Of a stretch of DNA of 64,000 nucleotides, positions 1-64,000 are shown piece after piece. Position 1 is the first letter of the stretch. The number at the start of each line of letters is the position of its first letter. The position numbers were made by a program, and so were the translations under genes. A model generated the notes under the pieces. That model did no database searches. It had not been told where the DNA came from and was given only the letters and a program-made list of their open reading frames with translations. This DNA comes from Oscillatoriales cyanobacterium (lineage in GTDB: Bacteria > Cyanobacteriota > Cyanobacteriia > Cyanobacteriales > Microcoleaceae). The stretch covers positions 62,001 to 126,000 of the forward strand of contig RDYN01000041.1 of the NCBI GenBank assembly GCA_004293365.1, read 5' to 3'.

Positions 1-960
1 CTTCAGCAGCGGGAAACCTGCGATCGTCCAAGATGCGGGCGCTACGGCAGGAACCAAGGCTAGCGGCAACCACTGACCGAGTAGGTATCTAATCTTACCA
101 AAAAACGGCGTAAATAGCTCAGTCAGCAACCGCCCCGGATTGCTAACCATTCCCCAAAGAATTTCCAGCGTCGAAGCTTCATCTCCATCGGCATATTGAC
201 CGAAGCGTTCCATCATAAACCGCTGGGAGATATCAGCAGAAAACAAAGGCATAATCAAATTAGTTAGCGCGATCGTGTAACCAAAACTGAGAATGCAGAC
301 AGCCAAACCAGTCCGAGGGTAGCGCCGGCTCAAAATCATGTAAGCCCCCACGCCAAACAACACAATTCCCGAATCTTCTCGCACGGCCAAAATTAAAGTT
401 GCCAGAATCCCAAACAGCGGCCAAGCGCGCTTCTCCATCGCCAGCAGCAAGCCGAAGACATAAAGCGGAATTTGACAAACATCGTGAAAATTGCCCATAG
501 TCGGGCCGATAACCGCGTTAGCTGCGTAATAGCTCACCACAATTGTCGCCGACAACCGCGGTTCTAGATGGTGTCTGGCGAGAGCGTACAAAACTAAACC
601 AGCCGCTGTAATTAAAGTCACCTGCAACACCGTCAAAGTGACTGGCGAGGGGAACAGCGAGTAAATTGGCAGCCACAGCATTAGGGCCGGGGTGAAATGC
701 TGCCCCAACCGATAGTAGGATACTTCCGGGAGCTGGTTGTCATGAACGACATTAGTGGACAAAGCCGAAGACAGGGAACTCTCAAACAAGTGACCCCGAG
801 TGCCGTTCCAAAAAAGTTGATTGAAAATGCCTTGGTCGTAGGTAGCGTAGAAGTTGTAGTAGCGGTGCAGCGTCAGCAGCAGGCACAGCACAAAAAAGGC
901 GATCGCCACTTTAACCACTACCTGCAGCGACTCATTTTTCTTCCATCTCAAAAATGTCAT
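1..960 (-). CDS. DUF2079 family membrane protein, C-terminus beyond the window
   Basis: An open frame of 320 codons starts at the ATG at 960-958 and runs off the window edge, so the C-terminal part is missing. Reading the minus strand gives a basic start, a first membrane segment (about residues 15-32), then the motif YDQGIFNQLFWNG near residue 40 and GQHFTPALMLWLP near residue 87, followed by several further hydrophobic segments. This pattern matches the DUF2079 family of polytopic membrane proteins, which resemble glycosyltransferases of the GT-C fold; no substrate is established. An in-frame TGA six codons upstream of the ATG limits the start. I see no clear ribosome binding site. It is divergent from sasA, separated by about 90 bases. 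Family assignment is from recalled motifs; activity is unknown. Confidence 0.8.
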   Translation of the reverse strand, partial: MTFLRWKKNESLQVVVKVAIAFFVLCLLLTLHRYYNFYATYDQGIFNQLFWNGTRGHLFESSLSSALSTNVVHDNQLPEVSYYRLGQHFTPALMLWLPIYSLFPSPVTLTVLQVTLITAAGLVLYALARHHLEPRLSATIVVSYYAANAVIGPTMGNFHDVCQIPLYVFGLLLAMEKRAWPLFGILATLILAVREDSGIVLFGVGAYMILSRRYPRTGLAVCILSFGYTIALTNLIMPLFSADISQRFMMERFGQYADGDEASTLEILWGMVSNPGRLLTELFTPFFGKIRYLLGQWLPLALVPAVAPASWTIAGFPLLK

Positions 961-1048
961 TGGCCCGCCGTAATGAAATCATCGGACAATAGCATAAATC
1001 TAAAGTAAGTATTAAATTAAAGTAGAAGTGAAATAACTCGGCTCGGCA

Positions 1049-2287
1049 ATGGTCAATTATTTTCACCCGATCGAAAAAGTCAACAGCGTCAATCCGACAC
1101 CCGGCACCGGCGACACCGACTGTTCTCCCGAACAGGCGGCAAATTCCGCACCGCTTTTACAGCTTTTGCTGTTCGTAGACAAGCGTCCCTCTTCCAGGGA
1201 ACAGACCAGACACATCCGCAAGTACCTAAAGGATTTGAAGGCAGAGTGCGAATTTGAGCTTCAAGTCATCGACGTAGGAGAACAGCCGGATTTAGCCGAA
1301 CACTTTAAACTCGTAGCCACTCCCTCCCTGCTCAAAATTCATCCCGAGCCCAGACAAACTCTCGCCGGCAGCAATTTGATCGCCCAACTCGAACACTCGT
1401 GGCCCCGCTGGAAGCGTTCTGTAGAAGAATACGCTGCTCAGCAGCAGTCAGCGGAGGCTCTGGCTGCCAATCTGGTAGACCCAAAACCCATCTATTCCGT
1501 TGCTTGCGCCACCGAACTCGTGCAGCTTGCGGATGAAGTTTTTCGGCTCAAACAGGAAAAAGAACACCTGCAAGAGCAGTTGCAGTTGAAAGACCGGATT
1601 ATTGCGATGCTGGCTCACGACTTACGCAATCCCTTGACAGCCGCATCTTTGGCTTTGGAAACTTTGGAGTCAAATCAGAAGGTGAAGGAGGGGCAAAAGT
1701 CCCGTTTGACACCGACTCTAGCGGCTCATTTGATGAAACAAGCCCGCCGCCAAATCCGAATTGTCGATCGCATGATTACAGATATCCTGCAAGCAGCACG
1801 GGGTACTAACGCTCAACTCCACATTGAACCCAAAAAAATCGAACTGAGGGGAATTTGTCAAGATGTAATCCTGCAATTTGCCGACAAATTTCAGGCTAAA
1901 AGTCTGAATTTAGAAACAGACATTCCCGCAGATTTGCCCTTGGTTTATGCCGATCCCGATCGCATCAAACAAGTCATGGTCAACCTGCTGGACAACGCCA
2001 GCAAGTACACGCCAGAACAAGGAACTGTTAATCTTTCTATTCTCCACCGCACCGCTTACAAAGTTCAAGTCAGCATTTGCAATAGCGGCCCTGGAATTCC
2101 CGAAGAAGATTGTGCGAGCATTTTTGAAGACAGCTATCGCTTGCAGCGAGATAAATCAAAAGACGGTTACGGCATTGGGCTGTCTTTGTGTCAAGGGATC
2201 GTCCGCGCCCACTACGGTCAAATTTGGGTAGACTCCGTACCCGATCGAGGCAGTTGTTTTCACTTTACCTTGCCTATTCAAAAATAG
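1049..2287 (+). CDS. sasA: Clock-output histidine kinase SasA
   Basis: 412 residues. The N-terminal part (about 35-125) is a KaiB-like thioredoxin-fold domain ([36 protein letters not shown]). A coiled linker (about 165-185) leads to the dimerisation/phosphotransfer helix [14 protein letters not shown] with the phosphoacceptor at His190, then the ATPase domain with N box ([12 protein letters not shown]), G1 box ([10 protein letters not shown]) and G2 box (GYGIGLSLC). In cyanobacteria SasA binds KaiC through the KaiB-like domain and passes phosphate to RpaA, so it carries circadian output to transcription. Length fits the family, slightly extended at the N-terminus. It stands alone; kaiABC and rpaA are not in the window, as is usual. 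Identification is firm because the KaiB-like sensor plus HisKA/HATPase pair is diagnostic. Confidence 0.95.
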
Positions 2288-2312
2288 TTGACAGTTGTCC
2301 CGAAGGAAGAAG

Positions 2313-2372
2313 GAAGTTCGGCAACGAAGCAGTGTACGGGATGTAACGGATGTAACGGATGTAACGGATTTC
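2313..2372. repeat. Dispersed GTAACGGAT repeat, copy 1
   Basis: Just after sasA the sequence reads GAAGTTCGGCAACG and then GTAACGGAT three times in tandem, within purine-rich GGAAGAAGGAAG stretches. The same composite (purine run, GTTCGGCAACGGATT, GTAACGGAT x2-3) recurs at 9491-9545 and 38835-38880 on the opposite strand and at 34676-34731 inside the helicase gene. Confidence 0.75.
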
Positions 2373-2422
2373 AGGAATAAGGAAGAAGGAAGAGTTGACA
2401 GTTTACCCGGGGACAGTTGATA

Positions 2423-2480
2423 ATCCAAAATCCAAAATCCAAAATTCAAAATCCAAAATCCAAAATCCAAAATCCAAAAT
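2423..2480. repeat. Heptamer tandem array (CCAAAAT)n
   Basis: About eight copies of the seven-base unit CCAAAAT, one carrying a C to T change, lie between sasA and the Nudix gene. This is a short tandemly repeated repetitive (STRR) array of the kind known from filamentous cyanobacteria. Confidence 0.85.
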
Positions 2481-2529
2481 CGTTTGGCAGTTGATGGTTA
2501 ATAGTTGCAACCGAATTTGACATCACAGT

Positions 2530-2934
2530 TCAATTTGAACGCAGGGCAGCGATAATCTGTTCGTTTGCTTTGGGAAAAGTAAACTGGTCAATTTCGTCGA
2601 GTGTCACCCAGCGAATTTCATCGCATTCGATCGTTTGCGGTTCCCCGCTGATGTAGCGGCAGTGGTGCACGTAAAGCCTCACTGTAAATTTAGTGTAGTC
2701 GTGGTCAATTGTAATCAGGCGATCGCCCACTTCTACAACAATCCCCAACTCCTCCATAATTTCCCGTTGTATGCAAGCTTCGATCGTTTCCCCCGGCTCT
2801 ATTTTACCCCCCGGAAACTCCCAAAAACCGCCGTGCAGTCCGTGTTGTCGGCGCTTGTCAATCAAAATTTGTTGGCGATCGTTCCAGATTGCAGCAACGC
2901 CGATAACTTTGTGGGCAACAGGAGTAAGAGACAT
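2530..2934 (-). CDS. mutT: MutT-type Nudix hydrolase (8-oxo-dGTP diphosphatase)
   Basis: 134 residues starting at ATG 2934. A complete Nudix box is present: [24 protein letters not shown] is read as G(x5)E(x7)REUxEEUGU at about residues 40-63, which binds the catalytic magnesium. The surrounding residues ([19 protein letters not shown], then [22 protein letters not shown]) match short MutT proteins that hydrolyse 8-oxo-dGTP to the monophosphate and so keep oxidised guanine out of DNA. Length is typical of MutT. It is isolated between two heptamer arrays and converges on sasA. Other Nudix substrates are possible because the family is promiscuous, but FWEFPGGK with the short length favours MutT. 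Confidence 0.88.
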
Positions 2935-2941
2935 ATTTGGT

Positions 2942-3050
2942 AATTGGGAATTGGGAATTGGGAATTGGGAATTGGGAATTGGGAATTGGGAATTGCGAAT
3001 TGGGAATTGCGAATTGGGAATTGCGAATTGCGAATTGCGAATTGGGAATT
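2942..3050. repeat. Heptamer tandem array (GGGAATT)n with GCGAATT variants
   Basis: About fifteen uninterrupted seven-base units directly upstream of the Nudix gene. The first eight or so are GGGAATT; later units alternate with GCGAATT. The array lies within 10 bases of the mutT start codon, so it occupies the promoter and leader region of that gene. Confidence 0.9.
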
Positions 3051-3116
3051 TAAGAATAATATCAATAATTATTCAATTATTTAATCTAAAATCCAAAATC
3101 TAAAATCTAAAATCTT

Positions 3117-3142
3117 AAGCCCCCATCTTGCGAAGGGGGCTT
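3117..3142 (-). terminator. Hairpin downstream of the DUF760 gene
   Basis: AAGCCCCC and GGGGGCTT form an eight-pair stem with a ten-base loop, 33 bases past the stop of the DUF760 gene. On the minus strand it is followed by AAGATTTTAGATTTT, which is only a weak T-tract. It may also be a dispersed repeat, since similar C-rich hairpins are common in cyanobacterial spacers. Confidence 0.4.
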
Positions 3143-3174
3143 GACACTTGTACAAGTTAAATGTTAATAATCAA

Positions 3175-3516
3175 CTAATCATCAGAGCCGTGTCTCTCAC
3201 TAGCTTGGATGGACTTTTCAAAAGTCATTCGCTGTTCGGCATTTTTGAGAAAATAGCCGCTAATCATAGCCGAGGCAAGCAATCTCCCCAAATGTTCGCG
3301 ACTGGTAGTCACTGTCACCCCGAAGTGTTCTGAAGGTAAATTCCCTAAAAGCCCGACAATATTTCGCTCCATTACTTGAAACACTTCGTGAGAAGTAGGC
3401 TTAGACAACTGAGAAACAGTGTCTGGAGCCATTGACTGCACGTATTGCCATAATAAGTTAGTATTTTCTCCGTCTTCTTCAAAGAATTCAGGGGATTTAT
3501 TAGATGAGTTGCTCAC
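3175..3516 (-). CDS. DUF760 domain protein
   Basis: 113 residues. The start is a GTG at 3516-3514 preceded by a strong GGAGG five bases away, which decides the start. The protein has an acidic N-terminus and the conserved block VMERNIVGLLGNLPSEHFGV...ASAMISGYFLKNAEQRMTFEKSI, which is the hallmark of DUF760, a family shared by cyanobacteria and plant plastids with no assigned reaction. There is no signal peptide or membrane segment, so it is expected in the cytoplasm. It lies upstream in the same direction as nothing obvious: the next minus-strand gene, the sigma factor, ends 224 bases before it. Function is unknown. Confidence 0.82.
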   Translation of the reverse strand: MSNSSNKSPEFFEEDGENTNLLWQYVQSMAPDTVSQLSKPTSHEVFQVMERNIVGLLGNLPSEHFGVTVTTSREHLGRLLASAMISGYFLKNAEQRMTFEKSIQASERHGSDD

Positions 3517-3689
3517 GAGTACCTCCGTTTCAGAGACAGCTTGTTATTTTAGACGCGGGCGGTTAAATTAAATAACCCTTATCCGATCGCTGCTGATATT
3601 TATTACCAAGTAATTACTAATGTAGCAGGACAGTCGCAGCAACCAAGTGGGCACAACCGAATCAAAGGCGGCGGTTTTTACGATTTTAG

Positions 3690-3735
3690 ATTGGGGAATG
3701 GCGATCGCGTGTGTCCCGATCGCACAATCCCCAAT
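3690..3735 (-). terminator. Long hairpin after the sigma factor gene
   Basis: ATTGGGGA pairs with TCCCCAAT and, inside, GCGATCG pairs with CGATCGC (two HIP1 cores). It ends five bases past the sigma factor stop codon. No long T-tract follows on the minus strand, so it may be a terminator or an mRNA-stabilising structure. Confidence 0.4.
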
Positions 3736-3739
3736 TGTG

Positions 3740-4699
3740 CTAGCTGGCTAGATAATCGTTGATATCTTGCTTGCGCTTGCGGAGTTTGGTCAAAGCTTCC
3801 CGTTCAATTTGCCGCACCCGTTCCCGACTGATGTTGAGACGATCGCCTATTTTTGCCAAAGTTAAAGTTTGGCCGTCTTCTAAACCGAACCGCAAAGCCA
3901 GGACTTCTCGCTGTTGCTGAGTCAGTTCCGCCATCAGTTGGTCTAAGTCAGTCCGCAGGGAAGCTTGCAGGGCAAAATCTTCCGGGGTAGTACCGGTATC
4001 TTCCAACAAATCGCCCAACTCAGTATCTTGATTGTCTCCCACGCGCAAGTCCAGTGAAAGTGGCAGGCGCGCGCGATCGAGATATTCGCGAATTTGCTTG
4101 GGAGTCAAGTCTAACTCTGACGCCAATTCAGCAGCAGTAGCCGAGCGGCCGAGCTGTTGAGCTAGCTGGCGCTGAGCCTTTTTAATTTTGTTGAGTTTTT
4201 CGGTAATGTGGATCGGTAAGCGGATGGTGCGGCCTTTTTCGGCGATCGCCCGAGTAATTGCCTGACGGATCCACCAATAAGCATAAGTTGAAAATCTGTA
4301 GCCCTTAGTCGGGTCAAATTTTTCTACTCCGCGCTGCATCCCGATCGTACCTTCCTGAATGAGGTCGAGTAAATCTACGTTGCGTTTGATATATTTTTTG
4401 GCAACAGACACTACCAGGCGGAGGTTAGCTTCCACCATTTGGCGCTTGGCCCTTTCGCCTTGGTCGATCGTCCGCTGCAACTGTTCCTCAGACTGCCCGA
4501 CTGCCTGTGCCCATTCAGCCGCCGTCGGGTTGCGGCCTAACTCTTCGGCTAAAATATTTTTCTCCTGATGCAGTGCGGCTGAGCGCTGTACCTGTTTCCC
4601 GTAGAGTATTTCTTGCTCGTGGGTCAACAGCGGAACGCGACCGATTTCCCGCAAGTAAGCGCGAACAGAATCTGTATCTGAGGACTTAAGAGTTTTCAT
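3740..4699 (-). CDS. RNA polymerase sigma factor, RpoD-like group 2
   Basis: 319 residues from ATG 4699. Region 1.2 is at the start ([21 protein letters not shown]), region 2 contains [37 protein letters not shown] and [19 protein letters not shown] (-10 recognition), region 3 follows [18 protein letters not shown], and region 4 ends with [29 protein letters not shown] (-35 recognition). Region 1.1 is absent and the length is about 320, which marks the non-essential group 2 factors (SigB, SigC, SigD, SigE type) of cyanobacteria rather than the primary SigA. Which paralogue it is cannot be settled by eye; SigB or SigD is most likely from length and the C-terminal ending. It would redirect transcription under stress, light or nutrient change. 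No anti-sigma gene is adjacent. Confidence 0.93.
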
Positions 4700-5039
4700 G
4701 AGCTTTTCCCGCTGAGGATCTGTGCCTCTAAAGGTTTGTCGGATAGCAAACCTCTAGCTTTAGCTAGGAAGGAAAGCGGGCGGGGACTTGCGCTTTGCTT
4801 CCATTTAAAGAGGCTTAATTTTATGGTAGCTAGCTGCTACTCCCAGTCAGCACCCTCTCAGGTTAGGTTTTGCTTGGGCGTGCAAAATGCTACTTATGTT
4901 AAGAATCTTAACATTTCTGAGAGCAGTTGGCTATATTTCTTTACATTTATTTCATGGAAGCGTGGACTGTTGCTACGAGAGTACCCGCTTTCCTAGCTTT
5001 GCAGTTGCATCATATTAAACAAAATCGGGTAAATCTCAG

Positions 5040-5113
5040 AGGGGGAGATGGGGAGATGGGGGGATGGGGGGATGAGGAGAGGGGGAGAGGGGGAGAGGGG
5101 GAGAGGGGGAGAT
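5040..5113. repeat. Purine-rich GGGGAGA/GGGGGAT tandem array
   Basis: Degenerate seven-base units GGGGAGA, GGGGGAT and GAGAGGG repeat about ten times on one strand. The strand is almost pure purine, so it could form triplex or quadruplex structures. Confidence 0.8.
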
Positions 5114-5172
5114 GGCATTGGTGTCAACAACCAGGTCAAACGTCGTCACAGACGGCTGTTTGACGATTAAGC

Positions 5173-5257
5173 CCTGATCCCCCCTAGGCCCCCTTAGGAA
5201 GGGGGGGACTGGCACAACTCAAAGTCCCCCGACTATACGGGGGATTTAGGGGGATCT
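5173..5257. repeat. Palindromic element, GATCCCCC...GGGGGATC ends
   Basis: The outer arms GATCCCCC(C)TA and TAGGGGGATC are complementary, with inner AGGGGGG/CCCCC blocks and AGT/ACT symmetry. The layout is that of a small non-coding mobile palindrome (MITE or REP-like) frequent in cyanobacterial spacers. Confidence 0.6.
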
Positions 5258-5466
5258 AGACTCGGCTCTAAGCGAGATTTATCAAGGGTTTCAGCCTTAA
5301 GTTGACACGCCTTGGGGAGAGGGGAGATGCTCTCAGATGCTTTCCCACAACGCAATTAAAAAATACAATTTAAATACCCAACAGCTTTTCAATACCCTGA
5401 ATTTGAAGTTATAGATATTGATGCACCCGCCCCAACAGATAATGACTGGTGACTGATGACTGATGA

Positions 5467-6243
5467 CTAATGACTTCTTTGTCGCCCCGCTTCGTACAAG
5501 ATGAGGGCGGAGGCGATCGACACATTGAGAGATTCTACACCGCGGCCTAGGGGGATCTGGATTTGTCGATCGGCTAAACTTCTCAATTCTGGCGACAACC
5601 CAGATCCTTCGTTGCCCAAAACGATCAGAGTCGGCACTCGCAAATCAACTTCCCAATAGGTTAAACTGGCGCCGGCGACGGTTGCTAAAATTTGCATTCC
5701 CCGATTTTTATACCCGGAGACTTCGGCGTTTAAATCTGGAGTGACTGCCATTGGCAGCTTAAACCAAGCTCCTGCTGAGGCGCGCAGCACCTTTGGATGG
5801 TCTAAATCGGCGCTGTCTGAGCTCAGCAGCAAGCCGTCGGCATTAGCAGCCGCAGCCGTGCGGACGATCGCCCCTAAGTTGCCGGGATCTTGGATTGTTT
5901 CTAGGGCTATTCCTAACGTTGAGATTTCTGCCGGTTGTGTTGCGGTGCGCGGTGCGGTGGCGATAATGCCGTCGGGTTGGACTGTGGTGGCGATCGACTC
6001 TAATACTTTTGCACTGACTAATTCTGTGCGATCGGCTAAACCAACAATTTGCTCCCACAATTTCCCGTGCCGATCCAGCCATTCGGGAGTGCAGCAAACC
6101 GTTGCTAGGGGGTATTTTGCCGCGCTTGCTTCTTCCAGCAAATGCGTACCTTCGAGTAAAAATAACTGTTGTTCCCTGCGTCCCTTAGAGCTGTGCAGCC
6201 TGCGGATTTCTTTAACTAAGGGGTTTTGAATACTTGTGAGCAT
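5467..6243 (-). CDS. TrmH/SpoU-family RNA 2'-O-methyltransferase
   Basis: 258 residues from ATG 6243. The N-terminal substrate-binding domain begins MLTSIQNPLVKEIRRLHSSKGRREQQLFLLEG, typical of TrmH/RlmB-like proteins. The SPOUT methyltransferase domain carries motif 1 (ALETIQDPGNLGAIVRTAAA, about residue 112 on), motif 2 (LIVLGNEGSGLSPE) and motif 3 (IPLGRGVESLNVSIASALILYE), which form the trefoil knot that binds S-adenosylmethionine. The expected reaction is 2'-O-methylation of a ribose in rRNA or tRNA. The exact target cannot be told from sequence: RlmB (23S G2251) and TrmH-like paralogues share these motifs. The gene lies 77 bases downstream of tRNA-Leu on the same strand. Confidence 0.92.
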   Translation of the reverse strand: MLTSIQNPLVKEIRRLHSSKGRREQQLFLLEGTHLLEEASAAKYPLATVCCTPEWLDRHGKLWEQIVGLADRTELVSAKVLESIATTVQPDGIIATAPRTATQPAEISTLGIALETIQDPGNLGAIVRTAAAANADGLLLSSDSADLDHPKVLRASAGAWFKLPMAVTPDLNAEVSGYKNRGMQILATVAGASLTYWEVDLRVPTLIVLGNEGSGLSPELRSLADRQIQIPLGRGVESLNVSIASALILYEAGRQRSH

Positions 6244-6320
6244 TGTTGTTTAATTCAGCAGAGCGAATGGGGTTAATTGCCTGTATCGGGTTAACCCCAA
6301 ACTTTTTTCTGCCTTGGGAA

Positions 6321-6403
6321 TGCGGAACCCGGGACTTGAACCCGGAAGGCTTGCACCACATGAACCTGAATCATGCGCGTCTACCAATTCCGCCAGTTCC
6401 GCA
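6321..6403 (-). tRNA. tRNA-Leu (CAG)
   Basis: 83 bases on the minus strand. The acceptor stem TGCGGAA/TTCCGCA pairs fully; the D arm holds GGCGGAATTGGTAGACGC, the class II leucine pattern. The anticodon stem CATGA/TCATG encloses TTCAGGT, giving anticodon CAG (6366-6368). A short variable arm GGTGCAAGCC and a perfect T arm CCGGG-TTCAAGT-CCCGG follow. CCA is not encoded. Confidence 0.95.
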
Positions 6404-6581
6404 TCGGTCACAAATTACTACATTACACTATGTTTGCGAGTCTGTCAAGTGTTTTTTGCAATTAATTTTGCAATTAAATTTTTATTCGGCTTCTGGACTG
6501 GGAGTAATATCAAATCCGCTAGCAAAGGAAGAAGGAAGATTTTGTTCCTCCTTCCTTCTTCCCAATTCTATAAAGGCGAAG

Positions 6582-6622
6582 ATGCCCCATGCCCCATGCC
6601 CCATGCCCCATGCCCCATGCCG
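6582..6622. repeat. Heptamer tandem array (GCCCCAT)n
   Basis: Six copies of GCCCCAT lie between tRNA-Leu and the Uma2 gene, 47 bases before its start codon. Confidence 0.85.
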
Positions 6623-6668
6623 ATTATGTTAAAATTGTTTTGGCAGATAGTTCTCACCTCGGCTACCT

Positions 6669-7586
6669 ATGTCTGAGCCATTAATTCTCGATCCGAGTCA
6701 GTTGCCAGATATTAGCAACTTAGTTTTAGAAGACGATACTCCTTTGGACAGCTTCATCAACGAAAAACAGCAGCGATTGCTGACAACGGTTTTATATAGC
6801 GGTGGCGATACGGGGATTACCGTTCCCTTTATTGCGGCGGCAAATGTTGGTTTGTTCAGCAGCATACGTCAACCTGGAATCGCGCCGGATGTTTTTCTCA
6901 GTATGAATATTACTGGTGCTGAGGATTGGTGGGAAAGACAAGTGCGATCGTATTTATTTTGGGAATTTGGCAAACCTCCTGAAATTGCGATCGAAATTGT
7001 TTCCCCAACTCCGGGCAATGAATTGGGCAGCAATTTAATAGACTACGCTAGAATGCGAATTCCGTATTATGTCGTTTACGATCCGCTACGCGAGTTGAGA
7101 GGTAGCACGCTGCGAGTCTTTGAATTGCAGAATCAATCCTACGGGCCCAAAACTGATGCTTGGTTTCCCGAAGTCGGTTTGGGACTCACTCTGTGGGAAG
7201 GTGAATTTGAAAAGGTCACTGGTACTTGGTTGCGCTGGTGCTATCCTAGCGGCGCTCCTATTCCTACAGGCGGCGAACTGGCAGCACAAAAAAATGCTCA
7301 GTTATCTCAAAAAGATGCTCAGTTATCTCAAAAAGATGCTCAGCTATCTCAAAAAGATGCTGAGTTATCTCAAAAAGATGCTCAGTTACTTGAGGAACAA
7401 GCGCGGACTAAACGAGCATTTATCCAGATGATCGAACTCGGTTTGAAACTGAAGTTTGGAGAGGAAGGATTGGTGCTGCTTGATGAAATTTCGGCAATTT
7501 CTGATGTGGGTGTTTTGCAGGCGATCGCCTCTGATACGATCGCAGCCAACAACCTCGATGAAATCCGACAAATTTATCAATCGTAA
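6669..7586 (+). CDS. Uma2-type PD-(D/E)XK nuclease-like protein with QLSQKDA repeats
   Basis: 305 residues. Residues 20-190 form a Uma2 (DUF820) fold: PDVFLSMNI supplies the conserved Asp, EIAIEIVSPTPGNE the following acidic residues of the PD-(D/E)XK core, and MRIPYYVVYDPLRELRG the post-core strand. Uma2 proteins are extremely expanded in cyanobacteria and their biological role is unproven; a nuclease reaction is inferred from the fold. Residues 208-240 are a near-perfect tandem heptapeptide, QLSQKDA, copied about five times (21-base DNA units at 7288-7390), which should form a coiled coil. The tail (FIQMIELGLKLKFGEEGLVLLDEI) is a helical region seen in many Uma2 proteins. It stands alone. 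Confidence 0.85.
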   Translation: MSEPLILDPSQLPDISNLVLEDDTPLDSFINEKQQRLLTTVLYSGGDTGITVPFIAAANVGLFSSIRQPGIAPDVFLSMNITGAEDWWERQVRSYLFWEFGKPPEIAIEIVSPTPGNELGSNLIDYARMRIPYYVVYDPLRELRGSTLRVFELQNQSYGPKTDAWFPEVGLGLTLWEGEFEKVTGTWLRWCYPSGAPIPTGGELAAQKNAQLSQKDAQLSQKDAQLSQKDAELSQKDAQLLEEQARTKRAFIQMIELGLKLKFGEEGLVLLDEISAISDVGVLQAIASDTIAANNLDEIRQIYQS

Positions 7587-7973
7587 TCTTACAAGGTTAG
7601 TAATCTCATCTCTGTTTATAATTTTAAGTGTTTCTGAATTTGCTGTGATTTGAGATATTAGCGGGCGTCGAAATTGTTAAATATTGTGGAGTCATAGGTG
7701 GCTCACTTACTGCTAATTGCTGATTTTTACTCGCTTTCTCTCGGTTCTCTCAGGGGTTTTCAAGATATCTGATTGCAATCAATTCCCTAGGTGCCACCTG
7801 CGGGTGCAGAATGTGCGTGGATGGGCCCGCCGCGCCGGGACACCGACCTCAACCACCGCCAAAAACTCATAATTGCCACAAAAATTCAAAATCCCAAACC
7901 CAAAACTGCCCAATCCCAGTACGATCGATCTAGTTAGCAAAAAATAAGTAAAAACACTACCGGAGTAAATTAT
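7587..7973. other. 387-base spacer before ccsA
   Basis: No open frame of note. The last 120 bases contain degenerate CAAAAAT/CCAAAACC units. A good ribosome binding site (CGGAG) lies nine bases before the ccsA start. I see no RNA gene. Confidence 0.5.
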
Positions 7974-9044
7974 ATGGATCTGGTCGTACTCCAGAACTGG
8001 CTGGACAACATCTCCTTCGCCATCTTGTTCGCAACAATGCTCATTTACTGGGTGGGTACAGCATTCCCCGGCATTCCCTACCTATCAGCCTTGGGAAGCG
8101 CAGGAATGGCCGTCGCCAACCTCTCCATCGCCGCCTTACTCGGTTCTAGGTGGATAGAAGCCGGCTACTTCCCCTTAAGCAACCTTTACGAATCCCTATT
8201 TTTCCTAGTTTGGGGAATCACCGCCATCCACCTAGTCGCGGAAAACATGAGCCGCTCCCGCCTAGTCGGAGCAGCCACATCCCCCGTAGCAATGGCAATA
8301 TCCGCCTTTGCAGCCCTGACTCTGCCCGACACCATGCAATCGGCAGAGCCCCTAGTACCAGCCCTCAAATCCAACTGGCTGATGATGCACGTTAGCGTCA
8401 TGATGCTCAGTTACTCAACTTTAATGGTAGGAGCATTGCTGGCGATCGCATTTTTAATCGTCACCCGCGGCCAAAAAATCGAACTCACAGGTAGTTCCTT
8501 CGGCACCAACGGCAACCGCAACGGCAACTACCGCCTGCAACGCGCTCAAAACCCCGAACCTCAAACCCTAGAAACATTAGCCGACAGCGCCTTAGCTTTC
8601 AGCGAACCATCTTTCAACTCCAACAATAACGGTTTTGGCGCCACCGCAGTCCTAGAATCAGCAACAATTCAAACCGCATCAACCGCCCCAACTCAAACCG
8701 CAGAACTTCTCTCGCCCCAGCGCTTGAATCTAGCAGAAACTCTTGATAACATTAGCTATCGCATCATCGGTTTAGGATTTCCCTTACTCACAGTTGGGAT
8801 TATTGCCGGTGCCGTTTGGGCGAACGAAGCTTGGGGCTCTTACTGGAGTTGGGATCCGAAAGAAACTTGGGCACTGATTACTTGGTTAGTATTTGCAGCC
8901 TACCTGCACGCCCGCATCACTCGCGGCTGGCAGGGAAGACGCCCAGCAATTTTAGCTGGTACAGGTTTTGTAGTAGTTTGGATTTGCTATCTAGGCGTCA
9001 ATCTGTTAGGCAAAGGTTTACATTCCTACGGTTGGTTTTTCTAA
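7974..9044 (+). CDS. ccsA: Cytochrome c biogenesis protein CcsA (heme handling)
   Basis: 356 residues with about eight membrane segments. The tryptophan-rich WWD signature [17 protein letters not shown] (about residues 281-297) binds heme, and conserved histidines that ligate heme are seen in [13 protein letters not shown] (about residue 140) and [11 protein letters not shown] (about residue 313). It is the CcsA subunit of the system II cytochrome c synthase, which with Ccs1/CcsB carries heme across the thylakoid membrane and attaches it to apocytochromes f and c6. Some databases call this protein CcsB. A hydrophilic Asn/Thr-rich insert at about residues 175-255 is variable in the family. The ATG has CGGAG nine bases upstream. 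Its Ccs1 partner is not in the window. Confidence 0.94.
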
Positions 9045-9216
9045 TTTGTGAGCCACAAATCAGTCCCAGAGAAACGGAATAAATTACCGAATAGGGATTA
9101 ATATAATCTCGAGTTGTAGGCAGCTATTTTCACCAAAACGTGTCAATTTAAGCCTAGAATCATTTGTATCCATTCCTGTCCCTCCTTCTTAATGGCTAGG
9201 CAAGGTGAGACATTAG

Positions 9217-9283
9217 GTAAGTAGTTGGGCTTCAGCCCTCTTTCTTTATACGCATAAAGGAGGCTAAAGCCCAACTACGTACC
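9217..9283. repeat. Palindromic repeat, GTAGTTGGGCTT arms
   Basis: GGTA-GTAGTTGGGCTTCAGCCCTCTTT pairs with AAAGGAGGCTAAAGCCCAACTAC-TACC across a 15-base loop. The arms are about 23 bases with few mismatches. It lies 170 bases past ccsA and could act as its terminator, although it lacks a T-tract and looks like a dispersed element. Confidence 0.7.
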
Positions 9284-9490
9284 TTAGACCGTTACTACAT
9301 TTGATATTAAGTTGACACATAAGGCAATGCCCACTTTCCTAAACTACTGAGACTGTAAAGTTTTACTCCCTCTTCCCTCTTCCCTCTTTTCACCCTGAGC
9401 GAAGCCGACTTGTCTTGAGTGCAGCCGAAGGAAGAACCCTTTTCTTTCTTCCTTCTTCCCTCGGACTTCTTCCCTAGAACCTCGGACTGA

Positions 9491-9545
9491 AATTCGTTAC
9501 ATCCGTTACATCCGTTACAGAATCCGTTGCCGAACTTCCCTCTTC
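9491..9545. repeat. Dispersed GTAACGGAT repeat, copy 2 (reverse)
   Basis: TTACATCCG twice, then GAATCCGTTGCCGAACTTCC and a pyrimidine run: the reverse complement of the copy at 2313. It ends ten bases before the start codon of the KGK gene, so it occupies that gene's leader. Confidence 0.75.
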
Positions 9546-9555
9546 CTTCATTAAA

Positions 9556-9999
9556 ATGACAATTGATATGGACGATTCACAAATATTCCTCAAAGAAGAC
9601 GATGTTTTGTCGGCTCCTACCAGCACTTTGATGTATCAATGTACGTTCAAAGTCAACGAATATATGACCATTCTGAATTCAAGATTGCTAGAAGAAAGAT
9701 TATTGTCAGACGGGATGGATTGCGAGCTTTTAAGTTCAGGAAAAGGCTGGACACAAGGAAAAGTTAGATTGCGCCTGGAGTTCGTTCCGATCGAACCTGA
9801 AGTCAAAGAACAAAAAGCCCTTCCCGCCGCCCCGGAAGAATCAGACACCGCTCAAAACAACGCCGAAGATAGCTCAGAGTCTGAGCAAATTGATACAAAT
9901 GAGCCATTAGATGTCAGCGATTCAACAGAAATCAGTAATGATTTTCCGGTTTCTAGGTATCCAGACAGCAATCCCCACAGTCGAGGAATGTGGAGCTAA
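9556..9999 (+). CDS. KGK-domain protein
   Basis: 147 residues. Residues 10-90 match the cyanobacterial KGK family: DVLSAPTSTLMYQCTFKVNEY near the start and the signature GKGWTQGKVRLRLEFVP at about residues 62-78. No function is assigned to this family. The C-terminal third (about 88-147) is acidic and Ser/Glu-rich and probably disordered. A second in-frame ATG four codons on (MDDSQIF) is an equally good start. There is no strong ribosome binding site because a dispersed repeat fills the leader. No neighbouring gene suggests a role. Confidence 0.75.
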   Translation: MTIDMDDSQIFLKEDDVLSAPTSTLMYQCTFKVNEYMTILNSRLLEERLLSDGMDCELLSSGKGWTQGKVRLRLEFVPIEPEVKEQKALPAAPEESDTAQNNAEDSSESEQIDTNEPLDVSDSTEISNDFPVSRYPDSNPHSRGMWS

Positions 10000-10412
10000 G
10001 CTGCTACTTACGGGATAGGAAAAGGAGGAAGATTTTTAAATTTTAAGTTCAGAGTTTTGAGTTGAGGAGTTTATGATTGCATCCTTCATACAACTGACAA
10101 CTGATACCAATTTAAAAAATCCTTGCTGCAACATTCTTAGTTGAGTTTGTCTGCTCAAATATTGTCGGTGGTGCGTCGCTGTAAGATTTTCTGTCTTTTG
10201 TTGGGTACGCTCTCTGGCGACACACCCTACGACTACTTGTCATACCAAATCGGGGTTAGATATCCCCGTTATCATTCGGCGGTTGAAACCGCTGCTATAC
10301 AAACAAAGTCGGCAGTAAGGCCGACTGGTTCATCAAGGGTATCGGAAACCTGGATTTGGTATCAACTGTCAACTGTCAACTGTCAACTGTCAACTGACAA
10401 CTATGAACTGTA
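10000..10412. other. 413-base spacer with dispersed and tandem repeats
   Basis: No supported gene; an open frame at 10141-10413 has no ATG, binding site or family motif. At 10255-10325 the motif CGGCGGTTGAAACCGC...TACAAACAAAGTC appears, which recurs at 30964-31010. A five-copy TCAACTG heptamer array (10366-10402) ends ten bases before tilS. Confidence 0.6.
10366..10402. repeat. Heptamer tandem array (TCAACTG)n
   Basis: Five TCAACTG units immediately upstream of tilS. Confidence 0.85.
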
Positions 10413-11459
10413 ATGCCTGAATCTGCCAATTGGACGCACCTCCACGCTCAACTGCACCGGACACTGCTGCAACGACAAATTTTGCCCTCAAATCAGCGAT
10501 TGTTAGTAGCAGTATCCGGCGGGCAAGATTCTCTGTGCACGCTCAAATTACTGCTCGATTTGCAGCCCAAATGGGGGTGGAATCTAGCCATTGCTCACTG
10601 CGATCACTGCTGGCGTTCTGATTCCCAAAAGAATGCAAATCATGTAGAAAATTTAGCTAAAAATTTCGGAATATCCTACTATTTGCAAACGGCACCGGAC
10701 ATCCCTAAAACCGAAGCAGCGGCCAGACAGTGGCGGTATCAAGCTTTAACCGAAGTTGCGATCGCCCGCAACTACCCCTACATTGTGACAGGCCACACAG
10801 CCAGCGATCGCGCGGAAACACTCCTCTACAACCTAATTCGCGGTAGCGGCGCCGACGGACTTTCCGCCCTGACTTGGACGCGCCCCGTTGCCGATTTGCG
10901 ATTGGGGGATTCTGAGGAAAATCCACAATCGACAATATACTTAGTTCGTCCTTTGCTCGAAATAACCCGATCGCAAACAGGTCAATTTTGTCAAGAGCAA
11001 AAGCTACCAATTTGGGAAGATTCTACCAATCAAGACTTGCAATATGCCCGCAACCGAATTCGATCGCAATTATTGCCTTATTTAGAAACTCATTTCAACC
11101 CAAGAGCATCGACAGCCCTCGCCCAAACAGCCGAACTCCTGCGCGCCGATGTCGAATATATCGAGATTGCAGCCAGTGCATTGCTACAGCGAGCCATCTC
11201 TCCAATTGCAGACAACCCGCAGGTGAAAATTCAACTCCCCGTCAAGTTAAATCGCCCAATTTTGCGAGCAGCACCCCTAGCATTGCAACGGCGGGCAATG
11301 CGGCAGGTATTGCAGCAAATATTGCCCTGTGCACCCAGTTTTGACAGCGTAGAAAAACTCACCAGCTTAATCGCAGCGCCCAACCGATCGCAAACCGATC
11401 CATTTCCTGGAGGAGCGATCGCCCGAGTTGAAAACCCTTGGATCGCGATCGATCTTTAA
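10413..11459 (+). CDS. tilS: tRNA(Ile)-lysidine synthetase
   Basis: 348 residues. The PP-loop SGGQDS at residues 35-40 binds ATP; downstream family blocks are HCDHCWR, ARQWRYQAL, TGHTASDRAETLLYNLIRGSGADGLSAL and WEDSTNQDLQYARNRIRSQLLPYL. TilS attaches lysine to C34 of the CAU-anticodon tRNA-Ile, changing it from Met to Ile decoding, and is essential. The C-terminal domain is short, as in other cyanobacteria, compared with about 430 residues in E. coli. The gene converges on hmpF with only two bases between stop codons, so read-through from either side is possible. Confidence 0.95.
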   Translation: MPESANWTHLHAQLHRTLLQRQILPSNQRLLVAVSGGQDSLCTLKLLLDLQPKWGWNLAIAHCDHCWRSDSQKNANHVENLAKNFGISYYLQTAPDIPKTEAAARQWRYQALTEVAIARNYPYIVTGHTASDRAETLLYNLIRGSGADGLSALTWTRPVADLRLGDSEENPQSTIYLVRPLLEITRSQTGQFCQEQKLPIWEDSTNQDLQYARNRIRSQLLPYLETHFNPRASTALAQTAELLRADVEYIEIAASALLQRAISPIADNPQVKIQLPVKLNRPILRAAPLALQRRAMRQVLQQILPCAPSFDSVEKLTSLIAAPNRSQTDPFPGGAIARVENPWIAIDL

Positions 11460-11461
11460 CT

Positions 11462-13210
11462 TTAGGCGTTTGGCAGAAAACTCGAAAGAGCTTGGCGCAG
11501 ATCCGAAACAACCCGATCTTGCTGCTCTCCAGTCTGCTGCACGCGATCGAGTTCTCCCCCCACCGCTTCCAGCTTTTGGCGCAGCCCGCTCAAATTGTCC
11601 TGCACCGGTTGCAACATTTCTTGATAAACATTCACCCGGCCCCAGAGTTCCGCCACAGCACCTTTCTGGTTGAACAAATTCTGCTCTAACTGCTTAAGTT
11701 CATTGCGTTTCGCTTCACTTTCCCCATTTTGACGGTTGACATTTCCCTCAATTTGAGATATGGAATCCCGCACCTGCTGAATTTCCGTTTCCAGCCGTTG
11801 CAATTCTTGGCTTTGCTGCTGGCGTTGAGTATTGAGCTGTGAGACGATCGGCCCCAAATCAATATCTCCGGGCTCTGTTTTTTGAGGATTAGCAGTACCC
11901 AAGCGACGCCACAGCACCGCCTGATGCTGCTTCAAAACATTTTCCCGTTCCTGCAAGCGGAGGCGCTGTCCCACCAAAGTTTCATTCAACATCTGATAAC
12001 TTTCGAGTTCATCGGCCATTTCATTTTCCAAAGCCATGCGATCGTACTCGGAAGCCGCTTGAATTTTGGCTTGCAACTCCTCGATTGTTTCCCGCTGGAG
12101 AGTCAACTCCTCCTCTTGATCGTTAACAAACCGGAACACCTTTTCCAAATCCTCTTGCAGGTGTTGCACCAGCCCCTGTAATTCCTCAACCGGCATCTGC
12201 TCCAGAGCAGACACATCTACTACCTGCTCCACAGCCCCAGCACCCGAACCAGACGCCAACCCGGAGATTTGCTGGTACATATTCTCAACAGCCTTCACCT
12301 GCACAGACATAGACTGAGCCTGTTCCTGCTTAGCGCTGAGGGTACATTGCTGCCCTTTGAGTTGGGCCCGAGCCCCGGCCAAAGCATCTTGGGATTGATA
12401 CCACTCCTGCCAGCGGCTTTGGAGGCTCTGCCCAAGTCGATCGACCTCTTCCTGCTGTTGCTGAGCGTTTGTGCGTTTTTGCTCCAACTGTTGCCAGTGC
12501 AAATCCAGAATTGCCTGCTGAGCGCCCACAACACCAAAAGACTGATTGAGTTGTTCCCGAACTCCAAGGGCTGCAGAAATTGCTCCTCCCAGCTTGTTCA
12601 TCAACTCCTGAATCCTCCGTGCCTGTTCCTCGTCAACCACCGCCCCCTGAGAAGCCTGAGACTGCTGCTGGGCAACCTGCTGCTGTTCGCCCCGCAACTG
12701 TTCCCAAGCCGTCTCCATTTCCGTGCGGCTGCGATCGACCTCTTCTCGCAGTCGGTTAGCTTCATCCCGAGTATTTTCAATTTCCGAGCGTTGAGCCTCC
12801 AGGCGCTCCAACTCCTCCTCCATTTGAGCCAACTGCTCTTCGCGGGCTTGCATTTCCATTTCCCGGCGATTGAGTTCCTGACTCGAAAACGTCAGAGAAG
12901 CCTTCCACTGCTCAATTTCCTCTTCCTTATCCTTAAACTTGTCCTGCAAGCGGGAGAAATTTTGCAGAATGCTCACCAACTGGCGGGCAGCCTCCTGAAT
13001 CCGCTGCACTTGCTTGTTAGCGCTCAACTCCACCAGCACCAGCGTGCCGTCGTTAAACTTATTAGCTTCCTCAACTGGGATCGAGTCATCGCCTGGTACG
13101 GCGCTCCAGTTGTGTTCGCCCCGCTGACAAGCTAGCAGTTTCAGTTCAGCCTTACCGCCACCGAGACCAAAGCCGCTTCTCTGTTTTTGTACTTCTGCTA
13201 GATACAGCAC
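11462..13210 (-). CDS. hmpF: Coiled-coil pilus motility protein HmpF
   Basis: 582 residues if started at GTG 13210-13208, which has AGAGGA eight bases upstream and gives an N-terminus (V)LYLAEVQKQRSGFG. A longer frame to 13267 begins with TTG and has no binding site. The N-terminal 90 residues (GGGKAELKLLACQRGEHNWSAVPG) form a conserved head; residues about 95-570 are almost continuous Glu/Gln/Arg heptads, a long coiled coil. This matches HmpF, needed for type IV pilus motility in Nostoc and placed next to the hmp chemotaxis locus. The same neighbourhood is seen here: hmpA-C-D-E lie on the other strand, with an inserted TnpB element between. Assignment rests on the head sequence and context; the coiled coil alone would not be specific. 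Confidence 0.85.
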   Translation of the reverse strand: MLYLAEVQKQRSGFGLGGGKAELKLLACQRGEHNWSAVPGDDSIPVEEANKFNDGTLVLVELSANKQVQRIQEAARQLVSILQNFSRLQDKFKDKEEEIEQWKASLTFSSQELNRREMEMQAREEQLAQMEEELERLEAQRSEIENTRDEANRLREEVDRSRTEMETAWEQLRGEQQQVAQQQSQASQGAVVDEEQARRIQELMNKLGGAISAALGVREQLNQSFGVVGAQQAILDLHWQQLEQKRTNAQQQQEEVDRLGQSLQSRWQEWYQSQDALAGARAQLKGQQCTLSAKQEQAQSMSVQVKAVENMYQQISGLASGSGAGAVEQVVDVSALEQMPVEELQGLVQHLQEDLEKVFRFVNDQEEELTLQRETIEELQAKIQAASEYDRMALENEMADELESYQMLNETLVGQRLRLQERENVLKQHQAVLWRRLGTANPQKTEPGDIDLGPIVSQLNTQRQQQSQELQRLETEIQQVRDSISQIEGNVNRQNGESEAKRNELKQLEQNLFNQKGAVAELWGRVNVYQEMLQPVQDNLSGLRQKLEAVGGELDRVQQTGEQQDRVVSDLRQALSSFLPNA

Positions 13211-13788
13211 ACTAATAGTCCTCTCTTTGGTGTCGTTTGCCCGATCGGGAATAGCATCCTTTTCCAACTGTCTTCAGCACTCGCCGACAGCACTGCTTCT
13301 CTCGCACTGCGTCTAGAAAGCACTGCCGCCGCCTGCTTTCTGAACCAATGGGAGAGCAGTATCAATGCCGCTTGATTCAAGACTAGCAAAACTGGGGGGA
13401 CTGCCATAGCCCAAAGCCGAAAAAGATCAGTCAGTCAAAAACTTTCATTGATTGTATCAGGCTTTCGGTGAGGGTCGATCGCCATCTCGTCCTTTAATTG
13501 CCCAAACCGCGTCTTCTCCGCAGGCGGACTAGGGATTTGAACCGCACTGCCTTAGAATAGTGGAATCACGCGAGCCTGTCATCGAGATCTACTCTTGAGC
13601 AAAAAGGTCAATGCTTTAAGACAGAACCCAACCGCAAGGACGCACAGCGCAAGGTAAACGTCAAAATTTTGGCGGTCGAAGACTTGAACCAGTCGTCCCT
13701 GCCAGCGTTGGACGACGATCGAAAAGCCCAGACAATTGTGTGTGTCATAAACCCCACGCACCAATGCCGGGGTGATGACTGTTAACAA
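13211..13788. other. Spacer between hmpF and the TnpB element
   Basis: 578 bases. Possibly the original hmpF-hmpA intergenic region. A minus-strand frame at 13579-13788 could encode 69 residues ending in a hydrophobic stretch, but I find no binding site or family. GGCGGACTAGGGATTTGAACCGC near 13524 resembles the 3' half of a tRNA on the minus strand, but no D or anticodon arm fits. Confidence 0.4.
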
Positions 13789-15450
13789 TTTACCTAGATT
13801 TACCCAGGATTTAGTAGTTAGATTCTCGGTAAGCCAATGGATAGATTGATGAGTATTGGCGAGTTAGCAGAGCTTTAAAGCTGTTAACATACGAAGAGAT
13901 AAACACATTGAGAGGTCGAATCAATGGCTACCCTAACTTATTGCAAAGGCTTGCCCACACCAGTACACGAACTCAACGAACTAGGATTTACAGATTTCGA
14001 GATGTTCTTAGAAGCTTACGCCCCAATTTTTAGGGCTGCAAGCATTGAAACAGTTGACCACTTACTTTTAGGCACAGAGTTCAAGAAATCAGATTGGAAC
14101 ACGCATTTACAGCAAACCTACGGCATCAATAAGCGCCACGCCAATGGTGTAATCAGTTCTGCCAAGGGTCGTGTAGATGGTGCTAAAGAACACAGGATTT
14201 TACATCTAAAAGCTCTTGAAGGAAAAATTAAATCTATTGGTGCGTGGCTCAAGAAAGCCGAACGCAAGTTGGTATTAGCTCGTAAGTTCTATGCCAAGAA
14301 AAAATGGCAGAAATCAAAAACAGGTTGCAATTTTCCCCTAGCCTGCTCACTTCAATATAAATCCACAAACTGGCAGAATTTGCGCTTTCAAATTCACAAC
14401 AAAAAGCGTAAACTGACTGGGTTAATTAACAGAGTAGAACATTTAAGGCTTTCGCCAGTCAAAGTCTTCATCCCGATGAGGGATATTTTTGTTGTCGGCT
14501 CTAAGGATGAGTCTTTTGGCAATCAAGTCTGCCAGTGGAATGGGGATAAAATAACTTTTAGAGTCCCCAAATGCTTAGAGTCACGATTTGGAAAAACTGT
14601 GTCCTCTCTTGTTGGTGATTTCAGCCGCAACATCAACAGACTGCCAGAATGCGGTGCTAAAACCTGGCATTTCTATCGCAAGAATGGAAAGTGGGTTACT
14701 GCCGTGCAGTTTACCCCAAATCCCGCGAAGCAGGTTTCGAGAGAGAGAATGTACGGTTGCATTGGTATCGACATAAATCCCGGTTCTATTGGGTGGGTGT
14801 ATGTCGATTCTGAAGGGAATCTCAAAGCCAAAGGGCAGATCCCATTGCAGATAGGTTTACCCTCCGGCAAGCAACAGGCTCAAATTGTTGATGCTTGTCT
14901 GCAACTAGCTGCAAAAGCCACAGAATTTGAATGTCCTGTGGTTTGTGAAGAACTTGATTTCTCAACAAAAAAGCAATCGCTGGGAGAGAAAGGTAGAAAG
15001 TATGCTCGAATGTTGTCGGGTTGGGCGTATAGTGAGTTTTATAAACAACTCAGTTCTATTTTGTCGAATCGTGGGATTGAGTTGACAACGGTCAATCCAG
15101 CTTATTCAAGCATTATCAGCTTGGTGAAATACCTGAGAATGTATGGCTTAGCTAGTGACGAAGCGGCTGCACTGGTAATTGCTCGTAGGGCAAGCAAGTT
15201 AAGTGAAAAAATACCTTGCTCCTTAACCGCCTATTCTGAAGTGAATTCAGAAAAGCACGTTTGGAGCGAGTGGAACAAACTGAATAAAAAAATCAAACGT
15301 TCCGCTATGATATCACGTCGTTGTGATTATCAAGCGTGTTTCTAACGGTCGTTTCTTGGTCAACCTCGATACTGAGGAAGCGTAAAGCGCTAAGAAAGAA
15401 TGTTTCAAACTTATACCGCAGAGTTTACCTAGGTTTGCCTAGGTTTTTAT
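13789..15450 (+). mobile_element. IS200/IS605-like element with TnpB only
   Basis: The boundaries are inferred from two similar ends in direct orientation: TTTACCTAGATTTACCCAGG at 13789-13808 and TTTACCTAGGTTTGCCTAGG at 15424-15443. The right end forms a perfect six-pair hairpin CCTAGG-TTTG-CCTAGG, the left an imperfect one. Subterminal hairpins without inverted repeats are characteristic of IS200/IS605 elements, which move as single strands through TnpA. No tnpA is present, so this copy would depend on a TnpA elsewhere. The element separates hmpF from hmpA. Confidence 0.6.
13924..15345 (+). CDS. TnpB-related RuvC-like nuclease
   Basis: 473 residues from ATG 13924. The C-terminal half is a split RuvC domain with all three acids: CIGIDINPGSIGWVYVD (Asp283), VVCEELDFSTKK (Glu342/343) and YGLASDEAAALVIARRA (Asp412). 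The expected C4 zinc ribbon between the second and third motifs is absent; instead the segment reads NPAYSSIISLVKYLRM. This is the pattern of the TnpB-related proteins found with IS200/IS605 elements, which by analogy with TnpB may be guided by an RNA from the element's right end. The N-terminal half is basic and helical. The frame is intact, so the protein may be active. The 3' region 15346-15450 would be the place for a guide RNA scaffold. Origin by transfer is implied by its insertion in the hmp locus. Confidence 0.8.
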   Translation: MATLTYCKGLPTPVHELNELGFTDFEMFLEAYAPIFRAASIETVDHLLLGTEFKKSDWNTHLQQTYGINKRHANGVISSAKGRVDGAKEHRILHLKALEGKIKSIGAWLKKAERKLVLARKFYAKKKWQKSKTGCNFPLACSLQYKSTNWQNLRFQIHNKKRKLTGLINRVEHLRLSPVKVFIPMRDIFVVGSKDESFGNQVCQWNGDKITFRVPKCLESRFGKTVSSLVGDFSRNINRLPECGAKTWHFYRKNGKWVTAVQFTPNPAKQVSRERMYGCIGIDINPGSIGWVYVDSEGNLKAKGQIPLQIGLPSGKQQAQIVDACLQLAAKATEFECPVVCEELDFSTKKQSLGEKGRKYARMLSGWAYSEFYKQLSSILSNRGIELTTVNPAYSSIISLVKYLRMYGLASDEAAALVIARRASKLSEKIPCSLTAYSEVNSEKHVWSEWNKLNKKIKRSAMISRRCDYQACF

Positions 15451-15697
15451 AAGCGGCTTGTAAGACTTAATTCTAGACAGGCTGATGCCTGAAATTGCTG
15501 CCCGAAGCTCAAAATCCCCAGGCCTCCATAGCTGGGGAGTATGTCAACAAGAGAAAATCGCCCTTTCGTCAATTCCTAATTGTGCCAGTGGCATCGAACC
15601 CGTAAATTCTTGACAGAAACTAAAGTTAATATAAGCGCGATCGCACAGTCTTTCTAATTTCAGACGCCAACGGTTTTAAGGAGGATACTTTAGCTGC

Positions 15698-16933
15698 ATG
15701 CAGGGAAATTTGAGTGAAATTGACATCCGCAGCATCCTGCAATTAATTGAGTTAGGTCAGCGCACCGGAGAACTGTTCGTAGAGGCCTACAGCTTCACCG
15801 GCAGCTCGGGTAATCTACCTACCCAGCGCTCCGGTGCAGGACAATCCTGGTATGTCTTCTGCTTCAACGGTCAGGTTATTTACGCTACCCAGAGTGCGGG
15901 CAGTTTGTTTCGCTTGCGCGACTACCTGCGCCGCTACAAAGCAGACACTGCCCTCGACAAAATCCAACTTCCCTATATGGCATCTACCAATGCCCCAGAA
16001 TACGGCTACCTGTGGGCGCTGCTAGAAAACCACATCCTCACCCCAGCTCAAGGGCGCAACATCATCCACAGCATGATCCACGAAACCCTGTTTGACTTGC
16101 TCAGCCTCCACCAGGGTTCCTTCACTTTTGAAATGGGCTCAGCATTGGCTCCTCAACTCACCAGCTTAGAAATTAGCTCGCTGCTGGCGAAGATTGTCCA
16201 ACAGGTGCAGCAGTGGAAGCAGTTTCACCCTCACATTCAGTCGCCCAACCAATGCCCGATGATTTCAGATCCCGCCGAGCTCCGAGTCGCCCTGCCTGCC
16301 AATACCTTTAATACTCTCAGACGCTGGGCCGACGGTCACACTTCGATCCGCCAAATGGCGCGCTACCTCAACCGAGACGTGCTGACTGTCGCTAAGGCAA
16401 TTTACCCCTTCGTGCAGCAGGGATTGGTGCAAGTATTTTATGAGCCCTCTGTTGCCCCGGCCAACAATAGGGGGGGGTGGTCGTCTCCAGAAACCAAGGT
16501 CAAGAGAGTTGTCTGTATAGACGATGACAATGTGATTCGCAAAACAGTTGAGTCAATTTTAAACGAACAAGGTTACGAAGCTACTGGCATCAGCAGTCCC
16601 CTCGAAGCCCTGAGTTTGGTTTTTAAACTCAAACCCGATTTAATTTTGTGCGACATCGCCATGCCCGAACTCGACGGTTACGAAATTTGCGCGATGCTGC
16701 GAAATTCTAGCGCTTTCCGGCACACGCCGATCGTCATGCTGACAGGGATCGACGGATTTATCGATCGCGTTAAAGCCCGCATGGCGGGGGCGACTGACTA
16801 CTTCACCAAACCTTTTGGCGAAAGCGAGTTATTAATGCTGGTAGAAAAATATGTAGGGCCGGGCTATCCTGAGGCCAATCTCTCGGAAAAATTATTAGGG
16901 TCTAAGCTAGAAGACGAATTAGAAGCAAAATAA
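15698..16933 (+). CDS. hmpA: PatA-type response regulator HmpA (PATAN + REC)
   Basis: 411 residues. The N-terminal 240 residues form a PATAN (DUF4388) domain starting MQGNLSEIDIRSILQLIELGQRTGELFVE, with helical part LRRWADGHTSIRQMARYLNRDV. The C-terminal receiver domain (about 265-390) has the acidic pair in VVCIDDDNVIRK, phosphoacceptor Asp319 in LILCDIAMPELDG, Thr in VMLTGIDG and Lys in YFTKPFG. The organisation is that of PatA, PilG and HmpA. AAGGAGG lies 13 bases before the ATG, somewhat far. It heads the chemotaxis-like series and would be phosphorylated by HmpE to direct type IV pilus activity. The symbol follows Nostoc; Synechocystis calls the equivalent pilG. Confidence 0.87.
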   Translation: MQGNLSEIDIRSILQLIELGQRTGELFVEAYSFTGSSGNLPTQRSGAGQSWYVFCFNGQVIYATQSAGSLFRLRDYLRRYKADTALDKIQLPYMASTNAPEYGYLWALLENHILTPAQGRNIIHSMIHETLFDLLSLHQGSFTFEMGSALAPQLTSLEISSLLAKIVQQVQQWKQFHPHIQSPNQCPMISDPAELRVALPANTFNTLRRWADGHTSIRQMARYLNRDVLTVAKAIYPFVQQGLVQVFYEPSVAPANNRGGWSSPETKVKRVVCIDDDNVIRKTVESILNEQGYEATGISSPLEALSLVFKLKPDLILCDIAMPELDGYEICAMLRNSSAFRHTPIVMLTGIDGFIDRVKARMAGATDYFTKPFGESELLMLVEKYVGPGYPEANLSEKLLGSKLEDELEAK

Positions 16934-17559
16934 ATTCCGCACCGGTGGCATGATTCCAGCTTTTTTGTAGCCGAGGATGCCAGCGCAGTCTCGACATTCA
17001 GAGACAGAAAGCTCTTTGCTGCGGGCGATCGCACCATCAACTAGAATGTATAAATTCGCGCGCCCGCCGTCCGGCGTCTGTCAAACTCAGTGCAATTTCT
17101 CGATCGCGAAGGGGCCGAAGTCGCTCAAAGTGCAAATATAATATACTTGTTCTCCACTTGCAGCCGATCGCCAAAACAGATGGGCACAGCAACGACTCCT
17201 TGAAGCTCAAATTTCAAACAGACTGAACTATCTGGACATACAAGACATCTTCTGTTAAATTTCCCCGGTAAAGCAAACACTGGCTTTATGGCTAAACCGA
17301 AATCGGCTCAGGACTCAAATTCACAAGAAAAGACCTTCCAACCAAACTGGAATCCGTTTTGTCAAAAGAAGTCGGGTTGGTTGTCATTGCCCGCAAAGCT
17401 GGTTGGTGCAGGTTGGGATTCAATCTTATCTCATGTCCGAACCCGCCCGCAAAAACTGAGATATTGCTTCTCAAATCGGGCGACTTTAGCCCACAATGAG
17501 AAATCGTTGAAGATGTCCTCGCCATCATCCACATCTTTAGTTGCAGCCTGGGTGTCAGA
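16934..17559. other. Spacer between hmpA and the TnpB remnant
   Basis: 626 bases where the CheY-like hmpB gene would be expected. I translated both strands by eye and found no receiver motif (acidic pair, DxxMPxMDG, KPF). An open frame from 17288 has no recognisable N-terminal domain. Confidence 0.5.
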
Positions 17560-18240
17560 CTCAGAAAATACCAACAGCAAGTATGCCAAGACCGTTAGTT
17601 ACCAAGTTTACCCGTGCCATAAATTAGGGGTAATCCGGAAAAAGTGGGTGAGCGCTGTTCGCAAAGTTTACAACATTTCAATTGCTTACCTAGACGAACA
17701 TCAAGGTTTTAGCAGAATCAGCAATAGTGGAGAAAAGCCAGGCTTAAAAATGGTGCTAAAAACATCAGGTTTAATTCCTAAATGGTGCATCCCTAGAACG
17801 CTGGCAGCATTCAAAACCAGGATTCATGATTTAGGTTGGGAATGTGACAAACAAATTGCTTCTGCTTTTGCCACAACTTACGATTTTATATTTTTTCCGA
17901 CATTTGAGATGTATAAAAGAGTAATTCAAAAAAATCGCATTTTAAGGAGTAAAACGGCGACATCAATGATGAATTTGGCTGGCAAAAATCCAGGAAAACC
18001 TTACAAAACTTGTGTTGCCTTGACGGTTCCAAGTTAGTTGGGAGCAAAGACGAACCCACCTCTAAAACATTCGTGCCGTGGGAAAAATTATACTTAAAAT
18101 TGGGTGGTTGCCCAAATTGTAAGTTTCCTGACTGTGGGTATGAAATTTCTAGAGATTCCCCGGTTGTAAAGATTTTGGGGAAAGCTTTGTGGGATAAAAT
18201 ATCGATCGCTAATGTCCGAGCTCCCTCGTGTTGTACTTAG
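17560..18240 (+). pseudogene. Decayed TnpB (IS1341/IS891 type) fragment
   Basis: Fragments of a second, different TnpB can be read in order. First comes an N-terminal part KKWVSAVRKVYNISIAYLDEH...SGLIPKWCIPR, then RILRSKTATSMMNLAG, and in another frame SKDEPTSKTF...CPNCKFPDCGYEISRD, which is the zinc ribbon with two of the expected cysteine pairs plus the last RuvC motif. The RuvC I and II regions are missing and a frameshift lies near 18010-18037. So this is a dead transposon remnant with internal deletions, placed exactly between hmpA and hmpC. A longer frame starting at 17288 includes unrelated sequence. Confidence 0.72.
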
Positions 18241-18524
18241 CATCTAGCAGGAAGTCTAAAATTATCCGAATCTTCAGGGTAAAAGTATCAGATAGTTAAT
18301 AGCAGCAACAAAATAGGGAATTATGTAGAAAAAAGGCAACCTGCACCAGTGGAAGTTTTTAGGTCTCAACCCCAGCAGGATTGGCGCAAGGAATTAGTCA
18401 TAAATACTGCCAACACATTTACAAAAAGGACGGTTATAGTTATGTTTCAGAGACCGAACTCCCATTTTCCTCCCAACACCGACTTGAGTACGGGTACGAT
18501 GTGGGTTTCCCAGAGAGAAGAATT

Positions 18525-19061
18525 ATGATTAGTGGCGGCCCAGACTTTATATTACCAGGACAAGGCATAGATCAGGCTCCGGAATTCCAAGAACTAGAAA
18601 CTCCCGAAGGCGAGCTGCACCTGCGGTTCTACGTTCCTTCGGGGAACGAGTTCGCACTGCCGGCGACAGGGATTAGAGAGGTGCTATCCCCCTCCCCAGA
18701 CCGAATGACACCGATTCCTAACGTTTCCTCTTTGCTTTTAGGTACGCTAAACATGAGAGGGCGAGTGATTTGGGTGGCCGATCTGGGCCAATTTCTGGGA
18801 GACCAAACACCTCTGAACACCGATCGACCCGAAATCCCGATCGTGGCTGTGGAAGACCAAGACACGATTTTGGGGCTGGCAGTCGATCGAATTGTGGGGA
18901 TGGACTGGCTCGACGTAGACCAACTGCACTCTCAGAACAATGCACCAGACGGCATGATTCCATTTCTGAGGGGAGAATGGATGTTAGGTGCACCAGCGAC
19001 TAAAGTGCTCCGACTGCTAGATCAAGTGAAAATTCTGCGCTCTGCGCGGTGGGCAGCGTGA
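18525..19061 (+). CDS. hmpC: CheW-like adaptor HmpC
   Basis: 178 residues when started at ATG 18525, which has GAGAAG six bases upstream; the open frame extends back to 18381 but those 48 residues look non-coding. The CheW domain covers about residues 25-165: LHLRFYVPSGNEFALPATGIREVLSPSPDRMTPIPNVSSLLLGTLNMRGRVIWVADLGQFLG and TILGLAVDRIVGM. CheW proteins bridge the receptor and the CheA kinase. Here it precedes the receptor HmpD by 146 bases that contain AAATCTA-type heptamer repeats, and it follows the decayed TnpB. Equivalent to PilI of Synechocystis. Confidence 0.88.
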   Translation: MISGGPDFILPGQGIDQAPEFQELETPEGELHLRFYVPSGNEFALPATGIREVLSPSPDRMTPIPNVSSLLLGTLNMRGRVIWVADLGQFLGDQTPLNTDRPEIPIVAVEDQDTILGLAVDRIVGMDWLDVDQLHSQNNAPDGMIPFLRGEWMLGAPATKVLRLLDQVKILRSARWAA

Positions 19062-19195
19062 AATCGATTTTAGATTTGCGATTTGCGATTTTCGATTGGG
19101 GTCTAACTATCAACAGTCACAGGACTTGAGGCACGCATCTAAACATTCCAGCAAGATAAAAATCTAAAATCTCAAATCTAAAATCTAAAATCAAA
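19059..19195. repeat. ATTTGCG and AAATCTA heptamer runs between hmpC and hmpD
   Basis: Short degenerate arrays (GATTTGCGATTTGCGATTT near 19073 and AAATCTAAAATC units near 19158-19192) fill the spacer within this probable operon. Confidence 0.65.
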
Positions 19196-19207
19196 AGAGG
19201 GCGGCAA

Positions 19208-22200
19208 ATGGCAACAAGTACCAACTTTCAGCAGGACTACCAACGGGCAGAAGCGGCCTACATGGATGGCAACTATTCAGAAGCCGCGGCCCTAGTTTAT
19301 CAATTAGTAGAAGATTTCCCGGAAGACCCGAGCGCTAGGCTGCTGTGCGGGCACATCTACTGCTACGGACTGCAACAGTATGAGGTGGCACGGGAACAGT
19401 ACATGGTGGTGCTGAGCCTGAGTGACGACCCGAGTTTGGTCGAACACGCTCACGGCGGTATTAGCCACACAGACCAATTTTTATCCGGAGAACTGCACAC
19501 GGAAAGTTTCGAGGCTTTGTCTGCGGAAACTGAATTGGAATTCTACCCAGACTTGTCTCTGGAAGAAGGGTTGGAAGACCCGGATTTAGCACTTTTCCAA
19601 GGAAATTCCCCATCCGTGTCCTATGGGAGTCAATCGCCGCAGGATATGGAAAACGAGGACTTGGCAGATTTGGGCATGAGCGGGTTGGAGTGGGAACCAC
19701 AAGACAGCAGTGCTGCAACCTCTGTCGAAGATTTAAGTAACCCCTTTGCTGGGGACAGCGGCGCAATGGCAGCTTATGCTGATGCGTCCGAGCCGCTAGA
19801 CATGGACGAATTCGGCTCGGATTTGGGAGATCCTTTTGGCCTAGATGACCCTGGGTTTGAGGCTGGTGACTTCTCTGATAGCAAAGTTTCTGGTTCCAAG
19901 GCGCCTTATTCAGGAGAGTTGTTTTCAGAAGCTCCAACTCAGGTACTCAACGGTCAAAGTTTTGCTGGTTCCCAAAGCGGGAATTCCTTCGACTCGCAGC
20001 AATTAGACTCCCCCACCGGGCCGTCTGACAATTTTGGCGAACCTTTTGCACCGCTCGATTTGCCAGACGAACTTGACTTGAATGATGACGATTACGACTA
20101 TCAATCCCCGCCCGTGACCGGGCAAAATCAAGGTCAGAAGCCACCCCTGTCAGAAGAGGCAGACCCTTTTGCTCAGCCGATGTCCTCGGGTTTTGGGTCT
20201 TCTCGATCGCAAAGCAAGCAGCCGAATATTGACTCGGAATACTCGTCAAATTATTCGCTGGCGGAAGACGAAACGCTGTTGATGGGAGGTGCTGTCCCCA
20301 ATTCTCACTCGTCAAGGTCGAGCCGGGGACAATTTAATTCGGCCGATCGATCGAACTCTAACAGAAACGGTTACGGCGACTCGGAACCACCGGCATTTGG
20401 CTCCATAGACAGCTTTGAGTTAGATGCTTTTGATGACGACGCTTTTAGCGATTCTTTCTCTCTGGATGAAAACGAGCAAGCCACTGCTTTCGGGGCTGCA
20501 ACCAAGAACAGCAGCGACTGGTCGTCAAAAACAGGGAACACTCAAGAACACAGCGGCTTTTTAGACGAATTTGACGATTTTGACGATTTGGGCAATTTGC
20601 CGGATTTTGATATCTCAGAAGATGCGAACAGTTCGATCCTGAGAGGTAACACCAATTTTGGCAACTCGACCAGCGGCATGATGGGTACGAGCGGCAGCGG
20701 TCTGGACTTTGACAACAGCGACGGCTCGGCAATTCGAGACGACGAAATTTTTAGCATTTCCGGCCCTGCTGATGCGTCGGTGCCGACTTTTGCTCCCACA
20801 GACACTGAAGCGATCGATACTTCGGTGACTGTAGAACAGGGCGGACTGGCTTTCTTGGAAAATGCCCCTCTGTTTACCAAACAGTTGTACACGGCGATCG
20901 GGGCCGGATTGGTTTCTCTGGTAGCTGTGGCTTTCGTGACGAACATTGCTTCCTATCAAGCTCTGAAGCAAGACAAGCCGGAGGCGATCGTTTACCTGCG
21001 CCAAACAGGCTGGGTAATGACGGCAGCGGCAGGCTTTACGAGCTTTTTGACTTCTTGGGGCATCGGGCAGTTGATCGCCAAGCAGGTACGCAAGTCTTCG
21101 GACAATTTGCAAGCTCAGTTCGATGCTGTATCTCAAGGAACTTTGGACGCTCGGGCTACGATTTACTCGGAAGATGAATTTGGCAAAATGGCTGCTAAAT
21201 TCAACCACATGGCGAAGGTGATCCAAACTACGATTAGCGATACCAGACGCAAGTCTGACGAGCAGGAACAGGCAAAAGAAGATTTGCAGCGCCAAGTGAT
21301 TCGCTTGCTAGATGACGTGGAAGGAGCGGCTCGGGGTGACTTGACGGTGACGGCGGAAGTGACGGCAGACGTTTTGGGCGCTGTTGCTGACTCGTTTAAC
21401 TTGACAATTCAAAACCTGCGCGAAATCGTCCATCAGGTGAAGCAGGCGGCTCGGGAGGTTAGCAAAGGCGCTACGGATAGTGCCAAGTTTGCGGGCGATT
21501 TGTCTTCTGACGCGCTGCGGCAGGCTGAGGAACTGGCGGCGACGCTGAATTCGGTGCAAGTCCTCACTGATGCGATTCAGCGGGTCGCAGAGAGTGCTAG
21601 AGAGGCGGAAGAAGTGGCTCGGGGCGCGGCGGCAACGGCTCTGAAAGGGGGCGAGGCTGTGGAGCGGACGGTGGCCGGGATTTTGGAAATTCGAGAAACT
21701 GTAGCAGAAACCACGAGAAAAGTCAAGAGGTTGGCGGAAGCTTCTCAAGAAATTTCTAAGATTGTGGGTTTGATTGCGGCGATCGCCTCTCGGACGAATT
21801 TGTTGGCTCTTAACGCTAGTATTGAGGCGGCGAGAGCTGGGGAGTCGGGTAGGGGTTTTGCGATCGTGGCGGATGAGGTGCGACAGTTGGCAGATCGATC
21901 GGCGAAATCTTTGAAAGAAATCGAACAGATCGTGATGCAAATTCAAAGTGAAACCGGCGCGGTAATGACGGCGATGGAAGAAGGGACGCAGCAGGTGATT
22001 GAGGGGACAAGATTGGCAGAACAGGCGAAGCGATCGCTTGAAGATATCATTCAAGTTACCAATCGCATTGACGTGTTAGTGCGATCGATTACTGCGGACA
22101 CTGTAGAACAGAATGAAACAGCTCGTTCGGTGGCCGCTGTGATGCAGGCTGTCGAGCTAACTGCTCAGGAAACGTCCCAAGAAGCGCAGCGAGTTTCGGG

Positions 22201-22285
22201 TGCTTTGCAAAATTTGGTAGGCGTTGCTCGCGACCTTTTGACATCGGTGGAAAGGTTCCGAGTAGAAACAGCAGAAAGACAATAA
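19208..22285 (+). CDS. hmpD: Methyl-accepting chemotaxis protein HmpD
   Basis: 1025 residues. Residues 8-95 form a TPR-like helical module (YQRAEAAYMDGNYSEAAALVYQLVEDFPEDPSARLLCG). Residues 100-545 are a very long Ser/Asp/Gly-rich, probably disordered stretch. Two membrane segments follow (about 560-585 and 601-622), then HAMP (about 626-680) and the signalling domain with the conserved hairpin NLLALNASIEAARAGESGRGFAIVADEVRQLA at about 860-895. The protein resembles PilJ/HmpD, the receptors controlling type IV pili; no GAF light sensor is present, so it is not the PixJ phototaxis receptor. Both the N-terminal and long disordered parts should be cytoplasmic because only a short loop lies between the membrane segments. 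A GAGGG precedes the ATG. Confidence 0.92.
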   Translation: MATSTNFQQDYQRAEAAYMDGNYSEAAALVYQLVEDFPEDPSARLLCGHIYCYGLQQYEVAREQYMVVLSLSDDPSLVEHAHGGISHTDQFLSGELHTESFEALSAETELEFYPDLSLEEGLEDPDLALFQGNSPSVSYGSQSPQDMENEDLADLGMSGLEWEPQDSSAATSVEDLSNPFAGDSGAMAAYADASEPLDMDEFGSDLGDPFGLDDPGFEAGDFSDSKVSGSKAPYSGELFSEAPTQVLNGQSFAGSQSGNSFDSQQLDSPTGPSDNFGEPFAPLDLPDELDLNDDDYDYQSPPVTGQNQGQKPPLSEEADPFAQPMSSGFGSSRSQSKQPNIDSEYSSNYSLAEDETLLMGGAVPNSHSSRSSRGQFNSADRSNSNRNGYGDSEPPAFGSIDSFELDAFDDDAFSDSFSLDENEQATAFGAATKNSSDWSSKTGNTQEHSGFLDEFDDFDDLGNLPDFDISEDANSSILRGNTNFGNSTSGMMGTSGSGLDFDNSDGSAIRDDEIFSISGPADASVPTFAPTDTEAIDTSVTVEQGGLAFLENAPLFTKQLYTAIGAGLVSLVAVAFVTNIASYQALKQDKPEAIVYLRQTGWVMTAAAGFTSFLTSWGIGQLIAKQVRKSSDNLQAQFDAVSQGTLDARATIYSEDEFGKMAAKFNHMAKVIQTTISDTRRKSDEQEQAKEDLQRQVIRLLDDVEGAARGDLTVTAEVTADVLGAVADSFNLTIQNLREIVHQVKQAAREVSKGATDSAKFAGDLSSDALRQAEELAATLNSVQVLTDAIQRVAESAREAEEVARGAAATALKGGEAVERTVAGILEIRETVAETTRKVKRLAEASQEISKIVGLIAAIASRTNLLALNASIEAARAGESGRGFAIVADEVRQLADRSAKSLKEIEQIVMQIQSETGAVMTAMEEGTQQVIEGTRLAEQAKRSLEDIIQVTNRIDVLVRSITADTVEQNETARSVAAVMQAVELTAQETSQEAQRVSGALQNLVGVARDLLTSVERFRVETAERQ

Positions 22286-22426
22286 TTGATTGTTTAATGC
22301 TTTTCTTACTTCCTGATTTACAAGCACGTTAGTGTGGCAATGATGGCAAACAAAAAGCAACCTCGCAGCCTTAAAACCGCTGCGGGGATGCCAATTCAGC
22401 ACCTAAACAAACTAGGAGTTGTACAG

Positions 22427-23245
22427 ATGAACGATAACATAGTAGAGGTTATTCCTGGGATATTTGGTGAGATTCAGCCGACGGGCTGTATTATCTCTAC
22501 TTTAACCAGATCTAGCAGTGGCTATTCCAACAAAAGAGTTCGGATTAACGGTGAATGGAAAACGCTTACTGTTCATCGTTTGGTATTAGAAAATATTTTA
22601 GGTCGTCCGATTAGATCCGAATACTTTTGTTGCCATACTTGTGATGTTCGTAACTGCATTAATCCCAACCATTTATGGGAAGGATCTAGACTGGAAAATT
22701 CTCAAGATAGGTTTAGAAAAGGACGGGTTAAAGATGTAGGAAGCACATCTGCTCCTAAACCTCAAAAACAACTGCGAGGCGTAGAAATAATTCCCGGTAT
22801 TAGGGCCGAAATACAGCCGAATGGCTGCATGATTTGTATCTTGGCTAAAAGAAGTGATGGTTACGCCATTAAGGGTACTAAAATTAATGGCAAAACTAAA
22901 AGTTTCTACGCTCACAGATTGGTACTGGAACACAAACTGGGACGACCTGTAAAACCTGGTTATTTTGCGTGTCACAGTTGCGACGATCGCGGTTGTGTCA
23001 ACCCCGATCATTTGTGGGAAGGAACTCCCGCCGATAACTCCCGCGATTCTATAGAAAAAAACCGCTTTCCTTTCGTTCAGGGCAAGATATGTCCTACCCG
23101 CAAGCTAAAACCCGAACAGGTGCAGCAGATTCGCTATCTTTTAGGTGAGGGGATCTCGAAAGCAGAAATAGCTAGGAGATTTGCAATATCTCGCAGTCAG
23201 ATTATTCTGTTGTCAAGGGGAGAGATTTACAGAGACATTCTCTAA
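22427..23245 (+). CDS. Double HNH endonuclease, freestanding, between hmpD and hmpE
   Basis: 272 residues from ATG 22427 with AGGAG ten bases upstream; a longer frame from a GTG at 22334 lacks a binding site. The protein is an internal duplication: residues 1-85 and 108-205 each contain IPGIxxEIQPxGC, a VHRLVLExxLGRP helix and an HNH/zinc core CHxCDxRxCxNPxHLWEGxxxxNSxD. This is the pattern of AP2/HNH-type homing endonucleases found in phages and mobile introns. The C-terminal 60 residues (KLKPEQVQQIRYLLGEGISKAEIARRFAISRSQI) are a helix-turn-helix that should bind DNA. It lies 141 bases after hmpD and 51 bases before hmpE. No chemotaxis role is apparent; it is probably an intruder that left the operon readable. 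Confidence 0.82.
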   Translation: MNDNIVEVIPGIFGEIQPTGCIISTLTRSSSGYSNKRVRINGEWKTLTVHRLVLENILGRPIRSEYFCCHTCDVRNCINPNHLWEGSRLENSQDRFRKGRVKDVGSTSAPKPQKQLRGVEIIPGIRAEIQPNGCMICILAKRSDGYAIKGTKINGKTKSFYAHRLVLEHKLGRPVKPGYFACHSCDDRGCVNPDHLWEGTPADNSRDSIEKNRFPFVQGKICPTRKLKPEQVQQIRYLLGEGISKAEIARRFAISRSQIILLSRGEIYRDIL

Positions 23246-23296
23246 GAATACTAAAATAGACCCAATACAATAACGCTTAAAATCAGGAATAAAACT

Positions 23297-26200
23297 ATGC
23301 TGCCGGAACAACAACAGAGGATTATGGGCTACTTTATTGAGGAGGCAAAAGACCACCTCAATACGATCGAGCAAGGGTTGCTGAACCTGCAAGCGACGAT
23401 CGAAGACCCAGAACTGGTTAACGAAGTATTTAGGGCTGCTCACTCTGTCAAAGGAGGAGCCGCAATGCTAGGCCTGACGAGCATTCAGCAAACATCTCAC
23501 CGACTGGAAGATAGTTTTAAAATTTTAAAAGAGTGCAGCGTTAAAGTTGACCAACAGCTAGAGTCGCTGTTTTTGCGAATTTTTGACACGTTGCAAGGGC
23601 TGTTAGAGCAACTGTCGGGGCCTTTTGGGCTGACAGAGGAATTGGGAGAGCAGATGGTTCGAGAATTAGAACCTGTATTTGAAGAACTTAACGGGCACTT
23701 GGGAGGACTTGTCGGACACTGCGTTAACGATGACGAGAGCAGCCCGCTGCCAGTACCACAAGCAGTTATGGCCCGAATGGGAGCCGGGGCGTTTAACTCA
23801 TCAGTGAGTTTTGCGGAGTCGGATTCAGGTTACGCATCTGATGTCACAGCAACGGAAGAAAGCGCGCTGCACCTGGTATTTGACTCGGATGTGCCGGCGA
23901 GGATGCGGGAAATGCTGCAAGAGTTCAAACAGCCTGAGGGCTCTGAGAGCAGGCGACAACTTAGGAATATTTGTCGGAACTTGAAAATGGCGGGGGAGGA
24001 CTTTGAACTGCCCGAGTGGATAGAATTGATCGCTGCGGTAGAAAAGGCGATCGCCAACCCAGAAAATACCTACCGCACCTTAGCCCCAACGGTCATCAAA
24101 GACATCAAACAAGCGCAAGAACAGGTACTTTCGGGTAATTCTGGGTCGATCGCACCCAGTGCCAAACTTCTGGCCCTGATACCCGTGGCTGTGGTTCCCG
24201 AAACAGATTTTGAAGACTTGCTGGCCTTCGCTCAACCGGGTACGTTGGGTTCAAAGGCGGTTTCTGTTGAAGATGCAGCCTGGGATCTGGCTTTGGGCGG
24301 CGATTCCCCGGATGGATTGAACAAGTTGCAGCCAACTATTTCAGGGCTGAGCATAGACGAGCTGTTCGAGCAACTCGACGGCGACGAGAGCGACGATTAC
24401 GCCGGAGGTCGATCGCCGTTGGACACTTCCCCGAGCTTCGGAGAATCAGATGTAGAGACTGGTTCTTTTAGAATCTCGACGCGCACGGGCCCGGAAGTGG
24501 GGGCGGCCGAACTCAACACCTTAGCAGACTTGTTTGAAGGCGAATCTCCGGATCTCGACGGCGCTTGGGAAGAAGAAGAAGATCTCGACTACGTACAATC
24601 TGCTTCTAGGATGCCGACGGGGGGAATCATGGAATTAGACGATGATGACAATTCCGGCGATTTTACTGATTTGTTGTTTGACGAATACGGTGAGGAAAAT
24701 TCGGAAACGAATGCGGCGCATCCTTTGGAGGACCTCACGAGTTTGTTTGGGGACGATTTGCTGTTTGGAGGCGAGGCTGATGGTTCGGCGGTGGCAGCCG
24801 ATCGGGAAAATGCGGGTTTGAAGCAGCCGCCAACTCGCAAACAGCTTGAAACTGGTAACAGGCAAGGTTTGGATCGGGGAGAGGGCAGGGCGGGCATTAC
24901 CAGGAGGCAAGCTGATGAAGATGCTCTCGGTACGCTTTTGGACGAAGTGGCGGCCCAAACTTCTGTTGTGACGGCAGATGCTGATTTGGATAACTTGTTC
25001 GGCAATTTAGGTTCATCTGAGGAAGCGGCTGTGCCGGCAGTCTCCGAGGAGTATGCTCTCAACCCTGATGCTTTCGACGCAGAATTTTTGGATGCCGCAG
25101 GTGGTGGCAATGATTCAGGGGATGCAGAAAAACCGGCTGTAGCCGAAATAGATGATTTCGAGTTGCTCTCTGAGGTGGAGGAAGACTCGGATTTCAGCGA
25201 GCTGTTGAGCATTACTTCTGATTTCCTTTCTTCTGAAGGTGAAGGTGGGGAGAGCAGGGGCCATCGATCTTCAGCTACTGGCAGCACACCAAATGAGGAA
25301 AGTGGCAGCGTTAACATGACATCAAATTCTGATTCTGATTCTGATTTAGATATTTCTGCGGATGGAGATTGGCTAGAAGATGCTTTTGGCCTGGAAGACG
25401 AGTCTGCACAATCAACCAACCTGGATCTGGAGGATACAGATTTAGATGCGCTGTTTGGGGATATTACCTCGGACTCGATTTCTGAGGATGAGGAGGCTGG
25501 GCGCGATCGTCCGGCGGTTCCTTCCCGAGAGGCGGCGGATTTGGCAGATCTGTTCGGTTCTGTACCTACGGGTACTGAGTATGACGGGGAAGATTCGCCA
25601 GAAGAAGTCGATGGGGATTGGTTGAATTTAAATGTGGATTCTCCATTGCCCAGTGCTGGTACGGCTGCGGATGAGGGCGACTTGGCGAGTTTGTTCTCGG
25701 ACTCGGAGGCGACTGTTTCGGAGGCAGGCTTGGCAGATTTGGCGGCGGTTGAATTTGGAGTATTGTCCGATCGTCCCGATCCAGAAATTGCCAGTGCCGA
25801 GTCTGATGAGGGCAGTTTCGATTTGTTGGAGGATATGTTTGGCGAAGCGCCTCCTGCGTCGGTGGATGCCGAAGCTGATTTTGATTTGCAGGAGTTGTCG
25901 GCCGAAGTTGCTGAGGGTTTGTTCGAGTCTGAAGGTGCGGATTTGTTCGATCGAACCCAAACAGATGCCGCTAGTGAATCCGAGGAGGAAGATGATTTGT
26001 TTGCCGCGCTGGAAACCGATTTTTCGGCTGGCGATTTAGAGGCGCTGTCGGCAGAATCTCTCGATGGTATGTTTGACGGCGATGCTGATTTGCTGGCTGC
26101 TCTCGAAACCGGGGCGACTCTCAATACCGAAGAGTTGGATGCTTTTGATGACTTGTTGGATTCGCTAGATGCTGGACCTCTGGTGACTTCGGAACTGACG

Positions 26201-28588
26201 GGCTTTGGCGACGATGACGAAGAATCGAGCGAAGCCGGTGCTGCGGAGTTGGAAGATGAGTCGCTGGCGGACTTTTTTAGCGACATTCAATCAGGCACTG
26301 AGGATTCCGAAGGCAATTTTGACGATTTAGAAGCGCTGTTAATCGCAGGCGGTGCTGGGGTGGCAATGGCCGCCTCTGGGGGTGCAAATCCAAGTCCGGT
26401 AACGACGGAAGTTTTCTCCGATCTCGAAGATCTGCTGAGCGAGAGCGCAACTATGCCGGAAATTCCAGCACCGGCGAAAACTGCCCGCAAAGCTCCACCC
26501 CCTCCTGCTGCGGAGAGCGACGACGAATTTGGCGACTTAGAAAAACTGCTGGAAGATCCAAAGGACAGCGGCCGTCAAGGCGAAACCAATATCGGACAGT
26601 CGGCGGTCAACAACAGACCCAGGCGGAATCCCCGCGCGGGCGGGTTCGGCGACCAAACCATGCGCGTACCGGTCAAGCAACTGGACAACCTCAGCAACTT
26701 GATGGGCGAACTGGTAGTCAACCGCAACAGTTTGGAGCAAGACCAAGAACGGATGCGGCAGTTTTTGGACAATTTGCTGCACCAGGTGACGCTGCTGAGC
26801 GATGTCAGCCAACGGACTCAGGATTTCTACGAGCGGAGTCTTTTGGAGATTGCTTTGCTAGCAAACCGTCAGGGACACCGATCGGCTTGGCGCAATGAGG
26901 AGGGGCCCCAAAACCGGGGGGAAAGTGCCTGGAGACCAGAGGAAATGGACAGGTTTACTCCTTTCCACAGTTTGGCTCAGGAGATTATCGAGCTGATCGT
27001 GCGGGTGCGGGAGTCGGCGGCGGACATTGAGTTTTTGGTGGATGAGGCGGATCAGGTGACTCGCCAACTGCGCCAAGTCACGACTCAACTGCAAGAAGGT
27101 TTGACTCGCGCCCGGATGAAGCCGTTTGCGGAGACGACGGACAGGCTGTTCCGGGCGGTGCGGGAAATTGGGATTAAGTGCGGCAAGCAGGCTCAGTTGC
27201 AGGTTGAGGGTAAGGATATTTTGATCGACAAGATGATTGTGGATCAGCTTTATGACCCGATGACTCACTTGGTGAACAATGCGATTACCCACGGGATCGA
27301 AGCGCCGGAGGTGCGTCTGGCGGCCGGGAAGCCTGCGATGGGCAGGATTACGATTCGGGCTTTCCACCAAGGGAATCAAACGGTGGTTTCGGTTTCTGAC
27401 GATGGGGCGGGAATTGACCCGCAAAAGGTGAAGGCGAAGGCGATCAAGCAGAATTTGCTGACGGCGGCTCAGGCTCAGAGGATGTCTCGCTCGGAAGTTT
27501 ACAATTTGCTGTTTATGCCCGGTTTCAGCACTCAGGAACAGGCGACGGAGTACGCGGGCCGGGGGGTCGGTATGAACGTTGTAGAGACCTCGCTGCACGA
27601 AATTCGGGGGACTGTGGGGATTGATTCGACGATCGGCAAAGGTACAGTATTTACCATCCGTTTGCCTCTGGTGTTGAGTATTTCTAAGGCTCTGACTTGC
27701 ATTAGCGATCGAGCAAGGATTGCTTTCCCGATGGACGGGGTGGAGGACATGATCGATGTGCCTCGCGATCAGGTGACGACGGGGGCGGACGGTTTGCCTT
27801 GCATTGAGTGGCGGGGTTCGATTTTGCCGTTCCGCCCGCTGCGGGATTTGTTGGGTTACAACCGCCATTTGGGCCGGGGCAGCGTTTACGGGTTTAATAC
27901 TGACGATGACATGATTTCGGTGATCGTGCTGCGCTCTGCTGGCAATTTCTTGGCGGTGCAGGTGGATCAGGTTTCGACGGAACAGGAAATCGTGATCAAG
28001 CAGTTGGAGGGGCCTGTGCCGAAGCCGATCGGGATTGCGGGTGCTACGGTGCTCGGGGATGGCCGGATTGTGGCGATCGCGGATGTTCTGGAATTGATCG
28101 ATTTGGCTACTGGAAGGCTGCGGAAGGAAGCTGGCGGTACGCTTTGGGATGAGAGCGATCGAGCTGCTGCTGAGGCGGAAGTTGAGAAGACTGAGCCTAC
28201 TGTGTTGATTGTGGATGATTCGATTACGGTGCGATCGCTCTTGTCGATTACTTTTGAGAAGGCTGGCTACCGAGTTGAGGAAGCTCGCGACGGTAAGGAA
28301 GCTTGGGAAAAGATGAAGTCTGGCCTGCCTTGCGATATCGTGTTCTGCGATATTGAGATGCCGAGAATGGATGGTTTGGAACTACTTTCTCGGATGCAGA
28401 AGGATACGGTTTTGTGCGAATTGCCGATCGCGATGCTAACTTCTCGCGGTGCTGACAGACACCGCCAAATGGCTTACAGTTTGGGTGCGAAGGGCTATTT
28501 CACTAAGCCTTATTTGGAGGAACAGTTGCTTGATGCTGCTGGTCGAATGCTGAAGGGTGAGGTTGTTGGTGCTCCGGCTATGGCTTAG
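23297..28588 (+). CDS. hmpE: Hybrid CheA histidine kinase HmpE with C-terminal receiver
   Basis: 1763 residues. Hpt domain at residues 1-110 with the phosphorylated His49 in AAHSVKGGAAML. Residues about 340-1110 are extremely rich in Asp, Glu, Ser, Leu and Gly with recurring DLxxLFxD-like motifs, probably disordered. Then follow the dimerisation region (LSNLMGELVVNRNSLE, about 1134), the ATPase with N box HLVNNAITHGIEAPEVR (about 1325) and G boxes VSVSDDGAGIDP and GRGVGMNVV, a CheW-like domain (about 1455-1600), and a receiver (about 1633-1750) with Asp1685 in VFCDIEMPRMDG. It takes signals from HmpD via HmpC and phosphorylates the regulators. Domain order fits PilL/HmpE. The acidic region makes misleading long open frames on the opposite strand. 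Confidence 0.93.
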   Translation: MLPEQQQRIMGYFIEEAKDHLNTIEQGLLNLQATIEDPELVNEVFRAAHSVKGGAAMLGLTSIQQTSHRLEDSFKILKECSVKVDQQLESLFLRIFDTLQGLLEQLSGPFGLTEELGEQMVRELEPVFEELNGHLGGLVGHCVNDDESSPLPVPQAVMARMGAGAFNSSVSFAESDSGYASDVTATEESALHLVFDSDVPARMREMLQEFKQPEGSESRRQLRNICRNLKMAGEDFELPEWIELIAAVEKAIANPENTYRTLAPTVIKDIKQAQEQVLSGNSGSIAPSAKLLALIPVAVVPETDFEDLLAFAQPGTLGSKAVSVEDAAWDLALGGDSPDGLNKLQPTISGLSIDELFEQLDGDESDDYAGGRSPLDTSPSFGESDVETGSFRISTRTGPEVGAAELNTLADLFEGESPDLDGAWEEEEDLDYVQSASRMPTGGIMELDDDDNSGDFTDLLFDEYGEENSETNAAHPLEDLTSLFGDDLLFGGEADGSAVAADRENAGLKQPPTRKQLETGNRQGLDRGEGRAGITRRQADEDALGTLLDEVAAQTSVVTADADLDNLFGNLGSSEEAAVPAVSEEYALNPDAFDAEFLDAAGGGNDSGDAEKPAVAEIDDFELLSEVEEDSDFSELLSITSDFLSSEGEGGESRGHRSSATGSTPNEESGSVNMTSNSDSDSDLDISADGDWLEDAFGLEDESAQSTNLDLEDTDLDALFGDITSDSISEDEEAGRDRPAVPSREAADLADLFGSVPTGTEYDGEDSPEEVDGDWLNLNVDSPLPSAGTAADEGDLASLFSDSEATVSEAGLADLAAVEFGVLSDRPDPEIASAESDEGSFDLLEDMFGEAPPASVDAEADFDLQELSAEVAEGLFESEGADLFDRTQTDAASESEEEDDLFAALETDFSAGDLEALSAESLDGMFDGDADLLAALETGATLNTEELDAFDDLLDSLDAGPLVTSELTGFGDDDEESSEAGAAELEDESLADFFSDIQSGTEDSEGNFDDLEALLIAGGAGVAMAASGGANPSPVTTEVFSDLEDLLSESATMPEIPAPAKTARKAPPPPAAESDDEFGDLEKLLEDPKDSGRQGETNIGQSAVNNRPRRNPRAGGFGDQTMRVPVKQLDNLSNLMGELVVNRNSLEQDQERMRQFLDNLLHQVTLLSDVSQRTQDFYERSLLEIALLANRQGHRSAWRNEEGPQNRGESAWRPEEMDRFTPFHSLAQEIIELIVRVRESAADIEFLVDEADQVTRQLRQVTTQLQEGLTRARMKPFAETTDRLFRAVREIGIKCGKQAQLQVEGKDILIDKMIVDQLYDPMTHLVNNAITHGIEAPEVRLAAGKPAMGRITIRAFHQGNQTVVSVSDDGAGIDPQKVKAKAIKQNLLTAAQAQRMSRSEVYNLLFMPGFSTQEQATEYAGRGVGMNVVETSLHEIRGTVGIDSTIGKGTVFTIRLPLVLSISKALTCISDRARIAFPMDGVEDMIDVPRDQVTTGADGLPCIEWRGSILPFRPLRDLLGYNRHLGRGSVYGFNTDDDMISVIVLRSAGNFLAVQVDQVSTEQEIVIKQLEGPVPKPIGIAGATVLGDGRIVAIADVLELIDLATGRLRKEAGGTLWDESDRAAAEAEVEKTEPTVLIVDDSITVRSLLSITFEKAGYRVEEARDGKEAWEKMKSGLPCDIVFCDIEMPRMDGLELLSRMQKDTVLCELPIAMLTSRGADRHRQMAYSLGAKGYFTKPYLEEQLLDAAGRMLKGEVVGAPAMA

Positions 28589-28610
28589 GCGGTTGATGTT
28601 TGAAAGGCGG

Positions 28611-28645
28611 TGAGTCCTGTGGGGATTAAAGTCCTCACAGGATTT
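28611..28645 (+). terminator. Hairpin after hmpE
   Basis: AGTCCTGTGGGGA pairs with TCCTCACAGGATT, 22 bases past the hmpE stop, followed by TTGTATC. No long T-tract; it may be a remnant of the dispersed GGACTAAAGTCC palindromes. Confidence 0.45.
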
Positions 28646-28702
28646 GTATCATAGGGCGATCGATTACAGTATTTCTGAGCGATGATTTACCGCAATAAGT
28701 AA

Positions 28703-28761
28703 GGTTCGTAGTGCGGACTGAAGTCCGCAAATTGAGCGGACTAAAGTCCGCACTACGAACC
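28703..28761. repeat. Palindromic repeat GGTTCGTAGTG...CACTACGAACC, copy 1
   Basis: Arms GGTTCGTAGTGCGGACT and AGTCCGCACTACGAACC are fully complementary over 17 bases, with a second internal AGTCCGC/GCGGACT symmetry. Related copies lie at 38685-38782 and 43728-43789; bases changed in one arm are matched by changes in the other. Confidence 0.85.
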
Positions 28762-28841
28762 GAACCATTTTTGTTATGTTAATCGATCGGATATAATATA
28801 AGTCATAATGTAGTTAATTAGCAAAAAGTGGAATATCTATC

Positions 28842-29336
28842 ATGAAGAAACGATTATTTTTGAAAGCGGGTATAGCAACAGTAAGCATGGCATGGTTATC
28901 GTCCTGTGTGCCTGGAAATTCAGATGTTATGGCTGCTTCTAAGGAGGTTTTTGAAGTTGCTAAAACTGAGGAAGAGTGGCGCAAACTTTTGACTCCGGCA
29001 CAGTTTAATGTGTTGCGAAAACACGCTACTGAACGCTCTCATACTAGCATTCTCGACAAGCAATACGGGAAGGGAATTTATGCCTGTGCTGGGTGTGATT
29101 TGCCAGTTTATACGTCGCAAACTAAATTTGATAGCGGTACTGGTTGGCCGAGTTTTTACGATCCGATCAAAGGGGCGATCGCGACATCGATCGATAATTC
29201 GCTGTTTGGGACTAGAATTGAGGTGCATTGCCGTCGCTGCGGCGGGCATTTGGGTCATGTATTTGATGACGGGCCTGCACCTACTGGTAAACGCTACTGC
29301 ATGAATGGTGTGGCGATGAAGTTTATTGCTGGCTGA
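28842..29336 (+). CDS. msrB: Exported methionine-R-sulfoxide reductase MsrB
   Basis: 164 residues. A basic, hydrophobic leader ends in LSSC at residue 22, a lipobox, so the protein is probably a lipoprotein facing the lumen or periplasm. Zinc-binding pairs are CAGC (residues about 79-82) and CRRC (about 128-131). The active-site loop is RYCMNGVAMKF near the C-terminus; the catalytic residue is the Cys in this loop, and the usual RYCxNS is RYCMNG here. MsrB reduces methionine-R-sulfoxide in oxidised proteins. Further family blocks are LTPAQFNVLRKHATERSHTS, FDSGTGWPSFYDP and GGHLGHVFDDGP. It is monocistronic, flanked by dispersed repeats on both sides. Confidence 0.93.
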   Translation: MKKRLFLKAGIATVSMAWLSSCVPGNSDVMAASKEVFEVAKTEEEWRKLLTPAQFNVLRKHATERSHTSILDKQYGKGIYACAGCDLPVYTSQTKFDSGTGWPSFYDPIKGAIATSIDNSLFGTRIEVHCRRCGGHLGHVFDDGPAPTGKRYCMNGVAMKFIAG

Positions 29337-29355
29337 GGTTCTTTGACTGCGATAA

Positions 29356-29568
29356 AGAAACCGGGTTTCTGCGTAAATCTTAGCTGCGATGCTTAAATTA
29401 TCGTAGAAACCAGGTTTCTTGGATGTGCGCGGGGGATCTGTGCGCGGGGGTTCAGAAACCGGGTTTCTTCCTACAATCTTAGCTAATCTGTGCGCGGGGG
29501 TTCAGAAACCGGGTTTCTTCCTACAATCTTAGCTACGATGCTTAAATTATCGTAGAAACCCGGTTTCT
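29356..29568. repeat. REP-like GAAACCGGGTTTC cluster, 5 copies
   Basis: Palindromes AGAAACCGGGTTTCT or the inverse AGAAACCCGGTTTCT at 29356, 29405 (one base changed), 29454, 29504 and 29554. They alternate in orientation of flanks: TTCAGAAACCGGGTTTCTTCC and TCGTAGAAACC(C/A)GGTTTCT, separated by AATCTTAGCTxxGATGCTTAAATTA. The arrangement resembles a BIME made of paired REPs. Confidence 0.85.
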
Positions 29569-29681
29569 GGCACCGCAGGGTGTGGAATCCGATAATTATT
29601 CGCGCGCAAAATGGCGGGTGCACCCTGATTCGTGCGGATGGTATAGTGATTTTTGGGACGAAAGGGCGATCGAGGTTATGA

Positions 29682-30935
29682 ATGACGGCTGAAGAACTTT
29701 TAGAAATATACGCCAAAGGCGAACGTAAATTTAAGAGTGCAGAGTTAAGTGGGGTAGACCTTAAAGGCACTGACTTGAGCGGCATAAATCTAGACAATGC
29801 AAATCTTTCAGGTGCAGATTTGAGTGGAGCAATTCTAACAGGGGCGTATCTTCAGAGTACAAACCTCACTAAGGCATCGCTGATAGGTGCTAATTTAAGT
29901 CGCGCAATTGCTGGTTCAGCGAATCTCAACTGGGCTGATTTAAGTGGTGCAGATTTGAGTAGGGCAAACTTTAATAACGCTATTCTAAATTATGCTGACT
30001 TAGAGCGGGCAACTCTCATAGGAGCTAACTTTAATAACGCTAAATTAGCTCGTACCAATTTAGACGAAGCAAATCTGAGCCGTGCAAGTTTAGATAGTGC
30101 GGATATACGTTTAGCTTCTTTGTATAAAGCGAACCTAAGTAAAGCGAATTTGAATAAGGCTGATTTGACTCAGGCATACTTGCTGGAAGCTGACTTCACG
30201 ATGGCAAATTTGACTGAGACAAATTTGACTGAGGTAAAACTTCAAAAAGCTAAATTCCTGAAAGCTCATCTGCAAGGCATTGATCTTTCAAAAATGAATT
30301 TGACTAATGTGAATCTAGAAAGAGCTAATCTGCGAGAAACAAATTTAAGTAGAGCAGATTTAAGTAGAGCAAGCTTGAAAAGGGCAGACTTAACTAACGC
30401 AATAACCTACGGCTGGAATATCGACAATGCAGACTTCACTGGTGCTATAATGCCAGATGGAGAAATCTACCAATCTGAAATCTCAGAACCAGAAATCGAC
30501 TACAAACCGGAAACTTCTCAACAAGAATCTCAAAAAGTGACTTCTATGACGCGCAAAATTATTCGTACTGACAAAGCACCGGCACCCGTGGGCCCTTACA
30601 ATCAAGCGATCGCCGCAACGGGCACTATGCTGTTTGTAGCCGGTCAAATTGCGATCGACACTAGACTAAACGATATCGTCTACACCGACGACGTGGCAAA
30701 GCAAACCGAACAAGTGATGGCAAATCTGGAAGCGATTCTCACGGAAGCCGGCGCTACTTGGTTGGATGTGGTAAAAACTACGGTTTTTCTCAAGAATATG
30801 AATGATTTTGCCGCTGTGAATGCGGTTTATGGGAAATATTTTGATGAGAAAACTGCACCGGCGCGGGCTTGTGTGGAAGTTGCTCGTTTGCCGAAGGATG
30901 TTTTGGTAGAGATTGATTGTATTGCGGTTATTTAA
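29682..30935 (+). CDS. Pentapeptide-repeat protein fused to RidA
   Basis: 417 residues. Residues 17-265 contain about 45 pentapeptide units of the A(D/N)LSx type (SGADLSGAILTGA, NFNNAILNYADLE), which fold as a right-handed beta helix. After a 20-residue linker, residues 289-417 form a full-length RidA (YjgF) domain: RTDKAPAPVGPYNQAI, FVAGQIAID and APARACVEVARLPKDVLVEIDCIAVI, including the arginine that binds the carboxylate of imine/enamine substrates. RidA hydrolyses reactive 2-aminoacrylate and related enamines. The RidA part starts with its own ATG at 30546 but the frame is continuous and no clear binding site precedes it, so a fusion protein is likely; an internal start cannot be excluded. 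I do not know this fusion as a common architecture. Confidence 0.85.
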   Translation: MTAEELLEIYAKGERKFKSAELSGVDLKGTDLSGINLDNANLSGADLSGAILTGAYLQSTNLTKASLIGANLSRAIAGSANLNWADLSGADLSRANFNNAILNYADLERATLIGANFNNAKLARTNLDEANLSRASLDSADIRLASLYKANLSKANLNKADLTQAYLLEADFTMANLTETNLTEVKLQKAKFLKAHLQGIDLSKMNLTNVNLERANLRETNLSRADLSRASLKRADLTNAITYGWNIDNADFTGAIMPDGEIYQSEISEPEIDYKPETSQQESQKVTSMTRKIIRTDKAPAPVGPYNQAIAATGTMLFVAGQIAIDTRLNDIVYTDDVAKQTEQVMANLEAILTEAGATWLDVVKTTVFLKNMNDFAAVNAVYGKYFDEKTAPARACVEVARLPKDVLVEIDCIAVI

Positions 30936-31355
30936 ACTCGGGAAGCTGAATTTTCAAATAAGATTCGGCGGTTGAAACCGCGTCTATACAAACAATGTCT
31001 GGATGGTGCGCGGACTGAAGAAATAAAGATGGAACTCGACTGTTGAAACCGATCCTGGCGCGCATCTAATTTTCAAAATCTTTTTTCTTAAAACTCTTGT
31101 GGGGCGTTGCTTTGAGCATCGCCCAAAAAATTAAACCTAAATACAAAATAGCTTATCTGTCCAAATCTTAGCACCAATATCCTAAGAATCGAAGGGTAAA
31201 GTGCGCGACTGTCTTAACTCCCACAGCCGATCGCACAAAGTCGATCTGTCGCTGTCGCGCACTCTACACCCAAATCAACCGGAAACAACCGGATTGATTC
31301 TCAAGCAAGCAATTAGCAATTACCGTGCAAGCAATTACCAATTACCAACCCTAAA
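30936..31355. other. 420-base spacer between two convergent genes
   Basis: No supported gene. At 30964-31010 is the CGGCGGTTGAAACCGC...TACAAACAA repeat also seen at 10255. The last 60 bases contain AGCAATTACCAATTACC heptamer-like units. The 66-codon frame at 31201 has no family motif. Confidence 0.5.
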
Positions 31356-33509
31356 CTATTTATTCAACGCTTCGCGGGCGGCTACCGCTTCATCGGGATG
31401 AATGTTCAAACGGGTCAAATTAATTCGACCTTTATTGTCAATTTCTCGCACTTTGACAATCACTTCATCGTTCACAGCTAACTCGTCTTCCACTTTCCCG
31501 ACGCGGTAGTCGGCTAACTGAGAAATGTGAATCATTCCTTCTTTTCCGGGCAGAATTTCGACAAAAGCGCCGATCGGAATAATTCGAGTTACGCGGCCGA
31601 CATACACGTCTCCAGCATTCAACTTGCGCGTCATGCCTAGGACAATATTGTACGCCCGCTGAGCTTTTTCGCTGTCGTTGCCGGCAATTGTCACGGTTCC
31701 GTCATCTTCGATGTCAATCTTGACACCGGTTTCTTCGGTGATGGCTTTGATGGTTTTGCCACCGGGCCCAATGACCAAACCGATAAATTCCGGATCGATT
31801 TTCAGTGTTAGCAAGCGCGGCGCAAACGGCGACATTTCCTTGCGGGGAGTGTCGATGGTTGCTAGCATTCTTTCTAAAATGTGCAGTCTCGCGGGTTTGG
31901 CTTGACGGATGGCATTTGCAATGACATCTAAGGGCAAACCTTTGATTTTCATGTCCATTTGCAAAGCAGTAATTCCGGTGTCGGTACCGGCTACTTTGAA
32001 GTCCATGTCGCCTAAAAAGTCTTCAATTGCCTGAATGTCAGTCAAAATTCGGACTTCATCGCCTTCTTTAATTAAGCCCATTGCCGCGCCGCTGACGGGT
32101 TGGGAAAGGGGAACGCCTGCATCCATTAATGCTAGCGTTGAGGCGCAAACTGAACCCATGGAGGTTGAACCGTCGGAAGAAAGGATTTCTGAGACTACGC
32201 GAATCACGTAGGGGAAATCTTCTTTTGATGGCAAAACTGGGACTAGAGCCCGTTCTGCAAGGGCTCCGTGACCGATTTCTCGGCGTCCGGGCGATCGCAT
32301 CGGCTTAGTTTCTCCCACGGAAAATGGGGGGAAATTGTAGTGGTGCAGGTAGCGTTTGTCTTGCTGCGGGTGCAAGTCATCGGCTAAATCTTGGGCGTCG
32401 CCTGGAGTTCCCAAAGTAGCTGCTGACAAGACTTGGGTTAAGCCGCGATTGAACAGCGCACAGCCGTGTACTCTTGAAGGCAAGACGCCTACTCGACAAG
32501 AAACGGGTCGCACCTCGTCTAGCTTGCGGCCGTCTACGCGGACGCCATCTTCGATGATTTGCTTCCGCATCATTTTCTTGGTAACGTCTTTGAAAACGTT
32601 GCCGATCGCCTTGCTGTTGGCGGTAGCCGCTACTTTTATCGGATCGTCTTCGGCAAGTTCGGCGATCGCAGATTCGACTTCATTGGCTTTAACTTCGTCC
32701 AAAGCTGCATTCCGTACAGTTTTGTCTTTTTCAAATCTTGACAAAATGATGCGGATGGGTTCTTGGGCGCGATCGCGAATAAAGTTTTCCAGGGCCATAT
32801 CTGGCGATGGCCGTTCCTCTACCACCAAGTCAATGCCCAATTCCGCCATAATTTCGCGCTGGGCTTGAATCAAGTCGCAGGTTGCTTCGTAGCCGAAGTC
32901 GATCGCCTCGATGATATCCTGTTCCGGCAACTGGTTGGCGCTGGCTTCCACCATGATTACTCCGTCTGGAGAACCGGCTACCACGAGATCCAACTCACCT
33001 TCTTTGATTTCGCTGTAGGTGGGGTTGATGATGAAATCGTCCCCTACCAAGCCGACTCGCACCGCCGCCATCGGCCCGTAAAACGGCATTTTCGCCAGCA
33101 GAATCGCTACGGAAGCGCCCGTTACCGCCAAAACGTCCGGCGGTACTTGTTCGTCCATCGAAACCGTTGTGGCTACAACTTGGATGTCATCTCGCAACCA
33201 GCTTGGAAATAGCGGGCGCAGCGGTCGATCGATCAAACGCCCAGTCAAAGTCACTTTTTCTGGGGGACGCCCTTCCCGGCGCAAAAATCCACCGGGAATT
33301 TTACCGCCAGCGTAGAGTCTCTCTTCGTAATCCACCAACAAAGGCAGGAAATCAATTCCCTCTCTCCCCTGCGATCGAGTCGCCGTCACTAAAACCGCCG
33401 TGTCACCCGACTGAATCAAAACTGCACCGCCTGCTTGAGGCGCCAGTAAACCAATCTTCAGTCTAATATCCCTTCCATCAAAGGATATCGACTTGTCTAT
33501 CTCTACCAT
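31356..33509 (-). CDS. pnp: Polyribonucleotide nucleotidyltransferase (PNPase)
   Basis: 717 residues from ATG 33509. Two RNase PH domains (about 10-230 and 320-545) with family blocks [59 protein letters not shown] and [21 protein letters not shown]; a KH domain ([19 protein letters not shown], about 560-620) and an S1 domain ([29 protein letters not shown], about 625-695). PNPase degrades RNA from the 3' end using phosphate and in cyanobacteria also makes poly(A)-rich tails, since no poly(A) polymerase is present. Length is normal for the family. It is monocistronic. Confidence 0.97.
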
Positions 33510-33945
33510 GTAGCACTGCTTCCTTATCTACCACATTCTTTCTCTGTCGGGATCGTAACATTACCACAGGATGTTTGAGAGTCGAAGGCCAAAAGACATA
33601 GATAATTAGCGGGCGATCGACTGTCAGCGCCTCGATTGTACGCATTTATACTCTTAGATTATTTTTAGGCTTGTGGGCGATCGCCCAATACCCGAAATAG
33701 ATGGTAGGATCTTCCTTCGGGAATTGGAAATTGGGCCTTAGGCATTGAGCCTTGGGCATTGACATTTTGCACCATTGTTAGCAACAGGCAAGATGCCTGT
33801 TCCAGAAAGAGTAAATTTTCTTGTGGAACAGGCATCTTGCCTGTTCGCAAAAGACTGATTGAAATGCTGCAATATATCAGTAGAAAGTAAGTAACAAAGA
33901 ACTAATAAAAAATGATTAATAACCTTGAATTAAGGATTCAATAAA
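33510..33945. other. 436-base divergent spacer, pnp to SNF2 gene
   Basis: Contains promoters for both genes by position and one palindromic repeat (listed separately). A TTGGGCATTGAGCC heptamer-like stretch lies near 33730. No gene is supported. Confidence 0.5.
33783..33847. repeat. Palindromic repeat, AACAGGCAAGATGCCTGTT arms
   Basis: AACAGGCAAGATGCCTGTTCCA and its reverse complement TGGAACAGGCATCTTGCCTGTT flank a 20-base centre. Each arm is itself an imperfect palindrome (AACAGGC...GCCTGTT), so the element can form a cruciform or two small hairpins. Confidence 0.85.
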
Positions 33946-36900
33946 ATGGCAATATTACACGGCAGTTGGTTATTAGAAAAAACAAAAGCTGGTTTGTTTA
34001 TTTGGGGGGAAGTTTGGCGTAAAATCGAGGCGATCGATACCGCTGAATCCATAAATATTCGGCATCCATTGGCAATGACTGAATCTGAACTCAAGACTTT
34101 TATAACTTCCTTGCAGCAGTCGGGGAAACTCAACTGGCAATTACCCGAAACCGCAGATATTCAGGAGAAAAGCAAGAAGACTAGACGATCCTCTTCGAGG
34201 GCTTTGCTAACGCCCAAAACGACCGTAGCAGCCCTTCCCACTGGGGATTTATCGATTCAGAGGCAAGTTCGGGCGATCGCGCTTCCCACCCAAATCTCCG
34301 CAGACAACGCAACTGTGATGCCGCAGCACTCAGCAGCAGCACTTGAAGAATCAACTAAAACCGAGGAAATTTATCTTTATCCTTGGCAAGTCGAAGGTTA
34401 TTTACTCAACCCTCAAGCAGCTTTTGTTTTCTTGCAATCACTGCCGCTCAATAGCACAGAATTATACTCTTTTGTAGGTTCAGATTTGCATTTTTGGTCT
34501 CATATTGCTAGGTGGAGTTTGGATTTGTTGGCGAGGTGCAAATTTTTGCCAGCTTTGGAGACACAATCCGATGGTTCTGCTATTGCTAAGTGGCAACCTT
34601 TATTAGATAGTTCTACTGATATTCTCCGTCTCGCTACTTTTTCTAGGCAAATGCCGACGGCTTGTCGAATATATCAGAAGAAGGAAGAAGGTTCGGCAGC
34701 GGATTTTGTAACGGATGTAACGGATGTAATAAGAGAAGGTTTGCCAGGGAGTAAGGTACGAGATATTGCGGTGGATTTGCCGGTGGGGGCTCAGGATTTG
34801 GTATTGGGGTTTTTGAGCAGTGTGGTAGATTGTGAAGTGCGATCTGCTGCTGGCTCAACTTTAGATATCAAAACTGTTTCTCCAACCCGCGAATGGCTGC
34901 AAGCTTTGCAACAGGAATCGGGGATTGTGCAAGCAGAAACAGCAGCTTTAGAAAAGTTGGGAAACAAGCTGACTGCTTGGGCTGCACCGCTGCAAAATCA
35001 ACTATCTCAACAAAATCAATTTTACACTTGCTTTCAACTAATCCCGCCTTCCCCCGGTAAAGTTAACTGGAGTCTTAATTATTGTTTGCAAGCAGTAGAT
35101 GAAACCGATTTTTTGGTAGATGCAACAACTGTTTGGAACAACTCTGTCGAACGTTTGAATTATGCGGGGCGGACAATAGAGTTACCTCAAGAAACTTTGC
35201 TCAGCGGTTTGGGTTTAGCCTCGAAACTTTATCCGTTAATTGAACCGAGTTTGCAAGCCCAGCGGCCGCAATCTTGTCAACTAAATCCGCTCCAAGCTTA
35301 CGAGTTTATTAAGTCTGTGGCTTGGCGGTTTGCTGATAGCGGGTTGGGTGTGGTTTTGCCACCGAGTTTGACAAAGGCTGATGGTTGGGCGAGTCGTTTG
35401 GGTTTGAGCATTAAGGCGGAAACTCCGAAGGCGAATCCGGCGAAAGGCGGGCTGGGTTTGCAAAGTCTGCTAAGTTTTAAGTGGGAATTGACGATCGGCG
35501 GACAGCGCATTTCTAAGGCAGAGTTTGACAGACTGGTAGCGCTGAATTCGCCTTTGGTTGAAATTAACGGCGAGTGGGTGGAGTTGCGCGCAACTGATGT
35601 CAGGGCGGCTCAAACTTTTTTTGCCAGTCGCAAAGAGCAAATGACTCTTTCTTTGGAAGATGCTTTGCGTTTGGCTTCTGGCGATTCTCAGACGATTGAA
35701 AAGTTGCCTGTGGTGAATTTTGAAGCAACTGGTCAACTTCAGGAATTGTTGAATACTTTAAGCGACAATCAGGCCGTAAGTGCGATCGCAACTCCAGCCA
35801 CTTTCCGAGGACAATTGCGGCCTTATCAAGCGCTAGGGGCAGGCTGGTTAGCATTTTTAGAACGCTGGGGTTTAGGTGCTTGTCTCGCGGACGATATGGG
35901 CTGTGGAAAATGCGCTTTACCGCAGAGCTTGCTTTTTGTCAATGGTTTTTTACAAGAAGCTGAAAAAATCTGGGAAGCTTATTCTAACACAATAGAATTC
36001 GACGGTGAGGGCTTTTGGTCGGAACCTACCGAGCAATTAATTGTAAATTCCATCCATCGAGAAACTGGCAAGATTGTACAAGCAAATGTTCGACGACTTT
36101 ATCGCCAGCAAGTCCAAGAAAAGTTGCGAACAATCAAACTGCAAGACGGTAGCAGCATCACTATTACCCGCCGTCACAAATTGTTAGGACGCGATGGCTG
36201 GACAAATGAGTTCAAAGTTGGAGATTATGTTTGTGTACCTGCAAAATTGTATTGGGAAGGAAAACCCGAAGATCCAGATTTAGTTAAGTTTATGGCTTGG
36301 CAGATTGCGGAGGGACATGAGCTGAAAAACGCAGCAAGGCTCACAATAACACAAAAAGATGCGACTGTTCTGGAAGATTTACGTGTTGCACTCCACCGAA
36401 TCAGTAAAAAGTATGGGATAAAAATCAATAATCCTGCTATTCATAATCGCGATTATTCTAGAGCAGCAGATTTGATGGTATCCAGTCGAGAATACCAAAG
36501 CTTTCTACAATCCAAGGGCTATCAGTGGGGGAAACTGTCAGCCGAGAAAAGTTTCCCAAAATTCATCATGCAAGCAGATATTGATAGCATACGGATTTTT
36601 CTAAAAAATTACTTTGATGCTGAAGGTTCTGTCATTTCTAAAATGCGAACAGTCGAAATTAGTACCGCTTCACCTGTAATCATCCAACAACTTTCTACAC
36701 TGCTGCGCCGTTTTGGAATTTGGCTGCGAATCAGCGCTAAACAGAAACGCGCTACTAATGGTAGCGGAATTTTTCGCACTTATTATATCGGCACTTTCGG
36801 CGGTAACTCAGCGCGGATATTTTTGCAAAAAATCGGCTTTGGCTATCCAGAGAAACAGCAAAAATTAGAGAAGATTTGCGAAGTTACTGCGAATACAAAT

Positions 36901-38676
36901 GTCGAAGGAATTCCAGTTTCGGATCTGGTTGCTGATGCAGTAGAGATGACAAAACTGCCGCTGCGACATTTCGGGATGCACAATCCTGTTTATATTAACG
37001 GTTCCCAACAGTTTTCCCGCATCAGTCTCAAAAAGGTGATAGCAGGTATGGAAAATGTGCTGGCTGGTTCCGCAGAACAGGAGTACCGCCAGCTAAAGCC
37101 TTCTAAATGGACGAATCAGACGTTAGATGCCTATGCAAATCTCAATGTACCGCAGCTTGATACTGTCCGAGAAAATTTGCAACTTATACTCGATCGCGAA
37201 GTATTTTATTGTCGGATAGAGGAAATTGATGATTTTGATTACAGTGGCTGGGTTTATGACTTCGAGGTGAGCGAACATCACAATTTTGTTGCCAACAATA
37301 TCTTGTGCCACAATACTATTCAACTTATTGCTTTTCTCCTGCATTTGCAAGAACAAGATGCCCTAAAAGCGCCGACATTACTGGTTTGTCCGACATCAGT
37401 GTTGGGGAATTGGGAACGCGAAGTCAAGAAGTTTGGCCCGACGTTAAAAGTGTTACTGCATTATGGAGATCAACGCGCTAAAGGCAAAGCCTTTGCGGCT
37501 GCAATTAAGGGCAAGGATTTAATAGTTACCAGTTATTCCCTGGTGTTTCGCGATGCAAAGGAAATTCAAAGCACTAAATGGCAGGGATTGGTTTTAGATG
37601 AAGCGCAAAATATTAAGAATTCCGAGGCTAAACAATCGCAAGCGGTGCGGCAAATTGAGGCATCTTTTAGAATTGCGCTGACGGGAACTCCGGTGGAAAA
37701 TAGACTGCAAGAATTGTGGTCAATTTTGGAATTTCTGAATCCCGGCTATTTGGGCCCGCGCAATTTCTTTCAGCGCCGATTTGCAATTCCGATCGAGAAA
37801 TATGGCGATCGCGAATCATTGCATACTTTGCGATCGCTCGTGCGGCCTTTCATCCTCCGCCGCCTGAAAACTGACAAGGAAATCATCCAAGATTTGCCGG
37901 AAAAACAGGAGATGACTGTATTTTGCGGGCTGGCGTCAGAACAGGCGGAATTATATCAAAAAGTAGTCGAAGAGTCAATTGCTAATTTAGAATCAGCCGA
38001 AGGCATTCAGCGCCGGGGCATGATTCTGGCTTTGCTGGTCAAACTCAAGCAACTGTGCAACCATCCGGCGCTTGTGAAAGCAGAAGCTAAGCCCAAAGAA
38101 TTGAGCATTAACAGCCAAGAATCGGGAAAATTGCAGCGGTTGGTGGAAATGTTGGAAGAGGTTGTCGCCCAGGGCGATCGGGCTTTGATTTTTACTCAAT
38201 TTGCGGAATGGGGGAAACTCCTGAAACCTCATCTAGAAAAGCATTTAGGGCGAGAAGTTTTGTTTTTGTACGGCGGCATTAAGCAGCAGCAGCGAGAAGA
38301 AATGATCGATCGCTTCCAACACGATCCGCAAGGCCCACCGATTATGATATTATCGTTGAAAGCGGGCGGTACTGGCTTAAATTTAACCAGAGCTACTCAC
38401 GTTTTTCACTATGACAGGTGGTGGAATCCCGCAGTAGAAAATCAGGCAACTGACCGGGTATTTCGGATCGGTCAAACGAGAAATGTGCAAGTTCACAAGT
38501 TTGTCTGTACTGGCACATTAGAGGAGAAAATTCACGATATGATCGAAAGCAAAAAAGCTCTCGCCGAACAAGTAGTCAGTGCGGGCGAAAACTGGCTGAC
38601 TGAACTCGATACAGACCAACTTCGCAATTTACTAATTCTCGATCGCAATGCTATTATAGAAACAGAAGAAGAATAA
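33946..38676 (+). CDS. SNF2/HepA-type DEAD-like helicase interrupted by an intein
   Basis: 1576 residues as translated; removing the intein (656-1123) leaves 1108, the usual length for this cyanobacterial helicase. The N-terminal 600 residues are the variable part with a SNF2-associated bacterial domain. The motor core begins [32 protein letters not shown] at about 625-655, where Walker A is cut by the intein, and resumes with [11 protein letters not shown]. Motif II is LDEAQNIKN, motif III [14 protein letters not shown], and the second RecA domain has [20 protein letters not shown] and [20 protein letters not shown]. It would remodel DNA-protein or polymerase complexes using ATP. Residues 245-262 come from a dispersed repeat. 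The next gene encodes a SWIM protein, its usual partner. Confidence 0.93.
   Translation: [1576 protein letters not shown]
34676..34731. repeat. Dispersed GTAACGGAT repeat, copy 3, in frame inside the helicase gene
   Basis: AGAAGGAAGAAGGTTCGGCAGCGGATTTTGTAACGGATGTAACGGATGTAAT matches the intergenic copies closely but here is translated as [18 protein letters not shown] in the variable N-terminal part of the helicase. (The sequence is quoted in words: purine run, GTTCGGCAGCGGATT, then two GTAACGGAT units.) The frame stays open. Confidence 0.75.
35911..37314 (+). mobile_element. Intein with LAGLIDADG endonuclease in the helicase Walker A motif
   Basis: 468 residues (656-1123 of the open frame). 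It begins [12 protein letters not shown] after ...DDMGCGK and ends [17 protein letters not shown] before TIQLIAF, giving Cys1, terminal His-Asn and Thr+1, all catalytic residues of a class 1 intein. Block B is [15 protein letters not shown] with the T-x-x-H pair, block F is [14 protein letters not shown]. The middle has two dodecapeptide blocks, [11 protein letters not shown] and [11 protein letters not shown], of a LAGLIDADG (DOD) homing endonuclease; both acidic residues are present, so it may be active. Splicing restores MGCGKTIQL, a complete P-loop. Insertion at a catalytic P-loop is typical of inteins. Confidence 0.93.
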
Positions 38677-38684
38677 TTTCCGTG

Positions 38685-38782
38685 GGTTCGTAGTGAGGAC
38701 TTCAGTCCTTCTTTTTGCGGACTAAAGTCCTCACTACAAACCTTCTTATTTTTTTTGCGGACTAAAGTCCTCACTACGAACC
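38685..38782. repeat. Palindromic repeat GGTTCGTAGTGAGGAC, copy 2 with partial duplication
   Basis: One left arm (GGTTCGTAGTGAGGACT) is followed by two right arms (AGTCCTCACTACAAACC and AGTCCTCACTACGAACC) separated by TTCTTATTTTTTTTGCGGACTAA. The element begins eight bases past the helicase stop, so it also provides a strong hairpin followed by T-runs. Confidence 0.85.
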
Positions 38783-38834
38783 AGGTTTTATTAATGTATT
38801 TAACGATCAAATGTATTTAACGATCGTGATTTAT

Positions 38835-38880
38835 TCCATCCGTTAAATCCGTTACGCAATCCGTTGCCGAACTTCTTCCT
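38835..38880. repeat. Dispersed GTAACGGAT repeat, copy 4 (reverse)
   Basis: CATCCGTTAAATCCGTTACG, AATCCGTTGCCGAACTTC and TTCCT: the reverse of copy 1. It ends at the base before the ATG of the SWIM gene, so the repeat supplies the whole leader. Confidence 0.75.
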
Positions 38881-39708
38881 ATGATTGACAGAGAATGGTG
38901 GACACAACAGTGGTTTGATTTAATCAATACCTACCGCTTCAAAAAGCGTTTAGAACGCGGCTGGAAATACGCGCGGGAAGGTAAAGTTCTCAGCATTAAA
39001 TTTCCCAACCAAGAAGTAATCGCCCTAGTTCAAGGAACCGATCCCAAACCCTATCAAGTTTCTTTGCAACTCGATACATTAACTGATGAAGATTGGGATT
39101 ACGTGATTGAAAATATGTCGCAAAGAGCGGTTTTTTCAGCTAAACTCTTAGCTGGAGAAATGCCGCACAATATTGAAGATGTATTTGCAGCGGCGGGAAA
39201 AACCCTATTTCCGTTAAGTTTGTCAGATATTCGATCGCGCTGCACCTGTCCCGACCCAAAAAATCCTTGCAAGCACATCAGTGCAGTATACTACTTGTTG
39301 GGCGATCGCTTCGGCGAAGACCCCTTCGTACTGTTTCAACTGCGCGGGAGAACCAAAGAGCAAATTTTGACCGCCCTCCGCCAAAGACGGGGTACCCAAG
39401 CAGAGGAAAATTCCCAGCTAAACACCGATGACAATTCCCCCGCCGCGAATGCTAAAGTGCCAAAGGTCGATCGTTTTTGGGAATACAACCAGCAGTTAGA
39501 ATCATCTTTAGTCGTGATTGTACCGCCGCCCAGCAGCGAAACAGTATTAGATATTTTAGGCCCCATTCCCCTCGCAACCGACGCCAAAGAAACAACTACC
39601 AAATCCTCCCCCGCATCTGACGCCATCAAGCAGCATTTTAGCAAAATCTACCAAACAGTTAGCCAGCAAGCCGTTTTAGCTGCACTGAAACGAAGCGAAG
39701 GAGACTAA
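38881..39708 (+). CDS. SWIM zinc-finger protein, partner of the SNF2 helicase
   Basis: 275 residues. The SWIM motif CTCPDPKNPCKHISAVYYLLG (residues about 121-141) has the CxC...CxH zinc ligands. It is preceded by a conserved block WWTQQWFDLINTYRFKKRLERGWKYAREGKVLSIKF and followed by DPFVLFQLRGRTKEQIL, the form found in bacterial SWIM proteins coded next to HepA-type helicases. A Thr/Pro-rich spacer at 180-245 is likely disordered. SWIM domains bind DNA or proteins; the helicase-SWIM neighbourhood suggests a joint complex, function untested. The gene follows the helicase by 204 bases of repeats, so co-transcription is uncertain. Confidence 0.88.
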   Translation: MIDREWWTQQWFDLINTYRFKKRLERGWKYAREGKVLSIKFPNQEVIALVQGTDPKPYQVSLQLDTLTDEDWDYVIENMSQRAVFSAKLLAGEMPHNIEDVFAAAGKTLFPLSLSDIRSRCTCPDPKNPCKHISAVYYLLGDRFGEDPFVLFQLRGRTKEQILTALRQRRGTQAEENSQLNTDDNSPAANAKVPKVDRFWEYNQQLESSLVVIVPPPSSETVLDILGPIPLATDAKETTTKSSPASDAIKQHFSKIYQTVSQQAVLAALKRSEGD

Positions 39709-39745
39709 CAGATTATTCTTTCTTTCTCTTAATTATGCAAAGTCT

Positions 39746-39874
39746 AAGAAACCCGGTTTCTCATAAAATCTCTGCTGGGCGGCAAAACATTTCGAGAGAA
39801 ACCGGGTTTCTGGGGATAATGCAAAGTCTAAGATCTGCTGGGCGGCAAAACATTTCGAGAGAAACCGGGTTTCG
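39746..39874. repeat. REP-like GAAACCGGGTTTC cluster, 3 copies
   Basis: Copies at 39746-39760 (AGAAACCCGGTTTCT), 39797-39811 and 39860-39874. A 48-base segment containing TCTGCTGGGCGGCAAAACATTTCGAG with its palindrome is duplicated in tandem. A degraded fourth copy follows at 39893. Confidence 0.85.
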
Positions 39875-39936
39875 GCGAATTATCCATCACGTTAAGAAAC
39901 CCGACTTCTAATACCAAATTCAAAAAAATAATAGAA

Positions 39937-40047
39937 CTAATTGCGTTTAACAGAAGGGGGATTGGTGAAACGCAACCAAGTTGCTAAAGTAGCTACCGCG
40001 AAAACTGAAGCCAAGCCGAACGTCAAGAAAGTTTCAAAGGCTGACAT
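39937..40047 (-). CDS. 36-residue single-membrane-span protein
   Basis: Starts at ATG 40047 with AGAGGA eight bases upstream, ends TAG at 39937. The product begins MSAFETFLTFGLASVFAVAT and ends LATWLRFTNPPSVKRN: one hydrophobic helix (about residues 5-24) and a short basic tail. Size, topology and clear binding site fit the small membrane subunits of cyanobacterial photosynthetic complexes, but it does not match the PsbT, PsbX, PsbM, PsbN, PsaM, PetN or PetG sequences as I recall them. Too short for usual gene callers. Real gene likely; identity unknown. Confidence 0.68.
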   Translation of the reverse strand: MSAFETFLTFGLASVFAVATLATWLRFTNPPSVKRN

Positions 40048-40182
40048 AATACTGTTCCTCTTTATTTGAGCGATCGAGTAAATCTTTTCCTTTCTCTTTA
40101 TATCAATCTCAATCTATTTTTTCAACAACCCGGACATAAAGTATTTACTACTTTAAATCTTGAAATATTTATTTACATAACT

Positions 40183-40821
40183 TTACACTATTCCCAGATT
40201 ACTCATAATCTCCAGCAATTCCTGAGGGCGTTTAATCAAAAAATCGGGATTGTGTGCAGCCAAAGCTTCCTGAGAATTAAAACCCCAACTTACCGCAATT
40301 ACCTTGATTCCAGTTTTTCTAGCAGCATCTATATCTCGAATTTCATCTCCTACATAAACGACTTCTTCAGGATTTATATGCTCTCTTCTCAGCCATCTAT
40401 TAATAACTTTGTGTTTGCCAAAAGTTGAACCAGAGTAAATAAAGGTGAAAGCGTCTTGCAAGCCATTTATTTCCAGCGATTCCAACACATTTTCTCGGGA
40501 ATTAGATGTAATAATGCCCAGTTGAAACCCCAGATTTTTTAATTCCCACAAAAGTTCTTTAATTCCAGGAAATAATTTAATATTGCAAATTTCACTGCGT
40601 AACTCTGCTTTCAATTTTCTAATCAGCAGCGGGAATTTGAAGATAGAAATGCCAGAATACCTGAGGATTTGCCAAGAAGTTAAGTTACTCAATTGAGCCA
40701 GTTCCTCTTTTGTCGCTGACTTAAAGCCGAATTCTGCTGATAAACGGTTGGTGATGCTCAGAAGAATGTCGATTGTATCTGCTAAGGTACCGTCAAAATC
40801 AAAAATAATTACTTTGGTCAT
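40183..40821 (-). CDS. HAD-family phosphatase, phosphoglycolate phosphatase-like
   Basis: 212 residues from ATG 40821. Motif I is IFDFDGTLADT (Asp nucleophile and acid/base Asp at residues 8 and 10), motif II ITSNSREN, motif III lysine at SGSTFGKHKVINRWL, and motif IV YVGDEIRDIDAARKTG. A helical cap between motifs I and II marks subfamily I, the class of Gph-like phosphatases. A phosphoglycolate or nucleotide monophosphate substrate is plausible but not shown by sequence. Isolated between the small membrane gene and the tRNA pair. Confidence 0.88.
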   Translation of the reverse strand: MTKVIIFDFDGTLADTIDILLSITNRLSAEFGFKSATKEELAQLSNLTSWQILRYSGISIFKFPLLIRKLKAELRSEICNIKLFPGIKELLWELKNLGFQLGIITSNSRENVLESLEINGLQDAFTFIYSGSTFGKHKVINRWLRREHINPEEVVYVGDEIRDIDAARKTGIKVIAVSWGFNSQEALAAHNPDFLIKRPQELLEIMSNLGIV

Positions 40822-40896
40822 TGGGGAAGATTAAATCACGAAGGGGAAATCTCTTCTATATTACTCATTACCTCTTGATTGTAAACGCAAAAAAGA

Positions 40897-40968
40897 TAGC
40901 AACGGCGGGAATCGCACCCGCATCTCCCGGTATACTCCAGGGAATTCTATCACTTAAACTACGTTGCT
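40897..40968 (-). tRNA. tRNA-Gly-like gene with aberrant anticodon arm, possible pseudo-tRNA
   Basis: 72 bases. The acceptor stem AGCAACG/CGTTGCT is perfect and the D region TAGTTTAAGTGATAGAA and T stem GCGGG/CCCGC resemble glycine tRNAs. The T loop is TGCGATT (G instead of T at position 55) and the anticodon stem CCCTG/CCGGG has a T-C mismatch around loop GAGTATA, which lacks T33. Read strictly the anticodon would be GTA, but the body is not a tyrosine tRNA. No CCA is encoded. Function doubtful. Confidence 0.5.
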
Positions 40969-40970
40969 GG

Positions 40971-41043
40971 TGGCAGCGAACCGAATCAAACGGTTGTCTC
41001 TCGCCTTGACGAGGCGATCGCTCTACCACTGAGCTACACTGCC
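40971..41043 (-). tRNA. tRNA-Asp(GTC)-like gene with encoded CCA
   Basis: 73 bases plus an encoded CCA at 40970-40968. Acceptor GGCAGTG/CGCTGCC pairs over seven positions including one G-T. D arm GCTC-AGTGGTA-GAGC is normal. The anticodon stem TCGCC/GGCGA surrounds TCGTCAA, giving GTC, but position 33 is C and not T. The T stem AACCG/CGGTT encloses TTTGATT, where C56 is replaced by T. Encoded CCA is unusual in cyanobacteria. Its CCA overlaps the first base of the next tRNA-like gene. Confidence 0.55.
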
Positions 41044-41086
41044 GCATTCCATTATACATTATTTTATTTGACTTCTTTCAGTCAAG

Positions 41087-41215
41087 TAGGGTGCGTCAGT
41101 TAGGATAATTGTTGTTTCCTACCAACTATTTCAAAACTGACGCACCAATCTTTCCCGGTGCGTCAGCAATATATGTTTCATGTCTCTCAAATTTTTGCTA
41201 ACTGACGCACCCTAC
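41087..41215. repeat. GGTGCGTCAGTTAG repeats, inverted and direct
   Basis: TAGGGTGCGTCAGTTAG at the left end pairs with CTAACTGACGCACCCTA at the right end over 17 bases; two further copies of the core, one each way (ACTGACGCACC and GGTGCGTCAG), lie in the middle. A related palindrome with GGTGCGTCGCTATT is at 47021. Confidence 0.8.
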
Positions 41216-41243
41216 AGATAAATCATAAATGATAAATCACATT

Positions 41244-41316
41244 TTCTTCCTTCTTCCTTCTTCCTTCTTCCTTCTTCCTTCTTCCTTCTTCCTTCTTCCT
41301 TCTTCCTTCTTCCTTC
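41244..41316. repeat. Heptamer tandem array (CTTCCTT)n
   Basis: About ten perfect units of TTCTTCC, ending seven bases before the SDR stop codon on the minus strand. Confidence 0.9.
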
Positions 41317-41322
41317 TACTTA

Positions 41323-42498
41323 TCACCACTGCGAATCAGCATAATCTTTAAATAACTTGCCATAAACATAGCGTCTCTCATTTACGCCCGCATAAATCGG
41401 ATCGCAAATGCGCGCCGCCGCATCTACCGCATCAAAAGGAGGTTGAACGCCACGTGCTTGCATCGTTAAAACTTGGGGATGAGGGTGTAGAAAACTCACC
41501 CATCCCGGATCGACTGCATTCATAAAAATTTTGTGTTTTGCGTACTCTTTGGCGCAGGTGCGAGTCATCATGTTCAGCGAGGCTTTTGCCATGTTAGTAT
41601 GGGGGTGACGCCAAGATTTATCACCGCCAAACTGCCCTTCTTTTGAGGAAATATTGACAATATACTTGCAGCTTTCTGGAAAATTATTCATGAGCCTTTT
41701 AAGCCGGCTGTTGATCGCAAAAGGAGCGATCGCATTAATCACATGAACTTCTAATAACTCCAAAATGCTCACTTCGTCGTCCTTCATCAGCCAACTGTTG
41801 AAAGGGCGCAAATCTATTTGCTGTCCGTCGCTATCGTACATCCCCAGCGGAAACCAACGAGAGTTATCTTGCTCTGATATCAAGTTCTCTCCATCCAAAG
41901 TGACAGCTAAAGGGCTGAGAGTTTTACTGTCTGAATCTTCCGGTGCGATCGACTTTTTTGACCTATCCCCAGCAAGATTATGAGTCAAAAAGTGCGATCG
42001 GGCTACCAGCCCCTTAATTTCCGCAGGCAAAACCTCGAAAGGCAGAGCTTCCAAATCCCTCAAATGCTGGTAAAATGCCGGAGGGCGGCGAACGGTTTGA
42101 GCAGCATTGTTGACGATAATATCGAGTCGGGGATAGCAACAAGTGAGGTGTTCTGCAAAGCGCTCAACCTTCGCAACATACCGCAAATCTAACTCGTAAA
42201 CGTGCAGGCGATCGCCCCAATCGCCAAAATCAGTTTCAGCAGCATACCTTTTAGCAGCATCGCGAGCAAAACGAGTAGTAACAATTACCGAAGCACCAGC
42301 CCTCAGCAACCTCAGAGTTACAGCATACCCAATTTTTACCCTCGCTCCCGTCACCAAAGCAAATAGCCCGTGCAAATTAGCCGTTTCGTTGCGTTTTGCA
42401 TAATTAAATTCGCCGCAACCCCAACACAAACCGCGATAAAAAGAATGCGGCTCTTGAAAACTATTCTTGCATACAAAACAGCGTGGCAGTTTATCCAT
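41323..42498 (-). CDS. SDR-type oxidoreductase with N-terminal zinc ribbon
   Basis: 391 residues from ATG 42498; the frame extends nine codons to a TTG without support. Residues 7-30 hold two cysteine pairs (CFVC and CWGC) that could bind zinc. The Rossmann fold follows: LVTGARVKIGYAVTLRLLRAG (glycine-rich loop), ELDLRYV, IIVNNAAQT, then YIVNISSKEGQFGG and HPHTNMAKASLNMMTRTCAKEY. In typical SDR enzymes the catalytic pair is YxxxK; here the position four before the lysine is Thr (TNMAK), so the usual Tyr is missing. A Ser/Asp-rich insert occupies about residues 165-225. The class occurs widely but its substrate is unknown. It lies 37 bases upstream of nothing in operon: the pentapeptide gene ends at 42535 in the same direction. 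Confidence 0.85.
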   Translation of the reverse strand: MDKLPRCFVCKNSFQEPHSFYRGLCWGCGEFNYAKRNETANLHGLFALVTGARVKIGYAVTLRLLRAGASVIVTTRFARDAAKRYAAETDFGDWGDRLHVYELDLRYVAKVERFAEHLTCCYPRLDIIVNNAAQTVRRPPAFYQHLRDLEALPFEVLPAEIKGLVARSHFLTHNLAGDRSKKSIAPEDSDSKTLSPLAVTLDGENLISEQDNSRWFPLGMYDSDGQQIDLRPFNSWLMKDDEVSILELLEVHVINAIAPFAINSRLKRLMNNFPESCKYIVNISSKEGQFGGDKSWRHPHTNMAKASLNMMTRTCAKEYAKHKIFMNAVDPGWVSFLHPHPQVLTMQARGVQPPFDAVDAAARICDPIYAGVNERRYVYGKLFKDYADSQW

Positions 42499-42534
42499 AT
42501 TCAATCCATAATTGAAATCAAACAAGACTAACTA

Positions 42535-43668
42535 TCATGTCCAGGCACATCGCGAAAGATTAGCATCAGTAAAATTTGCCCCATCAATATTAGCTTTTTT
42601 CAAAATAGCGCCGCTGAGATTAGCCCTGCTGAAATTAGTCCCGCTGAGATTTGCTTTTAGGAAACTTGCTCTTTTCACAACAGCACCGCTCAGATTAGCA
42701 CCAGCCAAAGTAGCTTTATTAAAATCCGCATCGCACAGGTTAGCCCCAGTAAAATCGGCTTGAAAAAAATCAGCATTTCTCAAATCTGCTCTTTCCAAAT
42801 TAGCACCGCGCAAATTAGCTCTCATAAAACAAGCCCCTGCAAATTTACTCCACCGCAAATTAGCTCCGACAAAAACAAATCCTTTAAAATTCCAGCCATT
42901 CAAGTTAGAGCGAATTAATTTAATCCCCGCCAGATTTGCTCCTGTCAAATTTGCCCCGCCAAGCTCAGCCAAACTCAAATCCGCCTCGCTCAAGTCAGCA
43001 CCAGTCAAATCAGCGCCGCTCAAATCAGCCCCACCAAGTTTAGCTCCTTTGATGATGCTTTGAGATAAATTAGCTTCCCGAAAATTCACTAAACGGAGGT
43101 TTGCTTGACCCAGATTAGCTCCCTGCAAATCAGCCCCGCTGAGATTCGAGCGACTCAGGTTAGCTCCCCTCAACTCGGCATTTCTCAGATTAGCTACTTC
43201 CAAGTTACTCTTAAAAATTTTGGCTGTTTGTAAATTACCACCTTCAAAACTTGCTCCTGCTAAATTAGACTCTCTAAAGTTGGCACCGCTCAAATTATAT
43301 CCGCTCAAATTAGCCCAACTTAAATCTACAAAGCCGCCCAACAACAGTAGATTTTGCACCCTCCATTTATTCCAGATTGCTGCACCTTTTTCAATCAAGC
43401 TAATTTGTTCTTCCCGCCCATACATCGCCGCAGCGGTAGCTCGCACCCGCTCGTCAGTATCGTCAAAAACTGTAATTGCTGCTTCTAAACCGGCTGCTCC
43501 GTAGTTGAGAGCCTCTGAAAGTGCTGCTAACCTTGCTTCAGCTAGGGGGCTGGCTAAGCGCTGTTTGATTCCTGCTATACCGCCCAAGACAGCAGCATTA
43601 ATTGGAGGTGGATTGCATCGTATTTTGTGGGTTCGTTTGCAGACATCGATTTTAGAAGCAGGAATCAC
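42535..43668 (-). CDS. Pentapeptide-repeat protein
   Basis: 377 residues, start GTG 43668 (no better start; no strong binding site). Residues 30-88 look like a HEAT-type helical pair (PLAEARLAALSEALNYGAAGLEAAITVFDDTDERVRATAAAMYG). Residues 118-375 consist of about 50 pentapeptides of A(D/N)LSG type (ADLSGADLTGADLSEADLS), a right-handed beta helix. Pentapeptide proteins are very abundant in cyanobacteria; most functions are unknown. No membrane segment or signal peptide is visible. The first residues (PASKIDVCKRTHKIRCNPPPIN) are poorly defined and a later start is possible. Confidence 0.87.
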   Translation of the reverse strand: MIPASKIDVCKRTHKIRCNPPPINAAVLGGIAGIKQRLASPLAEARLAALSEALNYGAAGLEAAITVFDDTDERVRATAAAMYGREEQISLIEKGAAIWNKWRVQNLLLLGGFVDLSWANLSGYNLSGANFRESNLAGASFEGGNLQTAKIFKSNLEVANLRNAELRGANLSRSNLSGADLQGANLGQANLRLVNFREANLSQSIIKGAKLGGADLSGADLTGADLSEADLSLAELGGANLTGANLAGIKLIRSNLNGWNFKGFVFVGANLRWSKFAGACFMRANLRGANLERADLRNADFFQADFTGANLCDADFNKATLAGANLSGAVVKRASFLKANLSGTNFSRANLSGAILKKANIDGANFTDANLSRCAWT

Positions 43669-43727
43669 AAAAAAATAGGGTAACTACTAACGATAGTATG
43701 TCCTTCAATAAGTCTTATAATAACATT

Positions 43728-43789
43728 GGTTCGTAGTGTGGACTTTAGTCCGCTGATTTTTCTGCGGACTAAAGTCCACACTACGAACC
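43728..43789. repeat. Palindromic repeat GGTTCGTAGTGTGGACT, copy 3
   Basis: GGTTCGTAGTGTGGACTTTAGTCCGC and GCGGACTAAAGTCCACACTACGAACC are fully complementary (26-base arms, 10-base loop). Lies 11 bases from the queG stop. Confidence 0.88.
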
Positions 43790-43800
43790 TTTTGATGGGA

Positions 43801-44784
43801 CTACTGACTGTTAATTTGATTGGCTTTGGCATTTCGGCGCAGCATTTCGGGCTTAATTCGCCGCAGCGCCGAAGCTGTAAATCTGCGGTTCCATTCTTCG
43901 TCGGAAATCTCCGCTAATTCTGCAAGTGTCGGTGCTATGTTTTCAGGATAAGGCTCAAATTCTACAACATCTGTTGGTTTGGCAAATCGCTGATTCCAGG
44001 GACAAACATCTTGACAAATGTCGCAACCTGCTACCCAACCTTGTAAATTAGATGCAATTTGGTCGGGCAGTTTTTCGGCTCGATTCTCGATCGTATGATA
44101 AGCTATGCACCGATCGGCATTCACGACAAAAGGCTCAGCAATAGCTGCCGTAGGACACGCCTCAATGCAGCGAGTGCAACTACCGCAATGTTGGGTGTGC
44201 GGCGCATCCGGCTCTAACTCCAGATTAGTCAAAATTTCGCCCAAAAACACCCAAGAACCGTATTCGCGCGAAATTACATTACCATTTTTAGCAATCCAGC
44301 CAATCCCCGCCCGCTGGGCCCACATTTTATCCTGAACCGGCCCGGTATCAGCATAATAACGCGCTTCAATTCCTTCGCCTTGCGATCGCACCCAATTTGC
44401 TAACAGCTTCAGTTTTTTGTGCAGAATTTTGTGGTAATCCCGCCCCCAACCGTAGCGAGAGATCTTAGCATACTCTCGAACTGCATCGTCCCCCCCTTCA
44501 AAGGGGGGATTTTCGGGGCGTTGGTGAGGCGTGTAGTAGTTGATGGCGACACATATTACTGACTGCACGTCTGGCACGAGCGATCGAATATCCAGCCGTT
44601 TCGGGTTGGCCATCCATGCCATATCCGCCTGATAACCCTTGTCCAGCCAAGCCTGCAATCTTTGTTTTTCTCGATCGACATCCGCATCTGCCGAGGCTAT
44701 CCCGACTTTGTGAAACCCCAACTCTAGGCCTTTTTGCTTAATGCGATCGCTATTAATTGATGTTTTCATCGGGTAAAGAACCAT
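43801..44784 (-). CDS. queG: Epoxyqueuosine reductase QueG
   Basis: 327 residues; ATG 44784, with a second ATG at 44769 (MKTSINSDRIKQ) that aligns better with the family start. Blocks seen: GFHKVGIASA, YGWGRDYHKILHKKLKLLANWV, RYYADTGPVQDKMWAQRAGIGWIAKNGNVIS and GSWVFLGEI, followed by two 4Fe-4S clusters, CGSCTRCIEACP (about 200-211) and CDICQDVCPWN (about 256-266). QueG uses cobalamin and iron-sulfur clusters to reduce epoxyqueuosine to queuosine in the wobble position of Asp, Asn, His and Tyr tRNAs. Length is normal for versions without the C-terminal HEAT part. No other queuosine genes are nearby. Confidence 0.95.
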   Translation of the reverse strand: MVLYPMKTSINSDRIKQKGLELGFHKVGIASADADVDREKQRLQAWLDKGYQADMAWMANPKRLDIRSLVPDVQSVICVAINYYTPHQRPENPPFEGGDDAVREYAKISRYGWGRDYHKILHKKLKLLANWVRSQGEGIEARYYADTGPVQDKMWAQRAGIGWIAKNGNVISREYGSWVFLGEILTNLELEPDAPHTQHCGSCTRCIEACPTAAIAEPFVVNADRCIAYHTIENRAEKLPDQIASNLQGWVAGCDICQDVCPWNQRFAKPTDVVEFEPYPENIAPTLAELAEISDEEWNRRFTASALRRIKPEMLRRNAKANQINSQ

Positions 44785-44980
44785 ATCACAAAATGCGCGA
44801 TTAGTCTATTAACATTTAGACTGATTGTGCGATAAAATTCATAATACTTTCACAATCTTTATATTTAGAAATTTGAACTCTAATTTGTCAAAAACGTTAC
44901 ATAATTTTAATTAAGGGAGAGTTCGATTCGCACATCTCAAGCACGGAAGTAAAACCCACCGCGAATCTCACAAAATACAC

Positions 44981-45943
44981 ATGGCAGTTAGTATTCAATC
45001 AGCTCAATCTATTTTCTCCAACACCGAGATTGCTAGCGCTGTTCCGGCTACCACGGACTCGTTCTACAAACTCAGCGTCGAAGACCAACTCGCACTGCTT
45101 TGGTATGCCTACACCGAAATGGGCGTTTCCATCACCGCAGCCGCCCCAGGAGTAGCGAGCATGGCCCTTGTCGAAGGCGTCCTCAGCGAAATCAAGCAAA
45201 TGTCGCCGGCTGCTCAAAGCAAAACTATGTTTGACTTGGCCAGCAACGCCGACACCACCATCGGCCGGATTTACACCTCATTGCGCGTCAACACCAAACT
45301 CGGTTTCTGGTACGAGTTGGGACAGTTGATGAAACAGGGCCTTGTGGCTCCGATCCCCGCTGGCTATCAAATGTCTGCTGAAGCCACCGCAGTTCTCGAA
45401 ACCATCAAGAAACTCGATCCGGGCCAACAAATTACTGTACTCCGCAATACCGTAGTTCACATGGGCTACGATCCCGATTTCAGCCAAGAGTACGGCAAAC
45501 GCTCTGCTCCCCGCAGCACTCCTACCGCTCCTGCTGAGCGGGTGAAAACCCAGATTGAGGGTATCAGCGAGCAGACTGTACTCAGCTACATCGACAACAT
45601 GAACGCCTTCGACTTCACCCCAGCCGTCGGTTTATTTGCTGAAGACGGTGCTCTGCAACCGCCTTTCCAAAAGCCGATCGTCGGTCGCGAAGCTATCCTC
45701 AACTATATGCGGGAAGAGTGCATCGGCCTGAAAATGATGCCCGAGCGAGGTGTATCGGAGCCTGCTGAAGATGGCTACCGCCAAGTGAAAGTCACAGGTA
45801 AAGTCGAAACTCCTTGGTTCGGCGCGAATGTGGGTATGAACATCGCGTGGCGGTTTATGCTCGATCCTCAAGGTCAAATTTTCTTTGTGGCGATCGACTT
45901 GTTGGCTTCTCCTAAGGAATTGATGAATTTGATGCGGAAATAG
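44981..45943 (+). CDS. ocp: Orange carotenoid protein
   Basis: 320 residues. The all-helical N-terminal domain (about 20-165) includes LALLWYAYTEMG (Tyr44), NTKLGFWYELG (Trp110 region) and ITVLRNTVVHMGY (Arg155, which bridges to the other domain). The C-terminal NTF2-like domain (about 195-315) has LQPPFQKPIVGREAI, ERGVSEPAEDGYRQVKVTGKVETPWFGANVGMNIAWRF and IFFVAIDLLASPKELMNLMR, with the Tyr and Trp that hold the keto group of the carotenoid. OCP absorbs blue-green light, converts to the red form and quenches phycobilisome energy. Residue 27 is Ser where Synechocystis OCP1 has Arg. No frp gene follows; a C-terminal-domain homologue does. Confidence 0.97.
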   Translation: MAVSIQSAQSIFSNTEIASAVPATTDSFYKLSVEDQLALLWYAYTEMGVSITAAAPGVASMALVEGVLSEIKQMSPAAQSKTMFDLASNADTTIGRIYTSLRVNTKLGFWYELGQLMKQGLVAPIPAGYQMSAEATAVLETIKKLDPGQQITVLRNTVVHMGYDPDFSQEYGKRSAPRSTPTAPAERVKTQIEGISEQTVLSYIDNMNAFDFTPAVGLFAEDGALQPPFQKPIVGREAILNYMREECIGLKMMPERGVSEPAEDGYRQVKVTGKVETPWFGANVGMNIAWRFMLDPQGQIFFVAIDLLASPKELMNLMRK

Positions 45944-46402
45944 CATCTTCACTCCTGGACGCATCAAGTTCAAAGAAACCGGGTTTTTTACCTAATCTGT
46001 GGCTACAGCGAAGAATTTTCGCCCATCAAACCCGGTTTCTGGCCACCTATGCGTCCAGGACTAATCTTCTTGTTTGACAGACTAAACAAGACTCTACAGC
46101 AACCCAGATGCCAGGAGGTGTCTGGGTTTAGTTGATTTTATATTTTATATTTTATATTTTATATTTGAAGGATTCAAGGATTGGGAATGACTTATGGCAT
46201 AAGGGTTTGCGACTTGCCTACAGTTGCATTATTTTTGCTAACTGGTACAATTTCTGTCCATCGCCCTCAAAGCTCCAGGAGGCAAATAGCATGATTGATT
46301 TTTTTTAGATAAAATTTATGACCCTACCTATATCTTTTGAGGGATTTGCTGTGACCAAGAGAATGATTACATTAGATTCATTCATCTCAAATCACTTCTT
46401 AT
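45944..46402. other. 459-base spacer between ocp and its C-terminal homologue
   Basis: Holds two REP-like copies (AAAGAAACCGGGTTTTTT at 45972 and ATCAAACCCGGTTTCTGG at 46026) that are in opposite orientation around a 45-base centre and could serve as an ocp terminator. Then ACCCAGATGCC/GGTGTCTGGGT at 46104-46127, a TATTTTA heptamer array at 46133-46166, and AGGAGG followed by a five-codon frame ATG-ATT-GAT-TTT-TTT-TAG at 46291. Confidence 0.6.
46133..46166. repeat. Heptamer tandem array (TATTTTA)n
   Basis: Four to five TATTTTA units in the ocp-CTDH spacer. Confidence 0.8.
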
Positions 46403-46834
46403 ATGACCGCCACAACTCGACCTATTTTAACTCGCTCTATAAATATTGCCGATCTCACCAAGCCTGCGGTACAGCGATATTTTGAAACTTTTAACGCGGG
46501 CGATTTTGAAGCAACCGCTCATTTGTTTGCTGGGGAGGGAATTCTGCACGCGCCCTTTGAAGAGCCAATTATCGGCAAAAGCTCGATCGCCAGTTATCTA
46601 AAAACAGAAGCGCGAGGAATGTATCTCGAACCCCAGCAAAGTGCAAGCAAAATTTTAGAATATGGCACAGTTGAAATTCAGGTCAGCGGCCGGGTGCAAA
46701 CTCCCGCATTTGGTATTAATGTCGGATGGGTTTTTCTGCTCAATTCTCAGGAAGAAATTCTTTCTGTTACCGTCAAACTCTTAGCCTCTCCCCAAGAATT
46801 GCTCACTCTGCGGCCTAAGAAATTCGGTTCTTAA
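46403..46834 (+). CDS. OCP C-terminal-domain homologue (CTDH carotenoid carrier)
   Basis: 143 residues, a single NTF2-like domain: VQRYFETFNAGDFEATAHLFAGEGILHAPFEEPIIGKSSIASYL and VQTPAFGINVGWVFLLNSQEEILSVTVKLLASPQELLTL. The pattern matches CTDH proteins, which bind a keto-carotenoid as homodimers and pass it to helical carotenoid proteins or apo-OCP. The Trp of OCP that contacts the keto group is present as GWVF. There is no cysteine at all, so this member cannot form the disulfide dimers reported for some CTDHs. It lies 459 bases after ocp in the same direction, usually where HCP or CTDH genes cluster; likely a partner in carotenoid delivery to OCP. Confidence 0.88.
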   Translation: MTATTRPILTRSINIADLTKPAVQRYFETFNAGDFEATAHLFAGEGILHAPFEEPIIGKSSIASYLKTEARGMYLEPQQSASKILEYGTVEIQVSGRVQTPAFGINVGWVFLLNSQEEILSVTVKLLASPQELLTLRPKKFGS

Positions 46835-47317
46835 TAGAGGAATTATCAAGGGAGTGAGGCACAAATTGTTCATTCAGTTAATAGTTGACAACACTTGACA
46901 CAAGAAGGAAGAGCATTGGAGTAATGAATCATCTGCTTTTAATTTCTCCTTAAAAGAGTTCCGGCTTTAAACCAATTATTTCTGGTACAATGAGGGGTTG
47001 TTTGCTTAACTCGCGATCGAGGTGCGTCGCTATTCTAAAAGTCGCTTTTCTTTACGGACTTTTAATAGCGACGCACCCTACAGCTACTTTTGCATAGAAT
47101 GCGTGAAAATAGAGATTAATTGCTTAAGACCCTTGCTTTTACTGCTTGTTTCTTCTTGCTTCGGCTATACAATCTTAGAGTCTCGTTAGAGAGGGGCGAG
47201 ATTGCCATAAAAAGTGGCTGTCACCGCACGGTGCGACAGACAACCACTAGAATCAAAAACATTGTCAATCACTAATGACTAATGACTAATGACTAATGAC
47301 CGATGATTAACGGCTAA
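46835..47317. other. 483-base spacer with palindrome and heptamers
   Basis: Contains GGTGCGTCGCTATT/AATAGCGACGCACC (47021-47034 and 47064-47077), an imperfect hairpin TGGCTGTCACCGCACGGTGCGACAG near 47213 and a TAATGAC heptamer array (47270-47305) next to the RsbW-like stop. No gene seen. Confidence 0.55.
47021..47077. repeat. Palindromic repeat GGTGCGTCGCTATT
   Basis: Fourteen-base perfect arms, 29-base centre containing AAAGTCGC and GGACTTTT. Related by core GGTGCGTC to 41087-41215. Confidence 0.8.
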
Positions 47318-47740
47318 TTAAGATTTTTCCGGCAAACTAGCTTCTAACTTCAGACAGTTACGACCGTCTAATTGCAAACTGTAGTCCACCCGATCCATAA
47401 GTCTGCTCATAATCAGCCAGCCGTAGCCGCTTTCCTGTTTAGCTTCCGGTCTCGGGGGACTGTAAGTATCCATTTCGTAACCTTTACCGTAATCCCAAAT
47501 TTCTAAACCAATATCCCGATTTTTTAAATTCAAGCGAATTAATACCGGCAAGTTGGGTTGATCTTTGTGAGCATGGCGGATCACGTTAGAATAGGCTTCT
47601 GCTAACACCAAGCGCAAACGATTCGACTGACGCGGCCAATCGACGTGCTCTCCTAGCTCAACTTCCAAACTGCTCAGCAACCAATTTTCAACTATTGTTA
47701 AAAACCGCAAGTCGCTTGGCACATGAAGCTCAGTATTCAT
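47318..47740 (-). CDS. RsbW-like anti-sigma/serine kinase (HATPase_c_2)
   Basis: 140 residues from ATG 47740. The GHKL ATPase fold has an N box AEAYSNVIRHAHK (about 51-63) and a G1 box LEIWDYGKGYEMD (about 87-99), with SGYGWLIMSRLMDRVDY after. The histidine-kinase dimerisation part is absent, as in RsbW and SpoIIAB, which phosphorylate anti-sigma antagonists on serine and hold sigma factors. The next minus-strand gene upstream encodes a PP2C phosphatase, the opposite activity, 464 bases away; together they resemble a partner-switching module. No STAS antagonist gene is present in the window. Confidence 0.85.
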   Translation of the reverse strand: MNTELHVPSDLRFLTIVENWLLSSLEVELGEHVDWPRQSNRLRLVLAEAYSNVIRHAHKDQPNLPVLIRLNLKNRDIGLEIWDYGKGYEMDTYSPPRPEAKQESGYGWLIMSRLMDRVDYSLQLDGRNCLKLEASLPEKS

Positions 47741-48203
47741 AAAAAAATCCCGTAAGGAGTGAAAACCCTGTGTCTTCAGACCAGGTATGAAACATGACGC
47801 ACCGAATTTATTTGGCGTTAATATTTGCCGCTACATGAAGGATACTCAATAGCGGGCGATCGATGCAATAGACTTTTTTGAAAGCTTCGATCGCAAAGCA
47901 TCAGTTAAGAGCTAGGCATTGACCGGGCCCAAAAACGGATACCGTGCCACGCAGTTCAGTCACCCAGAGATCCAAATTTTAGAGGAAAGTTCAAGCTTCC
48001 AGATTCAATGCGAGAGTCAAATCTAAAATCTAAAATCTAAAATCTAAAATCGACTGATGCGCTAGTTCTGTAACTTTTGCCCTTAGAGAAGCTTGCAGCT
48101 ATTGGATCGCCCGCGTTCTGTGCGGTAATCTGTAAGCTGTCAACTGGGGGCTAGAGTTTTTGATACTCGAAGCCCCGACTATCCGTCGGGATGGCTGACA
48201 GAT
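47741..48203. other. 463-base spacer between phosphatase and kinase genes
   Basis: A four-copy AAATCTA array at 48016-48050 and a six-pair hairpin CCCGAC-TATCC-GTCGGG at 48174-48190 just past the phosphatase stop (weak terminator candidate; no T-tract). No gene seen. Confidence 0.5.
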
Positions 48204-49877
48204 TCAGAGAACCTCCAGAGAGAGTATGGTTTGGTCGTCTTCCTGAACGGGATTGTCAGCTCGAATGTAAGCTAACAAACTGTCCAAGTTGAAGGAACCA
48301 GGCTCCTGAATCAAGAGTTGCCAAAGCCCTTCTTGTTGTAGCATAGAACGGGTTTCTTCGCCCCCGGAGACCGCGGCAGTGGTCACGCTAGCTTCAGTAA
48401 TCCCGTCACTTGTCAGCAGAAATACATCTCCTGACTTTAATTCGATCGCACCTGCTTTACCTTTCCAGACTGGCAGTATCCCCAAGGGAATACCGCGAGC
48501 TTTGAGGAAATTGGGTTCGGCTGGCGTTGCACCGCTAGCCGCACTCGCTTTCACCTCTGACTGAGACCAAACGATCGGATAAATGTGACCGGCATTAGCA
48601 AAAGCCAGGTGTCCCGTTGACGGAGTGTAACGAGCTACAACCATTGTAATAAAATGGTTGTTGCCAATCAGGTCGTCAGCCATACTGCTGTTCATATTCT
48701 GCATCACTCGATCGGGCTCGGGAGAAACTTCTTGAGAAAGTTCGCGCCGCATCACCGAAATCGCGCTAGCCATAAATAGAGCAGCCGGAACACCCTTACC
48801 CGAAACATCTCCCACAGCTATCCAAATATCCCCTTGCGAGTGGACGTAGACTTCAAAAAAGTCACCGCCAACTTCCCGCGCCGGATAGCAACAAGCTTGC
48901 ACCCTGACAGTTTCAAAATCCGGCCAACTTTGGCGCAACAAGTTTGTTTGGATTTGGCGGGCCACTTCCAACTCGTTTTGCATCTGCTTGGCTAAATCCA
49001 GAGTCCGCTGGTAGAGCTTAGCTTGAGACAGGGCGAGAGCTGCTTGAGCTGCTACACCTTCTATTAACTCTATATCGTCTCCCGACCAAGGGTTAGTCCC
49101 GCCAATCTGACACAAAGCGAGCACCGCCAACAAGTCTTGCTGATAAGTCAGGGGTACAGCAATCTCAACCGAGTTACCGTTAGCCCCACTGTTGGCGTTG
49201 ACTTGAGTTTGGCGGCTGGCTACGGCTTGAACCAGCAAATTTTCATCAAAAGAAAAGCTGCTAGGTTCGGCGGTTTGGGCTTGGTAGGGGAAGGTACTGG
49301 GTAACAGCCGATCGACCTCTACAGGCCGCAGCATACAATAGTTGGCCTCAAAAGTTTGACCTACGGTTTGAACAATAGTTTGTACCATACTAGAGTAATC
49401 TAGCGACCCGCGAATCACGCTCATCACCTCATTAAACAGAGATTCCTTGCGTAAAGCGCGGCGCAGTGCAACGCTGCGCTGCTTGTAGTATTTGTAAGTT
49501 TCTGACGCTTGATTGATAACTGATTTGAGTTCTTCAGGATTCCACGGTTTGGTGATGTACTTGAAAACTTGACCTGCATTAATTGCTTCTACCAAGTCTT
49601 CAACATCGGTGTATCCTGTCAGCAGAATCCGAATCGTATCGGGAAAGCGATCGACTGTTTTCCCCAAGAACTCGGTACCATTCATTTCTGGCATCCGCTG
49701 GTCAGATATAATTACCGCCATCTCGCCCTGTTCGTCTAGAACGGACAGGGCGCTGAGGGCGCTATCTGCTTTGTAAACCTGAAAATCGCGTCGAAACGTC
49801 CGGTACAGCAAATCCAAGTTGTCGGGTTCGTCATCGACTACCATTAGTTTCAGTTTGCTTCCATCTCCCCGACTCAT
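48204..49877 (-). CDS. Response regulator with GAF and PP2C (SpoIIE) phosphatase domains
   Basis: 557 residues from ATG 49877. Receiver domain 8-125 with acidic pair VVDDEPDN, phosphoacceptor Asp59 in VIISDQRMPEMNG and Lys in YITKPWNPEEL. A GAF-like domain covers about 145-295. The SpoIIE/RsbU phosphatase covers about 325-557: VGGDFFEVYV, WIAVGDVSGKGVPAALFMA, FANAGHIYPI and LLTSDGITEA carry the aspartates that bind metal. It should remove phosphate from a serine of an anti-sigma antagonist when its receiver is phosphorylated. Neighbouring RsbW-like kinase supports this. The cognate histidine kinase is unknown. Confidence 0.92.
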   Translation of the reverse strand: MSRGDGSKLKLMVVDDEPDNLDLLYRTFRRDFQVYKADSALSALSVLDEQGEMAVIISDQRMPEMNGTEFLGKTVDRFPDTIRILLTGYTDVEDLVEAINAGQVFKYITKPWNPEELKSVINQASETYKYYKQRSVALRRALRKESLFNEVMSVIRGSLDYSSMVQTIVQTVGQTFEANYCMLRPVEVDRLLPSTFPYQAQTAEPSSFSFDENLLVQAVASRQTQVNANSGANGNSVEIAVPLTYQQDLLAVLALCQIGGTNPWSGDDIELIEGVAAQAALALSQAKLYQRTLDLAKQMQNELEVARQIQTNLLRQSWPDFETVRVQACCYPAREVGGDFFEVYVHSQGDIWIAVGDVSGKGVPAALFMASAISVMRRELSQEVSPEPDRVMQNMNSSMADDLIGNNHFITMVVARYTPSTGHLAFANAGHIYPIVWSQSEVKASAASGATPAEPNFLKARGIPLGILPVWKGKAGAIELKSGDVFLLTSDGITEASVTTAAVSGGEETRSMLQQEGLWQLLIQEPGSFNLDSLLAYIRADNPVQEDDQTILSLEVL

Positions 49878-50094
49878 GCTATTCCCTTCCTAGGCGAATT
49901 AATCAGGTCTAAAACTAGCTTGTCAAGTACCCTCTTCTGATTCAGCAGAGCCGAATCTGGGTGAGGGGTTCGGGTTTCATAGATCAGTGCCATGTTAGTG
50001 ATACCACAAGGAAGTTCGGAACTTGCATCCAGTCGCGGCCTTACCAGACCTCGCCTTGGTTGAGAGCTCGTCCTTTATTCCCGTTACTGCCGAA

Positions 50095-50997
50095 TCAAGT
50101 TAATTTTTCTGCCAGTCTGAGCTTAGCAGAACGAGAGCGGGGATTTCTAGCTAGTTCGTCGGATTGTGGGACGATCGGCTTTTTTGTCAGTACCTGCAAA
50201 CACTCTGTTGCTCTGAGTTGGTGTTTGACCGGCCTGTCTTCGAGGCTGTGAAAAGTAATAATTCCGATTCTCCCACCGGGTTTTAACCATTTAGGCGCTT
50301 GGTTGAGAAAAGTTTCTAGAGAAGCTAGTTCGGAGTTAACAGCTATCCTTAAAGCTTGGAAAGTGCGGGTGGCGGGATGGATTCTACCGTTGCGCTGCTT
50401 GGGTGGGAAGGTAGACGCGATCGCGCCTGCGAGCTCTGTAGTAGTTTCAAAAGGACGTTGTGCGACAATTCGCCTCGCGATGCGCCGAGACAGTCGTTCT
50501 TCGCCGTACTTGTAAATAATATCTGCTAGTTTAACTTCTTCCCAGTGATTGATAATCTCTTCTGCGGTCAAAGATTGCTGCTGGTTCATACGCATATCTA
50601 GTTGAGCTGGATGGCGAAAACTAAAGCCTCGTTCCGGTTTATCGAACTGAGCCGAGCTAACGCCCAAGTCTGCTATAATACCATCAAATTCGGCATCAGG
50701 AGACTGATATTCAGCAAAATTGCCGTGCCAAAACTCGACGGGCGAGTTGGCAAATCGGGATTGGCAAAAACGGATGGCTTGTTCGTCGCGATCGATCGCC
50801 ACCACAGTCACATCAGGGGCCGCCGCCAAAATCAAACTCGTGTGTCCGCCGCCCCCAAGCGTCGCATCCAAATAGCGCCCGCCGGCGCGCACAGCCAAAC
50901 CCGCAATTAATTCTTGGGCTAAAACAGAAACGTGATAGGCGTCAATACTGACATCTGATGCAGGAGTCTCCTTCTCAGACGGCTCGATATCCTTCAT
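50095..50997 (-). CDS. rsmH: 16S rRNA C1402 N4-methyltransferase RsmH
   Basis: 300 residues from ATG 50997. SAM-binding motif [16 protein letters not shown] (about 42-57), [11 protein letters not shown], the region [23 protein letters not shown] and [20 protein letters not shown], ending [18 protein letters not shown]. RsmH methylates N4 of C1402 in the ribosomal P site. In many bacteria it lies in the mra/dcw cell-division cluster; here it is alone, as usual in cyanobacteria. It is divergent from ndhH with 260 bases of tandem repeats between. Confidence 0.95.
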
Positions 50998-51029
50998 AAT
51001 TTATAAGAACGAAACAAAAATCAACAATA

Positions 51030-51256
51030 GTCAGCAGTCATTAGTCATTAGTCATTAGTCAGTAGTCCCTAGTCAGCAGTCCTCAGTCAGTAGTCAGTAG
51101 TCCCTAGTCGGTAGTCCTCAGTTCTCAGTCCTCAGTCCCTAGTTAGAGTGTTTTTTGCTAATGACCAATGACTAATGGCTAATGAGCAATGCCCAACGCC
51201 CAATGCCCAATGCCCAATGACCAATGACCAATTACCAATTACCAATTACCAATTAT
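51030..51256. repeat. Multiple heptamer arrays between rsmH and ndhH
   Basis: Three successive degenerate arrays: AGTCATT/AGTAGTCC/AGTCCTC units (51030-51145), AATGACC/AATGCCC units (51157-51227) and AATTACC units (51228-51252). The last ends four bases before the ndhH start codon. Confidence 0.8.
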
Positions 51257-51257
51257 T

Positions 51258-52442
51258 ATGTCAAGAATTGAGACGAGAACCGAACCAATGGTGCTCAACA
51301 TGGGGCCGCACCACCCATCCATGCACGGGGTACTGAGGTTAATTGTCACCCTAGACGGCGAAGATGTAGTAGACTGCGAGCCAGTTTTGGGCTATCTACA
51401 CCGCGGCATGGAAAAAATTGCCGAAAACCGCACCAACGTGATGTACGTCCCCTACGTGAGCCGATGGGACTACGCTGCGGGGATGTTTAACGAAGCGGTA
51501 ACAGTCAATGCACCGGAAAAGTTAGCGAATATAGCTGTGCCCAAACGGGCGAGTTACATTCGGGTAATCATGCTGGAGTTGAACCGGATTGCCAACCACT
51601 TGATGTGGGTGGGGCCGTTTTTGGCGGACGTGGGCGCGCAAACTCCCTTTTTCTACACTATGCGCGATCGCGAACCAATTCTCGACTTGTGGGAAGCAGC
51701 CACCGGCTACCGCATGGTAAACAACAACTACTTCCGCATCGGCGGAGTCGCAGCAGATTTACCCTACGGTTGGGTAGACAAATGCGAAGATTTCTGCGAT
51801 TATTTCGTCCCCAAAATTGACGAATACGAACGCTTAATCACCAACAACCCTATCTTCCGCCGCCGGATTGAAGGGCTGGGTACAATTTCCCGCGCCGAAG
51901 CGATTAACTGGGGACTATCCGGCCCCATGTTGCGGGGTTCCGGCGTAAATTGGGATTTGCGGAAAGTTGACCATTACGAATGCTACGACGACTTCGACTG
52001 GGAAGTTTGTACCGAAGCTGCGGGCGATTGTTTGGCCCGGTACTTAGTGCGAATTCGGGAGATGCGCGAGTCTGTTAAAATCATCTATCAAGCCTTGAAA
52101 GGACTCCCCGGCGGCCCTTACGAAAACTTGGAAGCCAAGCGCTTAGAAAGCGGGCCAAAATCTGAGTGGAACAGTTTCGACTATCAGTTTATTGGCAAAA
52201 AAGTAGCCCCGACTTTTAAGATTCCGAAGGGCGAACATTACGTGCGCGTCGAAAGCGGTAAGGGTGAATTGGGAATCTATATTATCGGCGATGACAGCGT
52301 GTTTCCTTGGCGCTGGAAGATTCGCGCTGCGGATTTCAATAATTTGCAGATTTTGCCCCACATCGTGCGCGGTGTAAAGATTGCGGACTTGGTGGCGATT
52401 CTGGGCAGTATCGATATTATCATGGGTTCTGTCGATCGCTAG
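51258..52442 (+). CDS. ndhH: NAD(P)H-quinone oxidoreductase subunit H
   Basis: 394 residues, the normal length. Family blocks: [46 protein letters not shown], then [48 protein letters not shown] and the C-terminal [17 protein letters not shown]. NdhH is the 49-kDa-type subunit that lines the quinone pocket of the photosynthetic complex I (NDH-1), in the peripheral arm on the cytoplasmic side of the thylakoid. As in other cyanobacteria it is not in the ndhAIGE operon. A terminator follows. The gene lacks a clear binding site since AATTACC repeats fill the leader. Confidence 0.97.
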
Positions 52443-52446
52443 ATGA

Positions 52447-52502
52447 AAAAGGGCGATCGTATTTTTGGGCTATTTGCTAAAAAGTGCGATCTCCCTTTTT
52501 TT
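52447..52502 (+). terminator. Rho-independent terminator of ndhH
   Basis: AAAGGGCGATCG pairs with GCGATCTCCCTTT (one mismatch) around an AT-rich 26-base loop, immediately followed by TTTTTTT. Begins four bases past the ndhH stop. Confidence 0.7.
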
Positions 52503-52536
52503 GAATCCTCGATCGGCTACTATAAACTATGGAATC

Positions 52537-53208
52537 TCAACAATAAAAATCATAGCTAAAAATTACTTGAGTTCCGCACTGCGTGCAAATACGCTTATCA
52601 CAATCATAATCTACTTCTAACAGCCGCAAGTTTGTGCTGTTGCAGTAGGGGCAATACTCAGTTACAGATAAACTTTCAGGGGGGATACACTGCCATTTTG
52701 GTAAATTAACAGCTACCACTGACTCTAGGGAAGTTAATGTATTAACAGGTAAACTCCATACCCTATCTAGTAATTCATTGACTTTGAAACTTAATTCATT
52801 AACATTTTCAACCCACAAATAGCCGCAGCGGACAGCACGACAGATCGAAACGTTTCTTTTTTCTTCAATAAATATAGAATTTCCCTTGGGGTCGATCGCC
52901 TCGCATTTCCACACTGTTAATACTATAGGAACTTCTTGTGCGTAATTCACTATCAAAGCCGGGATATCGTTTAGTTGATGTTCTGTAAAACAAGCCACCC
53001 ATATATCGCCGGCAATTCTCTTGCATCTTTCTAAAGAAACGCAATCTTTTAACAAATTATCGAAGGCGATGATATCTTTGTCTACTTCATCGTGACCTAA
53101 GTAATTATTGCGTCTTTTTGTGTCTGCAAGATCGAAGATAACAAGATAAGCAGGTAATAATAACTCGCTTGAATTTTTGAACTCTTCTAAACAAGACTCT
53201 CTCGACAT
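52537..53208 (-). CDS. Unknown protein: degenerate cyclase-like fold plus zinc ribbon
   Basis: 223 residues from ATG 53208. Not recognised as a named family. The N-terminal part, AYLVIFDLADTKRRNNYLGHDEVDKDIIAFDNLLKDC, has the spacing of the first strand and helix of GGDEF/nucleotide-cyclase folds (ILDLDxFKxxNDxxGHxxGD), but the metal-binding and GGDEF motifs are missing, so it should not make cyclic dinucleotides. The C-terminal 35 residues hold two cysteine pairs, CPYC and CTQC, 23 residues apart, a zinc ribbon. No signal peptide or membrane segment. It is divergent from hicBA by about 130 bases, and may be part of a transferred group with it; that is speculation. Confidence 0.6.
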   Translation of the reverse strand: MSRESCLEEFKNSSELLLPAYLVIFDLADTKRRNNYLGHDEVDKDIIAFDNLLKDCVSLERCKRIAGDIWVACFTEHQLNDIPALIVNYAQEVPIVLTVWKCEAIDPKGNSIFIEEKRNVSICRAVRCGYLWVENVNELSFKVNELLDRVWSLPVNTLTSLESVVAVNLPKWQCIPPESLSVTEYCPYCNSTNLRLLEVDYDCDKRICTQCGTQVIFSYDFYC

Positions 53209-53337
53209 ACAGAAGCATTATATTTAAAAGCTAAAGCTAGCTTATCACAGCGATCGAAAATTGCCAATCTCAAATCTCAATTTTGCGATCGGCGTCAAAA
53301 TGATATAATGAAATTTAAAGAACAAAGAGGTTGCAGA

Positions 53338-53553
53338 ATGAATATCAGCAAGCAAGAGTTCTACGTCATTATTGAACGAGATGAAGATGGCTATTATGTC
53401 GGGGAAGTCCCACAGCTAAAAGCCTGTTATAGTCAAGGAGAAACTATTGATGAGTTGATTGCCAATATCAAAGAAGTTATTGCACTTTGCTTAGAAGAAG
53501 AGGGTGATGAAAAATTACCTGAATTTGTAGGCATTCAAAGGGTGATGATTTAA
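53338..53553 (+). CDS. hicB: HicB-family antitoxin
   Basis: 71 residues from ATG 53338 with AGAGG seven bases upstream; a start at 53308 is in frame but has no binding site. The single HicB half-fold is clear: FYVIIERDEDGYYVGEVPQLKACYSQGETIDELIANIKEVIALCLEE. No C-terminal DNA-binding domain is visible, so this is the short form. It neutralises the HicA toxin coded next, with which it overlaps by one base in TAATG. Order antitoxin-toxin is the reverse of the classical hicAB order but common in cyanobacteria. Confidence 0.9.
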   Translation: MNISKQEFYVIIERDEDGYYVGEVPQLKACYSQGETIDELIANIKEVIALCLEEEGDEKLPEFVGIQRVMI

Positions 53554-53780
53554 TGCCAAAACTACCAGCTTTAACAGGAAATACAGTTATTAGCGCCCTA
53601 GAAAATGTAGGCTTTCAGGTGATCCGACAAAAGGGCAGTCATGTGCGAATAATCCATGCAGATGGACGGGTTGTAACGATTCCTGTCCATGCTGGCAAAA
53701 CCATAGGTAGAGGTTTACTCCGCAAGATACTGCGGGATGCAGAACTCACAAGGGAAGAGTTCATAGCACTACTCGAATGA
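53553..53780 (+). CDS. hicA: HicA-family mRNA interferase toxin
   Basis: 75 residues. Core motif VISALENVGFQVIRQKGSHVRIIHADGRVVTIPVHAGKTIGRGLLRKIL, a double-stranded-RNA-binding-like fold with the catalytic His in GSHVR. HicA cuts mRNA when freed from HicB. The ATG overlaps the hicB stop; its own stop TGA overlaps the ATG at 53777 of the next frame, so translation of the following methyltransferase may be coupled. Confidence 0.92.
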   Translation: MPKLPALTGNTVISALENVGFQVIRQKGSHVRIIHADGRVVTIPVHAGKTIGRGLLRKILRDAELTREEFIALLE

Positions 53781-53815
53781 TTTTGTTTAGCTTGATTAAG
53801 TTTCTCATAAAAATT

Positions 53816-55030
53816 ATGACAGTTCAACAATCAGATATTAACGACAGCAACCCGGAACTCTGCGCTTTAATCAGCGAAAGAATTGTCGCAAGTCCCCAGC
53901 AGCGCATTACTTTTGCGGAATATATGGATTTGGCACTCTATCACCCGCAGTATGGTTATTATAATGGCGATCGACCTAACATCGGCAAACAAGGCGACTT
54001 TATCACATCACCTCATTGGAGCGCTGATTTTGCCCAAGTGTTGGGCGAGCAATTTGTAGAAATGTGGCAAATTCTCGGCAAACCTGATCCTTTTACTATA
54101 GTAGAAATGGGTGCGGGGCGGGGAACCTTTGCCGCACATTTACTGCAATACCTGCAACGACAATATCCCGATCTATTTAAACTCTTAGAATACATTATTG
54201 TTGAAATTTCCCCTGTACAGAAAGCGGTGCAGCAGCAAAAATTAGCTGAATTTAAAATAGTCAAGTGGTGCAATTGGGATGAAATAGCTAATAACTCGAT
54301 TGTCGGCTGCTTCTTTTCTAATGAGTTAGTGGATGCTTTACCAGTGCATCAATTTATCGTCGAAGAAGGGGAAATCAGGGAAATCTACGTTACCGAAGCC
54401 GCAGAAAAAAACGAACAATCGGGAAGCAAGTTTATTGAAGTAGTAGGGGAACTTTCAAATCCTAAGATTGCCGAATATTTTAATTTAGTTGGAATTGATT
54501 TATCGGCGACTGTCTATGCGGATGGTTATCGCAGTGAAGTTAATTTAGCAGCTTTAGATTGGATAAAAACAGTTGCAGAAAAATTGCAGCGCGGTTATGT
54601 GTTAACAATTGATTACGGCCATCCGGCGCACCGATATTACAATCCGAGACGCACGGAAGGAACGCTACAATGTTATTATCGCCACCGCTATCACAGCAAT
54701 CCTTATATTAATGTGGGGTGGCAAGATTTAACGGCCCACGCTGATTTTACCGCGCTGGAAAAACAAGGTTACTTGTGCGGTTTGGAGATGATGGGTTTTA
54801 CTCAGCAGGCTTGGTTTTTGATGGTGTTGGGTGTGGGCGATAGAATTGCTTCTTTATCTGCAAATGATTCACAAGTATTGGATTTGGCAACCTTTTTGCG
54901 GAAGCGGGAAGCGCTGTATCAATTGATCGATCCGATGGGTTTGGGAGGTTTTGGGGTTTTGGTGCAGTGTAAGGGGTTGAGTGAGGGAGAGAAAGGGGAA
55001 AAGCTTAAGGGCTTGAAAGTGCCAGATTGA
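53816..55030 (+). CDS. MidA/NDUFAF7-type SAM-dependent methyltransferase
   Basis: 404 residues from ATG 53816 (MTVQQSD); an upstream ATG at 53777 overlaps the hicA stop and would add a short hydrophobic start. Family blocks: RITFAEYMDLALYHPQYGYY near the N-terminus, IGKQGDFITSPHWSADFAQVLGEQ, the SAM motif IVEMGAGRGTFAAHLLQYL, IVGCFFSNELVDALPVHQF and VLTIDYGHPAHRYYNPRRTEGTLQCYYRH. In mitochondria NDUFAF7 dimethylates an arginine of NDUFS2, the homologue of NdhH, during complex I assembly; ndhH lies 1.4 kb upstream. Whether the cyanobacterial protein does the same is not shown. Confidence 0.88.
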   Translation: MTVQQSDINDSNPELCALISERIVASPQQRITFAEYMDLALYHPQYGYYNGDRPNIGKQGDFITSPHWSADFAQVLGEQFVEMWQILGKPDPFTIVEMGAGRGTFAAHLLQYLQRQYPDLFKLLEYIIVEISPVQKAVQQQKLAEFKIVKWCNWDEIANNSIVGCFFSNELVDALPVHQFIVEEGEIREIYVTEAAEKNEQSGSKFIEVVGELSNPKIAEYFNLVGIDLSATVYADGYRSEVNLAALDWIKTVAEKLQRGYVLTIDYGHPAHRYYNPRRTEGTLQCYYRHRYHSNPYINVGWQDLTAHADFTALEKQGYLCGLEMMGFTQQAWFLMVLGVGDRIASLSANDSQVLDLATFLRKREALYQLIDPMGLGGFGVLVQCKGLSEGEKGEKLKGLKVPD

Positions 55031-55197
55031 TTATTTAGATTAGTTTTCCAAGTTGAGATTTAGACTTAATTTGGTTCTAATATTCTTGATTTACAGTCAA
55101 CTAATGCTGTTTGAGAATTGTCGGAAAATCGACCTTAACAACCCCGAAACAACGTTAAAAAGCTTCTCCAAGTCCTCAGCTTGTTGCTGAGTAATTT

Positions 55198-55803
55198 CTA
55201 GTGGATGGCAAGGCCGTATTTCTGTGCGGAATCAAGAGAAACGTCTGGAAGGTGGAGCAGCAGTTCATCCCATGTACTGTGATTTTGTAAAGCCTCTACA
55301 ACTACTCGCAGCGGCTCAGATAAAATGGTTTGAAAGTCTGCTTCTTCTGGAAACTGAATTTTAAATGCTAATTGCTCTTGAGGAGGTGTGAATTGAGCGT
55401 TAACATTCTCGCGATTTCCTCTTGCATCAACGCGATACCAGCCTATTTCTGGCAAGTAAACTGCATTGAAACCGTGCAAGGTATAGGGCGCACCTTTGTC
55501 ATCAAAGCTCAATCTTTGGTAGCAAAAACCTGCCGGGATGTTGTTAGCGCGCAGCAATGCTGCTAATAGGTGACTTTTGGCAAAGCAATAACCTGTTTTG
55601 TGCTTTAATACATCGGATGCGCGACAGGTGACGGGATTCATCTGATAGTCGTAGCTGTGGCGAATTTCGTCTCGAACCCACTCAAAACTAGATTGGGCGA
55701 TCGCCTCTGATGTATGATGTTGTGATGCTATCTGCTGCGCGAGTGCTAAAATTGCGGGATGATCGCGATCGATAATGTCAGTCGCTGCTAAATACTTGTC
55801 CAT
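55198..55803 (-). CDS. Transglutaminase-like cysteine protease-fold protein
   Basis: 201 residues from ATG 55803; the frame to 55815 begins with TTG, and a duplicated fragment nearby (56508-56600) shares the ATG, which supports this start. The catalytic triad is visible: Cys in KTGYCFAKSHLLAALLRA (about residue 73), His in YTLHGFNAVYL and Asp in WYRVDARG. This is the transglutaminase/protease fold (PF01841). In bacteria such proteins often act as proteases or amidases; the substrate here is unknown. No signal peptide. Its 3' end lies 170 bases from the methyltransferase, convergent. Confidence 0.85.
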   Translation of the reverse strand: MDKYLAATDIIDRDHPAILALAQQIASQHHTSEAIAQSSFEWVRDEIRHSYDYQMNPVTCRASDVLKHKTGYCFAKSHLLAALLRANNIPAGFCYQRLSFDDKGAPYTLHGFNAVYLPEIGWYRVDARGNRENVNAQFTPPQEQLAFKIQFPEEADFQTILSEPLRVVVEALQNHSTWDELLLHLPDVSLDSAQKYGLAIH

Positions 55804-55854
55804 AGCGATCGCCAAAATAGATAATAACTTGGGTTAATTCTATTCTAGTAAATA

Positions 55855-56406
55855 TCACGTGCTGACGATCGCGCTTACCGACACAGCCACATCGGGAAAC
55901 GCTAGCGGGTTAACGATTCCTGCGGTTAGCGTCAACTTGAAAGCGTAATCTCCATCAAGAGGATCTCGAAATACTATGAGGTGTCTTCTTTTGAGGTTAA
56001 CCACCCAGTATTCGGGGATTCCCACTTCCGCGTAGATTTTCGTTTTCGTCTCCAAGTCTTTAACGAGAGTGGAATCTGAGTATTCAATCAGCCAGAAAAT
56101 GTTTTCGGGATAGGGGTGATGTTCGAGATATGTGCGGCCCAATCGCTGTACGATCGCAATATCCGGTTCTGGTTCCGAGTCGTTAGGGAGTGTAATCGGC
56201 TTGGCTGAACGGATGGTAGCGCGATCGCCCAAGAGCCGGATCAGATATTCTCCTGCTTCGCTGCTAAAATAGGCGTGGGGTTCCCCTTCTGGCGACATTT
56301 CAACAACTTCTCCCTTCAGCAGTTCCACGCGCCGATTTTCCAAGATGCGCGAGGAGATCATTTGGTGGTATTCGTCGATCGACCATTTAACTGCAATTAC
56401 GCTCAT
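55855..56406 (-). CDS. Uma2-type PD-(D/E)XK nuclease-like protein
   Basis: 183 residues from ATG 56406. Typical Uma2 order: WSIDEYHQMISSRILENRRVELLKGEVVEMSPEGEPHA, SEPEPDIAIVQ with the core Asp, FWLIEYSDSTLVKDLETKTKIYAEVGIPEYWVVNLKRRHLIVF with the Glu and the downstream strand. Function is unproven for the family. It stands between the transglutaminase gene and a duplicated fragment of that gene's 5' end, so the duplication spans this Uma2 gene. Confidence 0.88.
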   Translation of the reverse strand: MSVIAVKWSIDEYHQMISSRILENRRVELLKGEVVEMSPEGEPHAYFSSEAGEYLIRLLGDRATIRSAKPITLPNDSEPEPDIAIVQRLGRTYLEHHPYPENIFWLIEYSDSTLVKDLETKTKIYAEVGIPEYWVVNLKRRHLIVFRDPLDGDYAFKLTLTAGIVNPLAFPDVAVSVSAIVST

Positions 56407-56507
56407 GGCGATGGTTTTTGATGGCTGGTCTGAGTTTACATTGTAGGCGATCGATCTCAGATTTGAAAATAAACCTTTGCTTCGCCTCTCATAATTCCTG
56501 TGACGAT

Positions 56508-56600
56508 TGTATGATGTTGTGATGCTATCTGCTGCGCGAGTCCTAAAATTGCGGGATGATCGCGATCGATAATTTCAGTGGCTGCTAAATAGGTTTTCAT
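56508..56600 (-). pseudogene. Duplicated 5' fragment of the transglutaminase gene
   Basis: Reading from ATG 56600 gives MKTYLAATEIIDRDHPAILG then LAQQIASQHHT, nearly identical to the first 30 residues of the transglutaminase at 55803 (MDKYLAATDIIDRDHPAILA). Identity stops at about 56508, where the sequence becomes unrelated. So this is a truncated copy produced by a local duplication or recombination around the Uma2 gene. Confidence 0.85.
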
Positions 56601-56623
56601 TTCTGGAATCATTTTTGATACTT

Positions 56624-57130
56624 CTACTGCCTGATAAGTGCTATAATGCTATCATAAACTTCATAATTTTCTGAATCGAAGCAGCAAAAAGTTATGTTTT
56701 GAGGAGCGCCATTCTTTTGCATTTCTTCGTAGCATATCTTAACTGCAATCTCACCTGCTAAATCCTTGGGATATTTGTAAATACCGGTGCTAATGCAAGG
56801 AAATGCGATACTCTCGAACTTTTGCTCGATCGCGATTTCCATGCAGTTGTGGTAACATCGGGCTAAGAGTTCGGGTTCTCCGCAGGATCCTCCCCGCCAT
56901 ACGGGGCCTACGGTGTGGATGATGAAGCGTGCGGGTAAGCGATATCCTTTTGTGAGTTTAGCATCCCCGGTTTTGCATCCTCGGAGCGATCGGCATTCGT
57001 CAAGAAGTTCCGGGCCTGCTGCTTTGTGGATTGCGCCATCTACTCCACCACCTCCCAACAAACTGGTATTTGCAGCATTGACGATCGCATCTACTTTCAG
57101 TTGTGTGATGTTGCCTAAAATAACTTGCAT
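56624..57130 (-). CDS. Macro-domain ADP-ribose hydrolase (YmdB-like)
   Basis: 168 residues from ATG 57130. Macro-domain signatures: ITQLKVDAIVNAANTSLLGGGGVDGAIHKAAGPELLDECR with the ADP-ribose-binding NAAN and GGGGVDGAIH loops, FIIHTVGPVW, and FPCISTGIYKYPKDLAGEIAV. These enzymes remove acetyl or ADP-ribose groups, for example from O-acetyl-ADP-ribose. The whole protein is one domain of normal length. It is the first gene of no evident operon; no ADP-ribosyltransferase gene is nearby. Confidence 0.93.
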   Translation of the reverse strand: MQVILGNITQLKVDAIVNAANTSLLGGGGVDGAIHKAAGPELLDECRSLRGCKTGDAKLTKGYRLPARFIIHTVGPVWRGGSCGEPELLARCYHNCMEIAIEQKFESIAFPCISTGIYKYPKDLAGEIAVKICYEEMQKNGAPQNITFCCFDSENYEVYDSIIALIRQ

Positions 57131-57215
57131 AAAATTAATTAATCTTTAAAATTCCATACCTATAATGATACAGATACAGTGCGGGCGATCGCCAACTGAA
57201 CAATTTGCGATCGCA

Positions 57216-58073
57216 TCAAATCCCAGATTCAGTAAAAGCTCGATTCAAATCGTCAATTAATCCCAATTGTTGCGCCCACTCTGTTAAGTAACCGCGCTCC
57301 AAATGCTCAGCTTGGACTTTCAGAATTCCCAAAACATCATTCCATTGTTTTTGAGACTGAGACTGTTGCCGCCCGAGCTGTTTTGCCAATACAATATCTT
57401 CAGGAGCAGCTATCCAGAACTGTTCTACACCAGCTTCGTCAAGGGCTTCTAATCGCCGTCTTATCATTTTTGAGCGATCGAATTCAGTATTAGAATTCAG
57501 CACGATATCAGCGTTCAATACAGAAGTCATGTGAGTGACGCTCAACACCATGCCTCTGCCCTCTTGAATATCTTCTACCGAACCCGGAGGGCAATAAAAA
57601 CCAGCGGTTTGTAGTGCTGCAACTAATTGTAAAATATTATCCCGGATCAATTCAATTACTAAATCTAAATCGCGTGTTGTTCTAGGGTCGCCATAGACGG
57701 AAGCGGCAACTCCTCCTGTAATATAGTAAGAAATACCTAATGTTTGAAAAATTGGGTGCAACAGTCTAGCTATTTCGCTGGGGTCTTGCGTCCACATAGA
57801 TGGGTCACTGGTGGGGGTTAAAATTGGCTGCCATTTGCTACGCAAGATCGATCGGGCAAATCGCTCTTGGTAGGTTGACGGGCAAGCTTTTTTCATCCCG
57901 CGCAAGCTAACAGTTTTTGCCCAACGATTTAATTTTGCCGCCATTTGCGATCGTTGAGAATTGGTGAGTTGCCGCAGTTGGTAGAAATCAATTGCATCAG
58001 CTTCAGGGGTTTTATCATCTGACTGGGCGCGGTATCCAGGTTTGATGGATATTTTTGGTATGGATGGAATCAT
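57216..58073 (-). CDS. Nucleotidyltransferase-fold protein (AbiEii-like)
   Basis: 285 residues from ATG 58073. The central part, ISYYITGGVAASVYGDPRTTRDLDLVIEL (about 117-145), holds the GG...(G)xRxTxDLDL pattern of the minimal nucleotidyltransferase superfamily, with two aspartates that would bind metal, and later ADIVLNSNTEFDRS and WIAAPEDIVLAKQLG match proteins related to AbiEii toxins. The N-terminal 100 residues (SISIKPGYRAQSDDKTPEADAIDFYQLRQLTN) do not resemble a known domain. No AbiEi partner is adjacent; it may be a solitary housekeeping or defence enzyme. Target unknown. Confidence 0.7.
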   Translation of the reverse strand: MIPSIPKISIKPGYRAQSDDKTPEADAIDFYQLRQLTNSQRSQMAAKLNRWAKTVSLRGMKKACPSTYQERFARSILRSKWQPILTPTSDPSMWTQDPSEIARLLHPIFQTLGISYYITGGVAASVYGDPRTTRDLDLVIELIRDNILQLVAALQTAGFYCPPGSVEDIQEGRGMVLSVTHMTSVLNADIVLNSNTEFDRSKMIRRRLEALDEAGVEQFWIAAPEDIVLAKQLGRQQSQSQKQWNDVLGILKVQAEHLERGYLTEWAQQLGLIDDLNRAFTESGI

Positions 58074-58133
58074 TTTGCTTGTTGATTTCGCTAATTCTCG
58101 ATCAATTCCACAGTTGGGACAAATCGACGAGTG

Positions 58134-58523
58134 CTATTGATTTACCAGTCCTCGCAATTCTTTAATATCGATGTGGATTCCTTGACGCTTCAGATATTGG
58201 CTCAAGTTGATCTGGATGAATAAATCTTTAAGTTCTTCAGCAATCTCTGGAGGGGGATTGCCAGATAACGCGGTTGCAATTAGACGTTCTGCCATTCGTA
58301 ATTCGCCACATTCAATCGCTAAAGATGCTGCGCTGCGGTGAAGCACAGAACGAGTGGGTTCAGCATCAAGGGTGCTAGCAATTAAGGCGGCCGCCTGAGT
58401 TTCTTGCTCAAAGGCTTGGCGCGTGAATTGTGCAGCCAACTCCAACGCACCTCTTAAGCGGGCGACTGCCGCTGCTTCGGCTAAATCCATTGCTTGTTGG
58501 TGGAGCGATTGAATCTGGCTCAT
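58134..58523 (-). CDS. Small helical protein of unknown function
   Basis: 129 residues from ATG 58523. Alanine- and glutamine-rich helices (LHQQAMDLAEAAAVARLRGALELAAQFTRQAFEQETQAAALI, then RSAASLAIECGELRMAERLIATALSG) look like TPR-type helical hairpins; the ending ELRGLVNQ is unremarkable. Its ATG overlaps the stop of the broken gene upstream by four bases (ATGA), so it was once translated together with it. Family not recognised. The conserved reading frame suggests it still is a gene. Confidence 0.65.
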   Translation of the reverse strand: MSQIQSLHQQAMDLAEAAAVARLRGALELAAQFTRQAFEQETQAAALIASTLDAEPTRSVLHRSAASLAIECGELRMAERLIATALSGNPPPEIAEELKDLFIQINLSQYLKRQGIHIDIKELRGLVNQ

Positions 58524-59171
58524 TGGAGTACGGTTCCTTCAGGATTTTGCTTTGCACCAATAATAGAAATCGGTCGGCTGAACTCTACTACAATGATATA
58601 CGCTGGCAAGCCTTGTGCGTCTGAGGTGCGGGTTTGTTCCGTTTTCAGCTTTACTCTAGCATTGATTTGACTTCGATCGCCTTTGCGAATTCCAGAAACC
58701 TCTAGGCGCGCCATTCGCTCAAATGGCAGTGTGGTAGCTGAATTTTGACTTCCGGCGTTGCTTAATCGGGGGATGAAAAAGAACCAGGCAAAAATCCAAA
58801 AGCTTTGTGAACAATGGTTTTTAGGATTTGCATATTTAGCCCTTCATACTTCCAGTTCCTTTACGAGAGCGTTCAATGACTGTGAGATTTGTTAATTGCA
58901 GAATTAACAGGAATGCGATTCCATAAGCAGCCTGCTCGGTAGTATATTCTTCGTCATTCCAACATCGTCGGGTTTGCTCGGTGACTGGCTGCCAATCTAA
59001 GTTTTATGTGGCAGAAAATTCTCCCTCAACTTTAAGTGTTACTCCTGGTTGGTGAGCTTCATCGGTTAGACAAATCGCACCTGCTTCTGCGATCGCGGCT
59101 CCAAAGGCAGGTGTAATCGCAGGGAGTCCCTGGCTAAGGCTTTGTAAGTTTAAGATTTGAATCTGGCTCAA
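58520..59171 (-). pseudogene. Broken gene of a cyanobacterial unknown family
   Basis: Three pieces read in order on the minus strand. From TTG 59171: LSQIQILNLQSLSQGLPAIT, FGAAIAEAGAICLTDEAHQP and GVTLKVEGEFSAT, then a TAA stop near 59005; the same frame continues NLDWQPVTEQTRRCWNDEEY and AYGIAFLLILQLTNLTVIERSRKGTG until another stop near 58830; after a frame change comes LPFERMARLEVSGIRKGDRS and INARVKLKTEQTRTSD to the stop at 58520. The last 64 codons (ATG 58714) remain open. I recall intact cyanobacterial proteins with these blocks in one frame, usually beside a TPR-like gene, so this copy carries at least one nonsense change and one frameshift. Confidence 0.7.
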
Positions 59172-59589
59172 AGCGGCGTTGCTCTATGGAAACTAGATAT
59201 TCAATTCTACTCTCAGTTGCGACAATTTGAGTCGATCGCCACTATTTTTCCACAGTAGGGTAATTGAATCTACTTACGCAGCAAAACTATTAACAAGTCT
59301 AACTGTCGGTCTGTCTGCACTTGTGGGCGATCGCAAATAACTTCCAGGTAGCGTCGCAACTGCTACAGTATTTCCCAACAAATCGAAAAACTAAATGATT
59401 AAGAAAATAGTCAATTTGACTCATCTCATCTAGATTAATCTATTTTTATGCTATCGTCTGATTTGATTAAAGAGTAGCTCACCGACTTGTGCTACCGTCT
59501 AGGGGTTGCGATTGGCTTCCCTGGTGTCGCAGGCGATCGCGAGCCAGAAAAAATCCCATCATCTTATCCCACATTCCCCATCCTCAATC
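59172..59589. other. 418-base spacer before the radical SAM gene
   Basis: No gene seen apart from a direct repeat copy at 59325-59376. The radical SAM open frame can be extended to a TTG at 59506, without support. Confidence 0.5.
59325..59376. repeat. Direct repeat (GGGCGATCGCAAATAACTTCC...), copy 1
   Basis: 52 bases identical except for one base to 61344-61395, and sharing 26 bases with 62169-62194. Same orientation in all three. Confidence 0.9.
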
Positions 59590-61143
59590 ATGATAGCTAA
59601 AAACTCTCCCACAATTGGACTGATTGAACCTCCAGCAACGGGACTCTATGATGCAGAAGGTAAAAATTGGACTTCTTTATATAGACATCGTTCCTTAATC
59701 AGCAAGCAAGTTTTGATTCCTGACTTGCAAGCAGGAGGATTTGATGCCCGATTGGTCAACCTCAGAGATGACAATTATAGTGAAGAATTTGGGGAGATTG
59801 TCTGGAAAGGGATGACCCTGCGGAAAACTTACGTTGGGGGCAAAATTGCTGCCCTAGATCCCCATGCCTTCGATGCTTGGGGCATTACAGTGAATTTCTC
59901 CCAAGACCGTCAAGTCACTTGTATGGTGATTGAGCATCTGGCTAAGGGAGATCGTCCCATTGTCGTTGGTGGGTCGGATGCTTTCGCTGAACCGCACCAC
60001 TACTTGAAGGCCGGCGCAGCAGCAGTCGTTCAGGATAAATCCGGGGCAGCGAATTGGGCTATTTTTGACTATGTACTGGGAAAAACCCCACGAGAAGAAC
60101 TCACGGGTGTCATTCTCGCAGATGGTAGACAGTATCCCAGGAAGGCTAAAGCCAAAAGCCCAGAGGAGTGGGCACTACCATCGGTGGAAGTGGCGCGGGA
60201 GTGTTTAGGGACACTGCCCAATGTCCAGGGAACTGTTCCAGTAGGTTCGTTGGTAGCTGACATTGGTTGCGATCGCACCTGTGATTTTTGCATGACACCC
60301 ACCTACGGCACTGGCTTTCGGAGAATGTCTCCTGAAACATCCCTCAAATGGTTGGCGATTCAGAAAGAAGCGGGGGCTCGATCGATCAATATCGGTTCCG
60401 ATCAATTCCTAGCCCGTGGACTCTTTCCTGAGGGGCGACAAGAGATCCTCGACATTACCAATGGTGCGCGGGAGATGGGAATAACTCTGATGTGGCCCAA
60501 TGGTTTAGAACTGAGGAAAACAACTCTGGGAGCTGGGCGTAACTATGAAAGCAGCGACCTCAGACCTGACGAAGAACTGATTGAAGCACTGTTTGGCTGG
60601 GACGGCAAAGTCGGTTGTCCTTTGGCTTATATCCCTGCCGAACGTCCCGTTTTTGGACGAGAAGCTTACAAGAAGCTCCTTCCTTGGCAAGAGCATTGTA
60701 CCTTGATGAAATCTGTGGTCAGAACTGGTGTACCTGTGATTGCTTATGGCATCATTATCGGGCTACCCGATGATGACCATGAGGACTTGTTACTTCTTGA
60801 GGAAGCCATCTCAGAATTGGTCGATGAACTGGTAGAGATTAACCCGCAATTGGAATTTCAGACTTCGTGCTACAGCATTATTCCCTTGCCCGGAACTCCG
60901 CAATCTTATGACTTACGGAAATCAGGAATGCTACAGTTTGAAGACCCCTGTCTTTGGGGGGTATGGACAACGACTTCCAATACTAAGCACCTTACCTACG
61001 AGCAGGTTTCCGATTGGCAAATTCGTCTATCTAAGATTCGGAAATCTCCGTCTGAATTTACCAACTATAACGGCGAATATTCAGCGATGGTTAGTGACGC
61101 TTCCTCCGACGACTCAAAGGTTGTGTTGGCAAATTTGAACTAA
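59590..61143 (+). CDS. B12-binding-domain radical SAM protein
   Basis: 517 residues from ATG 59590 (MIAKNSPTIGLIEPP); the longer frame starts with TTG. The N-terminal half (about 1-180) resembles a B12-binding Rossmann fold (VVGGSDAFAEPHHYLKAGAAAVV). The radical SAM domain starts at VADIGCDRTCDFCMTPTYG, whose CX3CX2C cysteines bind the 4Fe-4S cluster, followed by SINIGSDQFLARGLF, VIAYGIIIGLPDDDHEDLLLLEEAI and CYSIIPLPGTP. Reaction unknown; related proteins methylate unactivated carbons or act in natural-product pathways. The gene sits between two 52-base direct repeats and has no neighbouring pathway genes, which suggests arrival as a unit. Confidence 0.85.
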   Translation: MIAKNSPTIGLIEPPATGLYDAEGKNWTSLYRHRSLISKQVLIPDLQAGGFDARLVNLRDDNYSEEFGEIVWKGMTLRKTYVGGKIAALDPHAFDAWGITVNFSQDRQVTCMVIEHLAKGDRPIVVGGSDAFAEPHHYLKAGAAAVVQDKSGAANWAIFDYVLGKTPREELTGVILADGRQYPRKAKAKSPEEWALPSVEVARECLGTLPNVQGTVPVGSLVADIGCDRTCDFCMTPTYGTGFRRMSPETSLKWLAIQKEAGARSINIGSDQFLARGLFPEGRQEILDITNGAREMGITLMWPNGLELRKTTLGAGRNYESSDLRPDEELIEALFGWDGKVGCPLAYIPAERPVFGREAYKKLLPWQEHCTLMKSVVRTGVPVIAYGIIIGLPDDDHEDLLLLEEAISELVDELVEINPQLEFQTSCYSIIPLPGTPQSYDLRKSGMLQFEDPCLWGVWTTTSNTKHLTYEQVSDWQIRLSKIRKSPSEFTNYNGEYSAMVSDASSDDSKVVLANLN

Positions 61144-61277
61144 ACACCGCTCGTGGGAGATTACATCGGCGAATTTGCGAGCGAGGATCAAGAAAATGAA
61201 GAGGAATCTGAGGTATAATCAATGCCTTTTTGACGCTTAGCAGAACGCTCGATTTCCCAATGTACAAGCGATCGCCC

Positions 61278-61326
61278 AAAACCCGGTTTCTCGGATGGTG
61301 TAGCGGGTTTCAGAAACCGGGTTTCT
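61278..61326. repeat. REP-like GAAACCGGGTTTC pair
   Basis: AAAACCCGGTTTCT at 61278 and CAGAAACCGGGTTTCT at 61311, separated by CGGATGGTGTAGCGGGTTT. Seventeen bases later the second copy of the direct repeat begins. Confidence 0.8.
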
Positions 61327-61343
61327 GTGACAATTCAAATTGC

Positions 61344-61395
61344 GGGCGATCGCAAATAACTTCCAGGTAGCGTCGCAACTGCTACAGTGTTTCCC
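61344..61395. repeat. Direct repeat, copy 2
   Basis: 52 bases, one mismatch to copy 1. It lies 200 bases after the radical SAM gene and 68 before the racemase start. Confidence 0.9.
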
Positions 61396-61463
61396 TCGAT
61401 CTTAAGTTGCGGTAATCTAGAATGATTGTAGAGCCGCTCGTTTGAGTCATTTGAGGAGCCACC

Positions 61464-62168
61464 ATGAAAACAATTGGGCTAATTGGGGGAATGAGTTGGG
61501 AGTCTTCTATTGAGTATTACCGCATTATTAACGAGGTCACCAAGAGCAAGCTTGGGGGATTGCATTCTGCTAAAAGCGTGATGTACTCAGTTGACTTTGC
61601 AGAAATCGAGGCTTTGCAACATCAAAGTCGTTGGCAAGAAGCAGCAGGTTTGATGGTTGCAGCAGCACAAAGCCTTGAACGGGCAGGAGCCGATTTTATC
61701 GTTCTCTGTACAAACACAATGCATAAACTTGCGGATGAGATTGAGGCAAATATTCAAGTTCCGTTTCTCCATATTGCGGATGCGACGGCTGAGAAAATTC
61801 AGTCCAGTGGCATTCAAAAGATCGGCTTATTGGGTACTCGTTTTACGATGGAGCAGGATTTTTATCGAGGGCGACTGGTAGATAAACATGGGCTAGAGGT
61901 GCTCATTCCAAATGATGATGAGCGAGAGGTAGTGCATCGAGTCATTTATCAAGAATTGTGTCTTGGAATTATTAATCCAGAATCGAGAAAGCAATATATC
62001 GAGATTATGAATAGCTTAGTTGAATCCGGTGCAGAAGGCATTATTTTAGGCTGTACAGAGATTGAGTTACTAATTCATACTGGAGATGTCACCGTTGGCT
62101 TGTTTCCAACAACGAGGATTCATGCAGAAGCAGCAGTAGAAAAAGCAACAACTGGCGTACTTATTTGA
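61464..62168 (+). CDS. Aspartate/glutamate racemase family protein
   Basis: 234 residues from ATG 61464 with GAGGAG seven bases upstream. Blocks: MKTIGLIGGMSWESSIEYYRIINE at the start, FIVLCTNTMHKLADEIE with the first catalytic cysteine (about residue 82), IGLLGTRFTMEQDFYRGRL and GIILGCTEIELLI with the second (about 194). The two-cysteine arrangement interconverts L- and D-amino acids without a cofactor; YgeA-like members have broad specificity. Length is normal. The stop codon is directly followed by the third copy of the direct repeat. No peptidoglycan or D-amino-acid genes are adjacent. Confidence 0.92.
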   Translation: MKTIGLIGGMSWESSIEYYRIINEVTKSKLGGLHSAKSVMYSVDFAEIEALQHQSRWQEAAGLMVAAAQSLERAGADFIVLCTNTMHKLADEIEANIQVPFLHIADATAEKIQSSGIQKIGLLGTRFTMEQDFYRGRLVDKHGLEVLIPNDDEREVVHRVIYQELCLGIINPESRKQYIEIMNSLVESGAEGIILGCTEIELLIHTGDVTVGLFPTTRIHAEAAVEKATTGVLI

Positions 62169-62194
62169 GATCGCAAATAACTTCCAGGTAGCGT
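62169..62194. repeat. Direct repeat, copy 3 (26 bases)
   Basis: GATCGCAAATAACTTCCAGG followed by TAGCGT, starting at the base after the racemase stop codon. The second half of the 52-base unit is missing. Confidence 0.88.
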
Positions 62195-62252
62195 GGTAGG
62201 ATTTCTGAGTTAGGTTTAAGTCGTTAAGTACCCAAAGGTTGGTTTGAAAGCG

Positions 62253-62695
62253 ATGTCAGTAGAACATAATGCCGTTAAGTACAAAATAAAATAGTTGCAG
62301 TTTTAAACAAGACGCTGGAACCAGGCAGTGCAATGAATGCTGTTGCCCATATGGGGGCTGGTTTAGTAGCTTCAGCAAGCGAAGAGATTAGAGAAAAGAT
62401 GAGCTTTATTGACTTCCCCGATCGAAATGAGATTGTTCATAGCAGCATATCAGCTTTGTCTCTCATCGTTCTGCGTGGAACTTCAAACGAAATTCGCAAA
62501 ATTAGTGACAAAGTGCGCGAACACAATCTTCATTTCGTGGATTTTCTAGAAACCATGACAGGAGATACGTACAAGGAGCAATTGGAAAAAACGCAGGCAG
62601 TCGCTTACGGCGAGCTAAACTTTTATGGAATCATGCTCTTCGGTGAAAAAGAAGTTATCGATCCAATTACGAAAAGGCAATCTCTTTGGAAATAA
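62253..62695 (+). pseudogene. DUF2000-like gene with a 5' frameshift
   Basis: From ATG 62253 the frame reads MSVEHNAVKYKIK and stops at TAG in the run AAAATAAAATAG. One frame over, the sequence continues KIVAVLNKTLEPGSAMNAVAHMGAGL into the open frame ending at 62695 (HFVDFLETMTGDTYKEQLEK, AVAYGELNFYGIMLFGEKEVIDPIT, RQSLWK). KIVAVLNKxLxPGxAxNAxAHM is the family start of DUF2000, so the gene has probably lost one A in an A-rich run, or carries a sequencing error. A downstream ATG at 62333 would give 120 residues lacking the first strand. Family function is unknown. Confidence 0.7.
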
Positions 62696-62888
62696 ATTCA
62701 TAAATTTATAGCTAAAAGTAGGATCGGTTTCAACCGCCGAGTGCGATCGAGTTTGAGCATTGTACAGCTAAATGATATCTCATCTTTTAGCTATTCAAAA
62801 ATAAATTAATAGCTTCTGTTATCGTTATTAAATTCTGTTTATCTGTATTTGCTTAATTATCTAATAATTTCGGGATTGCGGGGGATTC
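62696..62888. other. Short AT-rich spacer
   Basis: GGTTTCAACCGCCGA near 62729 matches the core of the 10255 and 30964 repeats in reverse. Nothing else seen. Confidence 0.4.
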
Positions 62889-63126
62889 AGAAACCGGGTT
62901 TCTCACCCAAATCTTCGCATCATCACCAAGATTATCGCAGAAACCCGGTTTCTTGGACTTTGGGCGGTAGGGGGTGAGAAACCGGGTTTCTTCCTGAATC
63001 TGGGTGGGGATTCGGAGATTGTCGCAGAAACCCGGTTTCTTGGACTTTGGGGGTGGGGGGTGAGAAACCGGGTTTCTTCCTAAATCGGGGTGGGGATTCG
63101 GAGATTATTGCAGAAACCCGGTTTCT
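62889..63126. repeat. REP-like cluster downstream of the RAYT gene, 6 palindromes
   Basis: Palindromes at 62889, 62939, 62977, 63026, 63063 and 63112. Two flank types alternate strictly: (GTG)AGAAACCGGGTTTCTTCC and GCAGAAACCCGGTTTCTTGGACTTTGG. The pair-plus-spacer unit of 86 bases is repeated nearly exactly. Ends 11 bases before the RAYT stop codon. Confidence 0.92.
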
Positions 63127-63136
63127 TGGACTTTGG

Positions 63137-63703
63137 CTATTCTTCAAAGGTTAGATGGTGGATTAATTTATCGCTAGTTAAGTCTTCTAAAAAGTAGCGA
63201 TAAGCCTCTGCTGACTGAAATTGCGATCGCACTCGATCTATTTTTGGCAAATTTCCCTGCCGCATATCGATATATTCTTGATAGCTGGAAAATTCCCATT
63301 CCTCGGCTTTTTCAACTATATTAGCACATACTGGGTTTAAGTGAATATAGCGAGTGAGATGTAACAAATATTCTTCTCTATCTACATGAATCGCCTGAAA
63401 CCGTCCCTGAAACAGCGAACCCACCTTGTGATAGCGTTTATTGATAGCCTTGACATAGGAAAGAGTAAAGCACTGCATCAGGTTAGAAAAACGATCGGTT
63501 TTCAGGTAAACTAATAAATGATAGTGGTTCGGCATCAGACAATAAGCAATGATATCGACACCATTAGTAATCAGATGGTGTCTTAATAGGCGTAAAAAAT
63601 AAATATAGTTTTCTCGTTCAAAAAAAATAAGCTGACGGTCATTACCTCGGTTATAAACATGGTAATAATTACCCGTTTGTAAGATAACTTGGCGACGCGG
63701 CAT
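63137..63703 (-). CDS. REP-associated tyrosine transposase (RAYT)
   Basis: 188 residues from ATG 63703. The Y1 HUH fold is clear: NYYHVYNRGNDRQLIFFERENYIYFLRLLRHH, then IIAYCLMPNHYHLLVYL with the HxH metal site, FSNLMQCFTLSYVKAINKRYHKVGSLFQGRF with the candidate nucleophilic tyrosine, and HLTRYIHLNPV. RAYTs are domesticated relatives of IS200 TnpA that are thought to cut and spread REP palindromes as single-stranded DNA. The gene is complete and bounded on both sides by dense GAAACCGGGTTTC palindromes, as expected of a RAYT. These palindromes also occur elsewhere in the window. Confidence 0.93.
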   Translation of the reverse strand: MPRRQVILQTGNYYHVYNRGNDRQLIFFERENYIYFLRLLRHHLITNGVDIIAYCLMPNHYHLLVYLKTDRFSNLMQCFTLSYVKAINKRYHKVGSLFQGRFQAIHVDREEYLLHLTRYIHLNPVCANIVEKAEEWEFSSYQEYIDMRQGNLPKIDRVRSQFQSAEAYRYFLEDLTSDKLIHHLTFEE

Positions 63704-63726
63704 ATTGTTCTCTCTGCGTGGGGGCC

Positions 63727-63968
63727 AGAAACCGGGTTTCTTCCTAAATCTGGGTGGGGATGCTTAAATTATCGCAGAAACCCGGTTTCTTGGATTCGCG
63801 GGTTTCTGCGCGGGGGTTCAGAAACCGGGTTTCTTCCTAAATCTTGGCATCCTCACCGAAATTATCGCAGAAACCCGGTTTCTTGGACTAGGCGCGGGGG
63901 TTCAGAAACCGGGTTTCTCACCCAAATCTTGGCATCCTCACCGAAATTATCGCAGAAACCCGGTTTCT
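63727..63968. repeat. REP-like cluster upstream of the RAYT gene, 6 palindromes
   Basis: Palindromes at 63727, 63776, 63820, 63869, 63904 and 63954 in the same alternation as the downstream cluster, with spacer AAATCTTGGCATCCTCACCG and AAATTATCGC. The first copy lies 24 bases upstream of the RAYT start codon. The cluster continues to the window end. Confidence 0.92.
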
Positions 63969-64000
63969 TGGATGTGCGCGGGGGTTTTGTGCGGGGGCTC

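What the first reader, a model, noticed from the sequence alone, without database searches (positions are those of the whole stretch)
13789..15450. TnpB-only element with hairpin ends in direct orientation and no zinc ribbon
The element's ends share TTTACCTAG(A/G)TTT(A/G)CC in direct orientation; the right end is a perfect CCTAGG hairpin with a TTTG loop. The protein keeps Asp283, Glu342/343 and Asp412 of RuvC but lacks the usual C4 zinc ribbon. If it works like TnpB, its guide RNA should come from 15346-15450 and use sequence just beyond the right end as the guide.
Basis: partly seen in the sequence, partly recalled or inferred. Interest (0 to 1): 0.62.

Follow-up and report, generated by a model that had tools for sequence, protein, structure and literature searches.

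The report
IS607 relic with zinc-less TnpB
A cyanobacterial jumping gene of the IS607 kind that has lost its own transposase but kept a TnpB-type protein, probably an RNA-guided DNA cutter, without the usual zinc ribbon, together with the end that should make its guide RNA.

Summary
The observed features are real: direct repeats, CCTAGG/TTTG hairpin, D283/E342/D412, no zinc ribbon. The boundaries and the family needed correcting. Relatives show an IS607-type (serine-recombinase) element, not an IS200/IS605 one: 12 of 40 unique loci keep a near-full IS607 TnpA upstream of tnpB; this copy keeps a 13-codon tnpA stub. Of 13 insertion sites compared with relatives, 8 have junction-spanning uninterrupted counterparts and 7 of those fit exchange at GG without duplication. 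By analogy the window's element is 13772-15456, after GGG (13769-13771), and the guide starts at 15457. The right end predicts a guide-RNA scaffold (about 15352-15456) with covarying helices and a pseudoknot (CCGC with GCGG) whose last GG is the transposase's crossover dinucleotide. Right flanks differ between insertions (34 distinct 20-mers in 35 copies). RNA-guided cutting is well supported by sequence but not shown. In this copy a frameshift replaces the last 17 residues by 4. Transposase-less forms with one and the same internal deletion sit at different sites, so another element's TnpA probably moved them. Copies were found through tnpB, so loss of tnpB would go unseen. Verdict: a new variant of a known kind.

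The parts
13769..13771 (+). GGG at the left junction: target-derived, predicted TAM; its last GG is the crossover dinucleotide
   Evidence: GGG in 28 of 28 copies whose left end was recognised by an inner motif that does not ask for GGG (picked and read by eye; 17 of the 40 unique loci gave no recognised left end); uninterrupted sites of relatives
13772..13812 (+). Left end; nt 1-7 (13772-13778) variable between copies, then CTGTT...TTTACCTAGATTTACC conserved
13837..13878 (+). Stub of IS607 tnpA (MDRLMSIGELAEL, stop); about 540 nt deleted
   Evidence: sequence against intact TnpA of L003 and L020; element 1686 nt against 2230 in L020
13924..15345 (+). tnpB, 473 aa, no zinc ribbon; D283, E342, D412; a +1 frameshift relative to L002 replaces the last 17 residues by 4
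15352..15456 (+). Predicted reRNA scaffold: P1 15352-15359/15390-15397, P2 15364-15377, P3 15380-15388, H4 15407-15412/15421-15426, terminal hairpin 15427-15444, pseudoknot 15416-15419/15453-15456
   Evidence: structure from L002 carried over by hand to window coordinates; pair counts
15445..15456 (+). Right terminus TTTTATAAGC + GG (GG 15455-15456 is the crossover dinucleotide)
   Evidence: same kind of terminus found by pattern in 35 of 40 unique loci; uninterrupted sites of relatives
15457..15476 (+). Predicted guide, CTTGTAAGACTTAATTCTAG; host-derived flank
   Evidence: differs between insertions; GG plus its first 18 nt occurs once exactly in the host genome, at this locus

Best explanation
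A non-autonomous IS607-family insertion. Shown by sequence: tnpA is reduced to a 13-codon stub; both ends and tnpB remain; relatives insert by exchange at a GG dinucleotide without duplication. Inferred: the tnpB transcript is processed to a right-end RNA whose 3' pseudoknot (CCGC with GCGG) borders a guide copied from the right flank; the zinc-less TnpB uses it to cut DNA carrying GGG plus the guide sequence, that is, the emptied donor site or the uninterrupted allele, so that repair copies the element back. TnpA supplied by a related element moves it. In this copy the guide RNA looks intact but the protein's C-terminus is altered, so its activity is uncertain.
For: IS607 TnpA match of 190 aa or more upstream of tnpB in 12 of 40 unique loci, the window counted, and an annotated IS607 transposase next to a distant relative on a Pseudomonas plasmid. 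Junction-spanning uninterrupted sites for 8 of 13 insertions, 7 of them fitting GG exchange. Covarying helices. 34 distinct right flanks in 35 copies. The L119 guide matches 17 places in held loci exactly, 16 after GGG (loci fetched with that site's own flanks, one place held twice). dN/dS 0.08-0.37 in the 14 of 15 pairs that gave a value. Fold like TnpB and Cas12f. The same tnpA deletion joint at different sites.
Against: No RNA or activity data. The window's own uninterrupted site is not available in clean form. The frameshift removes conserved residues. Family models match weakly: PF07282 E 0.035 and NF040570 44 bits against a cut-off of 100. The host's two full IS607 TnpAs are only 36-39% identical to this family's, so no matching helper is seen there. 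Folding energy of the L002 scaffold is unremarkable (z -1.5). One covariation measure, further pair types, does not exceed its shuffles (475 of 500 and 488 of 500 reach it), nor does the number of doubly changed pairs in H4 (181 of 500). At the L120 and L129 sites relatives have extra DNA between two GGG instead of a simple uninterrupted site. The relatives of the L128 site have GAG or GAC, not GGG, before the guide sequence. All copies were found through tnpB, so their keeping tnpB while losing tnpA is biased by the search.
Confidence: 0.8

Rival explanations
1. A decayed relic: both the transposase and the nuclease are dead in this copy, and the conserved parts are leftovers.
For: Single copy, tnpA deleted, frameshift at the ORF end, no close TnpA in the host; window versus L002 dN/dS 0.37, the highest of the 14 values.
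Against: The first 469 of 486 codons are open, catalytic triad and scaffold look intact; L002, at the same site in a sister genome, has the full ORF. dS between window and L002 is only 0.029, so the ratio rests on few changes.
Confidence: 0.4
2. An IS200/IS605-type (Y1) TnpB-only element with hairpin ends, as the wording of the finding suggests.
For: TIGR01766 ('IS200/IS605 family accessory protein TnpB-related') just above its cut-off; hairpin at the right end.
Against: Relatives with an upstream transposase gene carry IS607-type TnpA; GG exchange at both ends; the stub matches the start of IS607 TnpA. No search with a Y1 model was run.
Confidence: 0.05
3. The protein is no longer a nuclease but an RNA-guided repressor or a regulator of transposition, as in nuclease-dead TnpB derivatives.
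For: Unusual architecture, no zinc ribbon; two more distant relatives (L203, L204) lack the RuvC-III Asp at the matching motif.
Against: D283 and E342 invariant and D412 in at least 90% of 29 aligned proteins, with low dN/dS.
Confidence: 0.12

Closest known systems
IS607-family elements such as ISXfa1 (PMC10711439: abstract, passages, two sections seen) and IS607/IS1535 (PMC6188088: passages seen)
   Same: Serine-recombinase TnpA in the family, GG exchange without duplication, (G)GG targets, short direct repeats at the ends; ISXfa1 TnpB: GGG TAM, right-end RNA reaching beyond the element, a required pseudoknot, and the fixed flanking nucleotide as part of the scaffold
   Different: tnpA deleted here; TnpB of relatives about 490 aa and without zinc ribbon; scaffold of another sequence (not compared base by base)
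IS607 TnpB with RAGATH-18-derived RNA (ISFba1, PMC11061315: abstract, outline, passages seen)
   Same: IS607 link, right-end guide RNA with pseudoknots
   Different: Those TnpBs average 390 aa; no Rfam family matches here at E up to 5 (that a RAGATH-18 model is among them is recalled)
Pro-Fanzors (mostly cyanobacterial IS607 TnpBs, PMC10711439)
   Same: Cyanobacterial, IS607 partner
   Different: They have DPG and a shifted Glu next to a zinc finger; here D-I-N-P-G, canonical Glu, no zinc finger
ISDra2 TnpB and Cas12f
   Same: Predicted fold: VIA-align Z 14.2, rmsd 6.5 over 285 residues (8exa) and Z 16.1, rmsd 6.3 over 311 (9i8y)
   Different: 14% identity in both alignments; no C4 pattern here

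Membership tests
IS607 family | Serine-recombinase TnpA encoded by the element | tested here: not met
   Only a 13-codon stub in this copy, no TnpA match in it; near-full TnpA in 12 of 40 unique loci. So: a derivative of an IS607 element, not a complete one
IS607 family | Exchange at GG, no target duplication | tested here: met
   In relatives: 7 of 8 junction-spanning uninterrupted sites, out of 13 sites tried; the eighth (L120) has 15 extra nt. Not readable for the window's own site
IS607 family | No terminal inverted repeats | tested here: inconclusive
   None pairing the two ends among the 25 longest of 42 inverted pairs shown
IS607 family | Short directly repeated motifs at the ends | tested here: met
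   TTTACCTAG motif at both ends in direct orientation; feature described in PMC6188088
IS200/IS605 family | Y1 (HUH) TnpA in the element or its relatives | tested here: inconclusive
   Inside this element no ORF other than tnpB exceeds 65 aa; upstream TnpA of relatives is IS607-type where found; no Y1 model search was run
TnpB RNA-guided nucleases | RuvC D-E-D triad and TnpB/Cas12-like fold | tested here: met
   (model mean pLDDT 77.7, pTM 0.55)
TnpB RNA-guided nucleases | Zinc ribbon between RuvC-II and RuvC-III (usual, not universal) | tested here: not met
   0 of 29 of this family
TnpB RNA-guided nucleases | Right-end guide RNA and guided DNA cleavage | not testable with these tools
   Scaffold predicted with covariation; no expression or cleavage data
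Pro-Fanzor clade | DPG motif, alternative Glu six residues before a zinc finger | tested here: not met
   D-I-N-P-G, canonical Glu, no zinc finger
RAGATH-18 reRNA | Match to its covariance model | tested here: inconclusive
   No Rfam match at E up to 5 in 13500-15800; presence of that model in the library not checked
Nuclease-dead TnpB-like repressors (TldR) | Loss of catalytic residues | tested here: not met
   Triad kept

The most novel reading that the evidence does not exclude
The transposase's GG crossover is built into the guide RNA (3' strand of the pseudoknot) and into the TAM (GGG). In an excised circle the right end would be joined to the left end at GG, and RNA read across that joint would take the left end as guide and point at GGG-left-end, which stands at the left junction of integrated copies. 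Left-end nt 3-6, the seed of such a guide, are nearly saturated with differences between close copies (0.64 against 0.07 for nt 8-38 in 8 copies; 0.48 against 0.13 in 6 others). A zinc-less TnpB family would then police its own relatives, with left-end variation as the self/non-self tag that lets transposase-less copies coexist.
Probability: 0.08. Interest if true: 0.75.

Novelty: new variant of a known kind. Interest (0 to 1): 0.42.

Why it matters
It shows a TnpB lineage of IS607 elements that does without the zinc ribbon yet keeps the catalytic triad and a covarying guide-RNA scaffold, so it can help tell which parts of TnpB are dispensable. The transposase's crossover dinucleotide appears to form part of the RNA pseudoknot, a tight coupling of the two enzymes that can be tested. 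Several different tnpA deletions with tnpB and both ends kept fit the idea that TnpB holds an element in place, with the caveat that the copies were found through tnpB.

Tried and rejected
Cas12k link: 12 cyanobacterial Cas12k proteins were compared with this family and with ordinary TnpBs; profile alignment gave no relation either way (probability 0.7% and 2.6%), so the idea was dropped as inconclusive. PDB sequence search with the single protein found nothing at E up to 10; with the profile only one weak match, to splicing factor SPF27 (E 0.021), taken as chance. Rfam gave no match. The right-end pattern with up to 3 mismatches has one exact match in the host, this copy; 96 matches in all against 175 for the reversed control, so the loose ones are chance. 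Automatic consensus folding of 32 right ends (of 35; near-identical ones left out) gave almost no structure because hairpin lengths differ between subgroups, so subgroups were used. Folding energy alone is unremarkable. Left-end 7-mers as copies of earlier right flanks: rejected by eye, as they tend to share TT and a final A/G that right flanks lack. For a described zinc-less IS607 TnpB I saw only the listings and the papers named above; none of these reports one. Most subscription papers are not held, and a broad TnpB/Cas12 classification (PNAS 2023, recalled, not seen) may contain this clade.

Rows dropped: 48 loci with a match of 380 aa or more became 40 after removing identical ones. The 29-protein alignment leaves out 11 of these 40: L005, L006, L018, L030, L031, L033, L099, L118, L120, L129, L131 (broken, cut, odd or distant ORFs). 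Right ends: 35 of 40; in 2 of these 35 (L006, L018) the H4 motif was not found and they are not in the H4 count. A1 uses 16 chosen right ends of the window's subgroup; its H4 columns are misaligned for the L119-like ones. Left-end diversity: 6 of 9 listed copies in the window's subgroup passed the pattern, 8 of 8 in the other. One of 15 dN/dS pairs gave no value (window-L011, dS saturated). The list was cut.

Full report
What is there. The window lies in a 7.3-Mb cyanobacterial genome (G000:C129); the genus corresponds to Microcoleus by equal contig lengths (for example G399:C338 and a 7458-base contig of Microcoleus sp. LEGE 07076), which is an inference. The ORF 13924-15345 encodes 473 aa, has one copy in the genome, and matches TnpB models weakly: NF040570 44.4 bits against a cut-off of 100, TIGR01766 33.1 against 32, PF07282 E 0.035. 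The host has 87 matches to the general TnpB model, so ordinary TnpB elements abound.

Relatives. A genome-contig scan, which reaches close relatives only, gave 36 loci, all cyanobacterial by title. A match at E up to 1e-10 was found in 9 of 386 genomes drawn from the phylum and 15 of 29 of the genus, the host counted. On plasmids 51 records matched, 34 of them Thermus and 5 covering 80% of the query; among phages 5 records. The Pseudomonas relative has an annotated IS607 transposase directly upstream; the Thermaerobacter one has none within 2.5 kb in an incomplete annotation.

Boundaries and family. A terminus of the form TTT(T/C)...A(G/A)CGG was found by pattern in 35 of 40 unique loci, after which sequence varies. 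In the 28 copies (23 of the 40 loci and 5 others) whose left end I recognised by an inner motif that does not ask for GGG, GGG stands 7 nt before it in all 28 (by eye; window and L002 share one insertion). Thirteen joined flank pairs were searched in 29 genus genomes (two of the sites come from a genome of another genus, and the list was cut). Eight had junction-spanning matches, and these were aligned. The uninterrupted site reads ..G-GG-flank, the left junction ..G-GG-left end, the right junction ..AAGC-GG-flank. Seven of eight fit GG exchange with nothing lost or gained: L011, L020 and L119 exactly; L021, L128 and L136 with one substitution at or beside the core in the relative; L135 up to the length of a G run. 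The eighth, L120, has about 15 nt more between two GGG in the relative. A ninth site, L129, has about 562 nt more in G389, again between GGG and GGG, and by coordinates in G405; in some other genomes its two halves lie on different contigs, so the original order is not certain. Four sites (L003, L010, L022, L118) gave no junction-spanning match in the rows listed. This is the IS607 mode of insertion as passages of PMC6188088 describe it (GG exchange, (G)GG preferred, no duplication, short direct repeats at the ends). The window's own uninterrupted site could not be read: its flanks are a decayed ordinary TnpB element, and the one comparable genome (G395) lacks 45 nt of left and about 80 nt of right flank as well.

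Transposase. 12 of 40 unique loci have an IS607 TnpA match of 190 aa or more upstream of tnpB, some of them in broken frames. The window keeps MDRLMSIGELAEL-stop (13837-13878), the start of that TnpA, then a deletion of about 540 nt. Nearly the same joint occurs in a G395 copy (L123) at another site, and other joints are shared between different sites: L119/L135/L186, L128/L136, L010/L011, L022/L118. Moving after tnpA was lost is the simplest reading. The host's two full IS607 TnpAs are only 36-39% identical to this family's, so no matching helper is seen there now. As all copies were found through tnpB, copies that lost tnpB would be missed.

Protein. In 29 aligned proteins D283 and E342 are invariant and D412 at least 90%. 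Profile alignment with 24 ordinary TnpBs of the host (probability 90%) places these on the canonical residues and shows the zinc-ribbon stretch shortened and without its cysteines. 0 of 29 have the C4 pattern, against 17 of 24. The AlphaFold2 model (mean pLDDT 77.7, pTM 0.55; 348-365, 429-450 and 456-473 poor) matches Cas12f, TnpB and RuvC: Foldseek best 8j3r, E 2.8e-10; ISFba1 TnpB 8iaz, E 1.9e-5; VIA-align Z 16.1 for 9i8y, 14.2 for ISDra2 TnpB 8exa, and for the RuvC part alone Z 14.2, rmsd 2.6 over 126 residues (4ep5). dN/dS was 0.08-0.37 in the 14 of 15 pairs with a value. Against the sister copy L002 the window has one base more near the end; the frame changes and the 17 residues YSVSNWSFLVNLDTEEA become QACF.

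Guide RNA. For 16 right ends of the window's subgroup, a structure with P1, P2, P3, H4, terminal hairpin and pseudoknot pairs in 91.9% of cells with 7 pairs changed on both sides; no shuffle of 500 reaches either value, and slid versions reach at most 62.4% paired. The structure was taken from L002, which favours it over slid versions, and the number of further pair types is not above the shuffles (475 of 500 reach it). H4 across 33 right ends (29 distinct): 84.5% paired, covariation score and paired cells above all 500 shuffles, one pair switching between GC (16) and CG (8), but the number of doubly changed pairs is reached by 181 of 500 and further types by 488. With one nt of slack, 31 of 33 form 5 or 6 of 6 pairs. 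The pseudoknot CCGC/GCGG hardly varies (mainly C-G to U-G), so covariation neither supports nor opposes it; a pseudoknot is needed by ISXfa1 TnpB (PMC10711439, section read). There the nucleotide flanking the right end belongs to the scaffold (section read) and the TAM is GGG (figure legend), which fits GG as the end of this scaffold.

Guides. Right flanks gave 34 distinct 20-mers in 35 copies; window and L002 share one site. Allowing 3 mismatches, the L119 guide is found at 20 places in held loci, 17 exact, 16 of these after GGG; these loci were fetched with that site's flanks and one place is held twice. L135: 8 places, all after GGG, none exact. L011: 3 places, one exact, after GGG. L128: 2 exact places, after GAG and GAC. 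GG plus the first 18 nt of the window's guide occurs once exactly in the host, at home, and once with 3 mismatches.

Left-end variation. In 8 close copies, nt 3-6 of the left end differ in 64% of pairs on average, nt 8-38 in 7%; in 6 copies of the window's subgroup 48% and 13%. Synonymous divergence in the first group is itself high (dS 0.25-0.96 in four pairs computed), so lack of constraint is a sufficient explanation; the circle-guide idea is the bold one.

Judgement. The element is a transposase-less IS607 derivative with a zinc-less TnpB and a plausible, covarying guide-RNA end. No step of guided cutting has been shown here.

Noticed in passing
window 17296-17550 and 18010-18240: A decayed second IS607 TnpA fragment (49 bits, below cut-off, one stop) followed by remains that read like a zinc-ribbon TnpB (CPNCKFPDCGYEISRD; by eye).
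   Followed up: partly
window about 13613-13768 and 15474-15550: Remains of an ordinary TnpB element into which the reported element was inserted; the right piece is shared with TnpB loci on C49, C100 and C185.
   Followed up: partly
L185 187-748 and the L120 site: At two of 13 insertion sites relatives have DNA between two GGG (about 562 and 15 nt) that is missing next to the element, as if the right end had recombined with a nearby GGG, which would also give the element a new guide.
   Followed up: partly
window 13772-13778 and relatives' left ends: The first nucleotides of the left end (3-6) are far more variable than the rest of the end.
   Followed up: partly
L186 (G407:C374): A related element (65%) with a damaged right end sits near the same spot upstream of the response-regulator gene as the window's element.
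   Followed up: no
window about 15344-15352, L129, L135: Near the end of tnpB the window, L129 and L135 share TAACGGTCGTTT where most relatives read TAACTGGAGTTT; unexplained.
   Followed up: no
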